Source: Plastoroseomonas arctica
Lineage (GTDB): Bacteria; Pseudomonadota; Alphaproteobacteria; Acetobacterales; Acetobacteraceae
Length of the DNA stretch: 64,000 nucleotides
Direction of reading: 5' to 3'
Assembly: GCF_018128965.1 (NCBI RefSeq)
Contig: NZ_JAAEDH010000006.1
Coordinates: 1 to 64,000 of the forward strand
Below, piece by piece: positions 1 to 64,000 of this stretch (the stretch's first letter is position 1; each line of letters starts with the position of its first letter). A program made the position numbers and the translations under genes. The notes below the pieces were generated by a model, which searched no databases, had not been told where the DNA came from, and saw nothing but the letters and a program-made list of their open reading frames with translations.

Positions 1-1
1 C

Positions 2-1336
2 GCCGTGCCGCCGCGGGCGCAGGCACCGACGCCGCCCTCCGCGCCGGCCACCCCGCCGCCGGCTGTCCTCGCGCTGCCGCCGCCTGATGAGGCGCCCGCC
101 ATTCGCCGGCTGCGCGCCCTGTTCCCGGCCGACGTGCAGATGAGCTACCGCACGGCCACCGTGGTCGATGAGGCGAGCCAGCGCGTGCGCCTCGAAGGCG
201 TGACGCTGCGCCGCCCCGATTCGACCGTCACCTTCGACGACGTGACGGTCGAGGGCCAGACCGACACCGGTGTCCGCGATGCCGACCTGCGCGGCATCAC
301 CATCAGTGCCAACGGCACCCAGCTCTCGATGGCGCGCCTGCGCATCACCGGCCTCTCGATCCCGACTGCCGCCGGCGGCGCCGACCCGCAACCCGAGGAG
401 GTCACCCTCGATCGCCTCGCGGTCGAGGGCGTGCGCATGGACAGTGGTGCCGACGGGATCTACTCGCTTGCCGGCCTGATCATCGAGGATCTTGGCATCG
501 GGCGCAGCACGCGCGTGCGGCTAGAGAATTTCGGTGGCGAGCGCACGACGCCCACCGCGACCAACGGCTTCTCCCTCGCCCGCGCCGCGCTCAGCGGCAT
601 CGATGTCGCGACCTTCATTCGTGACATGCGCACCGCCGGTCGCGCGCAGCCGCAGGCCGGTCGCATCGAATTGACCGCCGAAGCCTTCACCTTCTCCGAT
701 GGCGGCCGCCCGGTCGGCAGCCTCGACAGCTTCCGTCTCGAATCCGACACCGATGCGGGCCAGAACGGCACCGGTCGCCTGGCGCTGCGCGGCTTCCGAA
801 TGGACGGCGTGCCACAGCTCGCGGCCGCCATCCGCCAGCTCGGCTATCAATCCCTGGTCGCGGATCTGACGATGGACGCGACCTTCCAGGCCACTGGCGG
901 CCTGCTCGGCGTGCCGGCGCTGGTGCTATCGGTCCCCGAGTATGGTCGCCTCACCTTCTCTGCGGATTTCGATCGCTTCGTGCCGGGCTCGCCCCCGGAA
1001 ACGATGATGACGGCGGTGCGCCTGGTCGGCCTGGGGGTACGCTATCGCGACGAAGGGCTTCTGGGGCGCGCGCTGCGCGCCCAGGCGCAGGAACAGCGCC
1101 TGACGGAAGCGCAGCTGCGCGAGCAACTGATCGGGATGGTGCGCGGCGGCGCCTCCGGGCCCGGGATGGCCGTGCTGCGCGACCCGGTGGAACGCTTCCT
1201 GCGCGGCCAAGCCAGTGAATTGGAGCTGACCGCGCGGCCGCCGCAGCCCATCCCCATTGCTGCTCTCAGCTCGACGCCGCCGCGCGACGCGGCGGATGCG
1301 CAGCGCCGCTTCGGGCTGAGTGCGACGGCGCGGTAG
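2..1336 (+). CDS. Hypothetical protein, 5' end outside window
   Basis: I do not recognise this gene. The reading frame is open from the first bases, and the first visible start (GTG at 5) leads straight into a Pro/Ala-rich stretch (about residues 1-30). Such a stretch usually follows a signal peptide, so the true start probably lies left of the window. The rest alternates short polar and hydrophobic strands (about residues 45-330), as in beta-rich, AsmA-like or surface-associated proteins, and ends in a charged helical tail. It is the only gene here left of the phage cluster and reads away from the window edge. Codon use is typical of the window. The coding call is firm; any function is not. 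Confidence 0.75.
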   Translation, partial: AVPPRAQAPTPPSAPATPPPAVLALPPPDEAPAIRRLRALFPADVQMSYRTATVVDEASQRVRLEGVTLRRPDSTVTFDDVTVEGQTDTGVRDADLRGITISANGTQLSMARLRITGLSIPTAAGGADPQPEEVTLDRLAVEGVRMDSGADGIYSLAGLIIEDLGIGRSTRVRLENFGGERTTPTATNGFSLARAALSGIDVATFIRDMRTAGRAQPQAGRIELTAEAFTFSDGGRPVGSLDSFRLESDTDAGQNGTGRLALRGFRMDGVPQLAAAIRQLGYQSLVADLTMDATFQATGGLLGVPALVLSVPEYGRLTFSADFDRFVPGSPPETMMTAVRLVGLGVRYRDEGLLGRALRAQAQEQRLTEAQLREQLIGMVRGGASGPGMAVLRDPVERFLRGQASELELTARPPQPIPIAALSSTPPRDAADAQRRFGLSATAR

Positions 1337-1405
1337 GCGTCTGGCCTCGATCACGGCCGGATCAGCCCTGGTCTGCGCCGTCGCTCGCTCGGCGCCCGGA
1401 CCACA

Positions 1406-1921
1406 TCAAGGCGCGCCGAGGCCGTCCAAGTAGACCCAGCTGCCACGAATCTTCATCGTGATCCCGCTCATTGTTCCCAAAACCGCCCCGACGGAAGCGA
1501 TCATCGTGCGGTCGAAGGCGGTGCCCATGCGCAGCTGAATGTGCTGCGACGTCATCTCTGCAGAACGAGCGAGGGCTACCGCGCCTGAAATGACCCCTGA
1601 CGCGACAGAGGCAATTTCGGCCAGATCTCGTTCTTCGTAATCGAATCTTGGTGACAGAAAAATCCAAACGATCCGGAGGATTTTACCATGGGTTGTCGGC
1701 CAGATATTAGAGTTTGCATGCATGATGGCATCGCATTGGCCAGACCGACTGAACGAAAAAATCCCGTATCGCGGATTTGGGGGATCTTCCAAGAGTATTT
1801 TTTCAACATGGGCCATCGCGAACGGCGAAAACGAATCAAAATTTTCACCGAGATCGACGCATTCTTGGCGCCATTGCGCTTGAATGTCTTTCCAGGATGA
1901 TCGAGTAACGCGAGAAAGCAT
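1406..1921 (-). CDS. Hypothetical protein, AT-rich compared with neighbours
   Basis: Unrecognised protein of about 171 residues. I prefer the ATG at 1921 because a GGGGAG ribosome site lies about 8 bases upstream; an ATG two codons earlier (1927) is almost on top of that site. The middle contains an acidic, amphipathic region and an Ala/Ser/Val-rich stretch. The C-terminal half reads like a small mixed alpha/beta domain. Base composition is clearly more AT-rich than the rest of the window and codon use is less biased, which suggests recent transfer. It lies at the downstream end of the phage-derived cluster and may be a cargo (moron) gene, or may not belong to it at all. Confidence 0.6.
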   Translation of the reverse strand: MLSRVTRSSWKDIQAQWRQECVDLGENFDSFSPFAMAHVEKILLEDPPNPRYGIFSFSRSGQCDAIMHANSNIWPTTHGKILRIVWIFLSPRFDYEERDLAEIASVASGVISGAVALARSAEMTSQHIQLRMGTAFDRTMIASVGAVLGTMSGITMKIRGSWVYLDGLGAP

Positions 1922-2003
1922 CAACATTTCTCCCCATTACGGTCGATCACCACGGCGCTCCGTCATTGAAAACATAGCCCCATTTTTACCATCATCCGAT
2001 CAC

Positions 2004-2354
2004 TCAAGCGATGCCCTTCGGAAATCGGTGAAGCCCGTCGGCACCCAACGGCAAATCATCCACCGATCGCACCGCACCCATCTGCAGCACGCCATAGAGA
2101 TGCGGGAACAGTCCGGCCCGCGACCCCGCCGGCTCGAACCGCAGAGCGTCACCCAGCGCCGCCACCTCTACCGCGACCAGTACCAGCCCCGCCTCACCGG
2201 CCCGGTGCTTTGCCGCACTCGCGCGCAGCTGGTCCGCCGTGGAGAAATGCAGGAACCCGTCGCGGACGTCATCCGCGCTGCCCGCATAATGACCGAGACG
2301 CTCCGCCTCGGCCCAATCCGCGCCGCGCACCATGGTGTAGATGATCGTGTCCAT
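2004..2354 (-). CDS. DUF952 family protein
   Basis: A 116-residue protein matching the DUF952 family by pattern: an N-terminal IIYTMVRGADW strand, a central DGFLHFSTADQL motif (about residues 32-43) and a C-terminal FPHLYG motif (about residues 83-88). The biochemical function of the family is not established; it is small and cytoplasmic. The ATG at 2354 lies 14 bases after the stop of the cell-wall hydrolase gene, so the two are probably co-transcribed. DUF952 genes are common on bacterial chromosomes and are not phage hallmarks. This one may therefore mark where host sequence resumes. Confidence 0.8.
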   Translation of the reverse strand: MDTIIYTMVRGADWAEAERLGHYAGSADDVRDGFLHFSTADQLRASAAKHRAGEAGLVLVAVEVAALGDALRFEPAGSRAGLFPHLYGVLQMGAVRSVDDLPLGADGLHRFPKGIA

Positions 2355-2368
2355 GAGCGCCGCGTAGC

Positions 2369-2809
2369 TCACATCGCCAGCCGATAGAAGACCAGGCCGC
2401 CGATCTCCGCCTCCGGCACCCGCCCCACCGCCCAGGCCGGCAACCGCTCCGCCGCGTGGTAGTGCGTCGCCCCACCCGTGGAATCGGGCAGGACGCCCGA
2501 GGCCGCGCGCGCCGCAATGCGCCGGCAGATCGCCAGCGCCATGTCGTCCTCGCCCAACGCTAACATCGGCGCATGGCGCGGATGCCGCGGATGCCAGCAC
2601 CCGAACTGGAACGGCGCCCGGCAAATGCCGCTCACCCCCCTGCCCCAATGCCGCGGCCCGTCCGGTGCGGCCACCATCCGAACCCGGTTGATGATCGCCG
2701 CCGCCACGCCCTCGATGGCGCGCACCGGTCGCTCCGCCGCCTCGCCCCACAAGGTCAGCGCCAATACCTCCACCGAAGTCGCGCTGCGCGCCTGCACCGC
2801 CGCCGACAT
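2369..2809 (-). CDS. SleB-type cell wall hydrolase (probable endolysin)
   Basis: A 146-residue protein of the SleB/Hydrolase_2 family, which cleaves the glycan strands of peptidoglycan. Visible signatures are the WGEA block with the likely catalytic Glu23, a central QFGCW segment (about residues 68-72) and the conserved THYHA motif near residues 115-119. No clear signal peptide is seen. The ATG at 2809 overlaps the stop of the upstream membrane-protein gene as TGATG, indicating translational coupling. A coupled small membrane protein plus hydrolase looks like a phage lysis pair (holin plus endolysin). A longer in-frame start at 2848 exists but would lie inside the upstream gene. SleB proteins also occur as host enzymes, so the lysis role is inferred from context. 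Confidence 0.82.
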   Translation of the reverse strand: MSAAVQARSATSVEVLALTLWGEAAERPVRAIEGVAAAIINRVRMVAAPDGPRHWGRGVSGICRAPFQFGCWHPRHPRHAPMLALGEDDMALAICRRIAARAASGVLPDSTGGATHYHAAERLPAWAVGRVPEAEIGGLVFYRLAM

Positions 2810-3135
2810 CAGCGCGCATCCTTCTTCGGCGAGGAACACGTCGCACACCCGCGCCCGATCTCGTTGATCTTGCTCTCGATCCGCAGCATGTGCTCCGATA
2901 GCCGCCGATCCACATCGCGGATCAGCGACAACGGCACATAGGTCCGCGCCACCTCCAGCTTGTAATCCGCCAGGTCCTCGCGCGTGCGGGTCAGGGCCTC
3001 AGCCCCACGCTCGTCAATCCGATCCGACCGATTCAAAAAATCCTGGCGCAACCCGTGAATCATCCAGAACAGGCCAGCGGCCACCGGAATCTCCACGAAC
3101 CTGACCCAGGACGCAGGATCAAACTCCACAGCCAT
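2809..3135 (-). CDS. Small membrane-anchored protein, possible holin or spanin-like
   Basis: A 108-residue protein with one hydrophobic segment near the N-terminus (about residues 12-28), then a long charged helical region (about residues 30-95) with a coiled-coil look. It ends in two cysteines and a Lys-rich tail. I do not recognise a named family. Size, single membrane segment and TGATG coupling to the cell-wall hydrolase suggest a lysis accessory protein. A single-span protein with a cytoplasmic or periplasmic coil could equally be a regulator of the hydrolase. The ATG at 3135 was chosen because the sequence upstream in this frame does not look like protein. Confidence 0.65.
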   Translation of the reverse strand: MAVEFDPASWVRFVEIPVAAGLFWMIHGLRQDFLNRSDRIDERGAEALTRTREDLADYKLEVARTYVPLSLIRDVDRRLSEHMLRIESKINEIGRGCATCSSPKKDAR

Positions 3136-3162
3136 GACGCGAACCCTTCTTTCTGAGGTGAC

Positions 3163-3417
3163 TTGAAGCGCGAAAGGCCCGGCCCCACCCTGCGAATGAT
3201 GTGGACCGAGCCCTACCTGGAAACCTGCTGCCGATCGGCGCTGCACCGCCTGACCCTGGTCGCCGACCACGGCCGGCCGCCCGGGCTCAAGGACGGCCCC
3301 TGCCTCGACCGCCTCACCAACCTCGGCCTCGCCCACCCCCGCCCCGACGGCCGGTACGAGATCACCGACCCCGGCCGAGCGCGCCACGCGACGGAAGTGC
3401 TGAAGGCGGTGGGGTAG
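3163..3417 (+). CDS. Small winged-helix-like hypothetical protein
   Basis: An 84-residue protein on the strand opposite the phage structural genes. The C-terminal half (about residues 46-82) has the spacing of a winged helix: a helix ending in LGL, a DGRY turn-strand, then an ITDPGRARHA helix. This is a pattern inference only. The likely start is TTG at 3163 with GAGG just upstream; two adjacent ATGs at 3193 and 3196 are alternatives without a visible ribosome site. Only 27 bases separate it from the divergent membrane-protein gene, so their promoters must overlap. It could regulate the lysis genes, but nothing direct shows this. Confidence 0.5.
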   Translation: MKRERPGPTLRMMWTEPYLETCCRSALHRLTLVADHGRPPGLKDGPCLDRLTNLGLAHPRPDGRYEITDPGRARHATEVLKAVG

Positions 3418-3427
3418 AGAGCAAGGC

Positions 3428-3723
3428 AAGCAAGGCGGGGGGCTTTGCCCCCTCGACCCCCGCCAGGAGCCTGTGGCCCCTGGACCCCCCTTTGTTCGTT
3501 TTTGGGTTGGGGTAGGGCTGGGACTTCATCGATGGTGCGCCGGGGTGGGGAGGGGGCGCGTCTAGGGCGTTCCCGTGACAGGGGAGTTCGCTGCGCCCCC
3601 TCCCCACCCCGACACGCCTCCGGCGAGCCTCAAACCCCTTCCCAAAACCGAGAACCAACAAATGGAGGTCGAGGATCGACACGATCCTGGCGGGGTCCAG
3701 GGGCAGAGCCCCTGGCCTTGCTT
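3428..3723. repeat. Inverted pair of GC-rich hairpin repeats in a 314-base gene gap
   Basis: The gap between the small winged-helix-like gene and the terminase stop carries two related repeat units in opposite orientation. Both outer ends read AAGCAAGGC (3428-3436, and its complement at 3715-3723). Each unit continues with a short GC hairpin, a CTGGACCCC motif and a TTTGTT(C/G)GTTTTTGGG-like tract. At the centre is a perfect 19-base inverted repeat (3541-3559 with 3593-3611) around a 33-base loop. It looks like a REP/BIME-type intergenic element. It may also terminate transcription from both sides, since the genes converge here. No protein-coding signal is seen. Confidence 0.7.
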
Positions 3724-3731
3724 TCTTTCTC

Positions 3732-5156
3732 CTACCCCCCCCGCCAGTCAGCACTCCGCGGCATGGGCGCCGCGCGGGCCAGGCGGACGGGTTCGGCCAG
3801 GAGGCAGCCCGCAACCGCGTCCAGGGCGTCGTCGGGTTGGTTGGGGGCTCCGGGGCGCCATTCGGACATTTCGGTCGGGAAGGGCGTTTGCCAGAGGCTG
3901 GTGTGGGCGTGGAGGCGCCGCGCTGCGAGTGCGGGTTCAATGGCGCCGAGGATGCGATCGTCCTTGGCGCGTCGGTTCGCGTGGTCGAGCACGGTGCAGG
4001 CAGCGCCGGCGCGGGCGAGTTCCCGGCGCAGCAGGGCGGGCAGGAATTTCCCGATACCGTTGGTCTCGATGCGGATGATGGGCAGCAGGAGGTCTCGGGC
4101 GATCTGGGCCACCTGGCGGCATTGCTGGGTGGCGGGGTCGTCCGCGGCGTCCGGGTCCACCGCGAGGTAGGCGATGCGGTGGAGGAAGTGGGCGCCCTCG
4201 GCGTCCGAATACAGCGCGGCAAGGACGGAGGCATCGCCTCCCGTTCGGCCGAAGGCGGGGTCCCAGAAGGCGCCGCCGGCGACCAGGCGGCGGCCGAGCA
4301 GCGTCAGCGTCGGGCGGCCGTGGACTTCGGCGTAAAGGGGTTCTTCGGCGTAGCGGATGAGGGCGGCGGGGTCGAGGCGGACGGCGGTTTCGTCCACCGC
4401 CTGGAGGAGCATCTGGCGGCGGAACTGGGTAGGGCCGACGCGGTCGCGCAGCGTGGCGATGGCGTCGGGCGGGAAGCGTTCGGGCCAGGCGCTGCGGCCG
4501 GCGGCGTCGGTGATGGGGATGGTCAGGCGCCGGTAGCCGCGGAGGTAGGCGTTGGGCTTGTAGAGGCTGTCGGCGGTGTGCGGGGTGCCGACGAACAGCA
4601 GCGTGCCGGTGGGGGTCAGGACGAATTCGGTTTCCGCCAAACGGTCGCGCAGCTCCTCGCGCTTGGCGGCGGTGTCGCAATTGCCGGCGACTTCGACGTC
4701 GTCGCAGATGACGAGTTCGGCGCGGTCGCCGGTGATGTTGCCGCCGATGCCCTGGGCGCGCATGGACGCGTCGCGCAGGGCACCGTCGCGGGCCACCGTG
4801 AAGCGGTCCGACGCCCAGGCATCGGCATTGCCGGGGATGAGGTGGGCACACAGCGGGTGGCGTTCGATGATGCGGCGGACATGGGTCACCATCTTGCCGG
4901 CGAGCATCTGGTCGGCGGCCAGCACCAGGATGCGCGTCTCCGGCCGCCGCGCGAGCAGCCAGGCGGACCACAGGCCGATGAGCGTGGACTTGCCGCAGCC
5001 GCGGAAGGCGGTCAGAGCCAGGCGCCGGTCGCCGGCCGCATCGCGCGCCATGAACCACCGCGCGATGCGGCGGTGGAGTGCGGGTGTGGCGAGCGTGTGG
5101 GCGTGATTCCAGATCCAGAGGAATTCGAGAAACTCACTCGTCCTTTGCGGACTCAT
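3732..5156 (-). CDS. Phage terminase large subunit
   Basis: A 474-residue DNA-packaging motor. The ATPase domain has Walker A FRGCGKST (51-58) and Walker B LVICDDVE (148-155), followed by a coupling segment GTLLFVGTPH (184-193). The C-terminal RNase H-like nuclease domain shows the expected acidic residues: Asp299 in FWDPAFG, Glu364 in IRIETNG and the DDALDAVAG motif (442-450). Both active sites appear intact, so packaging could still work. Length is slightly short of T7-type TerL (about 580) but complete. Its start overlaps the end of the small gene in the TerS position by 23 bases. It is the last of the head and tail genes before the repeat-filled gap. Confidence 0.93.
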   Translation of the reverse strand: MSPQRTSEFLEFLWIWNHAHTLATPALHRRIARWFMARDAAGDRRLALTAFRGCGKSTLIGLWSAWLLARRPETRILVLAADQMLAGKMVTHVRRIIERHPLCAHLIPGNADAWASDRFTVARDGALRDASMRAQGIGGNITGDRAELVICDDVEVAGNCDTAAKREELRDRLAETEFVLTPTGTLLFVGTPHTADSLYKPNAYLRGYRRLTIPITDAAGRSAWPERFPPDAIATLRDRVGPTQFRRQMLLQAVDETAVRLDPAALIRYAEEPLYAEVHGRPTLTLLGRRLVAGGAFWDPAFGRTGGDASVLAALYSDAEGAHFLHRIAYLAVDPDAADDPATQQCRQVAQIARDLLLPIIRIETNGIGKFLPALLRRELARAGAACTVLDHANRRAKDDRILGAIEPALAARRLHAHTSLWQTPFPTEMSEWRPGAPNQPDDALDAVAGCLLAEPVRLARAAPMPRSADWRGG

Positions 5157-5466
5157 CGATGTCCTGCTCCTCTTCGTGGGTCAGGGCGAGGGCGCGGCGC
5201 GCTTCCGCGAGGATGGCGGCGGCGCCGGCGTCGCGCGGGATGTCGGGGTTGAGCAGGCGAGCGACCTTGACCAGCTGCTCGCGATGGCCGAGCGCGGCGC
5301 GGCCGGCATTGTGGCGGGCGATGAAGGCCTTGGCGTCGGTATCCTCCTCGACGGGGGCGGTGGCGGCCATGAAGCGTTCGTATTCGCCGATGACCTTGGC
5401 GAGCGCGGCGTTGAGGTCGGGCGCCGGGCGCGGCTGAGCGGGCACCAGGGCCTGGCGCGGCTTCAT
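5134..5466 (-). CDS. Small protein in the terminase small-subunit position
   Basis: A 110-residue, mostly helical, acidic protein without a motif I can name. In T7-like phages the gene between the tail fibre and TerL encodes the small terminase subunit, which recognises DNA for packaging; the position here is the same, so TerS is the working call. Its ATG overlaps the tailspike stop as ATGA (5463-5466), and its 3' end overlaps the TerL start by 23 bases, so all three are translationally linked. An obvious helix-turn-helix is not visible, which leaves room for non-specific (headful) DNA recognition or another role. Confidence 0.7.
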   Translation of the reverse strand: MKPRQALVPAQPRPAPDLNAALAKVIGEYERFMAATAPVEEDTDAKAFIARHNAGRAALGHREQLVKVARLLNPDIPRDAGAAAILAEARRALALTHEEEQDIDESAKDE

Positions 5467-7742
5467 GCTTTCACGACGCGGCCGCGCACGATCCCGGCGC
5501 CCAGGTCGATCGCGGCGGCGGAGCGGTTCCAGGCGGTGACGGTGACGATGTCCGTCGCCCCCACCTGGGCGAGGAAGACCACGCCCGAGGTGGCGAGCGA
5601 GAAGCTGGCCGAGGCGAAGTCGCCCGGCCGCGCGCCGGTGAGCGGCAGGTTGAACTGCGTGGTGCCATCGGCCGCGATGGAGGGCGGGTCCCAGGACTGC
5701 TCGGCGGTCAGCTCGCGCGCGCCATGCGGCAGGTCCGGCTGGCCGAACAGGACCGAGGGCGCGAAGCCGGGGTCGCAGGCCAGCGACATCGCGCGCACCT
5801 CATAGTCGCGGCCGATCCGGGCCACGCCGATGATCGCGTAGGCCACCTGCGGGGCGAGGCGGACGACCTGGCGGCGGGTGAGATCCGCGTCGGTCATGTC
5901 GACATTGCCCTGCCACCATTTGGCGGCCGCGTTCCAGATGAGCGCCTGGCCGGAGGCGGTGACCATGGTGCCGTCGGCATCGGTGAGCAGGGTCATGTTG
6001 GCGTCGAAGCACTGCACGATCATGCGCGGGTCATCGGCATCGATGACGAGGGCGAATTCGCGGCAGGCGTGGGCATCGGCGACGAAGCCCAAGCCGCGCC
6101 CGACGGTCAGGATCACGCCACGATCGGTGAAGGTGAAGTTCGACAAGCCGGGAAAGGCGTAGCCCGCGAGTGCGGTGGGCGAGCCGGCGACATTCGAAGA
6201 GAGGCAGGCGAGTTTTTCAAAACCCCATTCGGTGTTGGACCAGCGGATGCGCGCCGCGCGCAGGCAGGGCACGGATGCGACGGTACGGCTCGCCTCACGA
6301 AAGGCCGCGCCCTGGTGATAGGTGCGCACGACGGCGCCGACGCGGGTGACGCCCACGTAGTCGACCGAGACATTGTAGGCCTGGCTCGCCCAGGCGATTT
6401 CGTAGACATGGTCCTGCGCCGGGCCGGTGTGGCGCGCGACGTAGGGCGAGCATCCCTCCATCCGGATGGCGCGCGCCCAGACCGCGCGTGAGGAGACCTG
6501 GCACAGGAAGGGAATGCCGCTGATCGGGCGGCCCTCGGCCTGCAGCTCAAAGCCGGGCGCGTCGAAGATGTGGCGGTTGTGCGCGATGTAGGCGCCCGGC
6601 TCGGCGGACAGGCGGATGCCATAGCGATCCTGCGTCGGGTAGAGCGAGGAGGCGATGGCGAAGTGGCCGCCATAATAGCGCACGGATGTGTTCCACGCCG
6701 CGGCGGTCGCAGTGTGGATGTCGAGGCCGATCTTGTTGTTGATGATGCGGCCAAGCTGGAGCGTGGAGTCCTCGAAGCCGCGCTCCTCGCCGAGCGTGCG
6801 GATGCCGATGGTGAAGCCCTCGACCTGGCGGATTTCGATCTGCGTCGCGTCCATGTTGCGCAGCACCAGGCCGATATCGCCCTCGTTGGTCCAATCGGAG
6901 ATCGCGGCGCGGATGACGCGCAGGCCGTGGTAGAATTTGGTCGCGTTTCGCGTGGCGCTGCCGTCGCCGATGGTGAGCGCGGTGGTGCCGGCCGGGCCGG
7001 CATAGACGATCGCGCCACGCATGATCATGCCTGCGGCGGCACCGGGCAGGACCAGCGGCTGGGTCGCGCGGTGGCTGCCTTCGCCGATCACCAGAAAGCG
7101 CCCGGCGGCGGCGGCGGCGTTCATCGCGGCCTGGAGCGCGGGCGTGTCGTCGGTGACGCCATCGCCCACGGCGCCGAAATCCCGCGTCGAGAGGGATTGC
7201 GAGAGCTTGTCCTCGACGGTCGTGGGGATCGCACCCGTGAAGGGCGCGGTCAGAAGCGTGGAGTTGCGGTCGAACAGCGTGATCGCACCGACGCTGTCAA
7301 AGCCGAGCACGCGGTTTGCCCGCGCACCGCGCAGCGGCAGGGTGGTGGTCGCACTGCCTTCGGCGGGGTCGAAGCGGAGCGTGTCGCTGACGTCGGCAGC
7401 CACGTCCTGCATGGCCGCGATCTGGTAGTCGAGCTCATCGTTCAGGGCGCTCGCGCGGAGGATCGCGTTGTCCTGGAAATCCGTGGTGCGCGAGATGCGC
7501 AGCCGGCGGCGCAGCGCCAGCCGCGTGCCCGGCAGCGGCGGTTCGACGAACCGAACCGTGCCGCCCTCGGAGAGACCCGCGCCGACCACTTCGAAGCCAC
7601 CGTTCAGCGGCACGCCGTTGACGCGCAGCTCCAGATCCTCCTCGACGAAGATCGGGAAGGGGAAGGTGAAATCGGCCTGGATGCCGTCGGCGACATACTG
7701 CACGCGCGGCGCGATATCGCCGATGGTGATGTGCTCGGACAT
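5463..7742 (-). CDS. Phage tailspike/tail fibre with pectate-lyase-like beta-helix
   Basis: A 759-residue protein. The first 150 residues resemble the T7 tail fibre N-terminal domain that docks on the tail tube (VQYVADGIQADFTFPFPIF, then a stretch of short strands). Around residues 180-215 comes the DFGAVGDGVTDD motif that opens pectate-lyase-superfamily right-handed beta-helix spikes, followed by a long repeat of short strands. The C-terminal 250 residues look like a receptor-binding or capping region. The role is host surface binding and possibly polysaccharide degradation. It lies between the gp14-like gene and the TerS-position gene, as in T7. It shares the DFGAVGDG start-of-helix motif with the orphan spike at 59936. 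Confidence 0.87.
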   Translation of the reverse strand: MSEHITIGDIAPRVQYVADGIQADFTFPFPIFVEEDLELRVNGVPLNGGFEVVGAGLSEGGTVRFVEPPLPGTRLALRRRLRISRTTDFQDNAILRASALNDELDYQIAAMQDVAADVSDTLRFDPAEGSATTTLPLRGARANRVLGFDSVGAITLFDRNSTLLTAPFTGAIPTTVEDKLSQSLSTRDFGAVGDGVTDDTPALQAAMNAAAAAGRFLVIGEGSHRATQPLVLPGAAAGMIMRGAIVYAGPAGTTALTIGDGSATRNATKFYHGLRVIRAAISDWTNEGDIGLVLRNMDATQIEIRQVEGFTIGIRTLGEERGFEDSTLQLGRIINNKIGLDIHTATAAAWNTSVRYYGGHFAIASSLYPTQDRYGIRLSAEPGAYIAHNRHIFDAPGFELQAEGRPISGIPFLCQVSSRAVWARAIRMEGCSPYVARHTGPAQDHVYEIAWASQAYNVSVDYVGVTRVGAVVRTYHQGAAFREASRTVASVPCLRAARIRWSNTEWGFEKLACLSSNVAGSPTALAGYAFPGLSNFTFTDRGVILTVGRGLGFVADAHACREFALVIDADDPRMIVQCFDANMTLLTDADGTMVTASGQALIWNAAAKWWQGNVDMTDADLTRRQVVRLAPQVAYAIIGVARIGRDYEVRAMSLACDPGFAPSVLFGQPDLPHGARELTAEQSWDPPSIAADGTTQFNLPLTGARPGDFASASFSLATSGVVFLAQVGATDIVTVTAWNRSAAAIDLGAGIVRGRVVKA

Positions 7743-7768
7743 GGGTTTCTCCGGTGGGTCGCGGGGGC

Positions 7769-8299
7769 TCAGCCGAGCAGGTTGCGGGCGAGCGCGCCGA
7801 CGCTGTTGCCGAGGGTCAGGTAGTTGGGCGACGCAATCGAGCTGGTGGCGAAGGACCCGCTGGCGGGCTGGAGCAGGCTGCGGCGATTGGCCGCGAGGCG
7901 GGCATTGAGCAGCGCGGAATCCTGCGCGTCGCTTGCAGCCGCATCCTGTTGCAGGCCATCGACCAGCGCCTGGGCGGAACCGCCGGAGGGATCCACGCCG
8001 CCCGCGGCGAGCCGCGCGCGCGCCTGGGCGATGGTGCGCTTGAGCGTCGCGTCGCGCTGGGCGCGGCTGGCTTCATCGGCCAGGCGCAGCTGCTCGGCGC
8101 GGGCCGCCTCATCGGCGACGGTCGCGGCGTTGCGGACGTCCACCTGCGCCTGGCGTTCCGCGACCTGCGCTGCCTGCTGCACCGCCTGCTGGCGCTGCGC
8201 TTCCTTCTGGCGCTTCTCGGCGTCCTGCTTCTGCTGGACCTGCCCGTAGATGCTGGCACCGGCGCCGATGACGCTGGCCAGCGATGCGATCTGTGCCAT
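7769..8299 (-). CDS. Internal-virion-protein-like, gp14 position
   Basis: A 176-residue protein with a hydrophobic Gly/Ala-rich N-terminus (about residues 2-20), a long Gln/Ala/Arg-rich coiled coil (about 22-110) and a Ser-rich tail. T7 gp14, the outer-membrane part of the DNA ejection channel, has similar size and layout and the same place after the tail tubular B gene, so I call it gp14-like by position and shape rather than by motif. The ATG at 8299 overlaps the previous stop as TGATG; a TTG one codon earlier is possible. The much larger ejection proteins gp15 and gp16 that should follow are missing. Confidence 0.7.
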   Translation of the reverse strand: MAQIASLASVIGAGASIYGQVQQKQDAEKRQKEAQRQQAVQQAAQVAERQAQVDVRNAATVADEAARAEQLRLADEASRAQRDATLKRTIAQARARLAAGGVDPSGGSAQALVDGLQQDAAASDAQDSALLNARLAANRRSLLQPASGSFATSSIASPNYLTLGNSVGALARNLLG

Positions 8300-10179
8300 C
8301 AATTGGATGTCCTTGCCTCGGTGGTGACGGAAAGCAGCGTGAGCGGCAGCGGCGTGTCGCCCTCGATGCGCCAGGGCGCGTCGAGGCCGCCGCGTCGCCA
8401 GCCGATGGCACCGAGCGTGACGTCGCCGGTGAAGGGCTCCGGCGCGGCGTCGAGCCGGTTGAGGTCGAGCCTGCGGAACGGCACCGAGCGCAGGCCGCGC
8501 CCGACATCGGCAGTCAGCGCCGCGGTGTCGAGCACGCGGAAGGTGATGGTCACGCTGCGCCGCGGACCAGTGGTGATCCCGATGTTGCTGGCAGCCACGA
8601 CCGGCATCGGTTCGATGCGGTGGGTGAAGAGCAACCCGGCCTGGCCGCTGCGCGCCGTGGGCGCCAGCGCGATCGCGCCGTTGTTCACCAGCGCGGGATC
8701 CCGCGGCGCGCCATCGGCCACCAGCCCCACCGTGCGACCTTCCAGATGATCGAGACCAGCGAGGCTCGTCCGTGCCGCGGTGCCGGCAAAGCTGATCGCG
8801 GCGTCGAGCCCGAGCGTGCCGTCGAAGCGCTCGAGCCGCTGGCTGCCATTGCGCTCCACCAGCGCCCAGATGGTGCCGTCGGTCTCCGCAAGGTCGCGGA
8901 ACAGCCCATCGGTTTCCTGCCGCGTCCAGGCGGTGACCTGCTCGGCGCGGTAGATGGTGAGCGTGGCGAGCGAGCCATCGGCCATCGCGATATGCAACAG
9001 CCGAGACCGCGCGTCATAGGCCAGCGCACGCGGACCCTGCACCAGGTGCCGCGCGAGGATCGCGAGGTCGTTCGCCTGGTAGATCTGCTGGAGATCCGTG
9101 TAGGTGAACTCATGCACGCTCTGCCCCGAGCGCGAGGCGAAGATGGTCGCGCCATCCACATCGACGGTGGGCAGCATCCGGTCCGTGCGGCTGCCCACGC
9201 GCGTCTGCCGCGTGAGCTGGATGGAGGAGGGCGTCAGCGGCTCGCCGGTGACCATCCATTCCGAGCCTGAGGTGAAGACCTGCAGGTGCCGGCCGGAGAA
9301 CACGCCGCGAATGGCATTGGCCTGGTCGGAGACGAGGGCGAAGTCGATGCCCTCGTCATCGAGGCCGGTGCCCGGGTCGAAATCGAAGCTCGACGCCGTG
9401 CGCGACAGGAACAGGCGGTTCGGCAGATCCCGCGTGCCGCCGATCACCAGGCGCTGCTGGTGGAAGCAGGCGCAGATCGGCCAGCCGCGCGCATCACCGA
9501 AGGCGGATTCATCCCAGGACGCGGTCGCGGCAGTCCCTGTGAGCGGCGCATCCACCACGGCGGCGGAGACCACGGTGGCGCTGTTCACCGTGTTGATCGA
9601 AACGCGCCGTCCATTGATGCGCAGGCGCGCACCCAGATGCCCGGCGCTGAACACCGGCGCCGACGCGGTGACCGTGACGAGACCGGTGGTGCCGGAGGTC
9701 GCGAGCGTGATGGCGCCATCGACGAAGCGATGGAAGGGCTCGCGCACCAGCGGCCAGGATGCGAGGCTCCAGCCCGTACCGTTTCGGGCGATGCGCTGCG
9801 GCGGCAGGTTCGGGTGCAGGATCAGCGCGGCGTCGTCGCTCTGCGTCCAGGCGATCTGCGGCAGCATCGGCCCGGTCCAGGGTGCCGCGATCTGCGCTGT
9901 GCGCACGTCACCCGTGTAGATCGAGAGCAGCCCGTCGGTGAGCACGAAGAGGTAGGTGAGCTCGGCATTCACCTCGAAGGGGATCAGCCGTGCCTCGCCC
10001 GGCAGGGTCGCGATGTGGCGAAGGCCGGGGCGGCGCGTGACGCCGCCTGTCGGCTGGATGAACACGTTGCGCAGGCGCCGCGCGCCCGTCTCATAGGCGC
10101 GCAGATCCACGCGGCCGAGCAGCTCGGGCGCGAGCTCGCCGGCGGTGAACGCCGTCTTGGCGCGGAAGGAGGCGCTCAT
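8299..10179 (-). CDS. Phage tail tubular protein B (nozzle)
   Basis: A 626-residue protein of the T7 gp12-like nozzle type, forming the distal part of the short non-contractile tail. The opening is characteristic: FTAGELAPELLGRVDLRAYE, then a GARRLRNVF segment and TGGVTRRPGLRHIA (about residues 12-57). The body is an all-beta propeller-like repeat. Length is somewhat below T7 gp12 (about 794). It starts inside the end of the tail tubular A gene (ATGA at 10176-10179) and ends overlapping the gp14-like gene. No frameshift or internal stop is visible. Confidence 0.88.
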   Translation of the reverse strand: MSASFRAKTAFTAGELAPELLGRVDLRAYETGARRLRNVFIQPTGGVTRRPGLRHIATLPGEARLIPFEVNAELTYLFVLTDGLLSIYTGDVRTAQIAAPWTGPMLPQIAWTQSDDAALILHPNLPPQRIARNGTGWSLASWPLVREPFHRFVDGAITLATSGTTGLVTVTASAPVFSAGHLGARLRINGRRVSINTVNSATVVSAAVVDAPLTGTAATASWDESAFGDARGWPICACFHQQRLVIGGTRDLPNRLFLSRTASSFDFDPGTGLDDEGIDFALVSDQANAIRGVFSGRHLQVFTSGSEWMVTGEPLTPSSIQLTRQTRVGSRTDRMLPTVDVDGATIFASRSGQSVHEFTYTDLQQIYQANDLAILARHLVQGPRALAYDARSRLLHIAMADGSLATLTIYRAEQVTAWTRQETDGLFRDLAETDGTIWALVERNGSQRLERFDGTLGLDAAISFAGTAARTSLAGLDHLEGRTVGLVADGAPRDPALVNNGAIALAPTARSGQAGLLFTHRIEPMPVVAASNIGITTGPRRSVTITFRVLDTAALTADVGRGLRSVPFRRLDLNRLDAAPEPFTGDVTLGAIGWRRGGLDAPWRIEGDTPLPLTLLSVTTEARTSN

Positions 10180-10748
10180 GACCGCCCCCGCACGGTGATG
10201 AGCGGGTAGTCCTCGATCGCGCGTGGCGTGCCCTGCTGGCTGTCGGTCTGCCGCGCCGCGCGGAATTCGGTGTCGGCGAGCTTGTAGAGAAGCTCCGCGC
10301 GCTGCGTGCTCTCGGTCAGCGGAAGGCAGAATTCGGCGGCCAGGCGGGCAGCGAGAAGTGCGGCGAAGAAGGGCGGGAAGACGCTCTCATCGGGGCGGAA
10401 GATGTGGGTGAGGATGATCGAGTCCGCGTCCGTGTGCAGACGGTCCTCCAGCAGGCGGAACGGCACGCCGCGGCCGCGCACCCCCTGCCCGGCTGACAGC
10501 GCGCGCAGGAAGGTTGGCGGCAGCTGGTAGGCATAGGCGAAGTCCGCAACCGGTGTTGCGGCCAGGCGCGGCAGCGTAGCCTGGCCGGTCGCGAAGCTCC
10601 ACGGGTGGGCGGAGAGCAGCGCGTCGCGCGTGCCGGCATACAGGGAGGCCGCGACCTCGGCTTCGGCCGTGCCGTCGTCGAAGGAGGCGACCGGGCGCGC
10701 GCCGATCTTCAGCAACGCGCGCGAGCAGAGCGCGAGGGCGTTCGCCAT
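10176..10748 (-). CDS. Phage tail tubular protein A (gatekeeper)
   Basis: A 190-residue T7 gp11-like adaptor that joins the portal to the nozzle. Recognisable blocks are MANALALCSRALLKIGA at the start, LLSAHPWSFATG (about 45-56), and a central YAYQLPPTFLRAL segment (about 72-84). I chose the ATG at 10748; an in-frame extension to 10853 would read through the palindromic repeat and is not credible protein. It is followed with a four-base overlap by tail tubular B. Because the repeat lies just upstream, its translation depends on a transcript that crosses that hairpin or starts after it. Confidence 0.86.
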   Translation of the reverse strand: MANALALCSRALLKIGARPVASFDDGTAEAEVAASLYAGTRDALLSAHPWSFATGQATLPRLAATPVADFAYAYQLPPTFLRALSAGQGVRGRGVPFRLLEDRLHTDADSIILTHIFRPDESVFPPFFAALLAARLAAEFCLPLTESTQRAELLYKLADTEFRAARQTDSQQGTPRAIEDYPLITVRGRS

Positions 10749-10780
10749 GGGTGTCTCCGGAAAAAGGGGAAAAGAAAGGT

Positions 10781-10854
10781 CGGGGAAAGGAATTTCCCCG
10801 GACCCCATTCTTTTATTTTTGCTTTTTGGTGCTGGCTGGGCGGCCAGCACCAAA
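10781..10854. repeat. Palindromic dispersed repeat, copy A (inside phage operon)
   Basis: Hairpin CGGGGAAA/TTTCCCCG (10781-10800), then GACCCC, a TTTTATTTTT tract, then a second stem TTTGGTGCTGGC/GCCAGCACCAAA (10825-10836 with 10843-10854). The same ordered parts occur at 37939, 41598 and 47721. This copy lies just after the major capsid stop and ahead of tail tubular A. Stem plus T-tract could act as a terminator, here in the middle of the structural operon. The right-hand outer arm seen in copies C and D is not present. Confidence 0.85.
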
Positions 10855-10865
10855 GCTTGCTGCGC

Positions 10866-11696
10866 TTATTCCTTGGCGCGCATCCGGACCACGCCGGCGT
10901 CATCGATCATCACCGCGCCCTGCGACATCATGTTGTTGATGAAGCTGGCGGCGCGATCGCCATGCCAGGAGATGTCCGTCGTCACTTCCGCGTTCACGGC
11001 GTGGCCCACGGCCGTGCGGTGGTAGAAGTAGCAGTACCGCAGGTTGCCCACCTTCGTGAGGCCGGAATGCGGAATCCACAGCGCGCCGAGCCAGCGCTTC
11101 GCCTGGGTGCCGCGCCAGGGCAGCTGGTCGTCGCCGATATAGTCCGCGTTCACGAACTCATCGATCGCGAGCAGATCGCTCCACTGCTTCCAGCCGACCA
11201 CCGCGAAGCGGTTGCCGTCATCGGGCACATTCGCATCGCCCATCTTCTCGAAGGCGAGCAGCACCTTCGCCTTGGTCAGCGGGTCCGTGTCCGTGGTGCC
11301 GGCGACGGTGCTGACCGCCTCGCGCGTCGCGGTGTCCAGCGCGGCGATGATCAGCTCGTCGGTCTTGCGGCCGAGGGCGTAGGCGCCGGCGTTGGCGATG
11401 ACCGTGCGCTCATCGATGTTGGTCTTCAGCTCGTCGAGCTTGTCGATCCACTCGCCGGCATAATAATCCTGCAGGAAGCATTCGACGGCGTCGTAGGCCA
11501 GGTTCATCACCGGCACGGTGCCGTTGCGCGCCTTGGCCGCGGCCGTGCCGGTGCCGACCTTGGGGAAGGAGGTGCTGGCGCCGACGACGCCGGACTTGCT
11601 GCGCACGGTGGGGCGCAGCTTGGAGCCCATGCGCTGGTAGGCCTCATGGACCTCGGCTTCGAACTGCTTGACGAAGGCGACATCGATCGCGGGCAT
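10866..11696 (-). CDS. Phage major capsid protein
   Basis: A 276-residue protein in the capsid slot between scaffold and tail tubular A. It opens with MPAIDVAFVKQFEAEVHEAYQRMGSK-like helical sequence, has a central helix with YYAGEWIDKLDELKT (about residues 78-92) and a beta-rich C-terminus, consistent with the HK97 fold of T7-like capsids though somewhat short (T7 gp10A is about 345). Start is ATG at 11696. Upstream in-frame sequence to 11849 is Pro/Arg-rich noise. No frameshifted minor form is apparent. The 237-base gap upstream and the repeat downstream make it the most isolated gene of the operon. Confidence 0.87.
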   Translation of the reverse strand: MPAIDVAFVKQFEAEVHEAYQRMGSKLRPTVRSKSGVVGASTSFPKVGTGTAAAKARNGTVPVMNLAYDAVECFLQDYYAGEWIDKLDELKTNIDERTVIANAGAYALGRKTDELIIAALDTATREAVSTVAGTTDTDPLTKAKVLLAFEKMGDANVPDDGNRFAVVGWKQWSDLLAIDEFVNADYIGDDQLPWRGTQAKRWLGALWIPHSGLTKVGNLRYCYFYHRTAVGHAVNAEVTTDISWHGDRAASFINNMMSQGAVMIDDAGVVRMRAKE

Positions 11697-11815
11697 TGGG
11701 AATGTCCTTGGATGTGGGGGATGGGTGCGCCGCGCCCGGGTTCCCCCGAAGGGCCCGCGGCGCGGCGGCGTCCCGCGCGCCCTGGTGGGGTTGTGCGCGG
11801 GCAAAGGGATTGCTG

Positions 11816-11849
11816 GTGGGCGGGCAGCACGGGGGTGCTGCCCGCCCAC
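11816..11849. other. Strong GC hairpin between scaffold and capsid genes
   Basis: A perfect 15-base inverted repeat (11816-11830 with 11835-11849) closes on a GGGG loop in the 237-base gap between the scaffold stop (11934) and capsid start (11696). No T-tract follows on the minus strand, so it is not a standard intrinsic terminator. It could be an RNA processing or stability element that sets the capsid-to-scaffold ratio. The rest of the gap shows only GC-rich sequence. Confidence 0.6.
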
Positions 11850-11933
11850 GCCGGGCCGCGGCCGATGGCCGGCGGCCCCTGCGGCGGGGCGACATCCCAG
11901 GGAGGACCGGGACGCTCGAGCCCCGCCGCGAGC

Positions 11934-12659
11934 TCAGCTCTTCGTCAGGCGGCGGAAGCCTTCGGTGACGCGCTTGACGAAGTCGGGCTCGCGGGTGCGC
12001 CAGTAGCGCGGGTCGCGCATCATCACGCGCAGCTCCTGCTCCTGGGACGCGGCGGGCTGCTCGGCGGCGCGCATCAAAGCGGGCTCGCGCTTGGCCATCA
12101 TGCCGTGCATGGCGACGACGCCGTCATGGCTGGTACTCAGCGCCTCGAAGACGTGCGGCGCCAGGTTCGCGCGGCCCCAGGCGGCGATCTGGCCGGCCAT
12201 GCGGCGGAAGGCTTCGTCGCCACCGAAATGGGCGCGCAGGCGGTCCACCTCGCGCTCGGCCTCGACCTCGCGCACGGCGTCGGCGATCAGCGGCAGCAGG
12301 CGCTCAGCAGCCAGGTCGTAGACGAGTTGCGCCTGCTTCGGCGTGAAGCCCGCTTCGTGCAGACGCGCATTGATGGCGGCATCGGCGGAGAGCAGGTCAT
12401 GCGGGGCGGTGATGGCGTAGCCATCGGGCTTTTCCGGCACACCGAGGGCGCGCAGGAAGCGCTGGCGCTCCTCCTCCGGCGCGTCGGGCGCCGGCGGGCC
12501 GGCGCGCTGGGACAGGCGGCGCTCCAGTTCCAGGTAGGATTTCAGCAGCGCCTCGGTGCGGAGCGTGCCGGCCTCGGCATCCCAGAATTTTTCCGGCACG
12601 CCATCGGGGATGGCGGCGGGTTCGGGCTTGCTGGCGGCTTCGAGCAGGTCCTGGCTCAT
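11934..12659 (-). CDS. Phage capsid scaffolding protein
   Basis: A 241-residue, acidic, largely helical protein in the scaffold position between portal and major capsid, as in T7 (gp9). It carries a PEKFWDAEAGTLRTEALLKSY-like opening (about residues 21-41), a segment common in podoviral scaffold proteins, a coiled middle region and a basic C-terminal helix (FVKRVTEGFRRL) that would bind capsid subunits. The ATG at 12659 overlaps the portal stop as TGATG. Role: templates procapsid assembly and leaves before DNA filling. Confidence 0.82.
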   Translation of the reverse strand: MSQDLLEAASKPEPAAIPDGVPEKFWDAEAGTLRTEALLKSYLELERRLSQRAGPPAPDAPEEERQRFLRALGVPEKPDGYAITAPHDLLSADAAINARLHEAGFTPKQAQLVYDLAAERLLPLIADAVREVEAEREVDRLRAHFGGDEAFRRMAGQIAAWGRANLAPHVFEALSTSHDGVVAMHGMMAKREPALMRAAEQPAASQEQELRVMMRDPRYWRTREPDFVKRVTEGFRRLTKS

Positions 12660-14125
12660 GCGGGCGACACTCCGTTCTGCGTTGCTTGGAGAGGTTTCAG
12701 AATCTCGGCCGGGGCGTTGAGGCTGCGGGCGAGCCAACGGGTGGCCGCCGCGGCATCGACCTGTGCGGCGGCATCGGGGCCGAGCTGCCCCACCGCCTGG
12801 AGGAACAGCAGCGTATTGGCGGCATCCGCCCGGCCCTGGACCTGGGCGAGCGGGCTCGCGTAGCGCAGGCGCAGTTCCTGCCCATCCTGCGTCTGCGGCG
12901 CGATCTCGCCGCGGCGGCGAAGGATCGCGAGGCAGCGCGTCACCAGCGGGGTCAGCAGTTCTGATTGCAGCCGGCCATAGGTGGCGCCGAGGCGCCGGGC
13001 GGTCTCGGCGCTGCGGTCCATCACCTCGGTCGCCGTCATCCGGCCTTCGCGCTGCGGCGAGAGACGGTCCGCGAGCAGGGCGGTGCGGATGCGGGCGCGG
13101 AGGTCGTTGAGCACGAGTTGCGAGACATCGAAGCGGCCCGGCGCGGCGAGCGGCGTAAGGCCCGCCGAGCCCGGCGCCTTGGGGATGATCGCGCCCGGCA
13201 CCAGGCGGATGGTCGCCGGGTTGAGCACGCCGTCATCCTCGGCCTGCCAGATTCCGGTGGCCGCGATGGAGGCGTTTTTCAGCACCAGCTCGACGACCAG
13301 GTTGGCGGTGCGGATATCCGGCAGCGCCTTGCCGACCGGGCCGCGGCCATAGGTCTCGCCGGGCGCCTTGAGCCAACGGAAGGCGATGAAGGGATTTTCG
13401 GCAAAGCGGCCCTCGGCGAGCGGCCATACATGGCCGTCATCGCCGGCGAGCAGCGCGGTGAAGCTGGTCGCGTGGGCATCTGGATGGACGGCTTCCAGGA
13501 CGCGGTGCCGGGCGGGTTCGCCCTCGCCATCCGCGTGCAGGACGGCGGCGGGCAGCGTCGCGTCCGGGTAGCGGGCGGCGATGGCGGCGGCCGTCATGCT
13601 ACGGGCGCGCCAGATGGTATCGAGCCGGCCGGAGGTGCCTTCCTCCAGCACCGTCTCCCGCAGCGGCACTGCGGCGAAACGCAGCGCGGAGGGCTCGCCG
13701 GGCGCGGCTTCCTCGACGAGGATGATGCCGGTGCCGGTGATGACCAGGTCGAGGAAGGCCTGGTGCATCTCGAGCGCGAAGTTGGAGCGGTCGAGGTGCA
13801 GCTGCAGCATCTCGGCCGCGTCTTCCAGCGCCAGCGCGGTGGCGCGGGCGGCGGGGCTGTCATCCAGCGGCCGCGCCGGGGCCAGGCCGAACCAGCGGGA
13901 CCAGGGCGGGCAGAGTTCCGCCAGAAGCGAGGCGGCGAGCTGTTCCGCCGCATCGGCCGCGGTAGCGTCGAAGAGCTGCGCGGCCTTGCCAGGCTCCGGC
14001 AGGGTCTGGTCGTAGCAATCCTGCCAAAAAGCCTCGAAGGGGCGGCGGCGGTCGAGGGCGCGGGCATGGCGCGCCAGCATCTGCTCGAGCGGCAGGCTCT
14101 CGGGCGGCGTGGGCCGTGGGGTCAC
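12656..14125 (-). CDS. Phage portal protein (head-tail connector)
   Basis: A 489-residue T7 gp8-like portal. It has the typical opening LEQMLARHARALDRRRPFEAFWQDCYDQTLP-like helix (about residues 14-44), the motif SLLAELCPPWSRWFGL (about 66-81), a long mixed domain, and a C-terminal crown helix region with AQVQGRADAANTLLFLQ (about 424-440). I chose GTG at 14125 because AGGAG lies 7 bases upstream; the longer reading from ATG 14167 starts before that ribosome site. It ends overlapping the scaffold start. Together with TerL it forms the packaging gate. No truncation is seen. Confidence 0.89.
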   Translation of the reverse strand: MTPRPTPPESLPLEQMLARHARALDRRRPFEAFWQDCYDQTLPEPGKAAQLFDATAADAAEQLAASLLAELCPPWSRWFGLAPARPLDDSPAARATALALEDAAEMLQLHLDRSNFALEMHQAFLDLVITGTGIILVEEAAPGEPSALRFAAVPLRETVLEEGTSGRLDTIWRARSMTAAAIAARYPDATLPAAVLHADGEGEPARHRVLEAVHPDAHATSFTALLAGDDGHVWPLAEGRFAENPFIAFRWLKAPGETYGRGPVGKALPDIRTANLVVELVLKNASIAATGIWQAEDDGVLNPATIRLVPGAIIPKAPGSAGLTPLAAPGRFDVSQLVLNDLRARIRTALLADRLSPQREGRMTATEVMDRSAETARRLGATYGRLQSELLTPLVTRCLAILRRRGEIAPQTQDGQELRLRYASPLAQVQGRADAANTLLFLQAVGQLGPDAAAQVDAAAATRWLARSLNAPAEILKPLQATQNGVSPA

Positions 14126-14265
14126 GCTGACACTCCTGCGACAATGGGGGGGCCCAAAAAGCCGCAAGCCCGGACCGCTCCGGTGAAGGAGCAGGCCGGG
14201 CCCGCGGAAGTTTGGGGAACGGGAGGAAGGCCACCGGGCGCACGTCGCCCGTTGACAGGAGCTTT

Positions 14266-14772
14266 CTAGGCGAGGCCGACGGAAGATGTCAAGTTTATTT
14301 TCCTATTCCCAAAACCTTTCTGCAACCTGCGGAAGAGCACCGCCGGCGTCAGCGCAAAGGGCGCGTCGGGACCGAGCAGGGCACGGCACAGGGCGACGCA
14401 GGTGAAGGGAAGGATCGGCGGAATCGTGCGTGCACGGCCCGGCATGGGCGTGAAGGGGCCGAGAACTGACAGGCCGGCGCGCGTATAGACCGCTGGCAGG
14501 TCGAACGCCGCGTCGAGCGGCAGCCGCTGCACCAGCAGCCGGCCCGAAAGTGGGTCGAGGATTGTCCATCCCTCCGCATCGGCGATGGCCGCGAAGCAAT
14601 GCCGGAAGCCCGGCGAAAGCAGGCGAAGCCACCATTGGTCGGCGCGGCCGCCGAACACGATGTAGATGCGTTGGCCGGCATCGTCCGCGATGCGGCGATG
14701 CGCGATCCGAGGCGCATGAGGGCGCTGGAAATCCAGGTTTTCAAAGGCGAACTCATGCACGGCCTCGCTCAT
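14266..14772 (-). CDS. Conserved hypothetical protein upstream of portal
   Basis: A 168-residue protein I cannot name. It has a YIVFGGRADQWWLRLLSPGFRHCFAAI-like core (about residues 35-62) with several aromatic residues and an HC pair, a Pro-rich middle and a helical C-terminus. The composition suggests a compact alpha/beta fold, possibly peptidase-like around the His-Cys pair, but no catalytic set can be assigned. Its ATG (14772) overlaps the upstream gene as ATGA. A 140-base gap separates it from the portal gene. Its position at the operon head suggests a role tied to particle production. Confidence 0.75.
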   Translation of the reverse strand: MSEAVHEFAFENLDFQRPHAPRIAHRRIADDAGQRIYIVFGGRADQWWLRLLSPGFRHCFAAIADAEGWTILDPLSGRLLVQRLPLDAAFDLPAVYTRAGLSVLGPFTPMPGRARTIPPILPFTCVALCRALLGPDAPFALTPAVLFRRLQKGFGNRKINLTSSVGLA

Positions 14773-15143
14773 GCGACAATCCCCTTCACGCGCAGCGGCC
14801 ATTCGAGGCGCGAGAGGGCTTCGGTCCAGATCGCGTGGTCGCGCGCCTCGCTCAGGTGGCGCGGCGACGGCTGCACGCCGCGCTCGCCCCACAGACGCAG
14901 GATGCGCGCGTGCACCAGGTCGATGCGGCGCTGGCGATACAGGCGATCAAGGCATTTCACCACGTCGTCGGGTTCGCAATTGCGCGGCACGGCCCCGCGA
15001 TTGGCCACGATGCGGGCACCGTCGCGGCGCGCCATCAGCGCGGCCATGGTCCAGAACCAGGCTTCCTCGGCGGTGGCGAAGGGCACGGCCTTGGACAGCG
15101 AGGCGTAGCGGGGGGAGAGGGCGTGGTGGGGGGCAGCGCGCAT
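14769..15143 (-). CDS. Conserved alphaproteobacterial hypothetical, first gene of the phage-like operon
   Basis: A 124-residue basic protein with an EEAWFWTMAALMARRDGA helix (about residues 26-43), a CEPDDVVKCLDRLYRQRRID motif (about 56-75) and a C-terminal RLEWPLRVKGIVA. I recall similar proteins as conserved, unnamed genes in Rhodospirillales, but cannot verify this here. A winged-helix or small DNA-binding role would fit the basic helices; this is inference. ATG at 15143 has GAAGG about 9 bases upstream, and the LexA-like box lies 22-36 bases upstream of the start codon. It is the promoter-proximal gene of the whole leftward operon. Confidence 0.8.
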   Translation of the reverse strand: MRAAPHHALSPRYASLSKAVPFATAEEAWFWTMAALMARRDGARIVANRGAVPRNCEPDDVVKCLDRLYRQRRIDLVHARILRLWGERGVQPSPRHLSEARDHAIWTEALSRLEWPLRVKGIVA

Positions 15144-15164
15144 GGCAGGGAGCCTTCGTTATGT

Positions 15165-15179
15165 GAACACAACAAGAAC
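15165..15179 (-). promoter_or_regulatory. LexA-type SOS box (GAAC-N7-GAAC)
   Basis: The sequence GAACACAACAAGAAC fits exactly the direct-repeat box GTTC-N7-GTTC (complement GAAC-N7-GAAC) known for LexA in alphaproteobacteria. It lies between the divergent S24 regulator and the first gene of the leftward phage-like operon, close to the expected transcription start of the latter. It could bind LexA or the neighbouring S24/HTH regulator. Promoter elements on either strand are not clear enough to call. Confidence 0.65.
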
Positions 15180-15264
15180 ATACCCGCCAAGGTTGTGCTC
15201 GTCTATACGAAATCTTGAAAATGTTCCTATTGCATTCTGACGGAAGACCTAGGATGTTATCCCC

Positions 15265-15909
15265 ATGCGACACGATGACATCTGGCGGGCGCTCGACGCC
15301 CTCGCCGCCGAGAACGGGCTTTCGGCCTCTGGCCTGGCCCGCAAGGCCGGGCTGGACCCGACGGCCTTCAACCCCTCCAAGCGCACAGGCGTGGACGGGC
15401 GGGCGCGATGGCCCTCGACCGAAAGCATCGCCAAGGTGCTGGACGCGACGACCACCGGCATCGAGGCCTTCGCCGAGCTCGTCACCGGGCAGCGCGCGCT
15501 GCTCTCGGGCCGTGGCCCGGCGCGGCGGCACATCCCGCTGATCGGCTTCGCCCAGGCCGGATCGGAGGGGTATTTCGACGATGGCGGCTTCCCAGTCGGC
15601 GGCAGCTGGGACGAGATCTCGATGCCCGAGATTACCGACCCGCACGCCTATGCGCTCGAAATCTCAGGCGAATCGATGGAGCCCGTCCTGCGCGATGGCG
15701 ACACCATCATCGTCTCGCCGGCGGCCCCCGTGCGGCGCGGCGACCGCGTCGTCGTGCGCACGACCAAGGGCGAGGTGATGGCCAAGGAGCTCACGCGGCA
15801 ATCAGCGCGGCGGATCGAGCTCAAGAGCCTCAACCCGGCGCATCCGAGCTACAGCTTCGACCTCGGTGACATCACCTGGATGCACCGCATCGTCTGGTCC
15901 ACCCAGTAG
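15265..15909 (+). CDS. HTH transcriptional regulator with S24 (LexA/CI-like) peptidase domain
   Basis: A 214-residue repressor. An XRE-like helix-turn-helix covers about residues 5-65, with GLARKAGLDPTAFNPSKR as the recognition region. The S24 autoprotease domain covers about 88-210: likely cleavage bond Ala98-Gly99 (FAQAGSEG), nucleophile Ser137 in GESMEP and general base Lys174 in VMAKEL. All parts needed for RecA-stimulated self-cleavage are present. It is divergent from the phage-like operon with a 121-base gap holding a GAAC-N7-GAAC box, so control of that operon is likely. Similar regulators also occur as stand-alone chromosomal genes in alphaproteobacteria, so it need not be of phage origin. 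Confidence 0.88.
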   Translation: MRHDDIWRALDALAAENGLSASGLARKAGLDPTAFNPSKRTGVDGRARWPSTESIAKVLDATTTGIEAFAELVTGQRALLSGRGPARRHIPLIGFAQAGSEGYFDDGGFPVGGSWDEISMPEITDPHAYALEISGESMEPVLRDGDTIIVSPAAPVRRGDRVVVRTTKGEVMAKELTRQSARRIELKSLNPAHPSYSFDLGDITWMHRIVWSTQ

Positions 15910-15915
15910 GGCCCG

Positions 15916-16644
15916 TCAGCACCGCGCGCCGCGAACTGCCCAGAAGCCTGGGCGGGCGGCGGCAAGGGGTCCCAACAGATACAATACGAAGGTGTTGTCC
16001 GCATCGGTCGTGACGCGGTGTCTGGGCGATGCATGACCGTCGGTCTCCAGGCACACACCGTCGCGCCCGGCGTCGGGACAAACGCGGAGCAGATCGTCCG
16101 GAGGAACTGCCACGCGCCGCAGCGGCATCGGCGGTGGCGTACCCGTATCCACGGTCGCGCGGATCGTCCTGAGCGGTCCAAGCAGGACATTGTCCGCAAC
16201 AGCATCCCAAAGCGCCGGCGCAGCACCTTCGAGGTGGAGCAGGATGAGGTAGCGGGCACCCGGAGCAGGGTACTCATGGGGATCGAACCAGACATGAAGC
16301 CCAGGACGCCGCTCGCTCGAAGACAACGCGAGGGCCCGATGGACGTGAATGGGTTCGACGCCGACGGGGGGCATCACGTCGGGGCCGATCCTGCCAGTCG
16401 CGTCCATGTAGCTCCGAACGCTTGATCCGCCCCCCAGCCGGTCCGCGACGGCATTGTAGCGCGCGACGAAAGCCAGCCGATGCGGCCACGCCAGAAAACA
16501 GGCACGGTGCGCGACGGTGTCGGACAAGTCCCAGAGCTCATCGAACGGGCTCTCGATGACGTGCGACGTCGCGACGCGGTCCTGGCCCTCAAGCACCGGA
16601 TTTCGGCAGAGCGCACAAGGCATGCCTGGCCAGAAGATGGCCAT
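15916..16644 (-). CDS. Hypothetical protein with N-terminal CxxC/HxxxC zinc-finger-like motif
   Basis: A 242-residue protein not matching a family I know. The N-terminus has CALC (about residues 10-13) followed by AHRACF (about 46-51), a spacing that could bind one zinc in a treble-clef-like knuckle. The remainder is Pro/Arg-rich with several short strands and no membrane segment. ATG at 16644 lies 8 bases after the stop of the methyltransferase-like gene, so it is the last gene of that operon. Composition matches the neighbours. The coding call rests on the coherent N-terminal part and the tight spacing. Confidence 0.65.
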   Translation of the reverse strand: MAIFWPGMPCALCRNPVLEGQDRVATSHVIESPFDELWDLSDTVAHRACFLAWPHRLAFVARYNAVADRLGGGSSVRSYMDATGRIGPDVMPPVGVEPIHVHRALALSSSERRPGLHVWFDPHEYPAPGARYLILLHLEGAAPALWDAVADNVLLGPLRTIRATVDTGTPPPMPLRRVAVPPDDLLRVCPDAGRDGVCLETDGHASPRHRVTTDADNTFVLYLLGPLAAARPGFWAVRGARC

Positions 16645-16653
16645 GCCTACCGC

Positions 16654-17646
16654 TCAGGTGCGCGGCGGGTTTGCCGGCGGCCCTGGGGGTGCGACGGGCG
16701 TGCCCGGGGGCGCCGCGCGGCGCTGCATCTCGCCTGTCATCGGGATGAAGTAGACGCCCACATCCTTGCGGCTGCGCACGCGGCCCTCGGCATCCTTGGT
16801 GTAGATGTAGAGGAACTGCCCGCGGCGGAACGGCTGCCCAATCGGGATCAGCATCCGCCCGCCGGGCTTGAGCTGCGCCAGCAAGGCCGGCGGCACATAT
16901 TGCGCCGCGCACGTCACGATGATGGTGTCGAACCCACCCTCGACCTCAGGCCATCCGAAGAACCCGTCGCCGACGCGGGTTTCGACATTGCCGTAGCCGA
17001 GCGGGGCATAGATGCGCTGCACGGCGCGGCCGAGCGGCTGGATGATCTCGATGGAATACTGCTTCGACACGATGCGCGAGAGCAGCGAGGACTGAAAGCC
17101 GCTGCCGGTGCCGATCTCGAGCACGACATGCTCCGGCTTCGGCTCGCAGGCCTGGGTCATGTAGGCTTGGCCGAGATAGTCGGACAGCGCCGAGCCATAG
17201 CCGATCGCCCAGGGCTTGGGGTCGGCTTCATACGCCTCGAGCGGGGCCGCGCGACCGCCCTCGTACATGTAGTGGTAGTACTCGCGCGGCACCTCCGCGA
17301 AGGCGCGCAGCACGGCCGGGTCGGCGGCTCCGAAGCGGGTGCGGAGATAATTCTCGATGCGGCGTAGCGCCTCGACCCTGCGCCCCTGGATGATGCGGAA
17401 ATTCGGCTCGGTGAGCGACGTCTCCCGGCCGGAGGCGCGCATCGCCGCCAAGTAATTTGCGTGGCTCCAGGTGCCGCCCACCGGCGTCGTGGTGGGGATG
17501 GGCTGCGGCGTCGAGGGCGGGCGCGGCGCCGGCGGTTCCGCGACGGACGCCAATGGCGACTCCGTCGTCGGGTCCTGTGCCCGCGCCAGGTTGGGCAATG
17601 CGAGAGCCGCGCCGGCGGCAAACAGGTGGCGACGCTCAATGCTCAT
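16654..17646 (-). CDS. Exported protein-L-isoaspartate O-methyltransferase-like protein
   Basis: A 330-residue protein with an N-terminal export signal (RR followed by a hydrophobic stretch and ALPNLARAQ, cut near residue 24), then a Pro-rich linker (about 28-57) and a methyltransferase domain of the PCMT family. The SAM-binding motif reads VLEIGTGSGFQSSLL, preceded by QAYMTQ where cytoplasmic PIMTs have their substrate loop. PIMTs normally repair isoaspartate in the cytoplasm using SAM; SAM is not expected in the periplasm, so either the protein is retained inside or the function has changed. The ATG overlaps the upstream stop as ATGA (17643-17646), linking it to the spermidine-synthase-like membrane protein. 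Confidence 0.82.
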   Translation of the reverse strand: MSIERRHLFAAGAALALPNLARAQDPTTESPLASVAEPPAPRPPSTPQPIPTTTPVGGTWSHANYLAAMRASGRETSLTEPNFRIIQGRRVEALRRIENYLRTRFGAADPAVLRAFAEVPREYYHYMYEGGRAAPLEAYEADPKPWAIGYGSALSDYLGQAYMTQACEPKPEHVVLEIGTGSGFQSSLLSRIVSKQYSIEIIQPLGRAVQRIYAPLGYGNVETRVGDGFFGWPEVEGGFDTIIVTCAAQYVPPALLAQLKPGGRMLIPIGQPFRRGQFLYIYTKDAEGRVRSRKDVGVYFIPMTGEMQRRAAPPGTPVAPPGPPANPPRT

Positions 17647-20066
17647 CGTGATTCATTCCGCGGGAAAACCGACATGGCGGTTACATAACACAACAATGCA
17701 CCCACCAGCAGTGCGGAAAGCCCGCTCGTCTTCGCCAAGAGGTTTGCCAGTGGCGTGGAAACCACACTGAAGGCGCCGTTCAGCGCCCAGGCCCAGGGCA
17801 GCAGACGCGGCGCATCGCGCGCGAAGCGATCGAGCCCGAGCGGAAACGGCAGGCCGAGCGCAACACCCGCTGGCGCCGTCAACGCGACGACGAGTAAGGC
17901 ACGCGCAAGCCAGGGCCAATCGAGCGTCGCACCCACCAGATCCCGCAGCCCGAACAGCGCCAGCGCCGTCCATGCAAGGATGACCGCGCCTGCCGCCAGC
18001 AAGGCACCGCGTGGCGCGGCGGCATAGCGCCCGGCCATCATGCTCCCGAGCCCCGAAAAGACGAGCATCGCCGTCAGCACGAGCGCGAAGCCCGAGGCGC
18101 GATCCTCCAGCAGGAAGGCGGCCTGCTCGATCAGCGCGATCTCGATGAACAGGAAACCCAGCCCGAGTGCCGCGAAGTAAGGCAGGGCGCGCAGCACCAT
18201 CCCGGCCGGCGCGCCGATGCCGCCGCGACGCAGGGCCGGCAGCAGCGCCACCAGCAGCGCGAGCAGCGCCGCCTGCGCCAGCACAGCGACATTCACCAGC
18301 GTGCCGATCTCTGCCTGCGGCAGGATCTCGACCCGCTCCAGCGCCAGCGGCAGCGCGGAGAGGCGAACGAGCGGCGCCAGCCAGGGACGGTCCTCGGTCA
18401 CCGGCGAACGGTCGAACGCGTCCATCAGCGGCGTGCCGGCCAGCACGCCGGGCGCTTCCTGCGCGATCGCATCGGGCGTGCCTTCTCGCCCGGTCCCGAT
18501 GCTGTCGGATTCCAGCGTGATCGGCGGCAGCTCGTTCCAGACGGTGCGGTCGGGCGCGACCTCATCGATATGCGGCGCGAAGGAGATGTCGAAGGAGCGT
18601 TCCTCGGCAAAGCGGTGCAGGGCCGCAACGCGCTCCGGGGTCCAGGGCACGGGCGAGACGAGGATGCGCAAGTTCCAGGCGGAGCGCAGCACGACCACAT
18701 GCGCGGCGGGATCGGCGCGTCCTGAAAGCACCAAGGCCGCACGAACCGTGGAGAGCACTCGGATCGCGTAGACCGGCAGCTCGCGGATATTCACCGGCAG
18801 CGACAACAGGCCGCCCGCCGCGAGGCGCGACAGTGATCCGGCGATCGCCTCGGCCGCGTAGAGGTGGCGGCTCTGGTCCTCGGCATCGAGGATGTCGCCC
18901 GCATAGTCGATCAGGTCGAAGGCGTCGCCAGTCGCCCGCAGTGGATGGGTATCGGACAGCATCACGCGCGGGTCGCGCGGTAACGGCGGCACCGGACCGA
19001 TCCCATGGATGAGGATATGGCGGAGCATTGGCTCCGGCTCCTGCACGGTGATGCTGCGCGCATCGAGCGCCAGGGCCTCGGCGATGCGAAACCCGCCCGA
19101 GGCGCCGATCAGCAGCACGCGCGGCTGGTCGAGCAAGGCGTAGGCGCCGGCCGCCAGAGTTCCCGACGCGTAGGGCGCCGTAATCGGTACGGAGGGGAGA
19201 GCCGCGATCCGGATGCCGTCGCGATACAGCCCATAGCTGCGGCCCGGCGGCTCCAGCCCGAGCATCCCCAGATTGTTGGAGATGTCGGTATCCAGCCGCT
19301 CGGTGAAGTTATCAAGCAGCTGGTAGACGCCGCGCGGGCTGAGCACCTCCGCCAGGACGCGGCTCTCGGGCACGTTGCGTGCGATCGAGACGGGCTTGTA
19401 TTCGCTGACGCGCGGGCTTGCGGCGGAGAGGATCAGCGCCTCGGAGGCGAGCAGGACGGCGAATGCCGCGCCCCGAAGCAGAACCGGACGCGCGGCGGGG
19501 GTGAGGATCGCGGCGAGCGCCATCACGGGCAGCAGCGCCGGCACCAGGTCGAAGGGATGCAGAAGGTATAGCAACCCGATCGCGGCGATGGCGCCGACGC
19601 CGGCGCCGACCAGGTCCCAGCCATACACGCGGCCGATGGCGCGGGCGTAGAGCACGAAGTTCAGCGACACCGCGAGGCCGGTGAGGAAGAAGAACGGAAA
19701 CAGCGCCACGTAGTAGAGCAGGATGTTCCAGGCCTGACCCTGCCAGGCCACGCCGTTCTGCAGTTCCAGCGGATTGAAGGGGTTCTGGGTGACACCCACC
19801 CAGCCCGCGGCACCGGTGGCCATCAGCGCCAACGGCAAGACCGGCAGCAGCCAGGACGCGTTGCGGAGCAGCGTGTCCCGGCCCATCACCATCACCACAC
19901 CGGAGACGGCGAAGCCGGTCATCGCGATGGAGATGACCCAGTAGCCATACTCCGACCAGCTCGCGACGGCGAAGAACCGCGTGAGCCCGGTCTCAACCGC
20001 GACCGCGGCCAGCGAGATGAGGAAAAGCGGCAGCAGGGCGCGCGCGGTGACCGGCGCTGCGGTCAC
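17643..20066 (-). CDS. Polytopic membrane protein with spermidine-synthase-like domain
   Basis: An 807-residue protein: about 6-7 membrane segments in the first 215 residues, a soluble Rossmann-like domain (about 235-560), then a second group of about 6 segments to the C-terminus. The soluble part has VLLIGASGGFRIAEAL in the place of the SAM/dcSAM-binding loop of spermidine synthases, and DLIDYAGD later, but the usual GGGDG loop is altered, so catalysis is uncertain. Membrane-fused spermidine-synthase-like proteins are known in bacteria; most are uncharacterised. GTG at 20066 overlaps the upstream stop as GTGA. The two following genes include a second SAM-fold protein. Confidence 0.78.
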   Translation of the reverse strand: MTAAPVTARALLPLFLISLAAVAVETGLTRFFAVASWSEYGYWVISIAMTGFAVSGVVMVMGRDTLLRNASWLLPVLPLALMATGAAGWVGVTQNPFNPLELQNGVAWQGQAWNILLYYVALFPFFFLTGLAVSLNFVLYARAIGRVYGWDLVGAGVGAIAAIGLLYLLHPFDLVPALLPVMALAAILTPAARPVLLRGAAFAVLLASEALILSAASPRVSEYKPVSIARNVPESRVLAEVLSPRGVYQLLDNFTERLDTDISNNLGMLGLEPPGRSYGLYRDGIRIAALPSVPITAPYASGTLAAGAYALLDQPRVLLIGASGGFRIAEALALDARSITVQEPEPMLRHILIHGIGPVPPLPRDPRVMLSDTHPLRATGDAFDLIDYAGDILDAEDQSRHLYAAEAIAGSLSRLAAGGLLSLPVNIRELPVYAIRVLSTVRAALVLSGRADPAAHVVVLRSAWNLRILVSPVPWTPERVAALHRFAEERSFDISFAPHIDEVAPDRTVWNELPPITLESDSIGTGREGTPDAIAQEAPGVLAGTPLMDAFDRSPVTEDRPWLAPLVRLSALPLALERVEILPQAEIGTLVNVAVLAQAALLALLVALLPALRRGGIGAPAGMVLRALPYFAALGLGFLFIEIALIEQAAFLLEDRASGFALVLTAMLVFSGLGSMMAGRYAAAPRGALLAAGAVILAWTALALFGLRDLVGATLDWPWLARALLVVALTAPAGVALGLPFPLGLDRFARDAPRLLPWAWALNGAFSVVSTPLANLLAKTSGLSALLVGALLCYVTAMSVFPRNESR

Positions 20067-20932
20067 GCCCAAAGGGCTCGGCGCTGCGCGAAATCCGCGA
20101 GGAGGGCGTTGAACCGTGCGGCCTCGTCAACGAACAAGGCGTGGCCCGCGGTCTCGAAGACCTCGACCTGCGCGTTCGGGTGCGAGGCCGCGAGGTATTC
20201 GCCCTGCGTCGCGAAGTTCGGCCGGATCGCATAGAGCACGGGCCGCCGCGTGCCATGCACCGCCTCGCGCCAGAACTCGCGCGGGCGCGGGTAGGAGAGC
20301 AGGTCGATGCTTGCCTGCAGCGGAACGCGGAGCGCGTCCTCGGTCAGGCGCGCGAGGTAGTCGGGCCTTTGCGGTGTGCGGAACATCGAGGCGACGAAGG
20401 CGCGCACCGTCGGCTCTCGGCGCGACCGCAGGTTCGGGATGAAGCGCGACCGCCAGGCCCCGCTGGGCGCCGGACCCTCGCCCACCGAATTGTCCACGAG
20501 GACAAGGCCGGCGATGCGCTGGTCGCCATGCTCCGCGATGGCGGACAGACCATCCAGGACACCGAGCGACCACCCCACCAGCACGATGCGCGGCGTGCCG
20601 AGATGCGCGATGAGCTCGACGATGTCGCGGCCGCGGCGCCCGGGCTCATGCCCGCGCGGCGCAATCTGAGACTGGCCTTGCGAGCGCGGGTCGAATGCGA
20701 TCACCCGGTGGCCACGGGCAAGGCCCGCGACCTGCTGTTCCCAGATCCAGGCCGGCATGCACCAGCCGGGAACCAGCAGGATCGGGCGGCCCTGGCCGGC
20801 ATCCGTGTAGTGCAGGCGGATCCCGTCGCTCGTGGTGAAGCTGCGGCTTGCGCCCTGCGCGAGCGCCGGTGCGGCGGGGCCGAGAAGGGCTGCGGCGAGC
20901 AGTGCGCGGCGCGAAGGTGACGGTGAACGCAT
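20063..20932 (-). CDS. Exported alpha/beta hydrolase
   Basis: A 289-residue alpha/beta-hydrolase-fold enzyme with a signal peptide (SRRALLAAALLGPAAPALAQ, residues 7-26; the RR suggests Tat or Sec export). The nucleophile elbow is GWSLG with Ser122, the oxyanion region follows LLVPGW (52-57), and the catalytic His is in AGHALF near residue 268. Substrate is unknown; the general layout resembles esterases and haloperoxidase-like hydrolases. It is the first gene of a four-gene coupled operon with the membrane spermidine-synthase-like protein and the exported methyltransferase. Confidence 0.85.
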   Translation of the reverse strand: MRSPSPSRRALLAAALLGPAAPALAQGASRSFTTSDGIRLHYTDAGQGRPILLVPGWCMPAWIWEQQVAGLARGHRVIAFDPRSQGQSQIAPRGHEPGRRGRDIVELIAHLGTPRIVLVGWSLGVLDGLSAIAEHGDQRIAGLVLVDNSVGEGPAPSGAWRSRFIPNLRSRREPTVRAFVASMFRTPQRPDYLARLTEDALRVPLQASIDLLSYPRPREFWREAVHGTRRPVLYAIRPNFATQGEYLAASHPNAQVEVFETAGHALFVDEAARFNALLADFAQRRALWA

Positions 20933-21023
20933 TGCTCGTGGCGGTCCCCAGAAGATGCGCGCTTGTTGCGCCGCTCCGGCGGAAGGGCAAGCCCCTAGTG
21001 GGAAGGTGGGGGAAAAGAACGCC

Positions 21024-22130
21024 TCAGGCCATCCCGCCCCGGGCGCTTACCGGCCAGAGGCATTCGACCCGCCCACCGCGCACCCCGACATACCAGTCGT
21101 AGCGATCGACCGTGGGGTCGCAATGGCCGGGGACGAGGCGCAGCTTCTCGCCGAGCCCGGGGGGCGTGCCGCCCTCGATCAGGATCTTGCCGTGCTCGTC
21201 GGAGGCGCCGGCATAGCGCAGTCCCGGCCGGTCCCAGACCAGCGGCAATCCTGAATCGATCGCGACCGCCTTGTGTCCGGCATCGACGACGGCGACGCCG
21301 GGTATCGCGCGGCTCATCACGGTTGCCAGCACGAACAGGGCGTGGCGGAACGGCGGCGCGTCGCTGTTGCGCGCGTAATCGGCATCCATGAAGGCGTAGG
21401 AGCCTGCCTGGATCTCCGTGTAGACCCCGCTCGCGGCTTCCAAGCGGAAGGTGCCGGTGCCGGCGCCTCCGACGATGGAGCAATCCAGGCCACGCTGGCG
21501 CAGCTGTTCCACCGTGCGGCGCGACGACTCGACGGCATGGGCGATGGAGGCCGCGCGTTGCTCCGGCGTGCGCTGGTGCTGCGCGCTGCCCTGGTACGCC
21601 TGGATCCCGCCAAAGCGCAGCTGCTTCGAGGCCGCGATGTGCTCGGCGAGTGCCACCGCCGGCGGCCCCGGTTCGACGCCGCAGCGCGCGGCGCCGACAT
21701 CGATCTCGATCAGCACCGGAATGCGCACGCCGGCCGCTTCGGCCGCGGCCTCGATGGCGGCGACCTGCTCCGCATCGTCGACGCAGATGGCGACCTGCGC
21801 GATATGGGCCAGCGCTGCGAAGCGCGCGAGCTTGCGGGCGCCGACGACCTGGTTGCTGACCAGGATGTCGGGAATGCCGCCCCAGGCCAACGCTTCTGCC
21901 TCCGCGACCTTCTGGACGCATTGGCCGATCGCGCCGCGCGCCATCTGAAGCTTCGCGATGACGCTGGATTTGTGCGTCTTCGCATGCGCCCGCAGCCGGG
22001 TGCCGGTCGGCGCAAGAAGCGACGCCATCATGTCCAGATTGGCTTCGAACGCGTCGAGGTCGAGCAGGAGCGCCGGGGTGTCCACCTCATCCTCGGGCAT
22101 GCCGGGCTCGGCGGGGGGCGGCTGCAACAT
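21024..22130 (-). CDS. D-threonine aldolase-like PLP enzyme (alanine racemase fold)
   Basis: A 368-residue enzyme of the DSD1/D-threonine aldolase family, which cleaves D-3-hydroxy-amino acids to glycine or another amino acid plus an aldehyde or keto acid. It has an N-terminal TIM-barrel-like PLP domain with the Schiff-base Lys in HAKTHK (49-54), a GGAGTGTF phosphate-binding segment (about 223-230), and the C-terminal metal site PGHCDPTVDRYD. D-threonine, D-serine and 3-hydroxy-D-aspartate are all possible substrates; the sequence alone does not decide. It is followed 91 bases later by nothing in the same direction, and preceded by a cyclotransferase-like gene 49 bases upstream. Confidence 0.85.
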   Translation of the reverse strand: MLQPPPAEPGMPEDEVDTPALLLDLDAFEANLDMMASLLAPTGTRLRAHAKTHKSSVIAKLQMARGAIGQCVQKVAEAEALAWGGIPDILVSNQVVGARKLARFAALAHIAQVAICVDDAEQVAAIEAAAEAAGVRIPVLIEIDVGAARCGVEPGPPAVALAEHIAASKQLRFGGIQAYQGSAQHQRTPEQRAASIAHAVESSRRTVEQLRQRGLDCSIVGGAGTGTFRLEAASGVYTEIQAGSYAFMDADYARNSDAPPFRHALFVLATVMSRAIPGVAVVDAGHKAVAIDSGLPLVWDRPGLRYAGASDEHGKILIEGGTPPGLGEKLRLVPGHCDPTVDRYDWYVGVRGGRVECLWPVSARGGMA

Positions 22131-22179
22131 GCGCGGTCTCCTTCAGGTCCCCGAGGCTACCCGCATTCGGCAGCGATGG

Positions 22180-22530
22180 TCACGTCGGCCAGGGCGCGGC
22201 ACCCGCACGCCAGGCGGCGGCGCACCAGGCGCGCGCCTTGCGTGGACCGCGCGGCGTCAGCACGCAGACGGGGTGGAGGCGGTAGACACCCCCCTCATAG
22301 GCGGCAAGCCGTCGCAGCGCCGCGGCGGAGGGGCGGATGAGCTCCCCCGCCAGGGCCGCGGCGCGGTCCTTTCGCAGCGTCGGATAGGGCGTTCCACGGA
22401 GCCTGACGCGGCGATGACCCAGCAGCACCGCCGGCAGGCCCCGCAGCGCCAGCCGGGCGTCACCGCTGCGCAGCGCGAGCGTGCGCGCATCGAGCAGCGT
22501 GCCATAGAGGAAGATCGGCGGCCCGGTCAC
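22180..22530 (-). CDS. Gamma-glutamylcyclotransferase-like protein (AIG2/GGCT fold)
   Basis: A 116-residue protein of the GGCT-like family. It has the defining FLYGTL motif (residues 7-12) and the catalytic-type Glu in AYEGGVYRL (about 77-85). Enzymes of this fold cyclise gamma-glutamyl amines to 5-oxoproline; the true substrate here is unknown. The C-terminal part (CAAAWRAGAAPWP) is low complexity. It sits between a Bug protein and the aldolase-like gene on the same strand with short gaps. Confidence 0.82.
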   Translation of the reverse strand: MTGPPIFLYGTLLDARTLALRSGDARLALRGLPAVLLGHRRVRLRGTPYPTLRKDRAAALAGELIRPSAAALRRLAAYEGGVYRLHPVCVLTPRGPRKARAWCAAAWRAGAAPWPT

Positions 22531-22546
22531 CGCGTGTGGTCTCGCC

Positions 22547-23521
22547 TCACTCGACCTGCATCCGCAGCTCGGTCACCAGCGGCCGCACCTGCGCCAGCTG
22601 AGCGCGAACATTCGCGCCGAACTCCTCCGCGGTATCGCCGCCTGGAACCGCGCCGAGCTCGGCAATGCGGCTGGCCACCGCCGGGTGGCGCGCGGCCGCG
22701 GCGATCTCTTGCTGCAGCTTCGCCAGGATCGGCGCGGGCGTCCGTGCCGGGGCGAAGAAGCCATTCCAGCCGAGCAGTTCGATGTTCGGGAATCCCTGCT
22801 CGCGCGCGGTGGGTACGTCGGGAAGTGCCGAGGCGCGCTGTGCCGCCAGGGTCGCGATCGGCCGCAGCGTGCCGCCGCGGATATGCCCGAGCGAGGAAGA
22901 GAGCTGGTCACCGCCGAACTGAATACGCCCGGCCAGCATTTCCTGCACGAGCGGCGCAGCACCTCGGAACGGCACGTGCTCCAGGCTGATCCGCGCATCG
23001 CGCTTGAGGATCTCGCCCACCAGGTTGATCGTGCTGCCGGGGCCGGTGGAGCCATAGAACATGTCGGTGCGCGTGCGCGCGAGGGCGACGAATTCCGCGA
23101 GGTTCTGCGCCGGCACCTGCGCGTTGACCAGCAGCATCATCGGCACGTTGGCACCCATCGAGATCGGCGCGAAGTCGCGCTCGATCGCGTGCGGGGCACG
23201 CCCCTGGAATTCGAGCGCGGCGGTCGTCGTGCAGAAGGTGAGATTGTGGAACAGCAGCGTGTAGCCATCCGGCGCCGCCTTCGCGACGACATCCGCGCCG
23301 ATCGACCCGCCGCCGCCGCCGCGGTTCTCGACCACGACGGATTGGCCGAGCGTCTCGGTCAGGCGCTGCGCGTAGAGGCGTGCGAGGAGATCCGTGGTGC
23401 CACCGGCCGGGAACGGGACGATGATGCGGATCGGGCGGCTCGGGTAGATCTCCTGTGCCGTCGCGGCCCGCACCCCCGTTAGCGTCAGGGCTGCGGCGAC
23501 AAGGCTCCGGCGCGTGATCAT
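22547..23521 (-). CDS. Bug/TctC family extracytoplasmic solute-binding protein
   Basis: A 324-residue periplasmic binding protein of the tripartite tricarboxylate transporter type. It has a signal peptide (RRSLVAAALTLTGVRAATAQ, about residues 4-23), then the family opening YPSRPIRIIVPFPAGGTTD and the VVENRGGGGGSIG loop that closes over carboxylate ligands. No TctA/TctB membrane genes are nearby, which is common for these proteins in Acetobacteraceae and Burkholderiales, where they outnumber transporters. ATG at 23521 was chosen because the signal peptide begins there; upstream sequence in frame is not protein-like. Confidence 0.9.
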   Translation of the reverse strand: MITRRSLVAAALTLTGVRAATAQEIYPSRPIRIIVPFPAGGTTDLLARLYAQRLTETLGQSVVVENRGGGGGSIGADVVAKAAPDGYTLLFHNLTFCTTTAALEFQGRAPHAIERDFAPISMGANVPMMLLVNAQVPAQNLAEFVALARTRTDMFYGSTGPGSTINLVGEILKRDARISLEHVPFRGAAPLVQEMLAGRIQFGGDQLSSSLGHIRGGTLRPIATLAAQRASALPDVPTAREQGFPNIELLGWNGFFAPARTPAPILAKLQQEIAAAARHPAVASRIAELGAVPGGDTAEEFGANVRAQLAQVRPLVTELRMQVE

Positions 23522-23583
23522 GACAGGCGGCCTCCCGATGGCTGTTCTTGTTCCATCGAGCGTGGCGAGCGGCCGCCGGCCCG

Positions 23584-24996
23584 TCAATGCCCGGCGTTGG
23601 CCCCCGAGAAGTCCGGGGCTTCAAGACCGCTGGCGGTGAGATGGCGCACCAGATGCGCCTTGAGGCGTTCGAGCCCGGCATCGCTGCTGGCTTCGGCGCG
23701 GGCCACCAGCACGGCTTGGGTATTAGAGGCGCGCAACAGCCACCAGCCATCCTCCGTCAGCACGCGCACGCCATCGACATCCTGCACGCTCGCACCTTCG
23801 CCCGCGAGCCGGGCCTTCACCTCGGCGACGACCTCGAATTTGCGCTCCTCGGCGCAGTTGAAGCGCAGTTCGGGCGTGTTGATGACCTGCGGCAGGGCCT
23901 TGCGCACGTCCGAGAGTTTCCCGCTCATCCGCGCGACGATGCCGAGCAGGCGCAGCGCGGAATAGGGCGCATCGTCGAAGCCGTACCATTTGTCGGCAAA
24001 GAAGATGTGGCCGGACATCTCGCCGGCGAGCGGGCTGCCGGTCTCGGCCATCTTGGACTTGATGAGCGAATGGCCGGTCTTCCACATCAGCGGCGTGCCG
24101 CCCGCCTTGGCGACTTCGTCGAACAACACCTGGCTGGCCTTCACATCGGCGATGATGGTGCCGCCTGGATGGCTCTTCAGTACATCGCGGGCGAGGACGA
24201 TCAACAGCTGGTCGCCGAACAGGATGTGGCCCTCGTCATCGACCACGCCGATGCGATCCGCATCACCGTCGAACGCGATGCCGAGATCCGCCTTCTGCCG
24301 CGCGACCTCGGCGATGATCTGTTCGAGATTGGCGGCGACCGTCGGGTCAGGGTGATGGGCGGGGAAGGTCCCGTCGATCGTGCCGTTGATGACCGTGTGC
24401 TCACCGGGCAGACGCGCCACGAGGGCCTTGGTGATCTCCGCGCCCGAACCATTGCCTGGGTCCCAGACCACGCGCAGCTTGCGCTCGCCGCCATCATAGT
24501 CTTGCAGCATGCGGGCGATGTAATCCTCCGCCATGTCGACCTGGCGATCGTTGCCCTGCGCTTCGGCAACGACATCCCCCGCGGCAGCCATGCGCCCGAT
24601 CTCCTGGATCTGAGCCCCGAAGAACGGCTTCTTGCCGAGCATCATCTTGAACCCGTTGTAGTCGGGCGGGTTGTGGCTTCCGGTGACCATGACGCCGCCA
24701 TCCGCCTTCAGCGCGTAGGTGGCGTAGTAGAGCATCGGCGTCGGGCCGCAGCCGACCCGCGCCACCTCCAGGCCGCAGGCGGTGAGACCCGCGACCAGTG
24801 CCGCTTCGAGCTCGGGCGAGGAAAGGCGCCCATCATAGCCCACGGCCACCAGCTTGCCGCCGCCCCGCGCCACGATGGAGCCGAAGCAGCGGCCGATCGC
24901 GAAGGCATCCGCCGAATGGAGCGTTTTGCCGACGATGCCGCGGATATCGTATTCGCGGAGCGTCGTCGGATCGAAGCTGTGCTGGAAAGCGGGCAT
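23584..24996 (-). CDS. Phosphomannomutase/phosphoglucomutase
   Basis: A 470-residue alpha-D-phosphohexomutase that interconverts mannose-6-P/mannose-1-P or glucose-6-P/glucose-1-P for exopolysaccharide and LPS precursors. The four family sites are visible: the phosphoserine loop TGSHNP (Ser107), the metal loop FDGDADR (about 242-248), a sugar-binding GEMSGH loop and a C-terminal phosphate-binding RASNTQ. ATG at 24996 has GGAG 6 bases upstream; GTG at 25011 would overlap the ugd stop but lacks a ribosome site. It follows ugd directly, so glucose-1-P to UDP-glucuronate chemistry is clustered. Confidence 0.92.
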
Positions 24997-25007
24997 GCGG
25001 GTCTCCG

Positions 25008-26315
25008 TCACGGGCGGCCAATGGAATGATAGCGGAAACCGGCCTCACGCATCACGGCCGGATCCCAGACATTGCGCAGGTCGAGAACGACGTCGCCGCG
25101 CATCGCGGTCTTGAGCCGGTCGGCCGAGAGGGCGCGGAATTCGTTCCATTCGGTCAGCAGGACCAGCGCATCGGCACCGCTTGCCGCGTCGAGCGGATTT
25201 TCGGCGTAGCGCACGCCGGCCGGCAGCAGCGGACGCGCGACCTCGGTTCCGGCCGGGTCGAAGGCGGCGAGTTGCGCGCCGGCGGCCGCCAGCAGCGGCA
25301 TCACCGTCAGCGACGGCGCATCGCGCATGTCGTCGGTCTCGGGCTTGAAGGTCAGGCCCAGCACCGCGATTGTCTTAGCCGCGACGGATCCGCCGCAGGC
25401 GGCAATGATCCGCCCCGCCATGGCTTCCTTGCGCGTCTCGTTCACGGCGACCGTCGTCTCCACCAGGCGCATGGGGCTGCCGTAGTCCTGGCCGGTGCGG
25501 GCGAAGGCCAGCGTGTCCTTGGGGAAGCAGGAACCGCCATAGCCGGGACCCGGGTGGAGGAATTTGCGGCCGATCCTGCCATCGAGGCCGATGCCACGCG
25601 CCACGTCGTGCACATCCGCTCCGACCTTCTCGCACAGGTCGGCGACTTCGTTGATGAAGGTGATCTTCATCGCGAGGAATGCGTTGGCCGCGTACTTGAT
25701 CATCTCGGCCGTCTCGACGGCGGTCGCGACCACCGGCGTCTCGATGAGGAACAGCGGGCGGTAGAGGCGCTTCAGCACCGCCTCGGCGCGCTCGGAATCG
25801 ACCCCGATGACGACGCGGTCGGGGCGCATGAAGTCGCCGATCGCGTTGCCTTCGCGGAGGAATTCCGGGTTCGAGGCGATCTCGATCGCGAGCTCCGGCC
25901 TGATCCGGCGCACGATCTCGCGCAGCTTCGCGCCGGTGCCGACGGGCACGGTCGACTTGGTCACCAGCACCACCGGCCCCGTCACGGCCCGCGCGACCTC
26001 CTCGGCGGCGGCGAAGACGTAGCTCAGATCGGCATGGCCATCACCGCGACGGGTCGGGGTGCCGACGGCGAGGAACACCGCTTCCGCCCGGCTCACCGCA
26101 TGGTTGAGGTCGGTGGTGAAATCGAGCCGGCCGTCGCGCACATTCTCGGCGACAAGCTTTTCGAGCCCGGGCTCGTAGATCGGGATGCGGCCCCCCAGCA
26201 GCGCTTCGATCTTCGCGGGATCCTTGTCCAGAACGACGACGTCGTGGCCGAACTCGGCCAGGCAGGCGCCGGAGACCAGGCCCACATAGCCCGCACCGAT
26301 CATAGTGATGTGCAT
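25008..26315 (-). CDS. ugd: UDP-glucose 6-dehydrogenase
   Basis: A 435-residue NAD-dependent enzyme converting UDP-glucose to UDP-glucuronate for surface polysaccharides. N-terminal Rossmann motif GAGYVG (7-12), signature EPGLEKL (48-54), the NPEFLREG loop (149-156) and catalytic Cys263 in GGSCFPKD are all intact. Length is normal. It lies 45 bases downstream of the mprF-like gene and just upstream of phosphomannomutase, forming an envelope-related group with them. Confidence 0.95.
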
Positions 26316-26360
26316 CGTCTCAGCCCTTTTGCCGGCGGAGGCAGAAGCTTCCCGCCGGGG

Positions 26361-28307
26361 TCATGTTAGGTCCTGCCGCTCACGCAAGAGTAGGCGCAGA
26401 TTGTCAATATCGTGTTCCGCGCGGCACGCAATGAAGCTCGGCGGCGCCCCTGGTGCGGCCACCATCGGAAACGCGGTCAGGCCGATATCGGCGTAGACGC
26501 GCTGCAGCTCGGGACCCACGCGCCAGAACGCCGGATCGACCCGCGCCGATTCGCAGAGATCGCGGAAACGCCAGATGGCGGAGATGCGGTCACGCGTCTC
26601 GCCGCCGGGATCGCCAAGCGCGAGCCAGACGCCGCTGCGCTTGAGGAAGGCGAGACCGGCCACGCCCGCTTCGCCGAAGACGGCGCCATCCGCCTCCGGC
26701 GGTGCCTCCGCGCCGAGGCTTGCCAGGCGCTCACGGACCTCCGGCGTATAGGCCAGCGCCGGGTTCCGCGCCGGCCGCAGCAGTCGCAGCAGCGCGACAA
26801 GCAGCAGAATTGCGGACAGCCCGACGGTGAAGCGCAGCGAATCGGGTGCTGCCGCCGAAAGCACCACCTGCCACCAGCTCGCATCCGCGACCGCGCCATC
26901 ATAGGCGACGAGGGCCAGGGTGATGGCACACGCCGCGACCGCGCCGAGCGCGAGCGTCGTCTCAGCCGACACCGTTTCCGACAGCAGCCGCGCATCGCGA
27001 TAGAAGGCGCTGCGCGTCGCCGCCAGCAGGGCGAAGACCAGCAGGAAGGCGCCCCACAACCACCAGGCCTCGCCGCGCAGCCACAGGATCGCCGCGCCGT
27101 TCAGCAGCAGCAGCAAGCCCAGCTGCATCGCCACGCGCAGGCGCCGGACCATCCCGTACCCGATCAGCAGCAGCAGCGACCCCACGACGGAGGCCGCGAA
27201 ATGCGAGGCGATGGCGGCGGTCGGGCCGGCCCATTCCTCCATCAGCGTCCCCTTCACCGGCAGGGCGCCGACGAAGATCAGGACGGTCCCGCCCAACCCG
27301 ATCAGGGATGCCAGCGCCGGGGCTTCCAGCGCCTCGCCGCCGCGCAGGTTCGCCGTGAGTTTTCCCAACGCGGCCCGGCGCTGGGTCAGCTCGAAGGCCG
27401 CGAAGAGGCCGCCGGCCACGAATAGCGGGATGATGTAGTAGTAGAGGCGGAACAGCAGCAGCGCGCCGACCGCGTGTGACGGTGGCATGTAGGGCTGCAG
27501 GGCCAGCAGCATGAAGCCGTCGAACACGCCGATGCCGCCCGGCACGCTTGCCGCGATCCCCGCCGTATATCCCGCGACGTAAATGCCCAGGAAGATGATG
27601 AAGGTCAGCCCGTCGGCTGCGGGGAGCAAGGTGTAGAAGATGGCCGCGGTCACCGCGACATCCACGCTTGCGAGTGCGACCTGCGCCAAGGCCATCTTCA
27701 GACCAGGCAGGTTGATGTCGTGGCCGAAGATGCGAATACGCGACACGAGGCGCGAGAGCACGACGTAGGTGAGGACCGTGGTCCACAGGACGATGGCGAT
27801 CACCCGCATCGCCCAGCTCGGCACATGGTCGCGGAACCAGGGCAGGATATCCGGCTGGACCATTAGCACCAGCCCGCCCAGGGCAAAGCCCCCGAGCCCG
27901 TAGGTGAGGCTGGTGAAGGCGACGATCTTCGCGATCTCGAGCGAGGTCAGCCCCCAGGCGGCGTAGAAGCGATACCGCACTGCCGCCCCGGAAACCGCCG
28001 CGAAGCCGAGATTATGCGCGAGCGTGTACGACACGAAGGAGGCAAGCGAGGTGCGCGCGTAGCTCACCGGATGCCCCGCATAGACCGAGCCCAGCCGGTC
28101 GTAGATGGTAAGCACCGCGAAGGCGACGAGCGTCAGGCCGCCGGCGATCCAGAGGGCCGATGGCGGGATCGCCGCCAGGGCGGTGCCGATATCGGCGACC
28201 GACAGGCCGCGAAACTCGCGCTGCACGACGTAGATCGCGCCGACCAGCAGGGCCAGGCCGAAGGCGGTCGGCCCGTGCCGGCGCAGCAGCGGCCAGGCGG
28301 CACTCAA
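26361..28307 (-). CDS. MprF-like membrane protein with truncated synthase domain
   Basis: A 648-residue protein. Residues about 1-300 form the UPF0104/flippase-type membrane region and about 310-500 a second membrane group, as in MprF (phosphatidylglycerol lysyltransferase/flippase). From about 515 a DUF2156-type transferase domain starts (AVFGEAGVAGLAFLKRSGVWLALGDP) but stops after about 130 residues, roughly a third of the usual domain; full MprF is about 850. Just past YADIGLTAF the expected continuation is absent and an unrelated tail follows. Lysyl transfer is therefore doubtful, while the flippase part could function. Its start overlaps the lysK stop (ATGA), tying it to the enzyme that makes Lys-tRNA. 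Confidence 0.8.
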   Translation of the reverse strand: MSAAWPLLRRHGPTAFGLALLVGAIYVVQREFRGLSVADIGTALAAIPPSALWIAGGLTLVAFAVLTIYDRLGSVYAGHPVSYARTSLASFVSYTLAHNLGFAAVSGAAVRYRFYAAWGLTSLEIAKIVAFTSLTYGLGGFALGGLVLMVQPDILPWFRDHVPSWAMRVIAIVLWTTVLTYVVLSRLVSRIRIFGHDINLPGLKMALAQVALASVDVAVTAAIFYTLLPAADGLTFIIFLGIYVAGYTAGIAASVPGGIGVFDGFMLLALQPYMPPSHAVGALLLFRLYYYIIPLFVAGGLFAAFELTQRRAALGKLTANLRGGEALEAPALASLIGLGGTVLIFVGALPVKGTLMEEWAGPTAAIASHFAASVVGSLLLLIGYGMVRRLRVAMQLGLLLLLNGAAILWLRGEAWWLWGAFLLVFALLAATRSAFYRDARLLSETVSAETTLALGAVAACAITLALVAYDGAVADASWWQVVLSAAAPDSLRFTVGLSAILLLVALLRLLRPARNPALAYTPEVRERLASLGAEAPPEADGAVFGEAGVAGLAFLKRSGVWLALGDPGGETRDRISAIWRFRDLCESARVDPAFWRVGPELQRVYADIGLTAFPMVAAPGAPPSFIACRAEHDIDNLRLLLRERQDLT

Positions 28308-29953
28308 GCCGCCGCATCCCCGGCGCCGCGCGCCAGCGCCGCTTCGATCAGCCGCACGGTTTCGGCGACGCCCATGACGGCGACCGTGCCGCCGAAGCGT
28401 GGCCCTTCGGTCTTGCCGAGCAGCACCTCGTAGAGGGCGCTGAACCAGGCGCGGGAGACACCCATGCGGCCGTCCTTCGTGAGTTCGAGGAAGGGCGCCC
28501 GGCGGCCGGCATCATAGACCGCGTCCTGGATGGCGCTCTCTCGGGCGGCTCCCGGTGGAATGGCCAGGAAATCCGGCTCCCGTTCGAGCAGCAGGCGCAC
28601 CAGTTCGCGCATGGCGACCGCTTCCTCCGGCGTCGCGGACCGGAACCGGCGCGCGGGGGCAATGTAGTCGCCCCAATAGGCGCAGGCATTGGCGACCAGC
28701 CCATCAAGGAAGGGATCGTTCCCCGGATCGCTCGCCGGGTGATATTTCCGGATATAGGCCCAGAGCTTGGCCGGCTCGGTGGTGTTCGCGATGCCGGCGA
28801 TGTTGAGCAGGGTGGCGTAGGAGATCGCCGGCGGCGGGGTGTTCGGAAGAACGCCGCCATGGATGTGCCAGGCGGGGTTCTTCATGGCGTCGAGCGGCGC
28901 CGCCTCGCCCTCCGCGCGCACCTGCTCGAGCGCCGCCACATAGCCATCCACCGCGCGCGGGATGACGTCGAAATACAGCCTCTTGGCGCGTTGCGGCGCC
29001 TGGTACATGAAGAAGGCGAGGCTCTCCGGTGGCGCGTAGCGCAGCCATTCGTCGATGGTCAGCCCATTGCCTTTGGACTTGCTGATCTTGTGGCCTTCGT
29101 CGTCGAGGAACAGCTCGTAGGTGAAGGTGATCGGCGGCTCGGCACCGAGCACCCGGCAGATCGCCGAGGACAGCTTCACGCTGTCGATGAGGTCCTTGCC
29201 GGACATCTCGTAATCCACGCCCAGGGCGAACCAGCGCAGCGCCCAATCCGCCTTCCACTGCGCCTTGCAGTGGCCGCCGGTGATGCGCGTCTCGAACCGC
29301 GCGCCGGTTTCGGGGTCGCGCCATTGCAAGGCATCCCGGTCCGGCAGCACGGCATCCATCGGCACCTGCATCACCACGCCGGTCGCGGGATGGATCGGCA
29401 GGAAGGGCGAATATGTCGCGCGCCGGTCGGGCCCCAGGCTCGGCAGGATCACCTGGCGCACCTGCTCGTGGCACTCCGCCATGCGGAGCAGCGCCGCGTC
29501 GAACCGGCCGGCGCGGTAGGTCTCGGTGCTGGAGACGAACTCGTACTGGAAGCCGAAGGCGTCGAGGAAGGCCTGCAGGCGGGCATTGTTATGCGCGCCG
29601 AAGCTCGCATGCGTGCCGAAGGGATCCGGGATGGCGGTCAGCGACCGGCCAAGATGCTCGGTCAGCATGGCCTTGTTCGGGACGTTGTCGGGCACCTTGC
29701 GCAGGCCATCCATGTCGTCGCTGAAGGCGATCAGCCGCGCAGGCAGGCCGGTCATCTGCTCGAAGGCGCGCTTGACCCAGGTGGTACGCGCGACCTCGCC
29801 GAAGGTGCCGATGTGCGGCAGGCCGGAGGGGCCGTACCCCGTCTCGAACAGCGCGCCCGAGGGTTTCGGCGTGGCCGCCAGGCGGTCGGCGACGCGCGCC
29901 GCTTCCTCGAAGGGCCAGGCCTTAACGCCGCGGAGGGACTCTCGCTCGATCAT
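28304..29953 (-). CDS. lysK: Lysyl-tRNA synthetase, class I
   Basis: A 549-residue class I LysRS, which charges tRNA-Lys. HIGH-like PHIG (46-49) and KMSKS-like KISKSKG (289-295) are present with correct spacing, plus the class I LysRS features GGHCKAQWKADWALRW (227-242) and MSGKDLIDS (250-258). Alphaproteobacteria and archaea commonly use this form instead of the class II enzyme, which supports the taxonomic reading. It is the first gene of the lysK-mprF-like-ugd-pmm run, with a four-base overlap to the mprF-like gene. Confidence 0.96.
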   Translation of the reverse strand: MIERESLRGVKAWPFEEAARVADRLAATPKPSGALFETGYGPSGLPHIGTFGEVARTTWVKRAFEQMTGLPARLIAFSDDMDGLRKVPDNVPNKAMLTEHLGRSLTAIPDPFGTHASFGAHNNARLQAFLDAFGFQYEFVSSTETYRAGRFDAALLRMAECHEQVRQVILPSLGPDRRATYSPFLPIHPATGVVMQVPMDAVLPDRDALQWRDPETGARFETRITGGHCKAQWKADWALRWFALGVDYEMSGKDLIDSVKLSSAICRVLGAEPPITFTYELFLDDEGHKISKSKGNGLTIDEWLRYAPPESLAFFMYQAPQRAKRLYFDVIPRAVDGYVAALEQVRAEGEAAPLDAMKNPAWHIHGGVLPNTPPPAISYATLLNIAGIANTTEPAKLWAYIRKYHPASDPGNDPFLDGLVANACAYWGDYIAPARRFRSATPEEAVAMRELVRLLLEREPDFLAIPPGAARESAIQDAVYDAGRRAPFLELTKDGRMGVSRAWFSALYEVLLGKTEGPRFGGTVAVMGVAETVRLIEAALARGAGDAAA

Positions 29954-30102
29954 GCAGGCCAGATGGCAGGGGCGGGCGGCGGGGTCAACGCGGCGTTGCG
30001 CGCCCGAACCCTTCGGGCCGCATGCCGGCCCTGCATCGGCGATTGTGGCGTGCGCCGCCGGGTTCGGCTAATCGGGATGTCGTTTGAACAAGGAAGGGTG
30101 TC

Positions 30103-31125
30103 ATGCGCGTTGGCGTGATCGGTGCAACCGGGGCTGTCGGCAAGGAGCTGGTGGCGGTGCTGGGCAAGCGGAGCTTTCCGGTCACGGAGCTGCGCCTCTT
30201 CGCCTCCACACGCTCGGCCGGCACCCGCACCCATACGCCCTTCGGCGAGGTGGCGATCGAAGCCTTCACGCCCGAAGCCGCGCGCGGGCTGGACCTCGCA
30301 CTGCTGGCTGTCTCGGGTGATTTCGCCAAGGCGCATGCGCGCGCGCTGGCCGAACAGGGCATCGCGGTGGTGGACAATTCCTCGGCATTGCGGCTGGAGG
30401 CGGACGTGCCGCTGGTGGTGCCCGAAGTGAACGCGGGTGCGATCGGCGCCCACCGCCTCATCGCCAACCCCAACTGCACCACGGCCATCCTGGTCGTCGC
30501 CCTGGAGCCGCTGCGCAAGGCGTTTGGCCTGAAGCGCGTGATCGTCTCCACCTACCAGGCCGCCAGCGGCGCCGGCGCCGAAGGCATGGCCGAGCTGGAG
30601 CGGGAGACGCGCCGCGCCCTGCTCGAGGGCCAGAGCGCCGGGCACGAGGTGTTCGCGCATCCCCTGCCCTTCAACGTCATCCCGCACATCGATAGCTTCC
30701 AGCCGAATGGCTACACGCGCGAGGAGATGAAGGTCGTCTGGGAAAGCCGGAAGATCATGGGCCAGCCGGACCTGCTGATCTCCTGCACCGCCGTCCGCAT
30801 CCCAACCTTCCGCGTCCATGGCGAGGCGGTGACGATCGAGACCGAGCGGCCCATCACCGCCGAGGCCGCCCGCGAGATCCTCGCAGCCGCCCCCGGCGTT
30901 GTGGTCGTCGATGAGCCCGGCGCCAATCGCTACCCGATGCCGCTGACGGCGACCGGGCGCGACGATGTCGAAGCCGGCCGCATCCGTGCCAACCCTGTCT
31001 TCGGCGATCACGGCCTCGATTTCTTCCTCTGCGGCGACCAGCTGCTCAAGGGTGCCGCGCTGAACGCGGTGCAGATCGCCGAGGGCATGCGCGCGGGCAT
31101 TGAGGAGCGCCGGCGCGCTGGCTGA
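30103..31125 (+). CDS. asd: Aspartate-semialdehyde dehydrogenase
   Basis: A 340-residue NADPH-dependent enzyme that makes aspartate semialdehyde, the branch point for lysine, diaminopimelate, threonine and methionine. NADP-binding GATGAVG (7-13), the catalytic Cys125 in NPNCTT, and the conserved [11 protein letters not shown] segment (about 187-197) are intact. GGAAGGG lies just upstream of the ATG. A 149-base region divergent from lysK must hold the promoters of both. The helicase gene downstream overlaps its 3' end. Confidence 0.96.
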
Positions 31126-33895
31126 GCGCGCGCCCCGGCCACCACGCCTGCTGCTGCCGGATGCGCCGGCGCTGGTGGCTGAACAGGGTCGCGCCGCGCT
31201 GCTGACGCCCGACGGGGAGTTCCTGTGGCTCTCCGGCGCCGAGCTGCTGGGTCGGGACGAGACGCCGCCGATGCTGGTGCACGCGCCGGCGACGGCGCGG
31301 CGGCTTGGCCTGTCCAGCATTCCCGGCGCGCATGACCTGCTGGAGCTGTTCGCCTTCTGTCGCCCGGCGCAGCCCTGCGCGCCGACGCCGCGCGGGCTCG
31401 CGATGGCGCTCGGCATCGAGCCGCCCAAGGACATCGAGGCGCTGGCGGCCCTGCTGCCGGAACTGGCGACCGCCATGCTTCGCGAATTGGCCCGGCGCAG
31501 GGCCGAGCCGATCAACCGCGACGCGGCCTCTCTCGCGGCGCGCATGGCCGAGGCGGCGGACTGGCCTTGGGCGGCGTCGGTCCTCGCGGCCCTGGGTCAG
31601 GATGATGTGTCACCCGCCACGCATGGGCTGAAGCCCTGGCGACGGCTCGTGGACTGGGAGGACACCGCGCCCCCGCCCCCGGCCGCGAGCTTCGGCGTGG
31701 AGCCGCGCGAGGCCCGCCAGCGCCTGGCGGAGATGCTGGGCGAGGGGGCCGAGCAACGCCCGCAACAGGCCGACTACGCTTCCGCCGCCGCGGCCGCCTT
31801 CGCACCCCGCGAGGCACCCGGCGCGCCGCGCATGGTGCTGGCGGAGGCCGGCACGGGCACCGGCAAGACGCTGGGCTACATCGCGCCGGCCAGCCTCTGG
31901 GCGGAGCGCAACGGCGCGCCCGTGTGGATCTCGACCTTCACCCGCAACCTCCAGCGCCAGATCGACCAGGAGCTGGTGCGCCTCTACCCGGACCCGGACG
32001 AGCGCAGGCGCAAGGTGGCGATCCGCAAGGGGCGGGAAAACTACCTCTGCCTGCTGAACCTGGAGGAGGCGGTGGGAAGCGCCGGGCTCGGCGGCCAGAC
32101 CGTGCCGCTCGCGCTCGTCGCGCGCTGGGTACTGGCAACGCGCGACGGTGACCTCATGGGCGGCGACTTCCCCGGCTGGCTGGGGGAGCTGTTCGGCCAG
32201 CAGGCGGTCTCATCGCTGGCCGACCGGCGCGGCGAGTGCATCCATTCCGCCTGCCCGCACTACAAGACCTGCTTCGTCGAGCATTCCATCCGCCGGGCGC
32301 GCGGGGCCACGATCGTCATCGCTAACCACGCGCTCGTGATGGTGCAGGCGGCGTTCGGCGGCGGCGAGAATGGCCGGCCGCTGCGCCTGGTCTTCGACGA
32401 GGGGCACCACCTGTTCGACGCCGCCGACAGCGCCTTCTCCGCCGCGCTGACCGGCGGCGAGACGGCCGAGCTGCGCCGCTGGCTGCTGGGCGCCGAGGGC
32501 GGCCGGTCGCGGGCGCGCGGGCTTCGCCGCCGCCTCGAAGACATCATGGGCGGCAAGCCCGACATCATGACCCCGCTCGAGGCAGCGTTGCAGGCGGCGC
32601 GCGCGCTGCCGCCCGGCGGCTGGTACGCGCGGCTCGGCGAAGCCGAGGGCGACAACCCGGCGGAGGGCTTTCTCCGCACCGTGCGCCTGCAGGTCCTCGC
32701 CCGAACCGCGGATGCCGACGCCGGCTATGCCTCGGAGTGCGACCTGCACCCGGTCCAGCCGGAGCTGCCGCCCGCCGCGGAGTTGTTCGAACGCGCGCTG
32801 GCGCGGCTGGAGGCGCCGCTCAAGACATTGCGGGACCGTCTGACCGCCATGCTCGAGGATGAGGGCGAGGAGCTCGACGCCGGCGCACGCATCCGCATGG
32901 AGGCCGCCTGCCGGTCGCTCGAGCGCAGGGCGCTCGCGCCGCTGGCCGCATGGGGCGCGATGCTGCGACGCGTGCAGGAATCAACACCCGAGCCGGGCCG
33001 GCGACCGGACTTCGTCGATTGGCTCACGCTGGAGCGCCGTGATGGCCGTGACATCGACGCCGGCATGCACCGCCACTATCTCGACCCGACCATTCCCTTC
33101 GCGACGACCGTTGCCGCCGCCGCGCATGGCTTGCTCGTGACCTCGGCCACGCTGCGCGACGAGGGCGGCGACAGCGAGGATGCCGAGGCCGCCTGGCGCG
33201 GCGCGGAAGCGCGCACCGGCGCCTCGCACCTGCCGCTGCCGGCGCTGCGCGCGGCGATGGCCTCGCCCTTCGACTACGCCGCCAGCACGCGGGCCTTCGT
33301 GGTCTCCGACATACGCCAGGGCGATGTGGGGCAGCTGGCCGGGGCGATGCGCGCCTTGTTCCTGGCCTCCGGTGGCGGGGCGCTGGGCCTGTTCACCGCG
33401 ATACGCCGGTTGCGGGAGACCCATGCGCGCATCGCGCCGGCGCTGGAAGCGGCGGGCATCCCGCTCTATGCGCAACACGTCGATGCCATGGACAATGCCT
33501 CGCTCGTCGACGTGTTCCGCGCCGAGGAGGATGCCTGCCTGCTTGGGACGGATGCGATGCGCGACGGCGTCGACGTGCCGGGCCGCTCGTTGCGGCTGCT
33601 GGTGTTCGACCGGGTGCCCTGGCCGCGCCCCACCATCCTGCATCGCGAGCGGCGGACGCATCTCTCCGAAGGGCGCGCGAAGGATTACGACGACGCGATC
33701 GCGCGACACCGGCTGCGGCAAGCCTTCGGGCGCCTCATTCGCCGGGCGGACGACAAGGGCGTCTTCGTCATCCTGGATCCGCGCACGCCGACCCGCCTGC
33801 TCGCGGGATTGCCCGCGGGTGTCGAGGTGCGCCGTTTGCCATTGGTCGAGGTGGTTCGTTCGGTCGGTGAGTTCCTGCAGCGGCCCGCCGGCTAG
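31100..33895 (+). CDS. DinG/XPD-family ATP-dependent DNA helicase
   Basis: A 931-residue superfamily 2 helicase. Walker A GTGTGKT (251-257), a Cys cluster typical of the Fe-S domain (one Cys in NYLCLL, three in [13 protein letters not shown] about 90 residues on), DEGH box (LVFDEGHH) and C-terminal motifs [13 protein letters not shown] and [10 protein letters not shown] are all visible. The N-terminal 240 residues form an extension not needed for helicase activity; I cannot assign it. The start is uncertain: TTG at 31100 overlaps asd by 26 bases, and no strong ribosome site is visible. Likely role: unwinding of repair or replication intermediates. Confidence 0.88.
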
Positions 33896-34144
33896 CGCCT
33901 GATCCGCGGACGCGAGTTTGCCGGAGCGATGAACCCTCGGATGCGACATGGCCCACCGGTTTCCGCGCCTGCGAAAGACGGTGCAGCGAGAGCGAACCGA
34001 CAGCGAGAATAGAAGCGCGATCGTCCGCCTCTCACCATTGCATGAGCATCGAAGGTGAGGCGTGCACGGGGCGAAACTTCAATTCCGACGCCGCATTGCG
34101 TCCGGGTCCGCGCACACACGCGCCGAACTGAAGGAGCTACCGCA

Positions 34145-34459
34145 ATGCCGCAATTCGCATCGACCATCAAGCACGTCCAGGAGGGTGTGAAAGGCTTCAC
34201 GATCAGCGTCGCCGTGAAGAACATCGAAGGTTGGGAAGCCACGCTCAACGAGATGGATACGCCGGGCGCAAAGGGGATCGTGCGTGACCTGGAGCGTTTG
34301 AAGAAGCTGCTCCAGGCCGACACCATCAACGGCGAGAGCGTCAAGGAACTCGTCGGAAAGCTGGGCAAGGCGACCGTGACTCTGGCCGGCAAGGCCGAGT
34401 CGAAGAACGCCGAGAAGGCGAAGCAGCTCGGCGAGGCGCTGGCGAAGGCCGCGGCGTAA
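34145..34459 (+). CDS. Small conserved hypothetical protein
   Basis: A 104-residue, highly helical, Lys/Glu/Ala-rich protein. AAGGAG lies about 8 bases before the ATG at 34145. The sequence has a strand-rich start (STIKHVQEGVKGFTISVAV), then two amphipathic helices, and a KAESKNAEKAKQ tail with coiled-coil character. I do not recognise a family. It stands alone, with a 249-base upstream region in which I see no gene and no clear promoter, and a GC-rich stem (GCGCGC flanking a TATATC loop) about 10 bases after its stop that may end transcription. Confidence 0.7.
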   Translation: MPQFASTIKHVQEGVKGFTISVAVKNIEGWEATLNEMDTPGAKGIVRDLERLKKLLQADTINGESVKELVGKLGKATVTLAGKAESKNAEKAKQLGEALAKAAA

Positions 34460-34630
34460 CACTGCGAGGGCGCGCTATATCGCGCGCGCTCGGCTGACCT
34501 GATCCGAGGCGGCGCTGCGTCTCCCATTGAAGCGCAGTGCCGACTTGGAACGGTCCGGAAAGAAGCAGGCTCATGCGTGCGGGATTTTGTGCCGTGGCAA
34601 GTGTCACGTTGCGTGACGTCTCGGCAATCT

Positions 34631-34707
34631 TGGCGCGCCCGAAGAGATTCGAACTCCTGACCCCCAGATTCGTAGTCTGGTGCTCTATCCAGCTGAGCTA
34701 CGGGCGC
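34631..34707 (-). tRNA. tRNA-Arg (ACG)
   Basis: A 77-base cloverleaf on the minus strand. Acceptor stem GCGCCCG pairs with CGGGCGC (34701-34707 with 34635-34641), the D arm is AGCTCAGCTGGATAGAGC, the anticodon loop is CTACGAA with anticodon ACG, and the T arm ends GGTTCGAATC-like (read here as GAGTTCGAATCTC). The 3' CCA is encoded (34631-34633). Anticodon ACG is normally edited to ICG and reads CGU, CGC and CGA. No phage-like sequence adjoins it. Confidence 0.97.
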
Positions 34708-34758
34708 CCCGAGAGGAAGGGGGAATTAGCCGAGGCGCGGCGGGGCCGCAACCCCCAT

Positions 34759-35871
34759 TCACGCCGCAAGCTTGTCGAGCTCGCGCACAATCGCTTCGCC
34801 CATCACGCTCGTCCCGATGCGCGCCATCCCGGCCTGCATGATGTCGGCCGTGCGCAGGCCACCGGCGAGCACGCGTTCCACCGCCTTCTCCACCAGCGCC
34901 GCATCCTCGTCGAGCCCGAAGGACCAGCGCAGCAGCATCGCGAAGGAGAGCATCTGCGCGCAGGGATTGGCCACGCCCTTGCCGGCGATGTCGGGCGCAC
35001 TGCCGTGGATGGGTTCATACAGCGCATGGCGGCGCCCCGCGCCGTCCGGCGCGCCGAGCGTCGCCGATGGCAGCATGCCCAGGGAACCCGTCAGCGCCGC
35101 GGCCAGGTCGGAGAGCACGTCGCCGAACAGGTTCGACCCGAGGATCACGTCGAACTGCTTGGGGCGCGAGCAGAGCTGCATCGCGCAGTTGTCGGCATAC
35201 ATGTTCTCGAGCTCGACATCGATGAACTCGGCCTTGTGAACCTCGCCGACTACGGCCCGCCAAAGCCGGCCAGACTGCATGACGTTCGCCTTGTCGACGC
35301 TCGTCACCTTGTTGCGCCGCTTGCGGGCGAGATCGAAGGCGACGCGCGCGACGCGCGCGATCTCATCCTCGGTGTAGACTTCGGTGTCGATGCCGCGGCG
35401 CTTGCCGTTCGCCATCACCTCGATGCCGCGCGGCTCACCGAAATAGATGCCGCCGGTGGATTCGCGCACGATCATCAGGTCGAGGCCGCGAACCAGGTCA
35501 GGCTTCAGCGAGGAGGCGTCGGCCAACGCGTCGAGCACCACCGCGGGACGCAGATTGGCGAACAGGCCCAGGTCCTTGCGCAGACGAAGAACGCCGAGCT
35601 CGGGCCGCTGGTCGAACGGCAGCTGGTCCCATTGCGGTCCGCCGACGCTGCCGAACAGCACCGCATCCGCCGCGCGCGCCGCCGCCACGGTGCTGTCGGG
35701 ACAGGGCGAGCCTTCCGCCTCGATTGCGGCGCCGCCAACGAGACCCTCGACGACGTTGAAGGTAACGCTACGGCGGCGATCCATCCATTCGATCACGCGC
35801 CGCACTTCGCGCATGACCTCCGGGCCGATGCCATCGCCTGGCAGGATCAGCAGCGTCTTGTTCGATGCCAT
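34759..35871 (-). CDS. leuB: 3-isopropylmalate dehydrogenase
   Basis: A 370-residue NAD-dependent decarboxylating dehydrogenase of leucine synthesis. Clear blocks: GDGIGPEV (13-20), the substrate-binding Arg set with [19 protein letters not shown] (about 130-148), the metal-binding Asp region [15 protein letters not shown] (about 239-253) and the NAD motif [15 protein letters not shown] (about 289-303). Full length. It is last in leuC-leuD-leuB, 13 bases after leuD. Confidence 0.96.
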
Positions 35872-35884
35872 CGGGATGGTGTCC

Positions 35885-36499
35885 TTACGCCTGGACGAGC
35901 CAAGGCTGGCTGGCCTTCTGCTTCGCTTCGTAGTCGTCGATCTGCGCGGCGTGCTGCAGGGTCTGACCGATATCGTCGAGCCCGTTCAGCATCAGGTGCT
36001 TGCGCAACGCATCGACCGGAAAATGGTGCTCCTCGCCATTCGGGCGGATCACCACTTGGCGTTCCAGATCGACGGTGATGCGCGCGTTGCCGCCGAGCTT
36101 CGCATCCTCGATCAGCTGCTCGCAGACCTCCCGCGGCAGGCGCACCGGCAGCACGCCGTTCTTGAAGCAGTTGTTGTTGAAGATGTCGGCGAAATCCGGC
36201 GCGATGACACAGCGGATGCCGAAATCCAGCAGCGCCCAGGGCGCGTGCTCGCGCGAGGACCCGCAGCCGAAATTCTCATAGGCGATCAGGATCTCAGCCT
36301 TCCGGTAAGGCTCCTGATTCAGCACGAAGTCAGGGTTTTCGGAGCCATCCTCGTTGAACCGCGCATTGGCAAAGAGGTGCTTGCCGAAGCCCGCACGCGA
36401 GATGGATTTGAGGAAGCGCGCGGGGATGATCTTGTCGGTATCGATATTGGCGGCCGGCATCGGCGCGGCGACGCCGGTCAGCGTGGTGAAAGCCCTCAC
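35885..36499 (-). CDS. leuD: 3-isopropylmalate dehydratase small subunit
   Basis: A 204-residue swivel subunit of isopropylmalate isomerase. It carries [14 protein letters not shown] (18-31) and the family signature [15 protein letters not shown] (about 75-89). Start is GTG at 36499, overlapping the leuC stop as GTGA; upstream in-frame sequence is leuC in another frame. Works as a heterodimer with LeuC in the cytoplasm. Confidence 0.95.
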
Positions 36500-37917
36500 G
36501 ACAGCGCCTCCTGCGGTTGGTAGTCGCGCACATCGGCAAGGTGGCCCGCGAGTGCCGCGGCGGCCGCCATCGCGGGCGAGAGCAGGTGCGTGCGGCCACC
36601 GGGGCCCTGCCGGCCCTCGAAATTGCGGTTGGACGTGCTGGCCGAACGCTGGCCGGGCTTGAGCTTGTCCGGATTCATGCCCAGGCACATCGAGCAACCG
36701 GGTTCACGCCACTCGAAGCCGGCTTCGAGCAGGATGCGATCCAGCCCTTCCTTCTCCGCCTGCAGCTTCACCAGGCCCGAGCCCGGCACGACCATCGCGC
36801 GCACGTGGTCCGCGACGCGGCGCCCCTTCGCGATGGCGGCGGCGGCGCGGATATCCTCGATGCGGCTATTGGTGCAGCTGCCGATGAACACGACATCCAC
36901 GGACAAGTCCTGCAGGCGCTGGCCAGGCGTGAGACCCATGTAGTCGACCATGCGCTGCAGCTGCGCGCGGCGCGTTTCGTCCTCGGTGTCGGCCGGGTTC
37001 GGGATGATGCCGGTGATCGGCAGCACATCCTCGGGGCTGGTGCCCCAGGTAACCTGCGGCGCGATCTCGTTCGCGGCCAGCGTTACCACCTTGTCGAACA
37101 CCGCGCCCTGGTCTGACGGGAGCGACTTCCACCACGCCAGTGCGCTATCCCAGTTCGCGCCCTTCGGCGCGCCGGGCGTGCGGGCGATATAGTCGAACGT
37201 GGTCTGGTCCGGCGCAACCATGCCGGCCCGCGCCCCACCCTCGATCGTCATGTTGCACACGGTCATCCGGCCCGCCATGTCGAGCGCACGGATCGCATCG
37301 CCAGCATACTCGATCACGTGACCCGTGCCGCCGGCGGTGCCGATCATGCCGATTACCGCCAGGACGATGTCCTTGCCCGAGCAGCCAAAGGCGAGGTTGC
37401 CATCCACCTGCACGCGCATGTTCTTCGCCGGCTTCTGCAGCAGCGTCTGCGTCGCCAGAACATGCTCGACCTCGCTGGTGCCGATGCCAAAGGCGAGCGC
37501 ACCCATCGCGCCGTGTGTCGAGGTGTGGCTGTCGCCGCACACGATCGTCATGCCCGGCAGCGAGCGGCCCAGCTCCGGCCCAATCACATGCACGATGCCC
37601 TGGCGCTCATCCAACAATGGGATCAGCGGCATGCCGAACTCGACCGCATTCTTCTCGAGTGTGGCGACCTGCAGCGCGCTCTCGGGATCCTCGATGCCGG
37701 TGTAGCGGGAGGCATCGGTCGCGATATTGTGGTCAATGACGCCGAGCGTTGCATCGGGGCGGCGGATGCGGCGACCGGCAGCCCGAAGACCGTCGAAGGC
37801 CTGCGGGGTGGTGACTTCATGGGTGAGATGGAGGTCGATGTAGAGAAGCGCGGTGCCGTCGGGCAGCGTGTCAACGACATGCGCGTCCCAGATCTTGTCG
37901 AACAGCGTCTTTGGCAT
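36496..37917 (-). CDS. leuC: 3-isopropylmalate dehydratase large subunit
   Basis: A 473-residue aconitase-family protein carrying a 4Fe-4S cluster that isomerises 2- to 3-isopropylmalate. Cluster ligands lie in FIGSCTNSR (about 343-351) and in [10 protein letters not shown] (Cys pair about 410-413). [15 protein letters not shown] near residue 31 and [10 protein letters not shown] (about 127-136) are substrate-binding blocks. Full length. It starts 21 bases downstream of repeat copy B, on the far side of rplS. Confidence 0.96.
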
Positions 37918-37938
37918 CTCTCGCCTCCTTAGCGAGAC

Positions 37939-38005
37939 CGGGGGAAAGGAATTTCCCCCGGACCCCCAATCTTTTATTTTTGTCCCTTGGTGCGGGCGGG
38001 TAAGG
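37939..38005. repeat. Palindromic dispersed repeat, copy B (degenerate)
   Basis: Hairpin CGGGGGAAA/TTTCCCCCG (37939-37960), GACCCCCAATC, TTTTATTTTT, then TTGGTGC. The second stem and right arm have decayed. It lies between the rplS stop (38020) and leuC start (37917), downstream of rplS. The stem with T-rich run may act as a terminator separating ribosomal and leucine genes. Confidence 0.75.
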
Positions 38006-38019
38006 CAGCCGCCATACGA

Positions 38020-38436
38020 TCAGTCTTCGGCGGCGGCCGGCGCAGCGGCGACCATGGCGGCTCCGGGGATCGGCTTGCCGGCCAGCTTCTCCTGGATGCG
38101 CGCCGACTTGCCGGTGCGGCCACGCAGGTAATACAGCTTCGCACGCCGCACCTTGCCGCGACGGACCACGATGATCTCGGCGACATTCGGGGAATAGAGT
38201 GGGAAGACGCGCTCGACGCCCTCGCCATAGGAGAGCTTGCGGACGGTGAAATTGCTGTTCACGCCGCGGTTGGACCGCGCGATCACCACGCCCTCATAGG
38301 CCTGGGTGCGGATGCGCTCGCCCTCGACCACCTTCACCATCACGCGCAGCGTGTCGCCGGCGACAAATTCCGGCGTCGCGCGGGTGGCGGAGAGGCGGGC
38401 CTGCTGGTCGGCCTCGAATTGCTGCAACAGGTTCAT
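38020..38436 (-). CDS. rplS: 50S ribosomal protein L19
   Basis: A 138-residue L19 that bridges the 30S-50S interface. Typical sequence includes [16 protein letters not shown] (about 24-39), the [13 protein letters not shown] block and [10 protein letters not shown] near residue 78. AAGGA lies 8 bases before ATG at 38436; a GTG one codon earlier is closer than ideal. The C-terminal 20 residues form an Ala-rich tail longer than in E. coli. Last gene of ffh-rpsP-rimM-trmD-rplS, 24 bases after trmD. Confidence 0.97.
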
Positions 38437-38460
38437 CACAAATATCCTTTCGTCGATGCT

Positions 38461-39198
38461 TTAGGCGGCGGCTGTCTGGCCGGCAATGGCCCGCGCCGAT
38501 GTTTCGGTGCCCGTGTGCCGAGCCCAAAGGTCGGGCCGACGTTCACGGGTGATCTTTTCCGCCTCGGCCCGGCGCCACCGCGCGACCTCGGCATGATGGC
38601 CGGAGAGCAGAACGGGGGGCACAGACCGCCCCTGCCACTCAACCGGCCGCGTATAATGCGGATACTCCAACAGGGCCGAAGCCCCGTGGCTCTCCTCCTC
38701 GGCGCTCTCGGCTGCGCCCATCACGCCTGGCAGCAGCCGCACGCAGGCATCGAGCAGGGCGAGCGCCGCTACCTCGCCGCCCGACAGGACATAATCGCCG
38801 ATGGACACCTCGCGCAGCCCGCGCGCCTCGATGACGCGCTGATCCACGCCCTCGAACCGCCCGCACAGCAGGACAACACCAGGCCCGGCGGACAATTCGC
38901 GCACCAGCGCCTGGTCCAGCAACCGTCCACGCGGCGTCAGGAACAACGCGGGCCGCGGCACCCCTTCAGTAAGCGCGGCATCCATCGCCGCATCCACCAC
39001 ATCCGGCCGCATCACCATTCCCGCCCCACCACCGCAGGGCGTGTCATCCACGCTGCGATGTCGGTCTGTCGCATGCGCGCGAATGTCGCGTGCATCGCAC
39101 CGCCAGATCTTATCGCGCAGCGCCTTCCCAGCGAGCGACAGGCCGAGCGGTCCGGGAAACATCTCCGGAAACAGGGTGAGGATGGAGGCGTGCCACAT
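38461..39198 (-). CDS. trmD: tRNA (guanine-N1)-methyltransferase
   Basis: A 245-residue SPOUT-fold methyltransferase that makes m1G37 in tRNAs reading CNN codons, preventing frameshifts. Signatures: LFPEMFPG (9-16), [16 protein letters not shown] (about 51-66), [13 protein letters not shown] (about 109-121) and the trefoil-knot loop [11 protein letters not shown] (about 132-142). Two bases separate it from the rimM stop, indicating co-translation. Confidence 0.97.
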
Positions 39199-39200
39199 GG

Positions 39201-39719
39201 TCAGGCCGCGGCCTCGCCGTCCTGCGGCGGCACGATGATCTCAGCCGGCGGGATCACCACCAGGCGCCGCGCACCGAGGTCCACCACCGGCACCGCCGCG
39301 CGCGTGAACGGGATCAGCTGCTCGCCGCGCCCCTCCCCCACCACGAGGTAAGCGCCCGCGCCATGCTCCTCCACCGCGCGCACGGACCCGAGCGGCGCGC
39401 CGGCTTCGGTCACGGCAGAGAGACCCACCAGGTCGGCGAGGTAGAATTCCTCCTCCTCCGTCGGTGGCAACTGCGCACGCTCCACATACAGGCGCGTCCC
39501 GGTCAAGCGCGCCGCGGCGTCGCGATCCGCGACACCTTCGATCTGCCCCAGCCCGTCGGCCTTCACGGTGAGCTTGATGCGCTGCACGCCGGCCGCGTCG
39601 GTGAGAGCACCCAGCGTGCCGATGCTGGCAGGATCGGTCAGGAAGACGCGCAGCTTCACCAGGCCGCGCACACCGTGCGGCCTGCCGATCTCACCCACCA
39701 GGATGCGCTGCGCTGTCAC
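39201..39719 (-). CDS. rimM: 16S rRNA processing protein RimM
   Basis: A 172-residue 30S maturation factor acting at the S19/head region. N-terminal barrel with [17 protein letters not shown] (about 6-22), then a PRC-barrel domain with [11 protein letters not shown] and GEQLIPF (about 97-143). GTG start at 39719, 4 bases after the rpsP stop; longer readings to 39845 would run through rpsP. The AEE-like linker [10 protein letters not shown] is typical. Confidence 0.94.
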
Positions 39720-39723
39720 GTCT

Positions 39724-40059
39724 TCAGCCGGCCGCGGCGGCCGCGGCGCGTTCCTGCGCCTTCTTCTTCGGCGCGGACTGCTTCGGCTGCTCTCGATACA
39801 CCGGCATCGGCGCCAGCTCCGCCTTGCCCAGGAACTTCGCCACACGATCCGTCGCCACCGCGCCTTGGCTCAGCCAATGCATGATCCGGTCCGCGAGCAG
39901 GCGGATGCGGTCCGCATGATCCGACGGCAGCATCGGGTCATAGCTGCCCACCTTCTCGATGAAGCGGCCATCGCGCGGGCTGCGGCTGTCGGCCACCACG
40001 ATGTGGTAGTAGGGCCGCTTCTTCGCACCCGCGCGCGCCAGCCTGATCTTCAAAGCCAT
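39724..40059 (-). CDS. rpsP: 30S ribosomal protein S16
   Basis: A 111-residue S16 needed for early 30S assembly. N-terminus [26 protein letters not shown] is diagnostic, followed by [14 protein letters not shown]. The tail is Lys/Ala-rich as in other alphaproteobacteria. It lies 19 bases after ffh and 4 bases ahead of rimM. Confidence 0.97.
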
Positions 40060-40078
40060 CTATCGTTCTCCGTGTTCA

Positions 40079-41470
40079 TCAGAAGGGGCGACCGCCGCCC
40101 CGAAGGCCAGGGGGCAACAAGCCGGCGAGACCGCCGCGCATCATCCCCTTCTGGCCGAGCTTGTTCATCCGCTTCATCATCGCAGACATGTCGTCGAACT
40201 GCTTCAGCAGCTTGTTCACATCCTGCACCGTCACACCCGAACCGGCCGCGATGCGCTTCTTGCGCGACGCCTTGATGATGTCCGGCGTGCGCCGTTCCTT
40301 GGGCGTCATCGACCCGATGATCGCCGCCTGCCGCGTCAGGATCTTGGTGTCAAGATTGGCATCCGCCATCTGCGCCTTGAGCTTGCCCACCCCCGGCAGC
40401 ATCCCGAGGATGCCCGAGAGCGAGCCCATCTTGCCGATCTGCTGCAGCTGCTTCGCGTAGTCGGCCAGGTCGAACTGGCCCTTCTGCATCTTGGCGGCGA
40501 GCTTTTCCGCCTCCGCCTGGTCGATCGTCTCGGACGCCTTCTCGACGAGCGAGACGATGTCGCCCATGCCCAGGATGCGGCTGGCGATGCGGTCGGGGTG
40601 GAAATCCTCCAGCGCGTCGAGCTTCTCGCCCGCGCCCAGCAGCTTGATCGGTGCGCCGGTCACCGCACGCATCGACAGGGCGGCACCGCCACGCGCATCG
40701 CCGTCGACGCGCGTCATGACGATGCCGGTGACGCCCACCTTGTCCTGGAAGGCGCGCGCGGTGTTCACCGCGTCCTGGCCGGTCATTGCATCGACAACCA
40801 GCAGCGTCTCGTGTGGCTTCGTCGCGGCCTTCACGGCGGCCACTTCCGCCATCAGCGCATCATCGATCGCGAGGCGGCCGGCGGTGTCGAGGATGACGAC
40901 GTCGTAGAGCTCGCGCCGCGCCACATCCATCGCCCGCATCGCGATCTCGAGCGGCGACTGGCCGGCGATGATCGGCAGGGAGGTGACCTCGGCGCGCGCC
41001 GCGAGCTGCTCCAGCTGCAACTGCGCGGCAGGGCGATGCACGTCGAGTGAGGCGACCAGCACCTTCTTGCGATCTCGCGTGCGCAGCCGCAGCGCGATCT
41101 TGCCCGAGGTCGTCGTCTTGCCCGAACCCTGCAAACCCACCATCAGAATCGGCAGCGGCGAGGGCGCGTTCAGGTTCAACCCGCGCAGGCCATTGTCGTC
41201 ATCACCGCCGCCGAGCGCTTCGACCAGCGCGTCATTGACGATTTTGACGACCTGCTGGGCGGGGGAGACGGAGCGGATGACCTCCTGCCCGATCGCGCGG
41301 TCGCGGACCTTGGCCACTAGGTCCCGGACAACCGGGAGGGCGACATCCGCTTCCAGCAGGGCCACGCGCACTTCGCGCAGCGCCTCGGCCACGTCGGTTT
41401 CGTTCAGCGCGCCGCGGCGGCGCAGCCTGTCGAACACCCCACTCAGCTTGCCGGACAACGCCTCGAACAC
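40079..41470 (-). CDS. ffh: Signal recognition particle protein Ffh
   Basis: A 463-residue SRP54 GTPase that targets membrane proteins to the translocon with 4.5S RNA and FtsY. N-domain helices (1-85), G-domain with GLQGSGKTT, the DVHRPAA and DTAGRL boxes, and a Met-rich M-domain ending in RMNKLGQKGMMRGGLAGLLP. GTG at 41470 gives the usual VFEALSGKLSG start; a weak ribosome site is seen. In-frame codons upstream to 41530 do not look conserved. First gene of the rpsP operon. Confidence 0.95.
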   Translation of the reverse strand: MFEALSGKLSGVFDRLRRRGALNETDVAEALREVRVALLEADVALPVVRDLVAKVRDRAIGQEVIRSVSPAQQVVKIVNDALVEALGGGDDDNGLRGLNLNAPSPLPILMVGLQGSGKTTTSGKIALRLRTRDRKKVLVASLDVHRPAAQLQLEQLAARAEVTSLPIIAGQSPLEIAMRAMDVARRELYDVVILDTAGRLAIDDALMAEVAAVKAATKPHETLLVVDAMTGQDAVNTARAFQDKVGVTGIVMTRVDGDARGGAALSMRAVTGAPIKLLGAGEKLDALEDFHPDRIASRILGMGDIVSLVEKASETIDQAEAEKLAAKMQKGQFDLADYAKQLQQIGKMGSLSGILGMLPGVGKLKAQMADANLDTKILTRQAAIIGSMTPKERRTPDIIKASRKKRIAAGSGVTVQDVNKLLKQFDDMSAMMKRMNKLGQKGMMRGGLAGLLPPGLRGGGRPF

Positions 41471-41597
41471 GAACTTGGCCCCAAATGATAACGCGCCGCT
41501 GCGCGAGCCTTCGCGGAGCGACGGAGCCACCCGAAGGTGACCGACTGGAGAGAACGGGCGTATATTACCCGGGTGATGACCGCGTCAAGCGCAAAGA

Positions 41598-41716
41598 CGG
41601 GGGAAAAGAATTTCCCCCGGACCCCCAATCTTTTATTTTTATCTATTGGTGCTACCCGGCAGCCGGCGCCAAAAAGCCAAAAATAAAAGATGGGGTTTCG
41701 GGGAAATCTTTCCCCC
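41598..41716. repeat. Palindromic dispersed repeat, copy C (complete)
   Basis: The fullest copy. Left hairpin CGGGGGAAA/TTTCCCCCG (41598-41619), GACCCCCAATCTTTTATTTTT, a central TTGGTGC/GCGCCAA stem, then an outer arm AAAAATAAAAGATGGGG that pairs with the left arm, ending in GGGGAAA/TTTCCCC. The whole unit is a nested palindrome of about 119 bases with T-tracts on both strands. It fills most of the 254 bases between the ffh start and infC stop; the remainder shows no gene. Confidence 0.85.
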
Positions 41717-41724
41717 ATGCTTGC

Positions 41725-42270
41725 TTACTTAGGCGCTAGTACCATCACCATCTGCCGGTTCTCGAGCCGCGGCATCGATTCCACCTTGATGACCTCGCCC
41801 AGGTCGGTGCGGATGCGTTCGAGCACCTTCACGCCCAGTTCCTGGTGGGCCATTTCGCGGCCGCGGAAGCGAAGAGTGACCTTTACCTTGTCGCCATCGT
41901 CGATGAAGCCCTTCATCTGCTTCATCTTCGTATCATAATCATGGTCGTCGATGTTCGGACGGACCTTGATCTCCTTGATCTCGACGACCTTCTGCTTCTT
42001 CCGTGCCTCGTTGGCTTTTTTCTGCTGCTCGTACTTGTACTTGCCATAGTCGAGGATCTTGCAGACCGGCGGCACGGCGTTGGGCGAAATCTCGAGCAGG
42101 TCCAGGCCCACATCATAGGCGCGCACCAGCGCCTCGCGGGCGGTCATCACCCCTTGCATCTCGCCGTCCTGATCGATCAGGCGCACTTGCGGGACGCGGA
42201 TTTCTTCATTGACCCGAGGGCCATCGCGGGAGGGCATTTGCTGGGCAGCGGGAAGCGGAGCGCGTGAGAT
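41725..42270 (-). CDS. infC: Translation initiation factor IF-3, probable AUC start
   Basis: A 181-residue IF-3. Typical start of the N-domain [17 protein letters not shown], linker [25 protein letters not shown] and C-domain [14 protein letters not shown]. The start is chosen from the perfect ribosome site AGAGGAGG (42277-42284) lying 6 bases before ATC at 42270, in frame with the protein; the first ATG (42237) is 11 codons later with no such site. Rare start codons on infC (AUU in E. coli) let IF-3 repress its own translation. It follows thrS by 36 bases; rpmI and rplT do not follow. Confidence 0.93.
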
Positions 42271-42284
42271 CGTGGACCTCCTCT
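42268..42284 (-). promoter_or_regulatory. Strong ribosome site with AUC start codon for infC
   Basis: AGAGGAGG, 6-base spacer TCCACG, then ATC. The Shine-Dalgarno match is near perfect and the spacing ideal, which marks ATC rather than the later ATG as the initiation codon. Use of a non-AUG start fits IF-3 autoregulation as known for E. coli. Confidence 0.8.
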
Positions 42285-42306
42285 AGTGGTTATCGGAATT
42301 TTCAGC

Positions 42307-44265
42307 TTATGCGACCGATTGGGGTCGCTCCGCAACCTGAAGATCGGGGGCCGTCCCCTCGGAAACAAGCAGGGCCACCGCCTCGGCCAGTGGCAGGGTC
42401 TCCTGCTCCCGTCCCGGCAGCCGGCGCAAGACCAGGCTCCGCTCCTCCGCTTCGCGGCGCCCGACGACGGCCAGGACGGGCACGCGCTGGTCGATATGTT
42501 CGGGGACCTTGCGGTTGATCTTCTCGTTGCGAATGTCGAGCGCGACCCGGATCCCCGCTGCCCGCAGCGCCGCGGCGGCCTCCATGGCGAAGGGGGCCGC
42601 GTCATCCACGATGGTGGCAACCACCACCTGCACCGGTGCCAGCCAAAGCGGGAAGCGCCCGGCGTGCTCCTCGATCAGGATGCCAAGGAACCGCTCGAAC
42701 GAGCCAAGGATCGCGCGATGCAGCATGACCGGCCGCCGGCGCACGCCATCCTCGGCGGTGTATTCGGCGTCCAGTCGCTCGGGCAGCACGAAGTCGACCT
42801 GCAGGGTGCCGCACTGCCAGTCGCGCCCGATTGCGTCGCGCAGCACGAATTCCAGCTTCGGGCCGTAGAAGGCGCCCTCGCCGGGGTTGAGCGTGTAGTC
42901 CACGCCGGCGATGCGGCAGGCTTCCTTCAGCGCGCCCTCCGCCTGGTCCCAGGTGGCGTCGGTGCCGGCGCGCTTGGCCGGGCGGTCGGAGAATTTCACG
43001 CGGAAGTCGGCGAAGCCGAAATCGCGATAGATCGAGGAAAGAAGGGCCACGAAGCGCACCGTCTCGTCGGCGATCTGCGCCTCGGTGCAGAAGATGTGCG
43101 CGTCATCCTGGGTGAATGCGCGCACGCGCATGATGCCGTGCAGCGCACCCGAAGGCTCATACCGGTGGCAGGCGCCGAACTCCGCCATGCGCAGCGGCAG
43201 CTCGCGATAGCTGCGCAGGCCCTGGTTGAAGATCTGCACGTGGCAGGGACAGTTCATCGGCTTGAGCGCGAGCACCCGGTCGCGCTCATCCTCATCCTCG
43301 ACGCGGGCGGTGAACATGTGCTCGCGGAATTTTTCCCAGTGGCCGGATTCTTCCCACAGCTTGCGGTCCACCAGCTGGGGCGTCTTCACCTCCTGATAGT
43401 CGGTCGCGTCCAGGCGGCGGCGCATATAGGCCTCCACCGTGCGGTAGAGCATCCAGCCCTTGGGGTGCCAGAACACGCTGCCGACCGCTTCTTCCTGCAG
43501 GTGGAACAGGCCCATTTCCTTACCGATGCGGCGGTGGTCGCGCTTTTCCGCCTCCTCGATCTGAAGCAGGTAGGCGTCGAGCTCTTTCTGGTCGCGCCAG
43601 GCGGTGCCGTAGATGCGGCTGAGCATCGCGTTGCGGTGGTCACCCCGCCAGTAGGCGCCGGCCACCTTCTGCAGCTTGAACGCGGTGCCGATATCGCCGG
43701 TTCCGCGCATATGCGGGCCGCGGCACAGGTCGATCCAGTCGCCCTGGCTGTAGAGGCTGATCTCTTGGTCCGCGCCGAGGCTTTCGATCAGCTCGACCTT
43801 GTAGGCTTCGCCCTTGCAGCGGAACAGCGCGATGGCATCCTCGCGGCTCACAACCTGGCGGGCGAAAGGAGCATTGCGGGCGATGATCTCGCGCATCTTC
43901 GCCTCGATGGCGGCGAAATCCTCCGGCGTGAAGGGCTCGTTGCGGGCGAAGTCGTAGTAGAACCCATTCTCGATGGAAGGCCCGATGGTCACCTGCGTGC
44001 CGGGGTAGAGCGCCTGCACGGCTTCGGCCAGCACATGCGCGGTGTCGTGGCGGATCAGCTCCAGCGCTTCGGGGTCGCGGCGCGTGATGAAGCGCAGGGA
44101 GGCATCGGACTCAAGGCGCGTCGCCAGGTCGACAAGCTTGCCATCGACCGCCATCGCGAGCGCCGCCTTGGCCAGCCCCGGCCCGATCGCGGCCGCGACC
44201 TCGGCACCGGTAACCGGCCCGTCGAAGGCGCGCACGGATCCGTCGGGCAAGGTGATCGCAGGCAT
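42307..44265 (-). CDS. thrS: Threonyl-tRNA synthetase
   Basis: A 652-residue class II ThrRS. N-terminal TGS domain (1-62), editing domain with [10 protein letters not shown] (about 70-79) and the [10 protein letters not shown] region, catalytic motif 1-3 segments including [12 protein letters not shown] and [11 protein letters not shown], and the C-terminal anticodon domain. Zinc ligands Cys (NCPCHVQIF) and His are present. ATG at 44265 is chosen; the in-frame extension upstream is not conserved-looking. First gene of thrS-infC. Confidence 0.97.
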
Positions 44266-44326
44266 TGGGCAAAGGGCTCCAGGCGTGGTTTTGGGGGCGG
44301 ACCATGGGCACCCGCCTTGGCGCGCG

Positions 44327-45244
44327 TCAAGGCAAGAGCGCGGCCAATGCTGCCCGAACATCCTCCACTGGCAGTTCGCTTAACGGGCTGTGCCGCAGCA
44401 TTGCAACCGCCTCGCCGCGTGGCGCGCACAAGGCTGGATCACTGTCATCGCCGAACAGCGTGAGGCAGGGGCAGCCGCAGGCGGCGATGAGGTGCATCGG
44501 GCCGGTGTCATTGCCGACCGCGTAATCAGCGCGCCGCGCGAGTGCCGCGATCATCGGAATGTCGGTGCGTCCGGTGAGGTCGTGCGCGGAGGGTGCCGCG
44601 GCGCGCATCGTCTCGGCGAGCGCCGCCTCTCCCTTGCCGCCCAGGATGACCGCCGGCAGTGCGAGGCCAGCCGCCAGCTCGGCGAAGCGCGCCGCCGGCC
44701 AGCGCTTGCCCGGCCGCGTCGGCGCGGCGCCCGGCACCAGCAGCGCGAAGCGCTCGGGCAGGTCGAGCGCCGACAGGTCGGCGTCAAGCCAGGACAGGTC
44801 CGGCGCCGGGAAATCCGTGATCCCGGCCATCGCGAGCTGCTCGCGCTGGCGCTCCATCGTATGCATGAAGTCGCGCTGCGGATTGGCGTGCGGATGCGAG
44901 GCGCGGCGCGCGATGCCGGACCATTCGGCGTGCGCGCCCACGAGAAACCTGTACCGAGATGAGCGCGACGACGTCTGCAGGTCGTAAACGCGGTCGAAGC
45001 GTGCCGCCCGCAGCTTGCGGGCCAGCCGGAACAGCCCGAGCACATCGCGCGTGGCCGGCCGCCCATCCTCCCACACCGCATCGAACCACGGCGCCTGGCG
45101 CGCCAGGGCGGCGTAGGGCGGCGTCGTCAGCAGCGTGATGCGCGCGCCGGGATGATGCGCGCGGATCGCGGCGAAAGGCCCGAAGGCGAGCGCGAAATCC
45201 CCCAGCGCAGCCAGCTTGATGACCAGGATATTCGCCGCGCTCAC
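44327..45244 (-). CDS. Glycosyltransferase family 9 (heptosyltransferase-like)
   Basis: A 305-residue GT-B enzyme. N-terminal [17 protein letters not shown] (6-22) is the acceptor-side GT9 signature; the C-terminal donor domain shows [20 protein letters not shown] and [22 protein letters not shown] (about 242-263). GT9 enzymes add heptose to LPS core, though other sugars are possible. It is coupled to the upstream GT4 gene by ATGA overlap (45241-45244), so the two probably act in one surface glycan pathway. Confidence 0.88.
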
Positions 45245-46368
45245 AGCAATTCCCGATACACCGCGATGGTCGCCGCCTGCATCGCCTGCGTGCTGTAGCG
45301 CGCGAGCACCGCGGCGCGCGCGGCGCGGCCGATGGAGGCCCGCGCCACGGCCGGCAGGGCGAGCACGTAGCGCAGCGCCTCCGCCAGCGCATCCACGTCG
45401 CCCGCGGGCACACGCCAGCCGGTCGCGCCCTCCTCAACCGTCTCGCGCGGTCCGCCGAGATCGGCCGCGATGACCGGCCGCGCCATGGCCTGCGCCTCGA
45501 TCACGGTGCGGCCGAAGGCCTCGGCCTCGGTCGAGGCGTGCACGACGACATCCGCCGCCATCAGCGCCGTTGCCATGTCCGCGGCATGCCCGACCAGGCG
45601 CACGCGATCGCCGAGGCCGGCCGCCGCGATCTCGGCTTCGAGGGCCCTCGCATAGGCCTGCTTCGCGTCCCGGTCGCCCACTAGCAAGGCGATGGAATCG
45701 CCGCCCAGCTTCGCCATCGCGCGCACCAGAACCTCCTGCCCTTTCCAGCGCGTGATGCGGCCCGGCAGCATGATGACCGCGCGCCCCTCCGGAACCCCCC
45801 AGGACGCGCGGAGCGCCGCAACCTGCGCGGGTGAGACGGCGCCCGGGTCGAAGGCGCGCGGGTCGACGCCGCGCGGGATCATCCGCACTTTCGACGGATC
45901 CGCCTCGTGGCGCGCGAGGATCAGCGCCTCGATATGGCGGCTGATCGCGATGACGCGGTCGCCGCGCGCCATCACCGAATTGTACAGGCGCTTGCCCCAG
46001 AGATTCTCGTTGTAGCTGCCGTGATAGGTGGTCACGAGGCGCGCGCCGGTCCGCCGCGCAGCGACCAGCCCCGACCAGGCCGGCGCGCGCGAGCGGGCGT
46101 GGATGATCTCCACGCCCTCCGCCTTCACCAGCGTGGCGAGGGCCGCGGCGTTGCGCCACATCACCCAGGGCGCCTTGCTGTCGAGCGGCAGCGTGACATG
46201 GCGGGCACCCAGCGCCTCCAGGGACGCAACCAGTGGCCCACCGGCCGAGGCCACCAGCGCGCGGAAGCCAGCCGCGACCTGCGCCTCGGCGATCTCGAGC
46301 GTGCCGCGCTCGACGCCGCCGGTGAAGAGCGCGGGCAGGATCTGCAGGATGGCGGGGGAACGGGTCAT
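45241..46368 (-). CDS. Glycosyltransferase family 4
   Basis: A 375-residue GT-B retaining glycosyltransferase. It opens LQILPALFTGGVERGTLE (10-27), the common GT4 acceptor loop, and has RAPAWSGLVAARRTGARLVTTYHG (94-117). The donor domain has PGRITRWKGQEVL and EAEAFGRTVIEAQAMARPVIA, including the E-x7-E nucleotide-sugar motif. Substrate is unknown; LPS core or capsule is likely given the GT9 partner. Confidence 0.9.
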   Translation of the reverse strand: MTRSPAILQILPALFTGGVERGTLEIAEAQVAAGFRALVASAGGPLVASLEALGARHVTLPLDSKAPWVMWRNAAALATLVKAEGVEIIHARSRAPAWSGLVAARRTGARLVTTYHGSYNENLWGKRLYNSVMARGDRVIAISRHIEALILARHEADPSKVRMIPRGVDPRAFDPGAVSPAQVAALRASWGVPEGRAVIMLPGRITRWKGQEVLVRAMAKLGGDSIALLVGDRDAKQAYARALEAEIAAAGLGDRVRLVGHAADMATALMAADVVVHASTEAEAFGRTVIEAQAMARPVIAADLGGPRETVEEGATGWRVPAGDVDALAEALRYVLALPAVARASIGRAARAAVLARYSTQAMQAATIAVYRELL

Positions 46369-46456
46369 GTTCAGCCGCGCTTATACGACCGGCCCGGCGC
46401 GGGTCCACCCCATGCGCCTTGACGGGGCGCGGCGTAACCGATTACGGCCAAGAGCA

Positions 46457-46786
46457 ATGTCGCCCTACTTCTTCGCCGTGCTGTTGCTCTCGGGCGCGGC
46501 CTTCATCCAATCGAAATCCTCCGCGCCTGAGCTGCGCCCGGAATCGCCGCTGGCGAATACCGCGTGGCGCCTGCTCGGCAAGGCCTGTTTCGTCGCCTGG
46601 CTCGCGCTCATCATCTGGGGTGCGCTGAGGCTGCACTGGTCGCAGCCACTCGCTGCAGTGGTCGGGTCGCTGGCCTTCAATGCCTTTCTCGCGCGCCTGG
46701 GGCCGCGGCCGTTCTGGCCAGGTCTGTCGATGCTCTGCGGCGTCGCGGGCCTGGCGCTCGCCGGATTTACCGTCTTCTTTCGCTGA
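46457..46786 (+). CDS. Small multi-pass membrane protein
   Basis: A 109-residue protein with four likely membrane spans (about 3-17, 44-60, 64-80 and 92-107) separated by short loops. It is divergent from the GT4 gene, with an 88-base region holding both promoters. It converges with the dehydrogenase gene, leaving 9 bases between the stops. I know no family for it. Codon use and hydropathy support a real gene. Confidence 0.7.
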   Translation: MSPYFFAVLLLSGAAFIQSKSSAPELRPESPLANTAWRLLGKACFVAWLALIIWGALRLHWSQPLAAVVGSLAFNAFLARLGPRPFWPGLSMLCGVAGLALAGFTVFFR

Positions 46787-46795
46787 ACTGCAGGG

Positions 46796-47695
46796 TCAGC
46801 CCTCGCCGGCGCGATTGCCGCCGCCGAGCGCCTCGCCCGCCAGCCGTTCCGAAAGCTGTGCCAGCGCGGTGTGGTCCTGGCCGGGCCCGAGCAGCGCCGC
46901 CGCACTCGCCGACAGCTCGCGGCACAGTGCCGAGAAGGGCGTGGGCGTCGTCGTCTCCCGCCCGATTTCGAGCGCGATCGTCAGGTCCTTCACCATCAGG
47001 TCCAGCCCGAAGCCGGAATCGAAGCGGCGCGACAGCACGAATTGCTTGAACTTCTTTTGGCTGGAATTGGTCATCCCCGTCGACGCGTTGAGCACATCGA
47101 CCATCAGCGCGGGATCGAGCCCAAAGCGCTGGCCGATCAGCAGCGCCTCGATACCGATCAGGAAGCCACCGGCGCTGACGAGATTGTTGAGCGCCTTCAT
47201 CGCCTGGCCCGCGCCCACCCCGCCGCAGCGGTGGATGGAGGTGCCCATGGCGCGAAGAACCGGCTCCACGCGGTCCAGCACCGCCGTCTCGCCACCGGCC
47301 ATGATCGCGAGCTCGCCGGTCCTGGCCCTCGGTACGCCGCCGGACACCGGGCAATCCACGACCGCGACTTTCTGCGACGTGAGGGCCGCCGCGATCTCCC
47401 GCGTGCGGCCGGGCGCGCCGGAGGTCATGTCGATCAACACGCTGCCCTCGGAAAGCACCGGGCCGATCAGCGCCGCGACCTCGGCCACCTGCTTGCTGGT
47501 CGGCAGGATGGTGATGATGAATTCGGCGCCGCGCGCGGCTTCGTCAGGGCCATCGGCCGCGATGCCGCCGACCTCGGCCGCGAACTTGTCCGCACGGCCG
47601 GGGACGGCGTCGCAGACGGTAACCTCATGGCCCGCCTTGATGAGGTTCGCGGCCATGGGCCAACCCATGTTGCCGATGCCGATGAATGCGATCAT
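46796..47695 (-). CDS. NAD(P)-dependent beta-hydroxyacid dehydrogenase
   Basis: A 299-residue enzyme of the 3-hydroxyisobutyrate/tartronate-semialdehyde dehydrogenase family. NAD(P) site GIGNMGWPMA (5-14), substrate site DCPVSGGVPRA (about 115-125), catalytic Lys in GQAMKALNNL (about 165-174) and a C-terminal KDLTIAL motif. Substrate cannot be told from sequence. ATG at 47695 begins the Rossmann strand; six more codons upstream are possible. Confidence 0.9.
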   Translation of the reverse strand: MIAFIGIGNMGWPMAANLIKAGHEVTVCDAVPGRADKFAAEVGGIAADGPDEAARGAEFIITILPTSKQVAEVAALIGPVLSEGSVLIDMTSGAPGRTREIAAALTSQKVAVVDCPVSGGVPRARTGELAIMAGGETAVLDRVEPVLRAMGTSIHRCGGVGAGQAMKALNNLVSAGGFLIGIEALLIGQRFGLDPALMVDVLNASTGMTNSSQKKFKQFVLSRRFDSGFGLDLMVKDLTIALEIGRETTTPTPFSALCRELSASAAALLGPGQDHTALAQLSERLAGEALGGGNRAGEG

Positions 47696-47720
47696 GGGAG
47701 GCTCCCGTGCCAAAAAAGGC

Positions 47721-47837
47721 TGGGGAAAAGAATTTCCCCAGACCCCATTCTTAAATTTTTATCTCTTGGTGCTGGCTGCGCAGCCAGCACCAAAAACCAA
47801 TAAGAAAAGAAGGGGGTTTGGGGGAATTCATTCCCCC
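47721..47837. repeat. Palindromic dispersed repeat, copy D (complete)
   Basis: Left hairpin TGGGGAAA/TTTCCCCA (47721-47740), GACCCCATTCTTAAATTTTT, a 28-base perfect palindrome (47766-47793) built on TTGGTGCTGGCTG, then a right arm with AAGAAAAGA and GGGGAATTCATTCCCC. It lies after the stop of the carboxymuconolactone-decarboxylase-family gene and before the dehydrogenase start. Same orientation relative to the gene upstream as copies A-C. Confidence 0.85.
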
Positions 47838-47851
47838 ATGCTGTCGTCCGA

Positions 47852-48247
47852 TCAGACCTTCGGGATCGCTCCCTCCGCGATCAGCACCTCATGCGCAGCC
47901 TTGAACGCGTCGAGGCCGGCGGGAATGCCGCAATACGCCGTCGCGTGCAGCAGCGTCGCCTTGATCTCCTCGACCGTGAGGCCGTTGTTCAAGGCGCCCT
48001 TAACATGCAGCTTGATCTCCGGCGTGCGACCCAGCGCGGTCAGCATCGCGAGGTTCAGCAGGCTGCGGGTCTTGCGGTCCAGCGTCGGGTCGCCCCACGC
48101 CCAGCCCCAAGCCCAGGCGGTGGTCGCGCGCTGGAACGACATCATGAACTCGTCGGCTTTCGCCATCGAGCCATCGACATACTCGGCGCCGAGCACGGCT
48201 CGGCGGATCGGCATGCCCTTGTCGAACAGGGCCTGGTCGTCGGACAT
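47852..48247 (-). CDS. Carboxymuconolactone decarboxylase family protein
   Basis: A 131-residue protein of the CMD/AhpD-like fold: helical, with RSLLNLAMLTALGR (61-74), EIKLHVKGALNNGLTVEEIKATLLH (77-101) and YCGIPAGLDAF (105-115). In PcaC the family opens the beta-ketoadipate branch; in AhpD it is a thiol-active peroxidase partner with CxxC, absent here. So the PcaC-like branch is the better call but substrate is open. Repeat D follows its stop; the divergent dehalogenase-like gene starts 84 bases away. Confidence 0.88.
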   Translation of the reverse strand: MSDDQALFDKGMPIRRAVLGAEYVDGSMAKADEFMMSFQRATTAWAWGWAWGDPTLDRKTRSLLNLAMLTALGRTPEIKLHVKGALNNGLTVEEIKATLLHATAYCGIPAGLDAFKAAHEVLIAEGAIPKV

Positions 48248-48331
48248 CGGTTTCCTCCCAAGGAATGTCGGCGCAAGCTTGCCCGTGGCGCCGCCCCGGT
48301 CAACCGGGCGAGGGTGCGAGGAGCACGTGCA

Positions 48332-49222
48332 ATGAGTTTCTTCTCCGGCTTCATACTGGAGACGCGCACCGTCGAGCGCCGTCCCTTCCGCCTGCGCCGC
48401 GCTGGCGAGGGTCCGCCCCTGCTGCTGCTGCACGGCAATCCCCAGACCCACGCCATGTGGCACCGCGTCGCGCCGCGGCTCGCCGAGCGGTTCAGCGTCG
48501 TGTGTCCCGACCTCACCGGCTACGGTTTCTCGCACAAGCCGCCGGTGAGCGGCGACAGCGCGGCCTATGCCAAGCGTGCGATGGCCGCCGACATGGTCGC
48601 CGTCATGCGCGACCTCGGCCACACTCGGTTCCAGGTGCTGGCGCATGATCGCGGCGCGCGGGTCGCTCATCGCCTCGCACTCGACTGGCCCGACGCGGTC
48701 AACCGCCTCGCGCTGCTCGACATCGTGCCCACCATCGAGCATTTCGAACGCGTGGACATGGCCTTCGGCCTCGGCTACTGGCACTGGTTCTTCCTGGCCC
48801 AGCCGCACCCTTTGCCCGAGCGCATGATCCGTGGTGACGTGGAGGACTGGTTCGACCTGCACACCAGCCGTGAGCCCAAGGACCGCGGCTTCTTCCACCC
48901 CGAGGCGCGCGCCGACTATCTCGCCGCGCTGCACCTGCCGGGCACGATCGAGGCGATCTGCGAGGATTACCGCGCCGCGACCGCCATCGACCTGCTCCAC
49001 GACCGGGAAAGCCGCGCGGCCGGCCAGCGCATCCGCGCGCCGCTCCGGGTCCTTTGGGGTGCGAAGGGCAAGATCGGCGCCTGGTACGATCCGCTGGCGC
49101 TGTGGCACGGCTACGCGGATGGCGACGTGTCCGGCGGCCCGATGCCCTCCGGCCACTACCTCGCCGAGGAAGCGCCGGACCAGGTGCTGAAGGCGCTGGA
49201 GGGATTCCTCGACGCCGGCTAG
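48332..49222 (+). CDS. Alpha/beta hydrolase, haloacetate dehalogenase-like
   Basis: A 296-residue enzyme. Nucleophile is Asp106 in AHDRGARVAHR, not Ser, which defines the dehalogenase/epoxide hydrolase branch. Arg107 and Arg110 match the carboxylate-binding pair, and His151-Trp152 (GYWHWFF) match the halide pocket of fluoroacetate dehalogenases; Asp130 and a late GHYLAEE His complete the triad. A CEDYRA Tyr is also as expected. Likely hydrolyses haloacetates to glycolate; epoxide hydrolysis is the main alternative. GAGGAG lies about 9 bases before the ATG. Its stop and the convergent HATPase stop share the palindrome CTAG (49219-49222). Confidence 0.8.
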   Translation: MSFFSGFILETRTVERRPFRLRRAGEGPPLLLLHGNPQTHAMWHRVAPRLAERFSVVCPDLTGYGFSHKPPVSGDSAAYAKRAMAADMVAVMRDLGHTRFQVLAHDRGARVAHRLALDWPDAVNRLALLDIVPTIEHFERVDMAFGLGYWHWFFLAQPHPLPERMIRGDVEDWFDLHTSREPKDRGFFHPEARADYLAALHLPGTIEAICEDYRAATAIDLLHDRESRAAGQRIRAPLRVLWGAKGKIGAWYDPLALWHGYADGDVSGGPMPSGHYLAEEAPDQVLKALEGFLDAG

Positions 49223-49623
49223 CCGGTGAACTCCAGGACCAGCCGGTTGCGCTCTTCGACGCGGGCGTAGGTGGACCGTGTCGCCGAACGCCGGATCAGC
49301 AGCAACCCGCGGCCGCCGACATCATCCATGCTCGCCGGCGCGGTCTCGGCGAACTGGCCGGACAAAGGGTCGAACGCCTTGCCCGCATCCTCGAAGATCA
49401 CGGTACAGCCGCGATCCTCGACCAGGACCTCGATCTCGACCTCGGTCGCACCACCGTGGCGGCAGGCGTTGAGGACGACCTCCTCAAGCACGACCACCGC
49501 GCGCGAGGCGACGATGCCAGGCACCCCGGCCTCCTCGAGATGGCCCTGAAGCTTCTTCTCGGCAGCCACGATGTCGGATGTGTCGCCCGACACGCGCAGC
49601 TGGAACGGCACGGCGGTGTCCAT
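49219..49623 (-). CDS. Anti-sigma-factor-type serine kinase (HATPase, RsbW-like)
   Basis: A 134-residue GHKL ATPase. N-box EEVVLNACRHG (about 47-57), G1 box EDAGKAFDP (about 78-86) and G2 box GGRGLLLIRR (about 103-112) are all intact. RsbW-like kinases phosphorylate a STAS antagonist and hold a sigma factor or other partner. ATG at 49623 overlaps the STAS stop as TGATG, giving fixed stoichiometry with its likely substrate. No sigma factor gene is in the window. Confidence 0.87.
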   Translation of the reverse strand: MDTAVPFQLRVSGDTSDIVAAEKKLQGHLEEAGVPGIVASRAVVVLEEVVLNACRHGGATEVEIEVLVEDRGCTVIFEDAGKAFDPLSGQFAETAPASMDDVGGRGLLLIRRSATRSTYARVEERNRLVLEFTG

Positions 49624-49964
49624 CACCCACCCACGATGCCGCGCGCCGCGGCCATGTCCGGCGCCAGCGGGATGAGGTCTTCGAGGGCGACGATGTCGAA
49701 CACCTCGGCAACGGCCGGGACCACGCCGTAGATCGCCATGCGATGACCGCTGCGCTGCAGGACACGCGCGCCGGAAATCAGCACCCGGATGCCGAGCGAG
49801 CCCACGAAGGGTACCGCGGACAGGTCGACGATCACGTTCTTGCCGATATGGCCGATCTGCGCGGTGAACGGCAGGTCGAGAACCTCGGCGCCCACGGCGT
49901 CGAGCCTTCCCGACAGGACGACCTGCGCCAAGTCCGGAGCAATGTCATGCACTTCGAATTCCAT
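49623..49964 (-). CDS. STAS-domain anti-sigma-factor antagonist
   Basis: A 113-residue STAS protein (SpoIIAA/RsbV type). The phosphorylation loop is VPFVGSLGIRVL with Ser56 the likely site. The fold is the usual four-strand, four-helix unit with a slightly long C-terminus. AGGA lies 8 bases before the ATG. It sits between the phosphatase that would dephosphorylate it and the kinase that would phosphorylate it, a complete partner-switching set. Confidence 0.9.
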   Translation of the reverse strand: MEFEVHDIAPDLAQVVLSGRLDAVGAEVLDLPFTAQIGHIGKNVIVDLSAVPFVGSLGIRVLISGARVLQRSGHRMAIYGVVPAVAEVFDIVALEDLIPLAPDMAAARGIVGG

Positions 49965-50012
49965 GCCGAGCTTCCTAGCCGAAATGATAACACCCGCGAC
50001 CTGTAGCCAGGA

Positions 50013-51131
50013 TCAAGGGAAGTCGAGTGACAAAATAGCGACATCGTCTTCCATCGGTCCAGGCCGCGAGGAGTCCCGGATTGCCGCGAGCAGCCGCTCC
50101 GGCTCGGACATTCCTGGCTCCGGCGGCGCGGCGAGGTGCGGGATGAAATCGCGCAGCGTCAGCTGCGTACCGTCGCGCGCCTGCACCTCGAAGGCACCGT
50201 CGCTGAACAGGGTGAGACGCGCACCTTCGGGCACCAGCGCGGTCGCTTCGCCGAACACCCGCTCGGGCGCTGCGAGGCCGATGCCGGGATTGCGCGTTGA
50301 AAGCGGGATCGGCTCGGTGCCAGGCAAGCCGAGGAAGGCGGCATGCTGGCCGGCCGACGCATAGCGCAGCATACGCGTCCCGGGGTCGTACACCGCGTAC
50401 CAGATGGTGAAATACAGCCCGCCGTGCCGATCCATCTGGAAGCCGCCGTTCAGGCCCGCCAGCACGGCCGCGGGGTTGCCCGGATCGGCGCCGGCCGGGC
50501 TGCCCTCGCGCAGCGTATTCATGACGCTCACCGCCAGCATGGAGGCGCCGGCCCCGTGCCCGGCGACGTCCATCAGCCAGACGATGAAGCGCCCATCGGG
50601 CAGGGCCCGATAGCCGAAGCCATCGCCGCCGACCCCGATGCAGGGCAGGAAGCGCCAATCGACACGCACGGGCCCATCCGTGATCGGCGGCGGCAGCAGC
50701 GCCAGCACGTAGCGCCCGGCCTTGGCGAGGTCGCGTTCCAACGCATCGCCGCGCTCAAGCTGCGTGCGTGGGCCATGCAGGTGCGTGATGGCGTAGGGCC
50801 CGAGCCGCAGCCTGGCGCCGGAGCGCAGCGCCTCGCTGCCGTGGATACGCACGCCGTTCAGGTAACAGCCATTGGTCGAGCCGAGATCGGTCACCATCGC
50901 TTCGTCGCCGCGCAAGGCGAAGGTGCAATGCGCGCGCGAGATCTCGCTCGACGGCAGCACGATGTCGTTGTCGGGCACACGGCCCACGCGCAACGGCGCG
51001 GCGCCCAGCGCCACACGCCGAGGCGCTTCGCCCGGTGCCTCGACGACGAGCATGTGTAGAAGCGGCTCCGCGCCGGCGTCGTCTTGCGCCGGCACGCGCC
51101 GCATCATGGTGCGATCACTCTCGTCCGACAT
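50013..51131 (-). CDS. FHA domain-containing PP2C (SpoIIE-type) phosphatase
   Basis: A 372-residue protein. An FHA domain covers about 40-115 (VGRVPDNDIVLPSSEISRAH with the phosphothreonine-binding Arg and Ser, then LGSTNGCYLNG). A PPM/SpoIIE phosphatase domain covers about 160-370, with metal Asp in WLMDVAGHGAGASM, LFSDGAFE and the terminal MEDDVAILSL. It likely reactivates the STAS protein encoded 48 bases downstream in response to a phosphothreonine signal. Its ATG overlaps the GNAT stop as TGATG, so it is translated with the aminotransferase-GNAT genes. Confidence 0.92.
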   Translation of the reverse strand: MSDESDRTMMRRVPAQDDAGAEPLLHMLVVEAPGEAPRRVALGAAPLRVGRVPDNDIVLPSSEISRAHCTFALRGDEAMVTDLGSTNGCYLNGVRIHGSEALRSGARLRLGPYAITHLHGPRTQLERGDALERDLAKAGRYVLALLPPPITDGPVRVDWRFLPCIGVGGDGFGYRALPDGRFIVWLMDVAGHGAGASMLAVSVMNTLREGSPAGADPGNPAAVLAGLNGGFQMDRHGGLYFTIWYAVYDPGTRMLRYASAGQHAAFLGLPGTEPIPLSTRNPGIGLAAPERVFGEATALVPEGARLTLFSDGAFEVQARDGTQLTLRDFIPHLAAPPEPGMSEPERLLAAIRDSSRPGPMEDDVAILSLDFP

Positions 51132-52153
51132 CAGGCGCCTCCGGAAGGAAGCATGCCTGAAGCGACGGATTTCCAGAAGATCAAGCTGTCGTTCACCGCC
51201 GAATCGGCGCCGACAAGGCCACCCGGGATGCGTCCCACCTCGCGCCAGCCCGCGAATCGGCAGTGGTCGGCAACGCCCGTGTCAGGCAGCTCGCAGGTGA
51301 TGAGCGACCGGCCATGCGCCGCCGCGGCGGCCTCGACCCGCAACAGCAGCGCTGCGGCGATGGCGCTTCGATCACGGCTCGGGTCCAGCAACAGGTGGAT
51401 CATCAAGGCACGATGCGACTGCGTCGGCGCCACATCAAGGTCGAGCTGAACCGTTCCGGCGATTTCGCCCTCCTCCCAGGCGACCAGCAGGGCGCAACGT
51501 CCCTGGGCGACGCGCGCCGCGACGCCGCGCCAGATGTCGCGCGCGCGTGCCGGCTGCGCTGGCGGCAGGTACGCCTCGGACATACCGTGCGCGGCGGCGT
51601 CGACCATGAGCCGGCCCAGGCATCGCGCGGCGCTGGCCGCGGCCGCCGCGTCCAGTTCGGCGACGGCGATGCCGCGAGCCGGCTTGGCGTAGCGAAATTC
51701 CAGCGAGTGGGAGACATCGTCGAGCACGCGGATCGGGCCTTGCCGCAGGTAGCCGCGCTTTTCGTAGAAGGCATGGGCGCGGAGGAAGCGCGTATCGGTC
51801 CAGAGCACGAGCGCCTCGGCACCCGCCGCCCGCGCCCGCGCTTCGGCGCGTTCCAACAGCGCATCGGCGAGGCCGCCGCCGCGTGCCGCGCCATCGACAT
51901 AGAGGCGGCAGATTTCCCACGCCGAGCCATCCGGCCGCGGCCGCACGCCAACCATCCCTGCGAGCCCCACCTCATGGTCCGCGACCCACAAGTCGCCGCC
52001 CGCTTGCGCGAACCAGCTGGCCAGGCTGCGCAGCTCGGGCAATTCACCATCCACATCCAGCACGCAGCCGGGGTATTCTGCCCAGCAATCCCCGATCAGC
52101 CGAATGACGCCTTCCGCATCGTCATCCCGTCCCGGACGGATGGCTGGGATCAC
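51131..52153 (-). CDS. Tandem GNAT acetyltransferase
   Basis: A 340-residue protein with two GNAT-like domains: the first (about 1-155) has the acetyl-CoA loop RLYVDGAARGGGLADALL and a YEKRGY motif; the second (about 170-335) is more divergent, with LLLDPSRDRSAIAAALL in the same place. Substrate unknown. GTG at 52153 overlaps the aminotransferase stop as GTGA; the longer open frame upstream is antisense-like noise. It sits between an aminotransferase and the FHA phosphatase with overlaps on both sides. Confidence 0.85.
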   Translation of the reverse strand: MIPAIRPGRDDDAEGVIRLIGDCWAEYPGCVLDVDGELPELRSLASWFAQAGGDLWVADHEVGLAGMVGVRPRPDGSAWEICRLYVDGAARGGGLADALLERAEARARAAGAEALVLWTDTRFLRAHAFYEKRGYLRQGPIRVLDDVSHSLEFRYAKPARGIAVAELDAAAAASAARCLGRLMVDAAAHGMSEAYLPPAQPARARDIWRGVAARVAQGRCALLVAWEEGEIAGTVQLDLDVAPTQSHRALMIHLLLDPSRDRSAIAAALLLRVEAAAAAHGRSLITCELPDTGVADHCRFAGWREVGRIPGGLVGADSAVNDSLIFWKSVASGMLPSGGA

Positions 52154-53352
52154 CGCAGCGCCTGGCAGAATTCCTGGATGCGCTTGCAGCCCTCGCGCAG
52201 ATGCTCGGTCGAGCTCGCGTAGGAGAGCCGGATATAGGGGCTCATGCCATAGGCGGCGCCCTGCACCACGGCGACGTATTTCTCCTCGAGCAGCGCGAGG
52301 GCGAAATCGCCATCCGTCGCGATCAGCCGGCCGCCGGCGGAGGTCTTGCCGATGCAGCCGCCGATGTTGGGGAACACGTAGAAGGCGCCTTCGGGCTTGT
52401 GGCACTGGATGCCGGGCGCGGCGTTCAGCATCTCCACCATCAGGTCGCGACGTTCGCGGTAGATGGCCGCGCGCTCGGCCACGCCCTCCTGCGGTCCATC
52501 GAGTGCCGCCGCCGCCGCCGCCTGCCCGACGCTGGACACGCCGGCCGTGGTCTGGCCCTGCATGTTCACCATCGCCTTGATCAGCTGCTTCGGACCGCCG
52601 GCGAAGCCGATGCGCCAGCCGGTCATTGCATAGGTCTTCGACGCGCCGTTCACCGTCAGCGTGCGGTCCTTGAGGCGCGGCTCCACCGAGGCGATCGTGC
52701 AGAACTCGAAGCCGTCATAGACGAGGTGCTCGTACATGTCGTCGGTCATCACCCACACATGCGGATGGCGCAGCAGCACGGCCGCGATCGCCTCCATCTC
52801 GGCACGCGAACAGGCCGCACCGGTGGGGTTGTTGGGGAAGTTCAGCATCACCCATTTTGTGCGCGGGGTGATGGCGGCCTCCAGATCCTCGGGCCGGACC
52901 TTGAAGCCGTTGTTCTGCGGGCAGCTGACGAAGACCGGCGTGCCCTGGGCCACCTTCGCCATCTCGGCGTAGCTGCTCCAGAACGGCGTCGGGATCACCA
53001 CCTCGTCGCCGGGGTCGATCGTCGCCATGAAGGCGTTGAAGATCGACTGCTTGCCGCCATTGGTGATCATGATCTCGTCGAGCGCGTAGTCGAGGTCGTT
53101 GTCGCGCCTGAACTTGCGCTGCACAGCCTCCTTCAGCCGGCGGGTGCCGTCCTGGGGGGTGTATTTCGTCTCGCCATTAAGGGCCGCCTGGTGCGCCGCC
53201 TCGATGGCATTGGCGGGGGTGGCGAAATCCGGCTCGCCGGTGGTCATGCTCACCACCTTGATGCCCTGCGCCGCCAGCTCGCGCGCCTTGGTGGCCATGA
53301 TGACTGAGGCGGAGACGGAGAACTGCTTCAGGCGTTCAGCGAGCGCGGGCAT
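52150..53352 (-). CDS. Aspartate aminotransferase-like PLP enzyme (second of two)
   Basis: A 400-residue class I fold-type I aminotransferase. PLP Lys in [16 protein letters not shown] (Lys239), FPNNPTGA (about 172-179) and a C-terminal RLSYASS with the substrate carboxylate Arg. Very similar in layout to the enzyme at 53842. Start is ATG at 53352, or GTG at 53355, which is 7 bases from GAGGA. Preferred substrate (Asp, prephenate or aromatic amino acids) cannot be told. Confidence 0.92.
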   Translation of the reverse strand: MPALAERLKQFSVSASVIMATKARELAAQGIKVVSMTTGEPDFATPANAIEAAHQAALNGETKYTPQDGTRRLKEAVQRKFRRDNDLDYALDEIMITNGGKQSIFNAFMATIDPGDEVVIPTPFWSSYAEMAKVAQGTPVFVSCPQNNGFKVRPEDLEAAITPRTKWVMLNFPNNPTGAACSRAEMEAIAAVLLRHPHVWVMTDDMYEHLVYDGFEFCTIASVEPRLKDRTLTVNGASKTYAMTGWRIGFAGGPKQLIKAMVNMQGQTTAGVSSVGQAAAAAALDGPQEGVAERAAIYRERRDLMVEMLNAAPGIQCHKPEGAFYVFPNIGGCIGKTSAGGRLIATDGDFALALLEEKYVAVVQGAAYGMSPYIRLSYASSTEHLREGCKRIQEFCQALR

Positions 53353-53383
53353 CACACAACCATCCTCAACTGCGGCGCAGGGC

Positions 53384-55080
<1,697 letters not shown>

Positions 55081-55884
55081 CTACCCCCCCTCCCCCCCGC
55101 CTTCAAGCCATCGTGCGCGAAGCAGCAGCGCGGCGAGCGCAACGCAGAGGCCCGCCAAGGCAAGAATGACGGCGCCCAGCGCGTTGATCTCGGGCGTCAG
55201 GCCGAGGCGCAGCGCGGAGAAGACCAGCACCGGCAGGGTGGTGCCGGCGGGGCCGGAGACGAAGCTCGCGATGACCAGGTCGTCGAAGGACAGCGTGAAG
55301 GCGAGCAGCCATCCGGCGGCCAGCGCCGGGGCCATCAGCGGCAGGGTGATGGTGCGGAAGGTGGCGAGAGGGCCGGCGCCGAGGTCCATCGCGGCTTCCT
55401 CCAGAACCCGCTCGGTCCCCGCGAGCCGCGCCTGCACCACCACGGCGACGTAGGCGGCACCGAGCGTCGCATGCGCAAGCAGGATGGTGAGCGCGCCGCG
55501 CCCGGCCGGCCAGCCGATCGCGGCTTCCAGCGTGACGAAGAGCAGCAGCATCGCGAGCGCTGTGACCACCTCGGGCAGCACCAGCGGCGCGCCAATCAGG
55601 GCGCCGAACAGCCCGCGGCCGGCGAACGCCCCCCAGCGGGCCAGCGCGAAGCCGGCGACGCCGCCGATCAGCGTGGCGAGCGTGGCCGAGCCCGACGCGA
55701 CGCGGAGCGATAGCCAGGCGGCCTCGACCAGCCGCTCATTCGTGGCGAGTGCGGCGAACCAGTGCAGGGAAAAGCCGCCCCACTGGAAGGGGATGCGGTC
55801 CGCGCTGAAGGCGAAGCCCACCAACAGCAGCACCGGCACCCAGAGGAACCCCAGCCCGAGGACGAGCACGCCGCGCCACATCAC
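55081..55884 (-). CDS. Polyamine-type ABC transporter permease (PotC-like)
   Basis: A 267-residue inner-membrane permease with six spans. The EAA loop reads EEAAMDLGAGPLATFRTITLPLMAPAL (about 163-189), and the start MMWRGVLVLGLGFLWVPVLLLVGFAFS is a typical first span. The FSLHWFAAL periplasmic segment is seen in PotC/PotI. Overlaps the second permease by four bases (55881-55884). Last gene of the operon. Confidence 0.92.
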   Translation of the reverse strand: MMWRGVLVLGLGFLWVPVLLLVGFAFSADRIPFQWGGFSLHWFAALATNERLVEAAWLSLRVASGSATLATLIGGVAGFALARWGAFAGRGLFGALIGAPLVLPEVVTALAMLLLFVTLEAAIGWPAGRGALTILLAHATLGAAYVAVVVQARLAGTERVLEEAAMDLGAGPLATFRTITLPLMAPALAAGWLLAFTLSFDDLVIASFVSGPAGTTLPVLVFSALRLGLTPEINALGAVILALAGLCVALAALLLRARWLEGGGEGG

Positions 55885-56723
55885 GACGCGCGCTGGAACA
55901 GGCGGATGGGCACGATCAGCAGCGCGAGCAGCGCCACGGCGAGGGCCGCCGCCATGGGCCAGTCACGGTTGCTGAAGAATTCCTGCCACAGCACCCGCCC
56001 GACCGGCAGCGCGTCCGATGGCCCCAGCAGTTCGGGGATGACGAACTCGCCGGCGGCAGGGATGAACACCAGCAGAGACGCCGCGACGACGCCTGGCAGC
56101 GCCAGCGGCAGGGTCACCGTCCAGAACACCGTCGCCGGCGTCGCGCCGAGATCGGCCGCCGCCTGCTCCAGCACCGGATCCAGGCGCGAGAGCGTGGCGT
56201 AAAGCGGCAGCACGGCGAAGGGCAGGTACGCATGCACCATCCCCGCCAGCATCGCGCCCTCCGTGTAAAGCAAGGTCAGCGGCTCCTCGATGAGACCGAG
56301 GCCGAGCAGCGCGGCGTTCACCAGCCCCTGGTCGCGCAGCAGCCCGATGAAGGCGCCCATGCGCAGCAGGAAGCCGGTCCAGAACGGCAGCAGGACCAGG
56401 GCCAGCAGCGGCACCCGCCAGCCGCGCCGCGCACGTGCGATGGCGAAGGCCATGGGGAAGCCCAGCAGCAGGGTGAGCACCGCGGTGCTGCCGGCCAGCA
56501 ACGCTGCGCGCCACAGTGAATCGCGGTAGAACTCATCCTGGATCAGCGTTGCGAGATTGCCGAAGCTGCCCTGCCAGGCAAGGCCCGGCCCGAACGGCCA
56601 GCGGAACGGCGGCACGCCCTCTGCCCCGGTGCCGAACGCGATGCCGAGCAGGATCACCGCCGGCGCCGCCACGAAGGCCAGCAGCCAGGCCCAGGCCGGC
56701 AGCAGGACCAGTACGCGCCGCAT
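55881..56723 (-). CDS. Polyamine-type ABC transporter permease (PotB-like)
   Basis: A 280-residue permease with six spans; EAA loop LEQAAADLGATPATVFWTVTLPLALPGV (about 187-214). ATG at 56723 overlaps the ATPase stop as TGATG; GTG at 56726 is an alternative. Forms the membrane channel together with the PotC-like protein. Confidence 0.92.
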   Translation of the reverse strand: MRRVLVLLPAWAWLLAFVAAPAVILLGIAFGTGAEGVPPFRWPFGPGLAWQGSFGNLATLIQDEFYRDSLWRAALLAGSTAVLTLLLGFPMAFAIARARRGWRVPLLALVLLPFWTGFLLRMGAFIGLLRDQGLVNAALLGLGLIEEPLTLLYTEGAMLAGMVHAYLPFAVLPLYATLSRLDPVLEQAAADLGATPATVFWTVTLPLALPGVVAASLLVFIPAAGEFVIPELLGPSDALPVGRVLWQEFFSNRDWPMAAALAVALLALLIVPIRLFQRAS

Positions 56724-57736
56724 CACGCGGCCAGCGGCACGAGGTCGTCCGGATCCCAGGCAAGGGCCACGCGCTCTCCCATCGCGGGCATCGGGTCATC
56801 GGCCGGCACCATCACGCGCAGCTCGCCGCCGCCATCGAGGGCGACGACAAACAGCGTCGCGTCACCGCGGAATGCCGCTTCGCGCACCTGGCCGATGGCC
56901 GCGTTGGCGCCGATGGCCTCGCCGCCCGGCGTCAGGCGGATGCGCTCCGGCCGCAGCGCATAGGCCGCCGCCCCAGGCTCGGCTGCCGCGAGAGAGAGGC
57001 ACGCGGCTTCCACGATGTTCGCGGCACCCAGGAACCGCGCCACGAAGGCGCTCGACGGCCGCGCATAGACCGCCTCCGGCGAACCCACCTGCATCAGCCG
57101 ACCGCCCTCCAGCACCGCGACGCGGTCGGCGAGGGCGAGCGCCTCGCCCTGGTCATGCGTGACCATGACGAAGGCGGCGCCGGTTGCCCGCTGCAGAGCG
57201 CGCAGCTCGAACCCGGTCTGCTCGCGCAGGCCGGCATCGAGGGCGGCCAGCGGCTCATCCAGCAGAAGCAGTTTCGGGCGCATCACCAGGGAGCGGGCGA
57301 GGGCCACGCGCTGCTTCTGCCCGCCGGAGATCTGGTGCGGCCGGCGCGCGGCAAAGCCCTCGAGCTTCACCAACGCCAGCACCTCGGCGACGCGGCGCGC
57401 CTGCTCCGCCTTCGCGACCCCGGCGCGGCGCAGCCCATAGCCGATATTCTCCGCCACGCTCATATGCGGGAACAGCGCGTAGGACTGGAACATCATGTGC
57501 ACCGGCCGCGCCCAGGGCGGATCACGGGTGATGTCGCGCCCCTCCAGCAGCAGGGTGCCGCCATCGGGCGCCTCGAGCCCGGCGATCAGCCGCAGCAGCG
57601 TGGATTTTCCCGAACCCGAGCCGCCGAGCAGCGCGAAGAACTCGCCCGGCAGGATGGCGAGGTCGAGCGCCTCCAGCGCGACCGCCGCGCCATAGGATCG
57701 CCGCAGCCCCCGCGCCTCCAGCAGCAGTGGCGGCAC
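56723..57736 (-). CDS. Polyamine-type ABC transporter ATP-binding protein (PotA-like)
   Basis: A 337-residue ATPase: Walker A GGSGSGKST (about 37-45), Q-loop MFQSYALFPHMS, signature ISGGQKQRVALARS, Walker B LLLLDEPLAALD and the switch His in VTHDQGEAL. A TOBE domain (about 240-337) follows, typical of polyamine and sugar importers. GTG at 57736 lies 5 bases after the binding-protein stop. Longer in-frame readings run through that gene. Confidence 0.93.
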   Translation of the reverse strand: MPPLLLEARGLRRSYGAAVALEALDLAILPGEFFALLGGSGSGKSTLLRLIAGLEAPDGGTLLLEGRDITRDPPWARPVHMMFQSYALFPHMSVAENIGYGLRRAGVAKAEQARRVAEVLALVKLEGFAARRPHQISGGQKQRVALARSLVMRPKLLLLDEPLAALDAGLREQTGFELRALQRATGAAFVMVTHDQGEALALADRVAVLEGGRLMQVGSPEAVYARPSSAFVARFLGAANIVEAACLSLAAAEPGAAAYALRPERIRLTPGGEAIGANAAIGQVREAAFRGDATLFVVALDGGGELRVMVPADDPMPAMGERVALAWDPDDLVPLAA

Positions 57737-57741
57737 GCCGA

Positions 57742-58839
57742 TCAGCGCCCGGCCTTGAAGCGCGACCAGAGCCTGGTGCGCAGTCGCTCCGTCGCCTGGC
57801 TCGGTGTGGTCGCGACGAAGCTGGCGGCCAGGGTCGCTTCGGTCGGGTAGACGCTCGGGTCGTTGCGCACCCCCTCGGACACCAGCGCGCGCGCCGCCGG
57901 CACCGCGTTCGGGTAGCGCACGTGGGTGGTGATCGTGGCCATCACCGGCGGCCGCAGCACGAAGTCGATGAACGCCTCCGCTGCTTCCGGGTTCGGGGCA
58001 TCGGCCGGGATCGCCAGCATGTCGAACCACAGCTGCGCGCCCGCCCGCGGAGCCACATAGGCCACCTCCACCCCGCGCCCGGCCTCGCGCGCCCGTGCCG
58101 AGGCCTGGATCACATCGCCCGAATAGGTAAGCGCGAGGCACACATCGCCCGTCGCCAGCGCGTCCAGCACCGACCCCGAGGGCAGGATCGCGCGCACGAA
58201 CGGCCGGATCGCCAGCAGCGCCCGTTCCGCGGCGCGCAGGTCCTCGGCGCTGTCGGTGTTCGGGTCGAGGCCGAGATGGCGCAGCACGGACGGGATCACA
58301 TCCGTCGCGCTGTCCATCACCTGGATGCCGCACCGCGACAGGCGCTGCGCGTGCCGCGGGTCCAGCAGCAGGGCCAGGCCATCCATCGTCGCATCGGGAG
58401 CCAGCACGCGCACCCGATCGGGCCGGATGCCCATCCCCACCGTGCCCCATAGATAGATCGCGCCATGCCGGTTGCCCGGATCGACCGCCGCGGCCCGCGC
58501 CATCAGCGCCGGATCCAGGTTCGCCCAATTCGGGATCCGCGCCCGGTCCAGCGGCCGCAAGGCGCCTGCGCGCACCAGCCGCGCGAAGGTCGGCTCGCTG
58601 GTCGGCACGACCAGGTCATAGCCCGAGCGCCCGGCGGAGAGCTTGCCCTCCAGCGTCTCGAGGCTGTCGAAGACGTCGTAGCGGACGCGGATGCCGGTCT
58701 CGGCGGTGAAGCGCTGCACCACGTAGGGGTCGATGTAGTCGGACCAGTTGTAGATGTTGAGCACCGGCTGTGCCTGCCCCACGACCGGCAGCAGCAGCAT
58801 CACGACCAGGGCGGCAATCCAGCGCGGCATCGCATCCAT
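57742..58839 (-). CDS. Polyamine ABC transporter substrate-binding protein (PotD/PotF-like)
   Basis: A 365-residue periplasmic protein with a signal peptide (WIAALVVMLLLPVVGQAQ, about residues 7-24) and the PotD-type opening VLNIYNWSDYIDP. The tyrosine-rich and acidic pocket (GDVCLALTYSGDV, about 250-262) fits spermidine or putrescine, but other cations are possible. Start taken as ATG 58839; ATG 58830 is also possible. First gene of the transporter operon. Confidence 0.92.
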   Translation of the reverse strand: MDAMPRWIAALVVMLLLPVVGQAQPVLNIYNWSDYIDPYVVQRFTAETGIRVRYDVFDSLETLEGKLSAGRSGYDLVVPTSEPTFARLVRAGALRPLDRARIPNWANLDPALMARAAAVDPGNRHGAIYLWGTVGMGIRPDRVRVLAPDATMDGLALLLDPRHAQRLSRCGIQVMDSATDVIPSVLRHLGLDPNTDSAEDLRAAERALLAIRPFVRAILPSGSVLDALATGDVCLALTYSGDVIQASARAREAGRGVEVAYVAPRAGAQLWFDMLAIPADAPNPEAAEAFIDFVLRPPVMATITTHVRYPNAVPAARALVSEGVRNDPSVYPTEATLAASFVATTPSQATERLRTRLWSRFKAGR

Positions 58840-58925
58840 ATCCCTCAGGCAACCACGATGTTCGCCGCTGCGGCGCGCCAGCGGAAGGGGCAAGCGACGC
58901 GCGATCATGTGGAGGAATTATTTCC

Positions 58926-58954
58926 TTTACACTAGGCTGTTATTCTCCTAATGC
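58926..58954 (+). promoter_or_regulatory. Candidate promoter for the tailspike cassette
   Basis: An AT-rich island in the 259-base region between the transporter operon and the cassette. TTTACA (58926-58931), 17-base spacer, TAATGC (58949-58954). Fair match to a sigma-70 promoter reading right. No operator was recognised. The rest of the region holds no gene I can support. Confidence 0.35.
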
Positions 58955-59098
58955 AGACGGGCCAAGGGGCGAACCATGTCCCGAAGGCCTCACGGCCAAG
59001 CCCTCCCCCCTCTCAGGCGCCCCCCATCACAACCCGCCCGCACCGCCCGGCCGCAAGACCGGGTGGCTTTGCGCCTTGCGCGGATGCAGGAGACCCGC

Positions 59099-59752
59099 AT
59101 GCCCTATGACGAACGTGGCCTCAACGCGCTGTCCACCATCTCGGGCTTCACCCTTTGGCACTACCGCACGGGCGACCAGCGCGGCAGCGTGATCGCGCCG
59201 GGCTACTTCACCGCCGCCGCGGCGCGTCTGGCGATCGGTGACGTGATCATCGTCCAGGCATCGGACGCCACGGCCTTCCTGCCGGTGGGCGTGGCGAACA
59301 CCACCGGTGCCGGCCTCACGCTCGACACCACGGGGGCGGGGCTTCGGCTGATCCGCTCGGCCACGCAGTTCATCGAGGTCAACCATGGCGGCATCGCCAC
59401 GGCCCGGGCGATCATCCTGGCCGGCCTGCCTCCATCCGCACTGCCCGAGACGCCGGCGGCGCTGACCATCACGGTGATCGGCCCGGTCGCGCAGGTCACA
59501 CTGTCGCTCATCGACGAGAACGACCAACCCGCGGCCGCGCCACAGATCTTCACCGTGGTGGGCGGCCTCGTCGCAACGACCATCACCCTGCCCGGCCCGC
59601 CCGGCGCGGAGTGGCGCCTGCGCGTGGCGGATACCGCCGACGCAACGCTGGTGACGATTTCCGCGCCGACGCTCATCCGCGCCTATGCCCGCCTGCTGCG
59701 TGAATCCGGCGGCCTGCTGCTGCTCGAAAACGGCGCCGTTTTGTTGAGTTAG
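59099..59752 (+). CDS. Phage-type structural hypothetical protein
   Basis: A 217-residue beta-rich protein. It opens with LSTISGFTLWHYRTGDQ (about 10-26) and GDVIIVQASDATAFLPVG (about 49-66), a pattern I associate with small virion or decoration proteins that precede tail fibre genes; then Thr/Ala-rich strands and an Arg-rich C-terminal helix. AGGAG lies 7 bases before ATG 59099; an upstream in-frame reading is low complexity. It is the first gene of a cassette with the spike and a small tail-related gene. Confidence 0.7.
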   Translation: MPYDERGLNALSTISGFTLWHYRTGDQRGSVIAPGYFTAAAARLAIGDVIIVQASDATAFLPVGVANTTGAGLTLDTTGAGLRLIRSATQFIEVNHGGIATARAIILAGLPPSALPETPAALTITVIGPVAQVTLSLIDENDQPAAAPQIFTVVGGLVATTITLPGPPGAEWRLRVADTADATLVTISAPTLIRAYARLLRESGGLLLLENGAVLLS

Positions 59753-59853
59753 CGTTCCCCTTCGGCGAGCCGCCAACGCAACAGCATTCTTGTGCCCTCA
59801 AGCGCCGGGCGCGCTTGGCTCGCTGGACGCCCGGCAACGCCCGTTCGGGCTTG

Positions 59854-59872
59854 CGGCCCGCAATGCGGGCCG
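59854..59872. other. Short stem-loop between cassette genes
   Basis: CGGCCCGC/GCGGGCCG with an AAT loop in the 183-base gap between the first two cassette genes. No T-tract follows. Possible RNA stability element. The rest of the gap shows only GC-rich imperfect repeats. Confidence 0.45.
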
Positions 59873-59935
59873 GGTTCCCGTCCCTCACACCCGCACAGCC
59901 TCTCCCCCCGATCATCGAGCGAGGATCCCACACCG

Positions 59936-62200
59936 ATGTCCGATACCAAGATCAGTGCCCTTCCCGCGGCCAGCGGCGCCGCGGGCGCCGACATCATCCC
60001 CATCGTCCAGGGCAGCGGCGCCGCCGCGGTCACGCGCCGCGCCTCGGTCACCCAGCTGCGTGGCGCCGTGCTGAGCGGCCGGTCCGTCAGCGTCGAGGAT
60101 TTCGGCGCGGTGGGCGATGGCATCACCAATGACGGCCCGGCCATCCAGGCCGCCATCAACAGCCTCACGGGCACCGGCGGCACCATCCTGTTCGCGGCCA
60201 AGCGCTATCGCATCGCCTCCGCCGTCGTGATCGACAGCGAGGCCATCACGCTGCAGGGCATGGGCTTCACCGAAGGCCCCAACGCCGCCGATGGCAGCTG
60301 GATCACCATCGACACCACCGGCTTCACGCCCTTCACCTTTACCGGCACCGCCGCGCGCGGCTCCGCCGTGCGCGACATCGCCTTCCGCCAGACGCATCCC
60401 TCCCTGGCGCCAGGCTGGACGCCGACCAACTACGACTTCGTCTTCCGCGTGCAGGACTGCCTGGGTGCGGTGGATTTCCGCAACGTGTTCCTGTGCTCGA
60501 TCAACCGCGGCATCTTCTGCGACAATTCTGGGCGCCTGAACGTGGAACGCCTGCGCGGCCAGGTGTTCACGACGGGCATCGAGATCGATCGCTGCTTCGA
60601 CATCCCGCGCGTCAACTACGTCCACTTCTGGACCTTCGCGACATCCGACGTGAACGTGCTCGGCTACCAGCAGCAGAATTTCGACGCGCTCGTGATGCGC
60701 CGCGTGGACGGCATCTTCATGGACGACATCTTCGTTCTCGGCTGCCGCTCGGTCTTCCGCTTCGCTTCCTCCGCCTCAGGCACCACGACAAAATTCTACC
60801 TCGGCAACGGCTACACCGATTTCGCAAAGTACAGCCTCTGGGTCGAGGGCAACGACGTCTCCGGCCAGATCGCCAACCTCACCACCCAGGGCGAGCTGAT
60901 CACGCCTGCCGGTGCGCCGATCCCCGGCGGCACCGGCATCCGCATCGACGGCAGCAATGCCCGCATCCAGATCGCGAACCTGCGCATCGACGCAGTCGAG
61001 ACCAACGCCATCCAGGTCAATGGCGTGAACAACCGGCTCGATGTCTTCTCCGCCCGCGTCGAGAAGGCGAACCTCGCGAATAATGGCTCGCCGGCGATCA
61101 ACCTGCTCAACGTCGCCTCGGGCACCCCGAACCAGATCTATCTCGGCGCGCCGGTGCTGATCGCGAACAGCAACGGCGCCGCGCTGCAGAACGGCAGCAC
61201 CAACGGGTTCGTCGCGTCGATGTCGCCCGCCGGTTCCATCGCGGCACCCGGTGCGATGGTCGGTGCAACGAACACCGGCCTGTCCAGCCCGGCCACCAAC
61301 CAGCTCGCGATCAGCACCGGCGGCGTGGAGGTGATGCGGGTGCAGTCCGGCACGGTCACCATCGGCGGTGCCTCCGGCGCGCACGCGCTGGGCGTCACCA
61401 CGCCCGCCAGCACGGTGAACGAGTTGCGCGTCAGCGGCGCCGTCACCGGACAGCCGGTGGTCGCCGGGGCGCAGGGGAGCGACACCAACATCGCGCTCAG
61501 CCTGCGCAGCAAGGGCACCGGCCCGGTGCAGATCGCGCCCAACGCCATCCTCGCCTTCGAAGCGCTGGCGGGTGCGACCCAGGCCAACTATCTCCGCGCC
61601 AATGGCGCGGTGGCAGCCGGCCGCGTCAGCGTTCAGGCGCAGGGCAGCGACGCAAATATCGGCTTCGACGTCGCCGCCAAGGGCACCGGCACGCTGGGCC
61701 TGCAGGCGAACAGCGCCAATGCCGTGGTGGTCACCAATCCGGCCTCCGCGGTGAACTTCCTCCAGGCTTCGGGGGCGGCGACGGCGGGCAAGGTGAGCCT
61801 CTCGGCACTCGGCACCGACGCCAATGTCAGCTTCGACATCACGGCCAAGGGCACCGGCGTGCTCGGGCTGCAATCCAACAGCGCCTATGCCTTCGTCATC
61901 ACCAACCCGACCTCGGCGGTGAACTACCTCCAGGGCACGGGTGCAATCACCGGGACCGGCCCGCTGATCACCGTCAACGGGTCCGACGCGAACGCCGCAC
62001 TGCGGCTTTCGGCGAAGGGCACCGCGCCGGTCAGCGCACTGTCGCCGCTGCAATTGCCCAGCTTCACGGTCGCGACCGTGCCGGCCGCGGCCAGCTACCC
62101 GCGCGCGATGATCTACGTCTCGGACGGCACGCTCAACAAGCGCCTAGCCATCAGCGACGGCACCGCCTGGCGCTGGCCGGACGGCGCGGTGGTCTCGTGA
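59936..62200 (+). CDS. Phage tailspike-like beta-helix protein with C-terminal tandem repeats
   Basis: A 754-residue protein. The N-terminus MSDTKISALPAASG is common in phage tail proteins. DFGAVGDGITNDGPAIQAAIN (about 52-71) opens a pectate-lyase-like right-handed beta-helix that runs to about residue 440. From about 490 come four repeats of roughly 45-55 residues, each with a QGSDAN-(I/V)-x-F-D and AKGTG core, probably a trimeric stalk or tip. Receptor binding and polysaccharide cleavage are likely roles. It lies 44 kb from the phage-like operon, with no head, tail or packaging genes around it. Confidence 0.85.
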   Translation: MSDTKISALPAASGAAGADIIPIVQGSGAAAVTRRASVTQLRGAVLSGRSVSVEDFGAVGDGITNDGPAIQAAINSLTGTGGTILFAAKRYRIASAVVIDSEAITLQGMGFTEGPNAADGSWITIDTTGFTPFTFTGTAARGSAVRDIAFRQTHPSLAPGWTPTNYDFVFRVQDCLGAVDFRNVFLCSINRGIFCDNSGRLNVERLRGQVFTTGIEIDRCFDIPRVNYVHFWTFATSDVNVLGYQQQNFDALVMRRVDGIFMDDIFVLGCRSVFRFASSASGTTTKFYLGNGYTDFAKYSLWVEGNDVSGQIANLTTQGELITPAGAPIPGGTGIRIDGSNARIQIANLRIDAVETNAIQVNGVNNRLDVFSARVEKANLANNGSPAINLLNVASGTPNQIYLGAPVLIANSNGAALQNGSTNGFVASMSPAGSIAAPGAMVGATNTGLSSPATNQLAISTGGVEVMRVQSGTVTIGGASGAHALGVTTPASTVNELRVSGAVTGQPVVAGAQGSDTNIALSLRSKGTGPVQIAPNAILAFEALAGATQANYLRANGAVAAGRVSVQAQGSDANIGFDVAAKGTGTLGLQANSANAVVVTNPASAVNFLQASGAATAGKVSLSALGTDANVSFDITAKGTGVLGLQSNSAYAFVITNPTSAVNYLQGTGAITGTGPLITVNGSDANAALRLSAKGTAPVSALSPLQLPSFTVATVPAAASYPRAMIYVSDGTLNKRLAISDGTAWRWPDGAVVS

Positions 62201-62225
62201 CGGACAGCGGAAGGAGAACCAAGCC

Positions 62226-62600
62226 ATGACCGCATTGACCGACTACGCGCGCAACCTGGTCGCCCGCGCGGTGTGCGCGCGGGTGCCGGCGCTGCCCACC
62301 AACGCCTACCTCGCGCTGGGCACCGGCGGCTCGCTCGCCGCCGGCGTCACCGGGGAGCCGGTGGGCGCGGGCTATGCCCGCCAGCGGGTGACCTTCGCCG
62401 GCACGGGCGACCAGGCCAACGCGGCGCTGCTGCGCTTCACCTTCACCGCCGGCGTCGGCAGCCTGACCCATATCGGCCTGTTCGACGCGGTGCAGGGCGG
62501 CAATCCGCTGACCTTCAGCGCGCTGGCGACACCCGCCGCGCTGCCGGCTGCGGGGCAGGTGACCGTGCCGGCGAGCAGCTTCGTGGTGACCGCGAGCTGA
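62226..62600 (+). CDS. Small phage tail-fibre-associated protein
   Basis: A 124-residue protein with NAYLALGTGG (about 26-35), GYARQRVTFAG (about 51-61) and THIGLFDAVQGGNPLTF (about 85-101), a pattern seen in small tail proteins next to phage spikes; exact role unknown. It follows the spike by 25 bases and carries AAGGAG upstream. No signal peptide or membrane segment. It ends the cassette; the 97 bases to the next convergent stop hold nothing clear. Confidence 0.75.
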   Translation: MTALTDYARNLVARAVCARVPALPTNAYLALGTGGSLAAGVTGEPVGAGYARQRVTFAGTGDQANAALLRFTFTAGVGSLTHIGLFDAVQGGNPLTFSALATPAALPAAGQVTVPASSFVVTAS

Positions 62601-62697
62601 AAGTAACGTGCCCGACAACCCTACCGGCGACGCCGTCTTTCCAACCACTTGGGCGGCGGCGCCGGGTAAGGTGTCCTTGGTGGCTTATCCCAGGGCG

Positions 62698-63675
62698 CTA
62701 CTCGACGCGGCCGATCCGGTTGATCGCTGCCTCGATGCGCACGCGGTCGGCGTCGAGAAAGGCCTGGAAGGCCGCCCCTTCGCGGTGGTCGACCACCATG
62801 CCGGTGGTCTCCAGCTGGCGCTGCATCTCGGGTTCGCGCAGCGCGGCGGCGACACCTTCGCGCAGCCGGCGCTGGATAGCGGGCTCCACCCCCGCTTGGG
62901 TGAACAGCCCGACCCAGAGGTAGAACTCCACGCTCCGGAAGCCGAGCTCGATCGCGGTCGGGCAATCAGGCAACAGAGCGACGCGCTGTGCCCCTGTGTG
63001 CACAAGTGCACGCATCTGCCCGCCCCGGATGAAGGGGTTCACGACGGAGGGCACGGATGCGGTCGCCGAGACCTGCCCGCCGAGCACTGCCGTCATCGCC
63101 GGCCCACCACCCGAATAGGGCACGTGGTTCAGCCGCATCTCGCCGGCCTGTGCCAGCATTTCGAAGGGCAGATGCAGCGCGCTGTAGGGGCCGGAGGATC
63201 CATAGGCGATCTCGCCCGGCCGCCGCTTCGCGTCGGCCACGTAGTCAAGCCAGGTCCGCCACGGCGCGTCCGCCTTGACCACCACGACCAGCGGATCGGC
63301 GGTCAGCAGGGCCACCGGCGCAAGTGCGGTGCGATCCAGGCTCGGCGGCCGCCCGAACAGCGCGTCCGCCGCCGGGATCGAGGAATAGGAGACATGGGCA
63401 ATCAGCGCGGTGTAGCCATCCGGCCGCGCCGCCGCACCCGCCGCCATGCCGATGCCGCCGCCGGCGCCACCGCGGTTCTGCAGCACCACTGATTGGCCCC
63501 AGACCTTCTGCAACGCCGCACCGAGCGGACGCGCGATCAGGTCCGTCGCGCCGCCGGGCGGGAACGGCACGATCACCGTCACCGGACGTGTCGGGAAGTC
63601 CTGCTGCGCGGACGCGGCACCCGCCGCCAGCAGCGGCAGCGCCAGCGCGCCGCGCCGGGTGAGACGCGCGCTCAT
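62698..63675 (-). CDS. Bug/TctC family extracytoplasmic solute-binding protein
   Basis: A 325-residue periplasmic binding protein. Signal peptide TRRGALALPLLAAGAASAQQ (about 6-25), FPTRPVTVIVPFPPGGATD, and VVLQNRGGAGGGIG as in the other Bug protein at 22547. No TctA/TctB nearby. ATG at 63675 overlaps the cupin stop as ATGA, so it is co-translated with it and its ligand may be the cupin's substrate or product. Confidence 0.9.
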   Translation of the reverse strand: MSARLTRRGALALPLLAAGAASAQQDFPTRPVTVIVPFPPGGATDLIARPLGAALQKVWGQSVVLQNRGGAGGGIGMAAGAAARPDGYTALIAHVSYSSIPAADALFGRPPSLDRTALAPVALLTADPLVVVVKADAPWRTWLDYVADAKRRPGEIAYGSSGPYSALHLPFEMLAQAGEMRLNHVPYSGGGPAMTAVLGGQVSATASVPSVVNPFIRGGQMRALVHTGAQRVALLPDCPTAIELGFRSVEFYLWVGLFTQAGVEPAIQRRLREGVAAALREPEMQRQLETTGMVVDHREGAAFQAFLDADRVRIEAAINRIGRVE

Positions 63676-64000
63676 ACGCCGGCGAGGCCGGTGACCTGAC
63701 CCGTCGCGTTGCGCGAGACACCCATGGCCGCCGCCTTCTCCAGCACGCTCGGCTCCCACGCCACCTTGCCGGCATCGGGGCCGCCGATCAGCGTCAGCAG
63801 CGTGCCGCGGCCTTCGCCGACGTAGCGGAAGCCGCGATAGACGCCGGTGGGCACGTGGATGCAGTCGAAGGGCTGGAGGATGATTTCCTTCTCGCCCGCC
63901 TCGGTCATCCACACCACGGCCCAGGGGCCGACCAGCGGCATGAACACCTCCTCGGTGGTGTGCGCATGCAGGGATGCGCCGTTGCCGTGCTCGGCCTGGA
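63672..64000 (-). CDS. Cupin-domain protein, 5' end outside window
   Basis: The C-terminal 108 residues of a small cupin. Metal ligands are visible in the part upstream of the first in-frame start: HAHTTEE (two His and Glu) followed by VFMPLVGPW, then IILQPFDCIHVPTGVYRGFRYVG with a later His and the second barrel motif. Such proteins are often dioxygenases or isomerases of small acids. The gene continues right of the window. It overlaps the Bug protein by four bases. Confidence 0.85.
   Translation of the reverse strand, partial: QAEHGNGASLHAHTTEEVFMPLVGPWAVVWMTEAGEKEIILQPFDCIHVPTGVYRGFRYVGEGRGTLLTLIGGPDAGKVAWEPSVLEKAAAMGVSRNATGQVTGLAGV

Follow-up and report, generated by a model that had tools for sequence, protein, structure and literature searches.

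Does the SOS response govern a phage-derived gene cluster in Plastoroseomonas arctica (Acetobacteraceae), and how far into that cluster would its influence reach? The question is raised by the 15-mer GAACACAACAAGAAC at 15165-15179 on the + strand of the window, by which we mean the whole stretch of 64,000 nucleotides that was analysed. An earlier note had claimed an exact GAAC-N7-GAAC here and it is present as described; we classify it as a LexA-type SOS box from this exact match, its conservation and its spacer score. The LexA (SOS) box of Alphaproteobacteria is given as GTTCN7GTTC/GAACN7GAAC in the cited parts of PMC3091678 and PMC6473078, and the half-sites and spacing of the window box are identical to it. 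In contrast to the usual LexA box, the one in the window precedes a domesticated phage operon with a putative antiterminator instead of a repair gene. It lies between two diverging genes, p124 on the - strand and an S24 regulator on the + strand, with 21 bp separating it from the p124 start codon and 85 bp from that of S24. The same note had placed the box upstream of the first structural gene of the operon; the position is correct, but p124 probably codes for a regulator rather than a structural protein.

Taken by itself the box is at chance level, since the window holds a single exact match and shuffles lead one to expect 1.16. The genome-wide scan that had been proposed gave 59 exact matches as compared to 37 for a reversed-pattern control, an excess that suggests perhaps 20 real boxes in the genome, the window's lone copy remaining what chance would give. 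A promoter scan of the site detected no consensus promoter, and an AT-rich ATAAA beside it is conserved across the family regions.

Conservation of the box and likeness to SOS-gene boxes

The significance of the box comes from its conservation at orthologous promoters, not from its occurrence in one window. Among 397 genomes of the family, S24 was matched in 313 (E 1e-20), p124 in 210 (E 1e-5) and the portal gene of the cluster in 119 (E 1e-10), the latter mostly in single copy and with full-length matches mostly 60-76% identical. We used 80 of the 119 portal-bearing genomes, chiefly the top of the list, with fragments and some lower rows omitted. The 80 S24-p124 regions analyzed consist of 79 fetched loci and the window; L104, where S24 is displaced and no box was found, was left aside. 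An exact GAAC-N7-GAAC is present in 61 of the 80 regions, where 0.36 would be expected from base composition. All 61 copies have the same orientation, lie 18-54 bp from p124 and keep identical half-sites between flanks that vary, and 19 of the 22 genera sampled have at least one. The earlier note had made its reading depend on conservation in syntenic relatives, and the box is conserved there, though not universally.

In six of the 19 regions without an exact box (L086, L102, L105, L120, L125, L130) a copy with one mismatch occupies the usual position and orientation. The other 13 have neither form at that place and orientation; genus g17 accounts for six of them and g44 for three, the others being L097, L100 (two mismatches), L145 and L147. 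At L095 and L098, both of g17, a one-mismatch copy lies at the place of the box in the opposite orientation, and in this genus the exact box is absent from 7 of 11 genomes. Since 19 of 80 regions are without the exact box, LexA input is not obligatory and, as far as promoter sequences can tell, it is dispensable or replaced in these relatives, the seven g17 genomes among them.

A palindrome, TAGGYGTCAACRCCTA, is found in the S24-p124 region of all 11 g17 loci (L077, L081, L082, L086, L087, L089, L092, L094, L095, L098 and L101), seven of which have no exact LexA box. Possibly it serves another regulator, perhaps S24 itself, that replaces the SOS input. CCTA half-sites also occur in the conserved S24 promoter element described below.

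The motif is shared with SOS genes in these bacteria. In the own genome it is located 60 bp before lexA as GAACTTTTCTAGAAC, between uvrA and ssb, before imuA and before an ImuB-like gene (LexA by PF01726, the other names by eye from translations). For each SOS gene we analyzed 30 loci in a set of 31 genomes selected, G001 excepted, for carrying the cluster, with strands assigned by tblastn. In the 300 bp upstream of the gene, the motif was found at 28 of 30 lexA loci, 28 of 30 ssb/uvrA loci and 21 of 30 imuA loci; at recA, with a limit of 400 bp, it was found at 13 of 30. This sharing, the conservation at orthologous promoters and the recurrence of the box in other families in both orientations support the earlier identification as an SOS box well.

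The likeness extends into the spacer. Scoring with a model built from 91 SOS-gene sites, which covers the seven bases of the spacer and two that flank the site, gave mean scores of 5.7 bits for the cluster boxes and 6.1 for the SOS boxes (AUC 0.47), as compared to -5.6 bits for 54 other sites of the own genome, from which the cluster boxes are well separated (AUC 0.93). This background omits the four named SOS sites and that of the window, and real LexA sites may remain in it. At 9.6 bits the window box is second to that of imuA (10.8) among the scored own-genome sites, and none of the 54 background sites reaches this value. Three cluster 15-mers are identical to a SOS-gene 15-mer and no background 15-mer is. 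Taken together, we consider it highly probable that the box is a LexA operator. Two further exact boxes of this genome, L237 on contig 16 and L231 on contig 13, precede ribonucleotide reductase-like and ParE-like genes, as judged by eye; these genes are possibly further SOS members, and their boxes are outside the twelve best sites of the spacer model.

The gene cluster and its two putative regulators

Leftward from the box, all on the - strand, runs a compact block of about 13 kb. Its first gene is p124 (14769-15143), coding for 124 amino acids, and the start of the next, pB (14266-14772), a conserved protein found in all 74 loci longer than 14 kb, overlaps the p124 stop (ATGA). They are followed by the portal or head-tail connector (12656-14167; PF12236, E 2e-122), a T7-type scaffold or capsid assembly protein (11934-12737; PF05396, E 3e-16) and the major capsid protein (10866-11849; PF19821, E 1e-80), the true starts of the latter two being probably internal. 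Two tail tubular proteins (10176-10853 and 8299-10179) match the 'tail protein' families phrog_394 and phrog_376, which we take to be T7 gp11-like and gp12-like, respectively. A 177-aa protein (7769-8302) weakly resembles the internal virion protein gp14 of T7, with a match that falls short of the cut-off (E 0.005), and precedes a tail spike or fibre with a pectate-lyase-like domain (5463-7742; domain and phrog matches), a 110-aa protein (5134-5466) found in 27 of 74 loci and a T7-type large terminase (3732-5156; NF033889, 394 bits at a cut-off of 150). The block ends with lysis genes: p105 (2812-3135; 69 of 74 loci), a 108-aa protein that by its hydrophobic N-terminus and long helix-prone part is, by eye, a candidate holin or spanin, and a cell wall hydrolase (2369-2848; PF07486, E 5e-9; 68 of 74 loci) that is a candidate endolysin.

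Nearly all long family loci share this order, from S24, p124 and pB through portal, scaffold, capsid, gp11, gp12, the 177-aa protein, tail spike and, where present, the 110-aa protein, to terminase and lysis genes, and p124, pB, portal, scaffold, capsid, gp11 and terminase are found together in 74 of 74. Some gaps between genes are about 100 bp and more, and a weak terminator-like hairpin is located inside the operon (10800-10781). The integrase and replication genes of a complete prophage, and polymerase genes, are absent among the proteins scanned in 2.4-16.6 kb. An ORF of 206 amino acids (2809-3429) was rejected as its N-terminal part runs antisense to a small + strand gene, and only its C-terminal 108 amino acids were kept. 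That small gene, of about 84 aa (3163-3417), lies between terminase and lysis genes and was matched in 66 of 74 long loci; in G001 (L260) its counterpart directly adjoins S24 and marks the site without the cluster.

Sequence-family searches with 25 p124 members gave no significant family, and a Foldseek search with its AlphaFold model (four helices, pLDDT 83) found nothing significant (E about 5), seven of the 23 weak rows being Q21. In a structural realignment with VIA-align 2, in which 48 chains were compared, the seven best rows were all phage 21 Q, aligned over 84-93 residues with Z 6.1-7.7, after which Z fell to 2.1. The fold of p124 residues 21-121 thus resembles Q21 (PDB 6p18, 6jny, 6p1a; Z up to 7.7), although there is no significant sequence similarity and identity in the structural alignment is 12-14%. 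We treat the likeness as a lead, since values of Z under 8 are middling where the protein is helical and the comparison covered 48 chains. Q-type factors work at the head of late operons; p124, like Q21, stands at the operon head, which fits such a reading. From its modelled fold, p124 is probably a regulator, a Q21-type antiterminator, rather than a structural gene.

The diverging S24 repressor-like regulator (15265-15909, + strand; PF00717) has the residues Ala98-Gly99, Ser137 and Lys174 identical in 80 of 80 family proteins; in a wider set of 17 S24 proteins Gly99 is near-invariant. Gly and Ser are 38 residues apart and Ser and Lys 37, the corresponding distances in E. coli LexA being 34 and 37. 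The protein thus has the Ala-Gly site, Ser and Lys of self-cleaving S24 proteins (LexA/CI/UmuD type) at LexA-like spacing, and would probably cleave itself and act as a second damage input. Its predicted structure is poor (pLDDT 67). In front of the S24 gene lies the element CCTATTG-N15-CCTAGGAT (15226-15254, + strand), present in 70 of 80 regions with one spacing (16) in 69; by eye we found a close version at L265 and parts of it at L260 and L266. It is a candidate S24 core promoter and/or the operator of S24 itself.

Inheritance and distribution

The cluster is vertically inherited and under purifying selection. The median dN/dS over the ten genes tested is 0.17-0.28 (S24, 0.19), after removal of sequences interrupted by a stop codon within the alignment (17 of 77 for capsid, 0-5 for the other genes). 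Portal, capsid, terminase and gp12 each give distances that are correlated with those of RecA (Spearman 0.33-0.46, p 0.001 each, 28-29 genomes), and the corresponding value for S24 is 0.34. The host neighbours on the S24 side of the window are not shared (PCMT in none of 74 long loci), and on the opposite side DUF952 is found in 50 of 74. Within the genus of the window, S24 (90%) was matched in G001, where p124 and portal are missing, and all three are missing from G002; L142 and L262 have lost parts of the cluster. The best 80 of at least 501 named genomes with related sequences belong to Acetobacteraceae or are MAGs whose titles name Rhodospirillales, Alphaproteobacteria or a genus of Acetobacteraceae, and the best 80 of 387 IMG/VR relatives are contigs of up to 16.2 kb.

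A class-wide sample of 318 genomes gave profile matches for p124 in 39 and for the portal in 77. Boxes were counted in 24 of the 38 non-own p124 matches, those with loci given; S24 diverges in 21 of these and a portal follows in 21. An exact box precedes p124 in nine of the 24 (0.19 expected) and is absent in 15. Five of the nine have GAAC only on the p124 strand, three GTTC only and one (L563) both, as the direct repeat recognised by LexA allows. In 20 class-level regions, four of them cut by contig ends, we found S24 in 20, portal in 20, pB in 20, p124 in 19, scaffold in 19, capsid in 12 and terminase in nine, in the gene order of the window. Five loci (L576, L579, L581, L589, L593) have S24, p124, pB and portal, with scaffold in all except L579, and no capsid, tail or terminase gene in the 16 kb fetched; they are possibly split clusters or cases of partial loss. 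Portal and p124 are also kept in five genomes of 0.9-1.2 Mb (G484, G485, G463, G582, G675), which would be surprising for a useless prophage.

Genes for p124 occur without phage genes as well, and an exact box precedes p124 in 15 of 24 such loci, 11 of 20 newly fetched (the other nine have none) and four of four earlier ones (L263, L267, L268, L269). In an unrooted p124 tree a single branch (95/91) separates all 81 cluster-bearing rows from the 24 phage-less rows, which fitted the idea that phage genes had been captured behind an older host gene. This idea was rejected, as rooting with other families nests the phage-less rows within the cluster-bearing ones, in a tree of this short protein that has weak support and from which 38 cluster rows beyond three per genus were dropped. 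The nesting makes a single loss more likely than capture; probably the particle genes were lost once, with p124, S24 and often the box retained. Directly behind p124 in three of the phage-less loci (L263, L267, L269) we observed a small conserved protein of the NLSVLAYANGFTLWHYK type.

A predicted damage-responsive, GTA-like operon

To which of the two diverging genes does the box belong? A single short region separates the diverging S24 and p124 genes in 80 of 81 loci of the family and in 21 of 24 outside it, and S24-type repressors commonly control the adjacent phage operon, both of which would suit an operator through which S24 represses p124 via GAAC-N7-GAAC with no part for LexA. We find this improbable, because S24 genes without an adjoining p124 (L260, L265, L266) have no box in front of them, and in G052, where p124 (L533) and S24 (L265) are on different contigs, the box is at p124 and none is at S24. 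In addition, the S24 promoter has a different conserved element of its own in 70 of 80 regions, the cluster boxes are indistinguishable from those of lexA, imuA, uvrA and recA, and box orientation varies in other families. A site that stays with p124 when the genes are unlinked, is absent at S24 alone and faces a gene with another element belongs to p124. The decayed locus L262, which keeps a p124 remnant, terminase and lysis genes, has no box.

Given a LexA site at p124, its effect might end with p124, or perhaps pB, while the structural genes respond mainly to other signals. That p124 and box persist in 15 of 24 loci examined without phage genes implies that p124 serves, or once served, some purpose independent of them, and the gaps of about 100 bp and more, the terminator-like hairpin and some other-family loci, where no cluster genes beyond scaffold turned up in the 16 kb fetched, point the same way. 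This reading nevertheless seems unlikely to us, as p124 and pB overlap at ATGA, seven genes from p124 to terminase are found together in every long locus, and an antiterminator-like p124 would itself be tied to the genes downstream. Still further from our expectation, and in our view very improbable, is a disused site left in a decaying prophage. L142 and L262 have indeed lost parts, and 19 of 80 regions are without the exact box; against this stand the low dN/dS over ten genes, half-sites kept identical in 61 loci between variable flanks, and cluster distances that track those of RecA as well as S24's do. As a whole, a LexA-controlled operon is the best explanation, which we hold with good confidence, and we think it fairly likely that damage induction reaches the structural genes, so that the earlier note's prediction of induction for the whole cluster is in part supported.

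In the undamaged cell, LexA bound to the box at the p124 promoter would keep the leftward operon off. DNA damage, by way of RecA, would trigger self-cleavage of LexA and p124 would be made; as a probable Q21-type antiterminator, p124 would let RNA polymerase read through the head, tail, packaging and lysis genes, and short-tailed virus-like particles would be released by cell lysis. S24 would form a second lock, probably cleavable through RecA, so that both locks would open on damage.

The cluster shows several traits expected of a gene transfer agent (GTA): it has phage-derived genes for head, tail and packaging, no gene for replication or integration was found in it, it is inherited vertically, and its genes are under purifying selection. 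RcGTA has an HK97-type capsid, and the capsid of the window matches PF19821 alone. An HK97-type capsid is also described for BaGTA (PMC9662315), and family matches set the window cluster apart from both. Compared with RcGTA, a tailed particle with a 49-nm tail according to the cited part of PMC9662315, the window cluster, known from its genes, differs further in its portal (PF12236), T7-type terminase and podoviral tail. It shares with RcGTA the character of a domesticated phage cluster, and with the Dinoroseobacter shibae GTA also a predicted LexA-type site. According to the parts of PMC6473078 cited, the D. shibae site was predicted in silico and the effect of R. capsulatus LexA on RcGTA runs through cckA. 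The papers considered here link GTAs to starvation, quorum sensing and the CtrA phosphorelay. In the Caulobacter GTA (CcGTA), compared here by description, GafYZ reportedly enable RNA polymerase to proceed beyond a terminator (PMC11150451), which is the role proposed for p124. RogA of the same system, a 213-aa protein with HTH and an S24-like repressor domain, is described as having no cleavage residues (PMC9632790); the window S24 is, by that description, of similar size and domain, and differs in the cleavage residues found in 80 of 80 family proteins.

The nearest named phage is the T7-like podophage EXVC031P (Hodr) of Pelagibacter (portal 38%, capsid 46%), a 34-kb record as compared to the cluster's 13 kb, in which no replication or integration gene was found; closer still is MT838907, a 5-kb metagenome record that carries no annotation (portal 52%, capsid 56%). 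Among the matches listed from the open-licence PMC literature there is no podoviral GTA and no GTA from Acetobacteraceae. Judged by its genes, the cluster is a domesticated, class-wide, GTA-like element outside the known GTA families; whether it functions as a GTA, transferring host DNA, we predict with evenly balanced expectations. More tentatively, we propose an independently domesticated podoviral (T7-like) GTA lineage in many alphaproteobacterial families, headed by S24, LexA box and Q21-like protein with two RecA-sensitive locks, whose control head outlived the particle genes in one Acetobacteraceae branch.

If true, a podoviral example would join the three families of GTAs that the classification of 2022 recognises, as given in the cited part of PMC9662315. 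CcGTA work describes GTAs as aiding survival of DNA damage (PMC9632790, PMC11150451), and GTAs have been proposed to serve recombinational repair (cited part of PMC9632790), a proposal on which a release of packaged DNA triggered by damage would bear. The conserved SOS site on a widespread phage operon unlike that of RcGTA makes such release directly testable, and damaged cells of these bacteria may switch on the production of virus-like particles.
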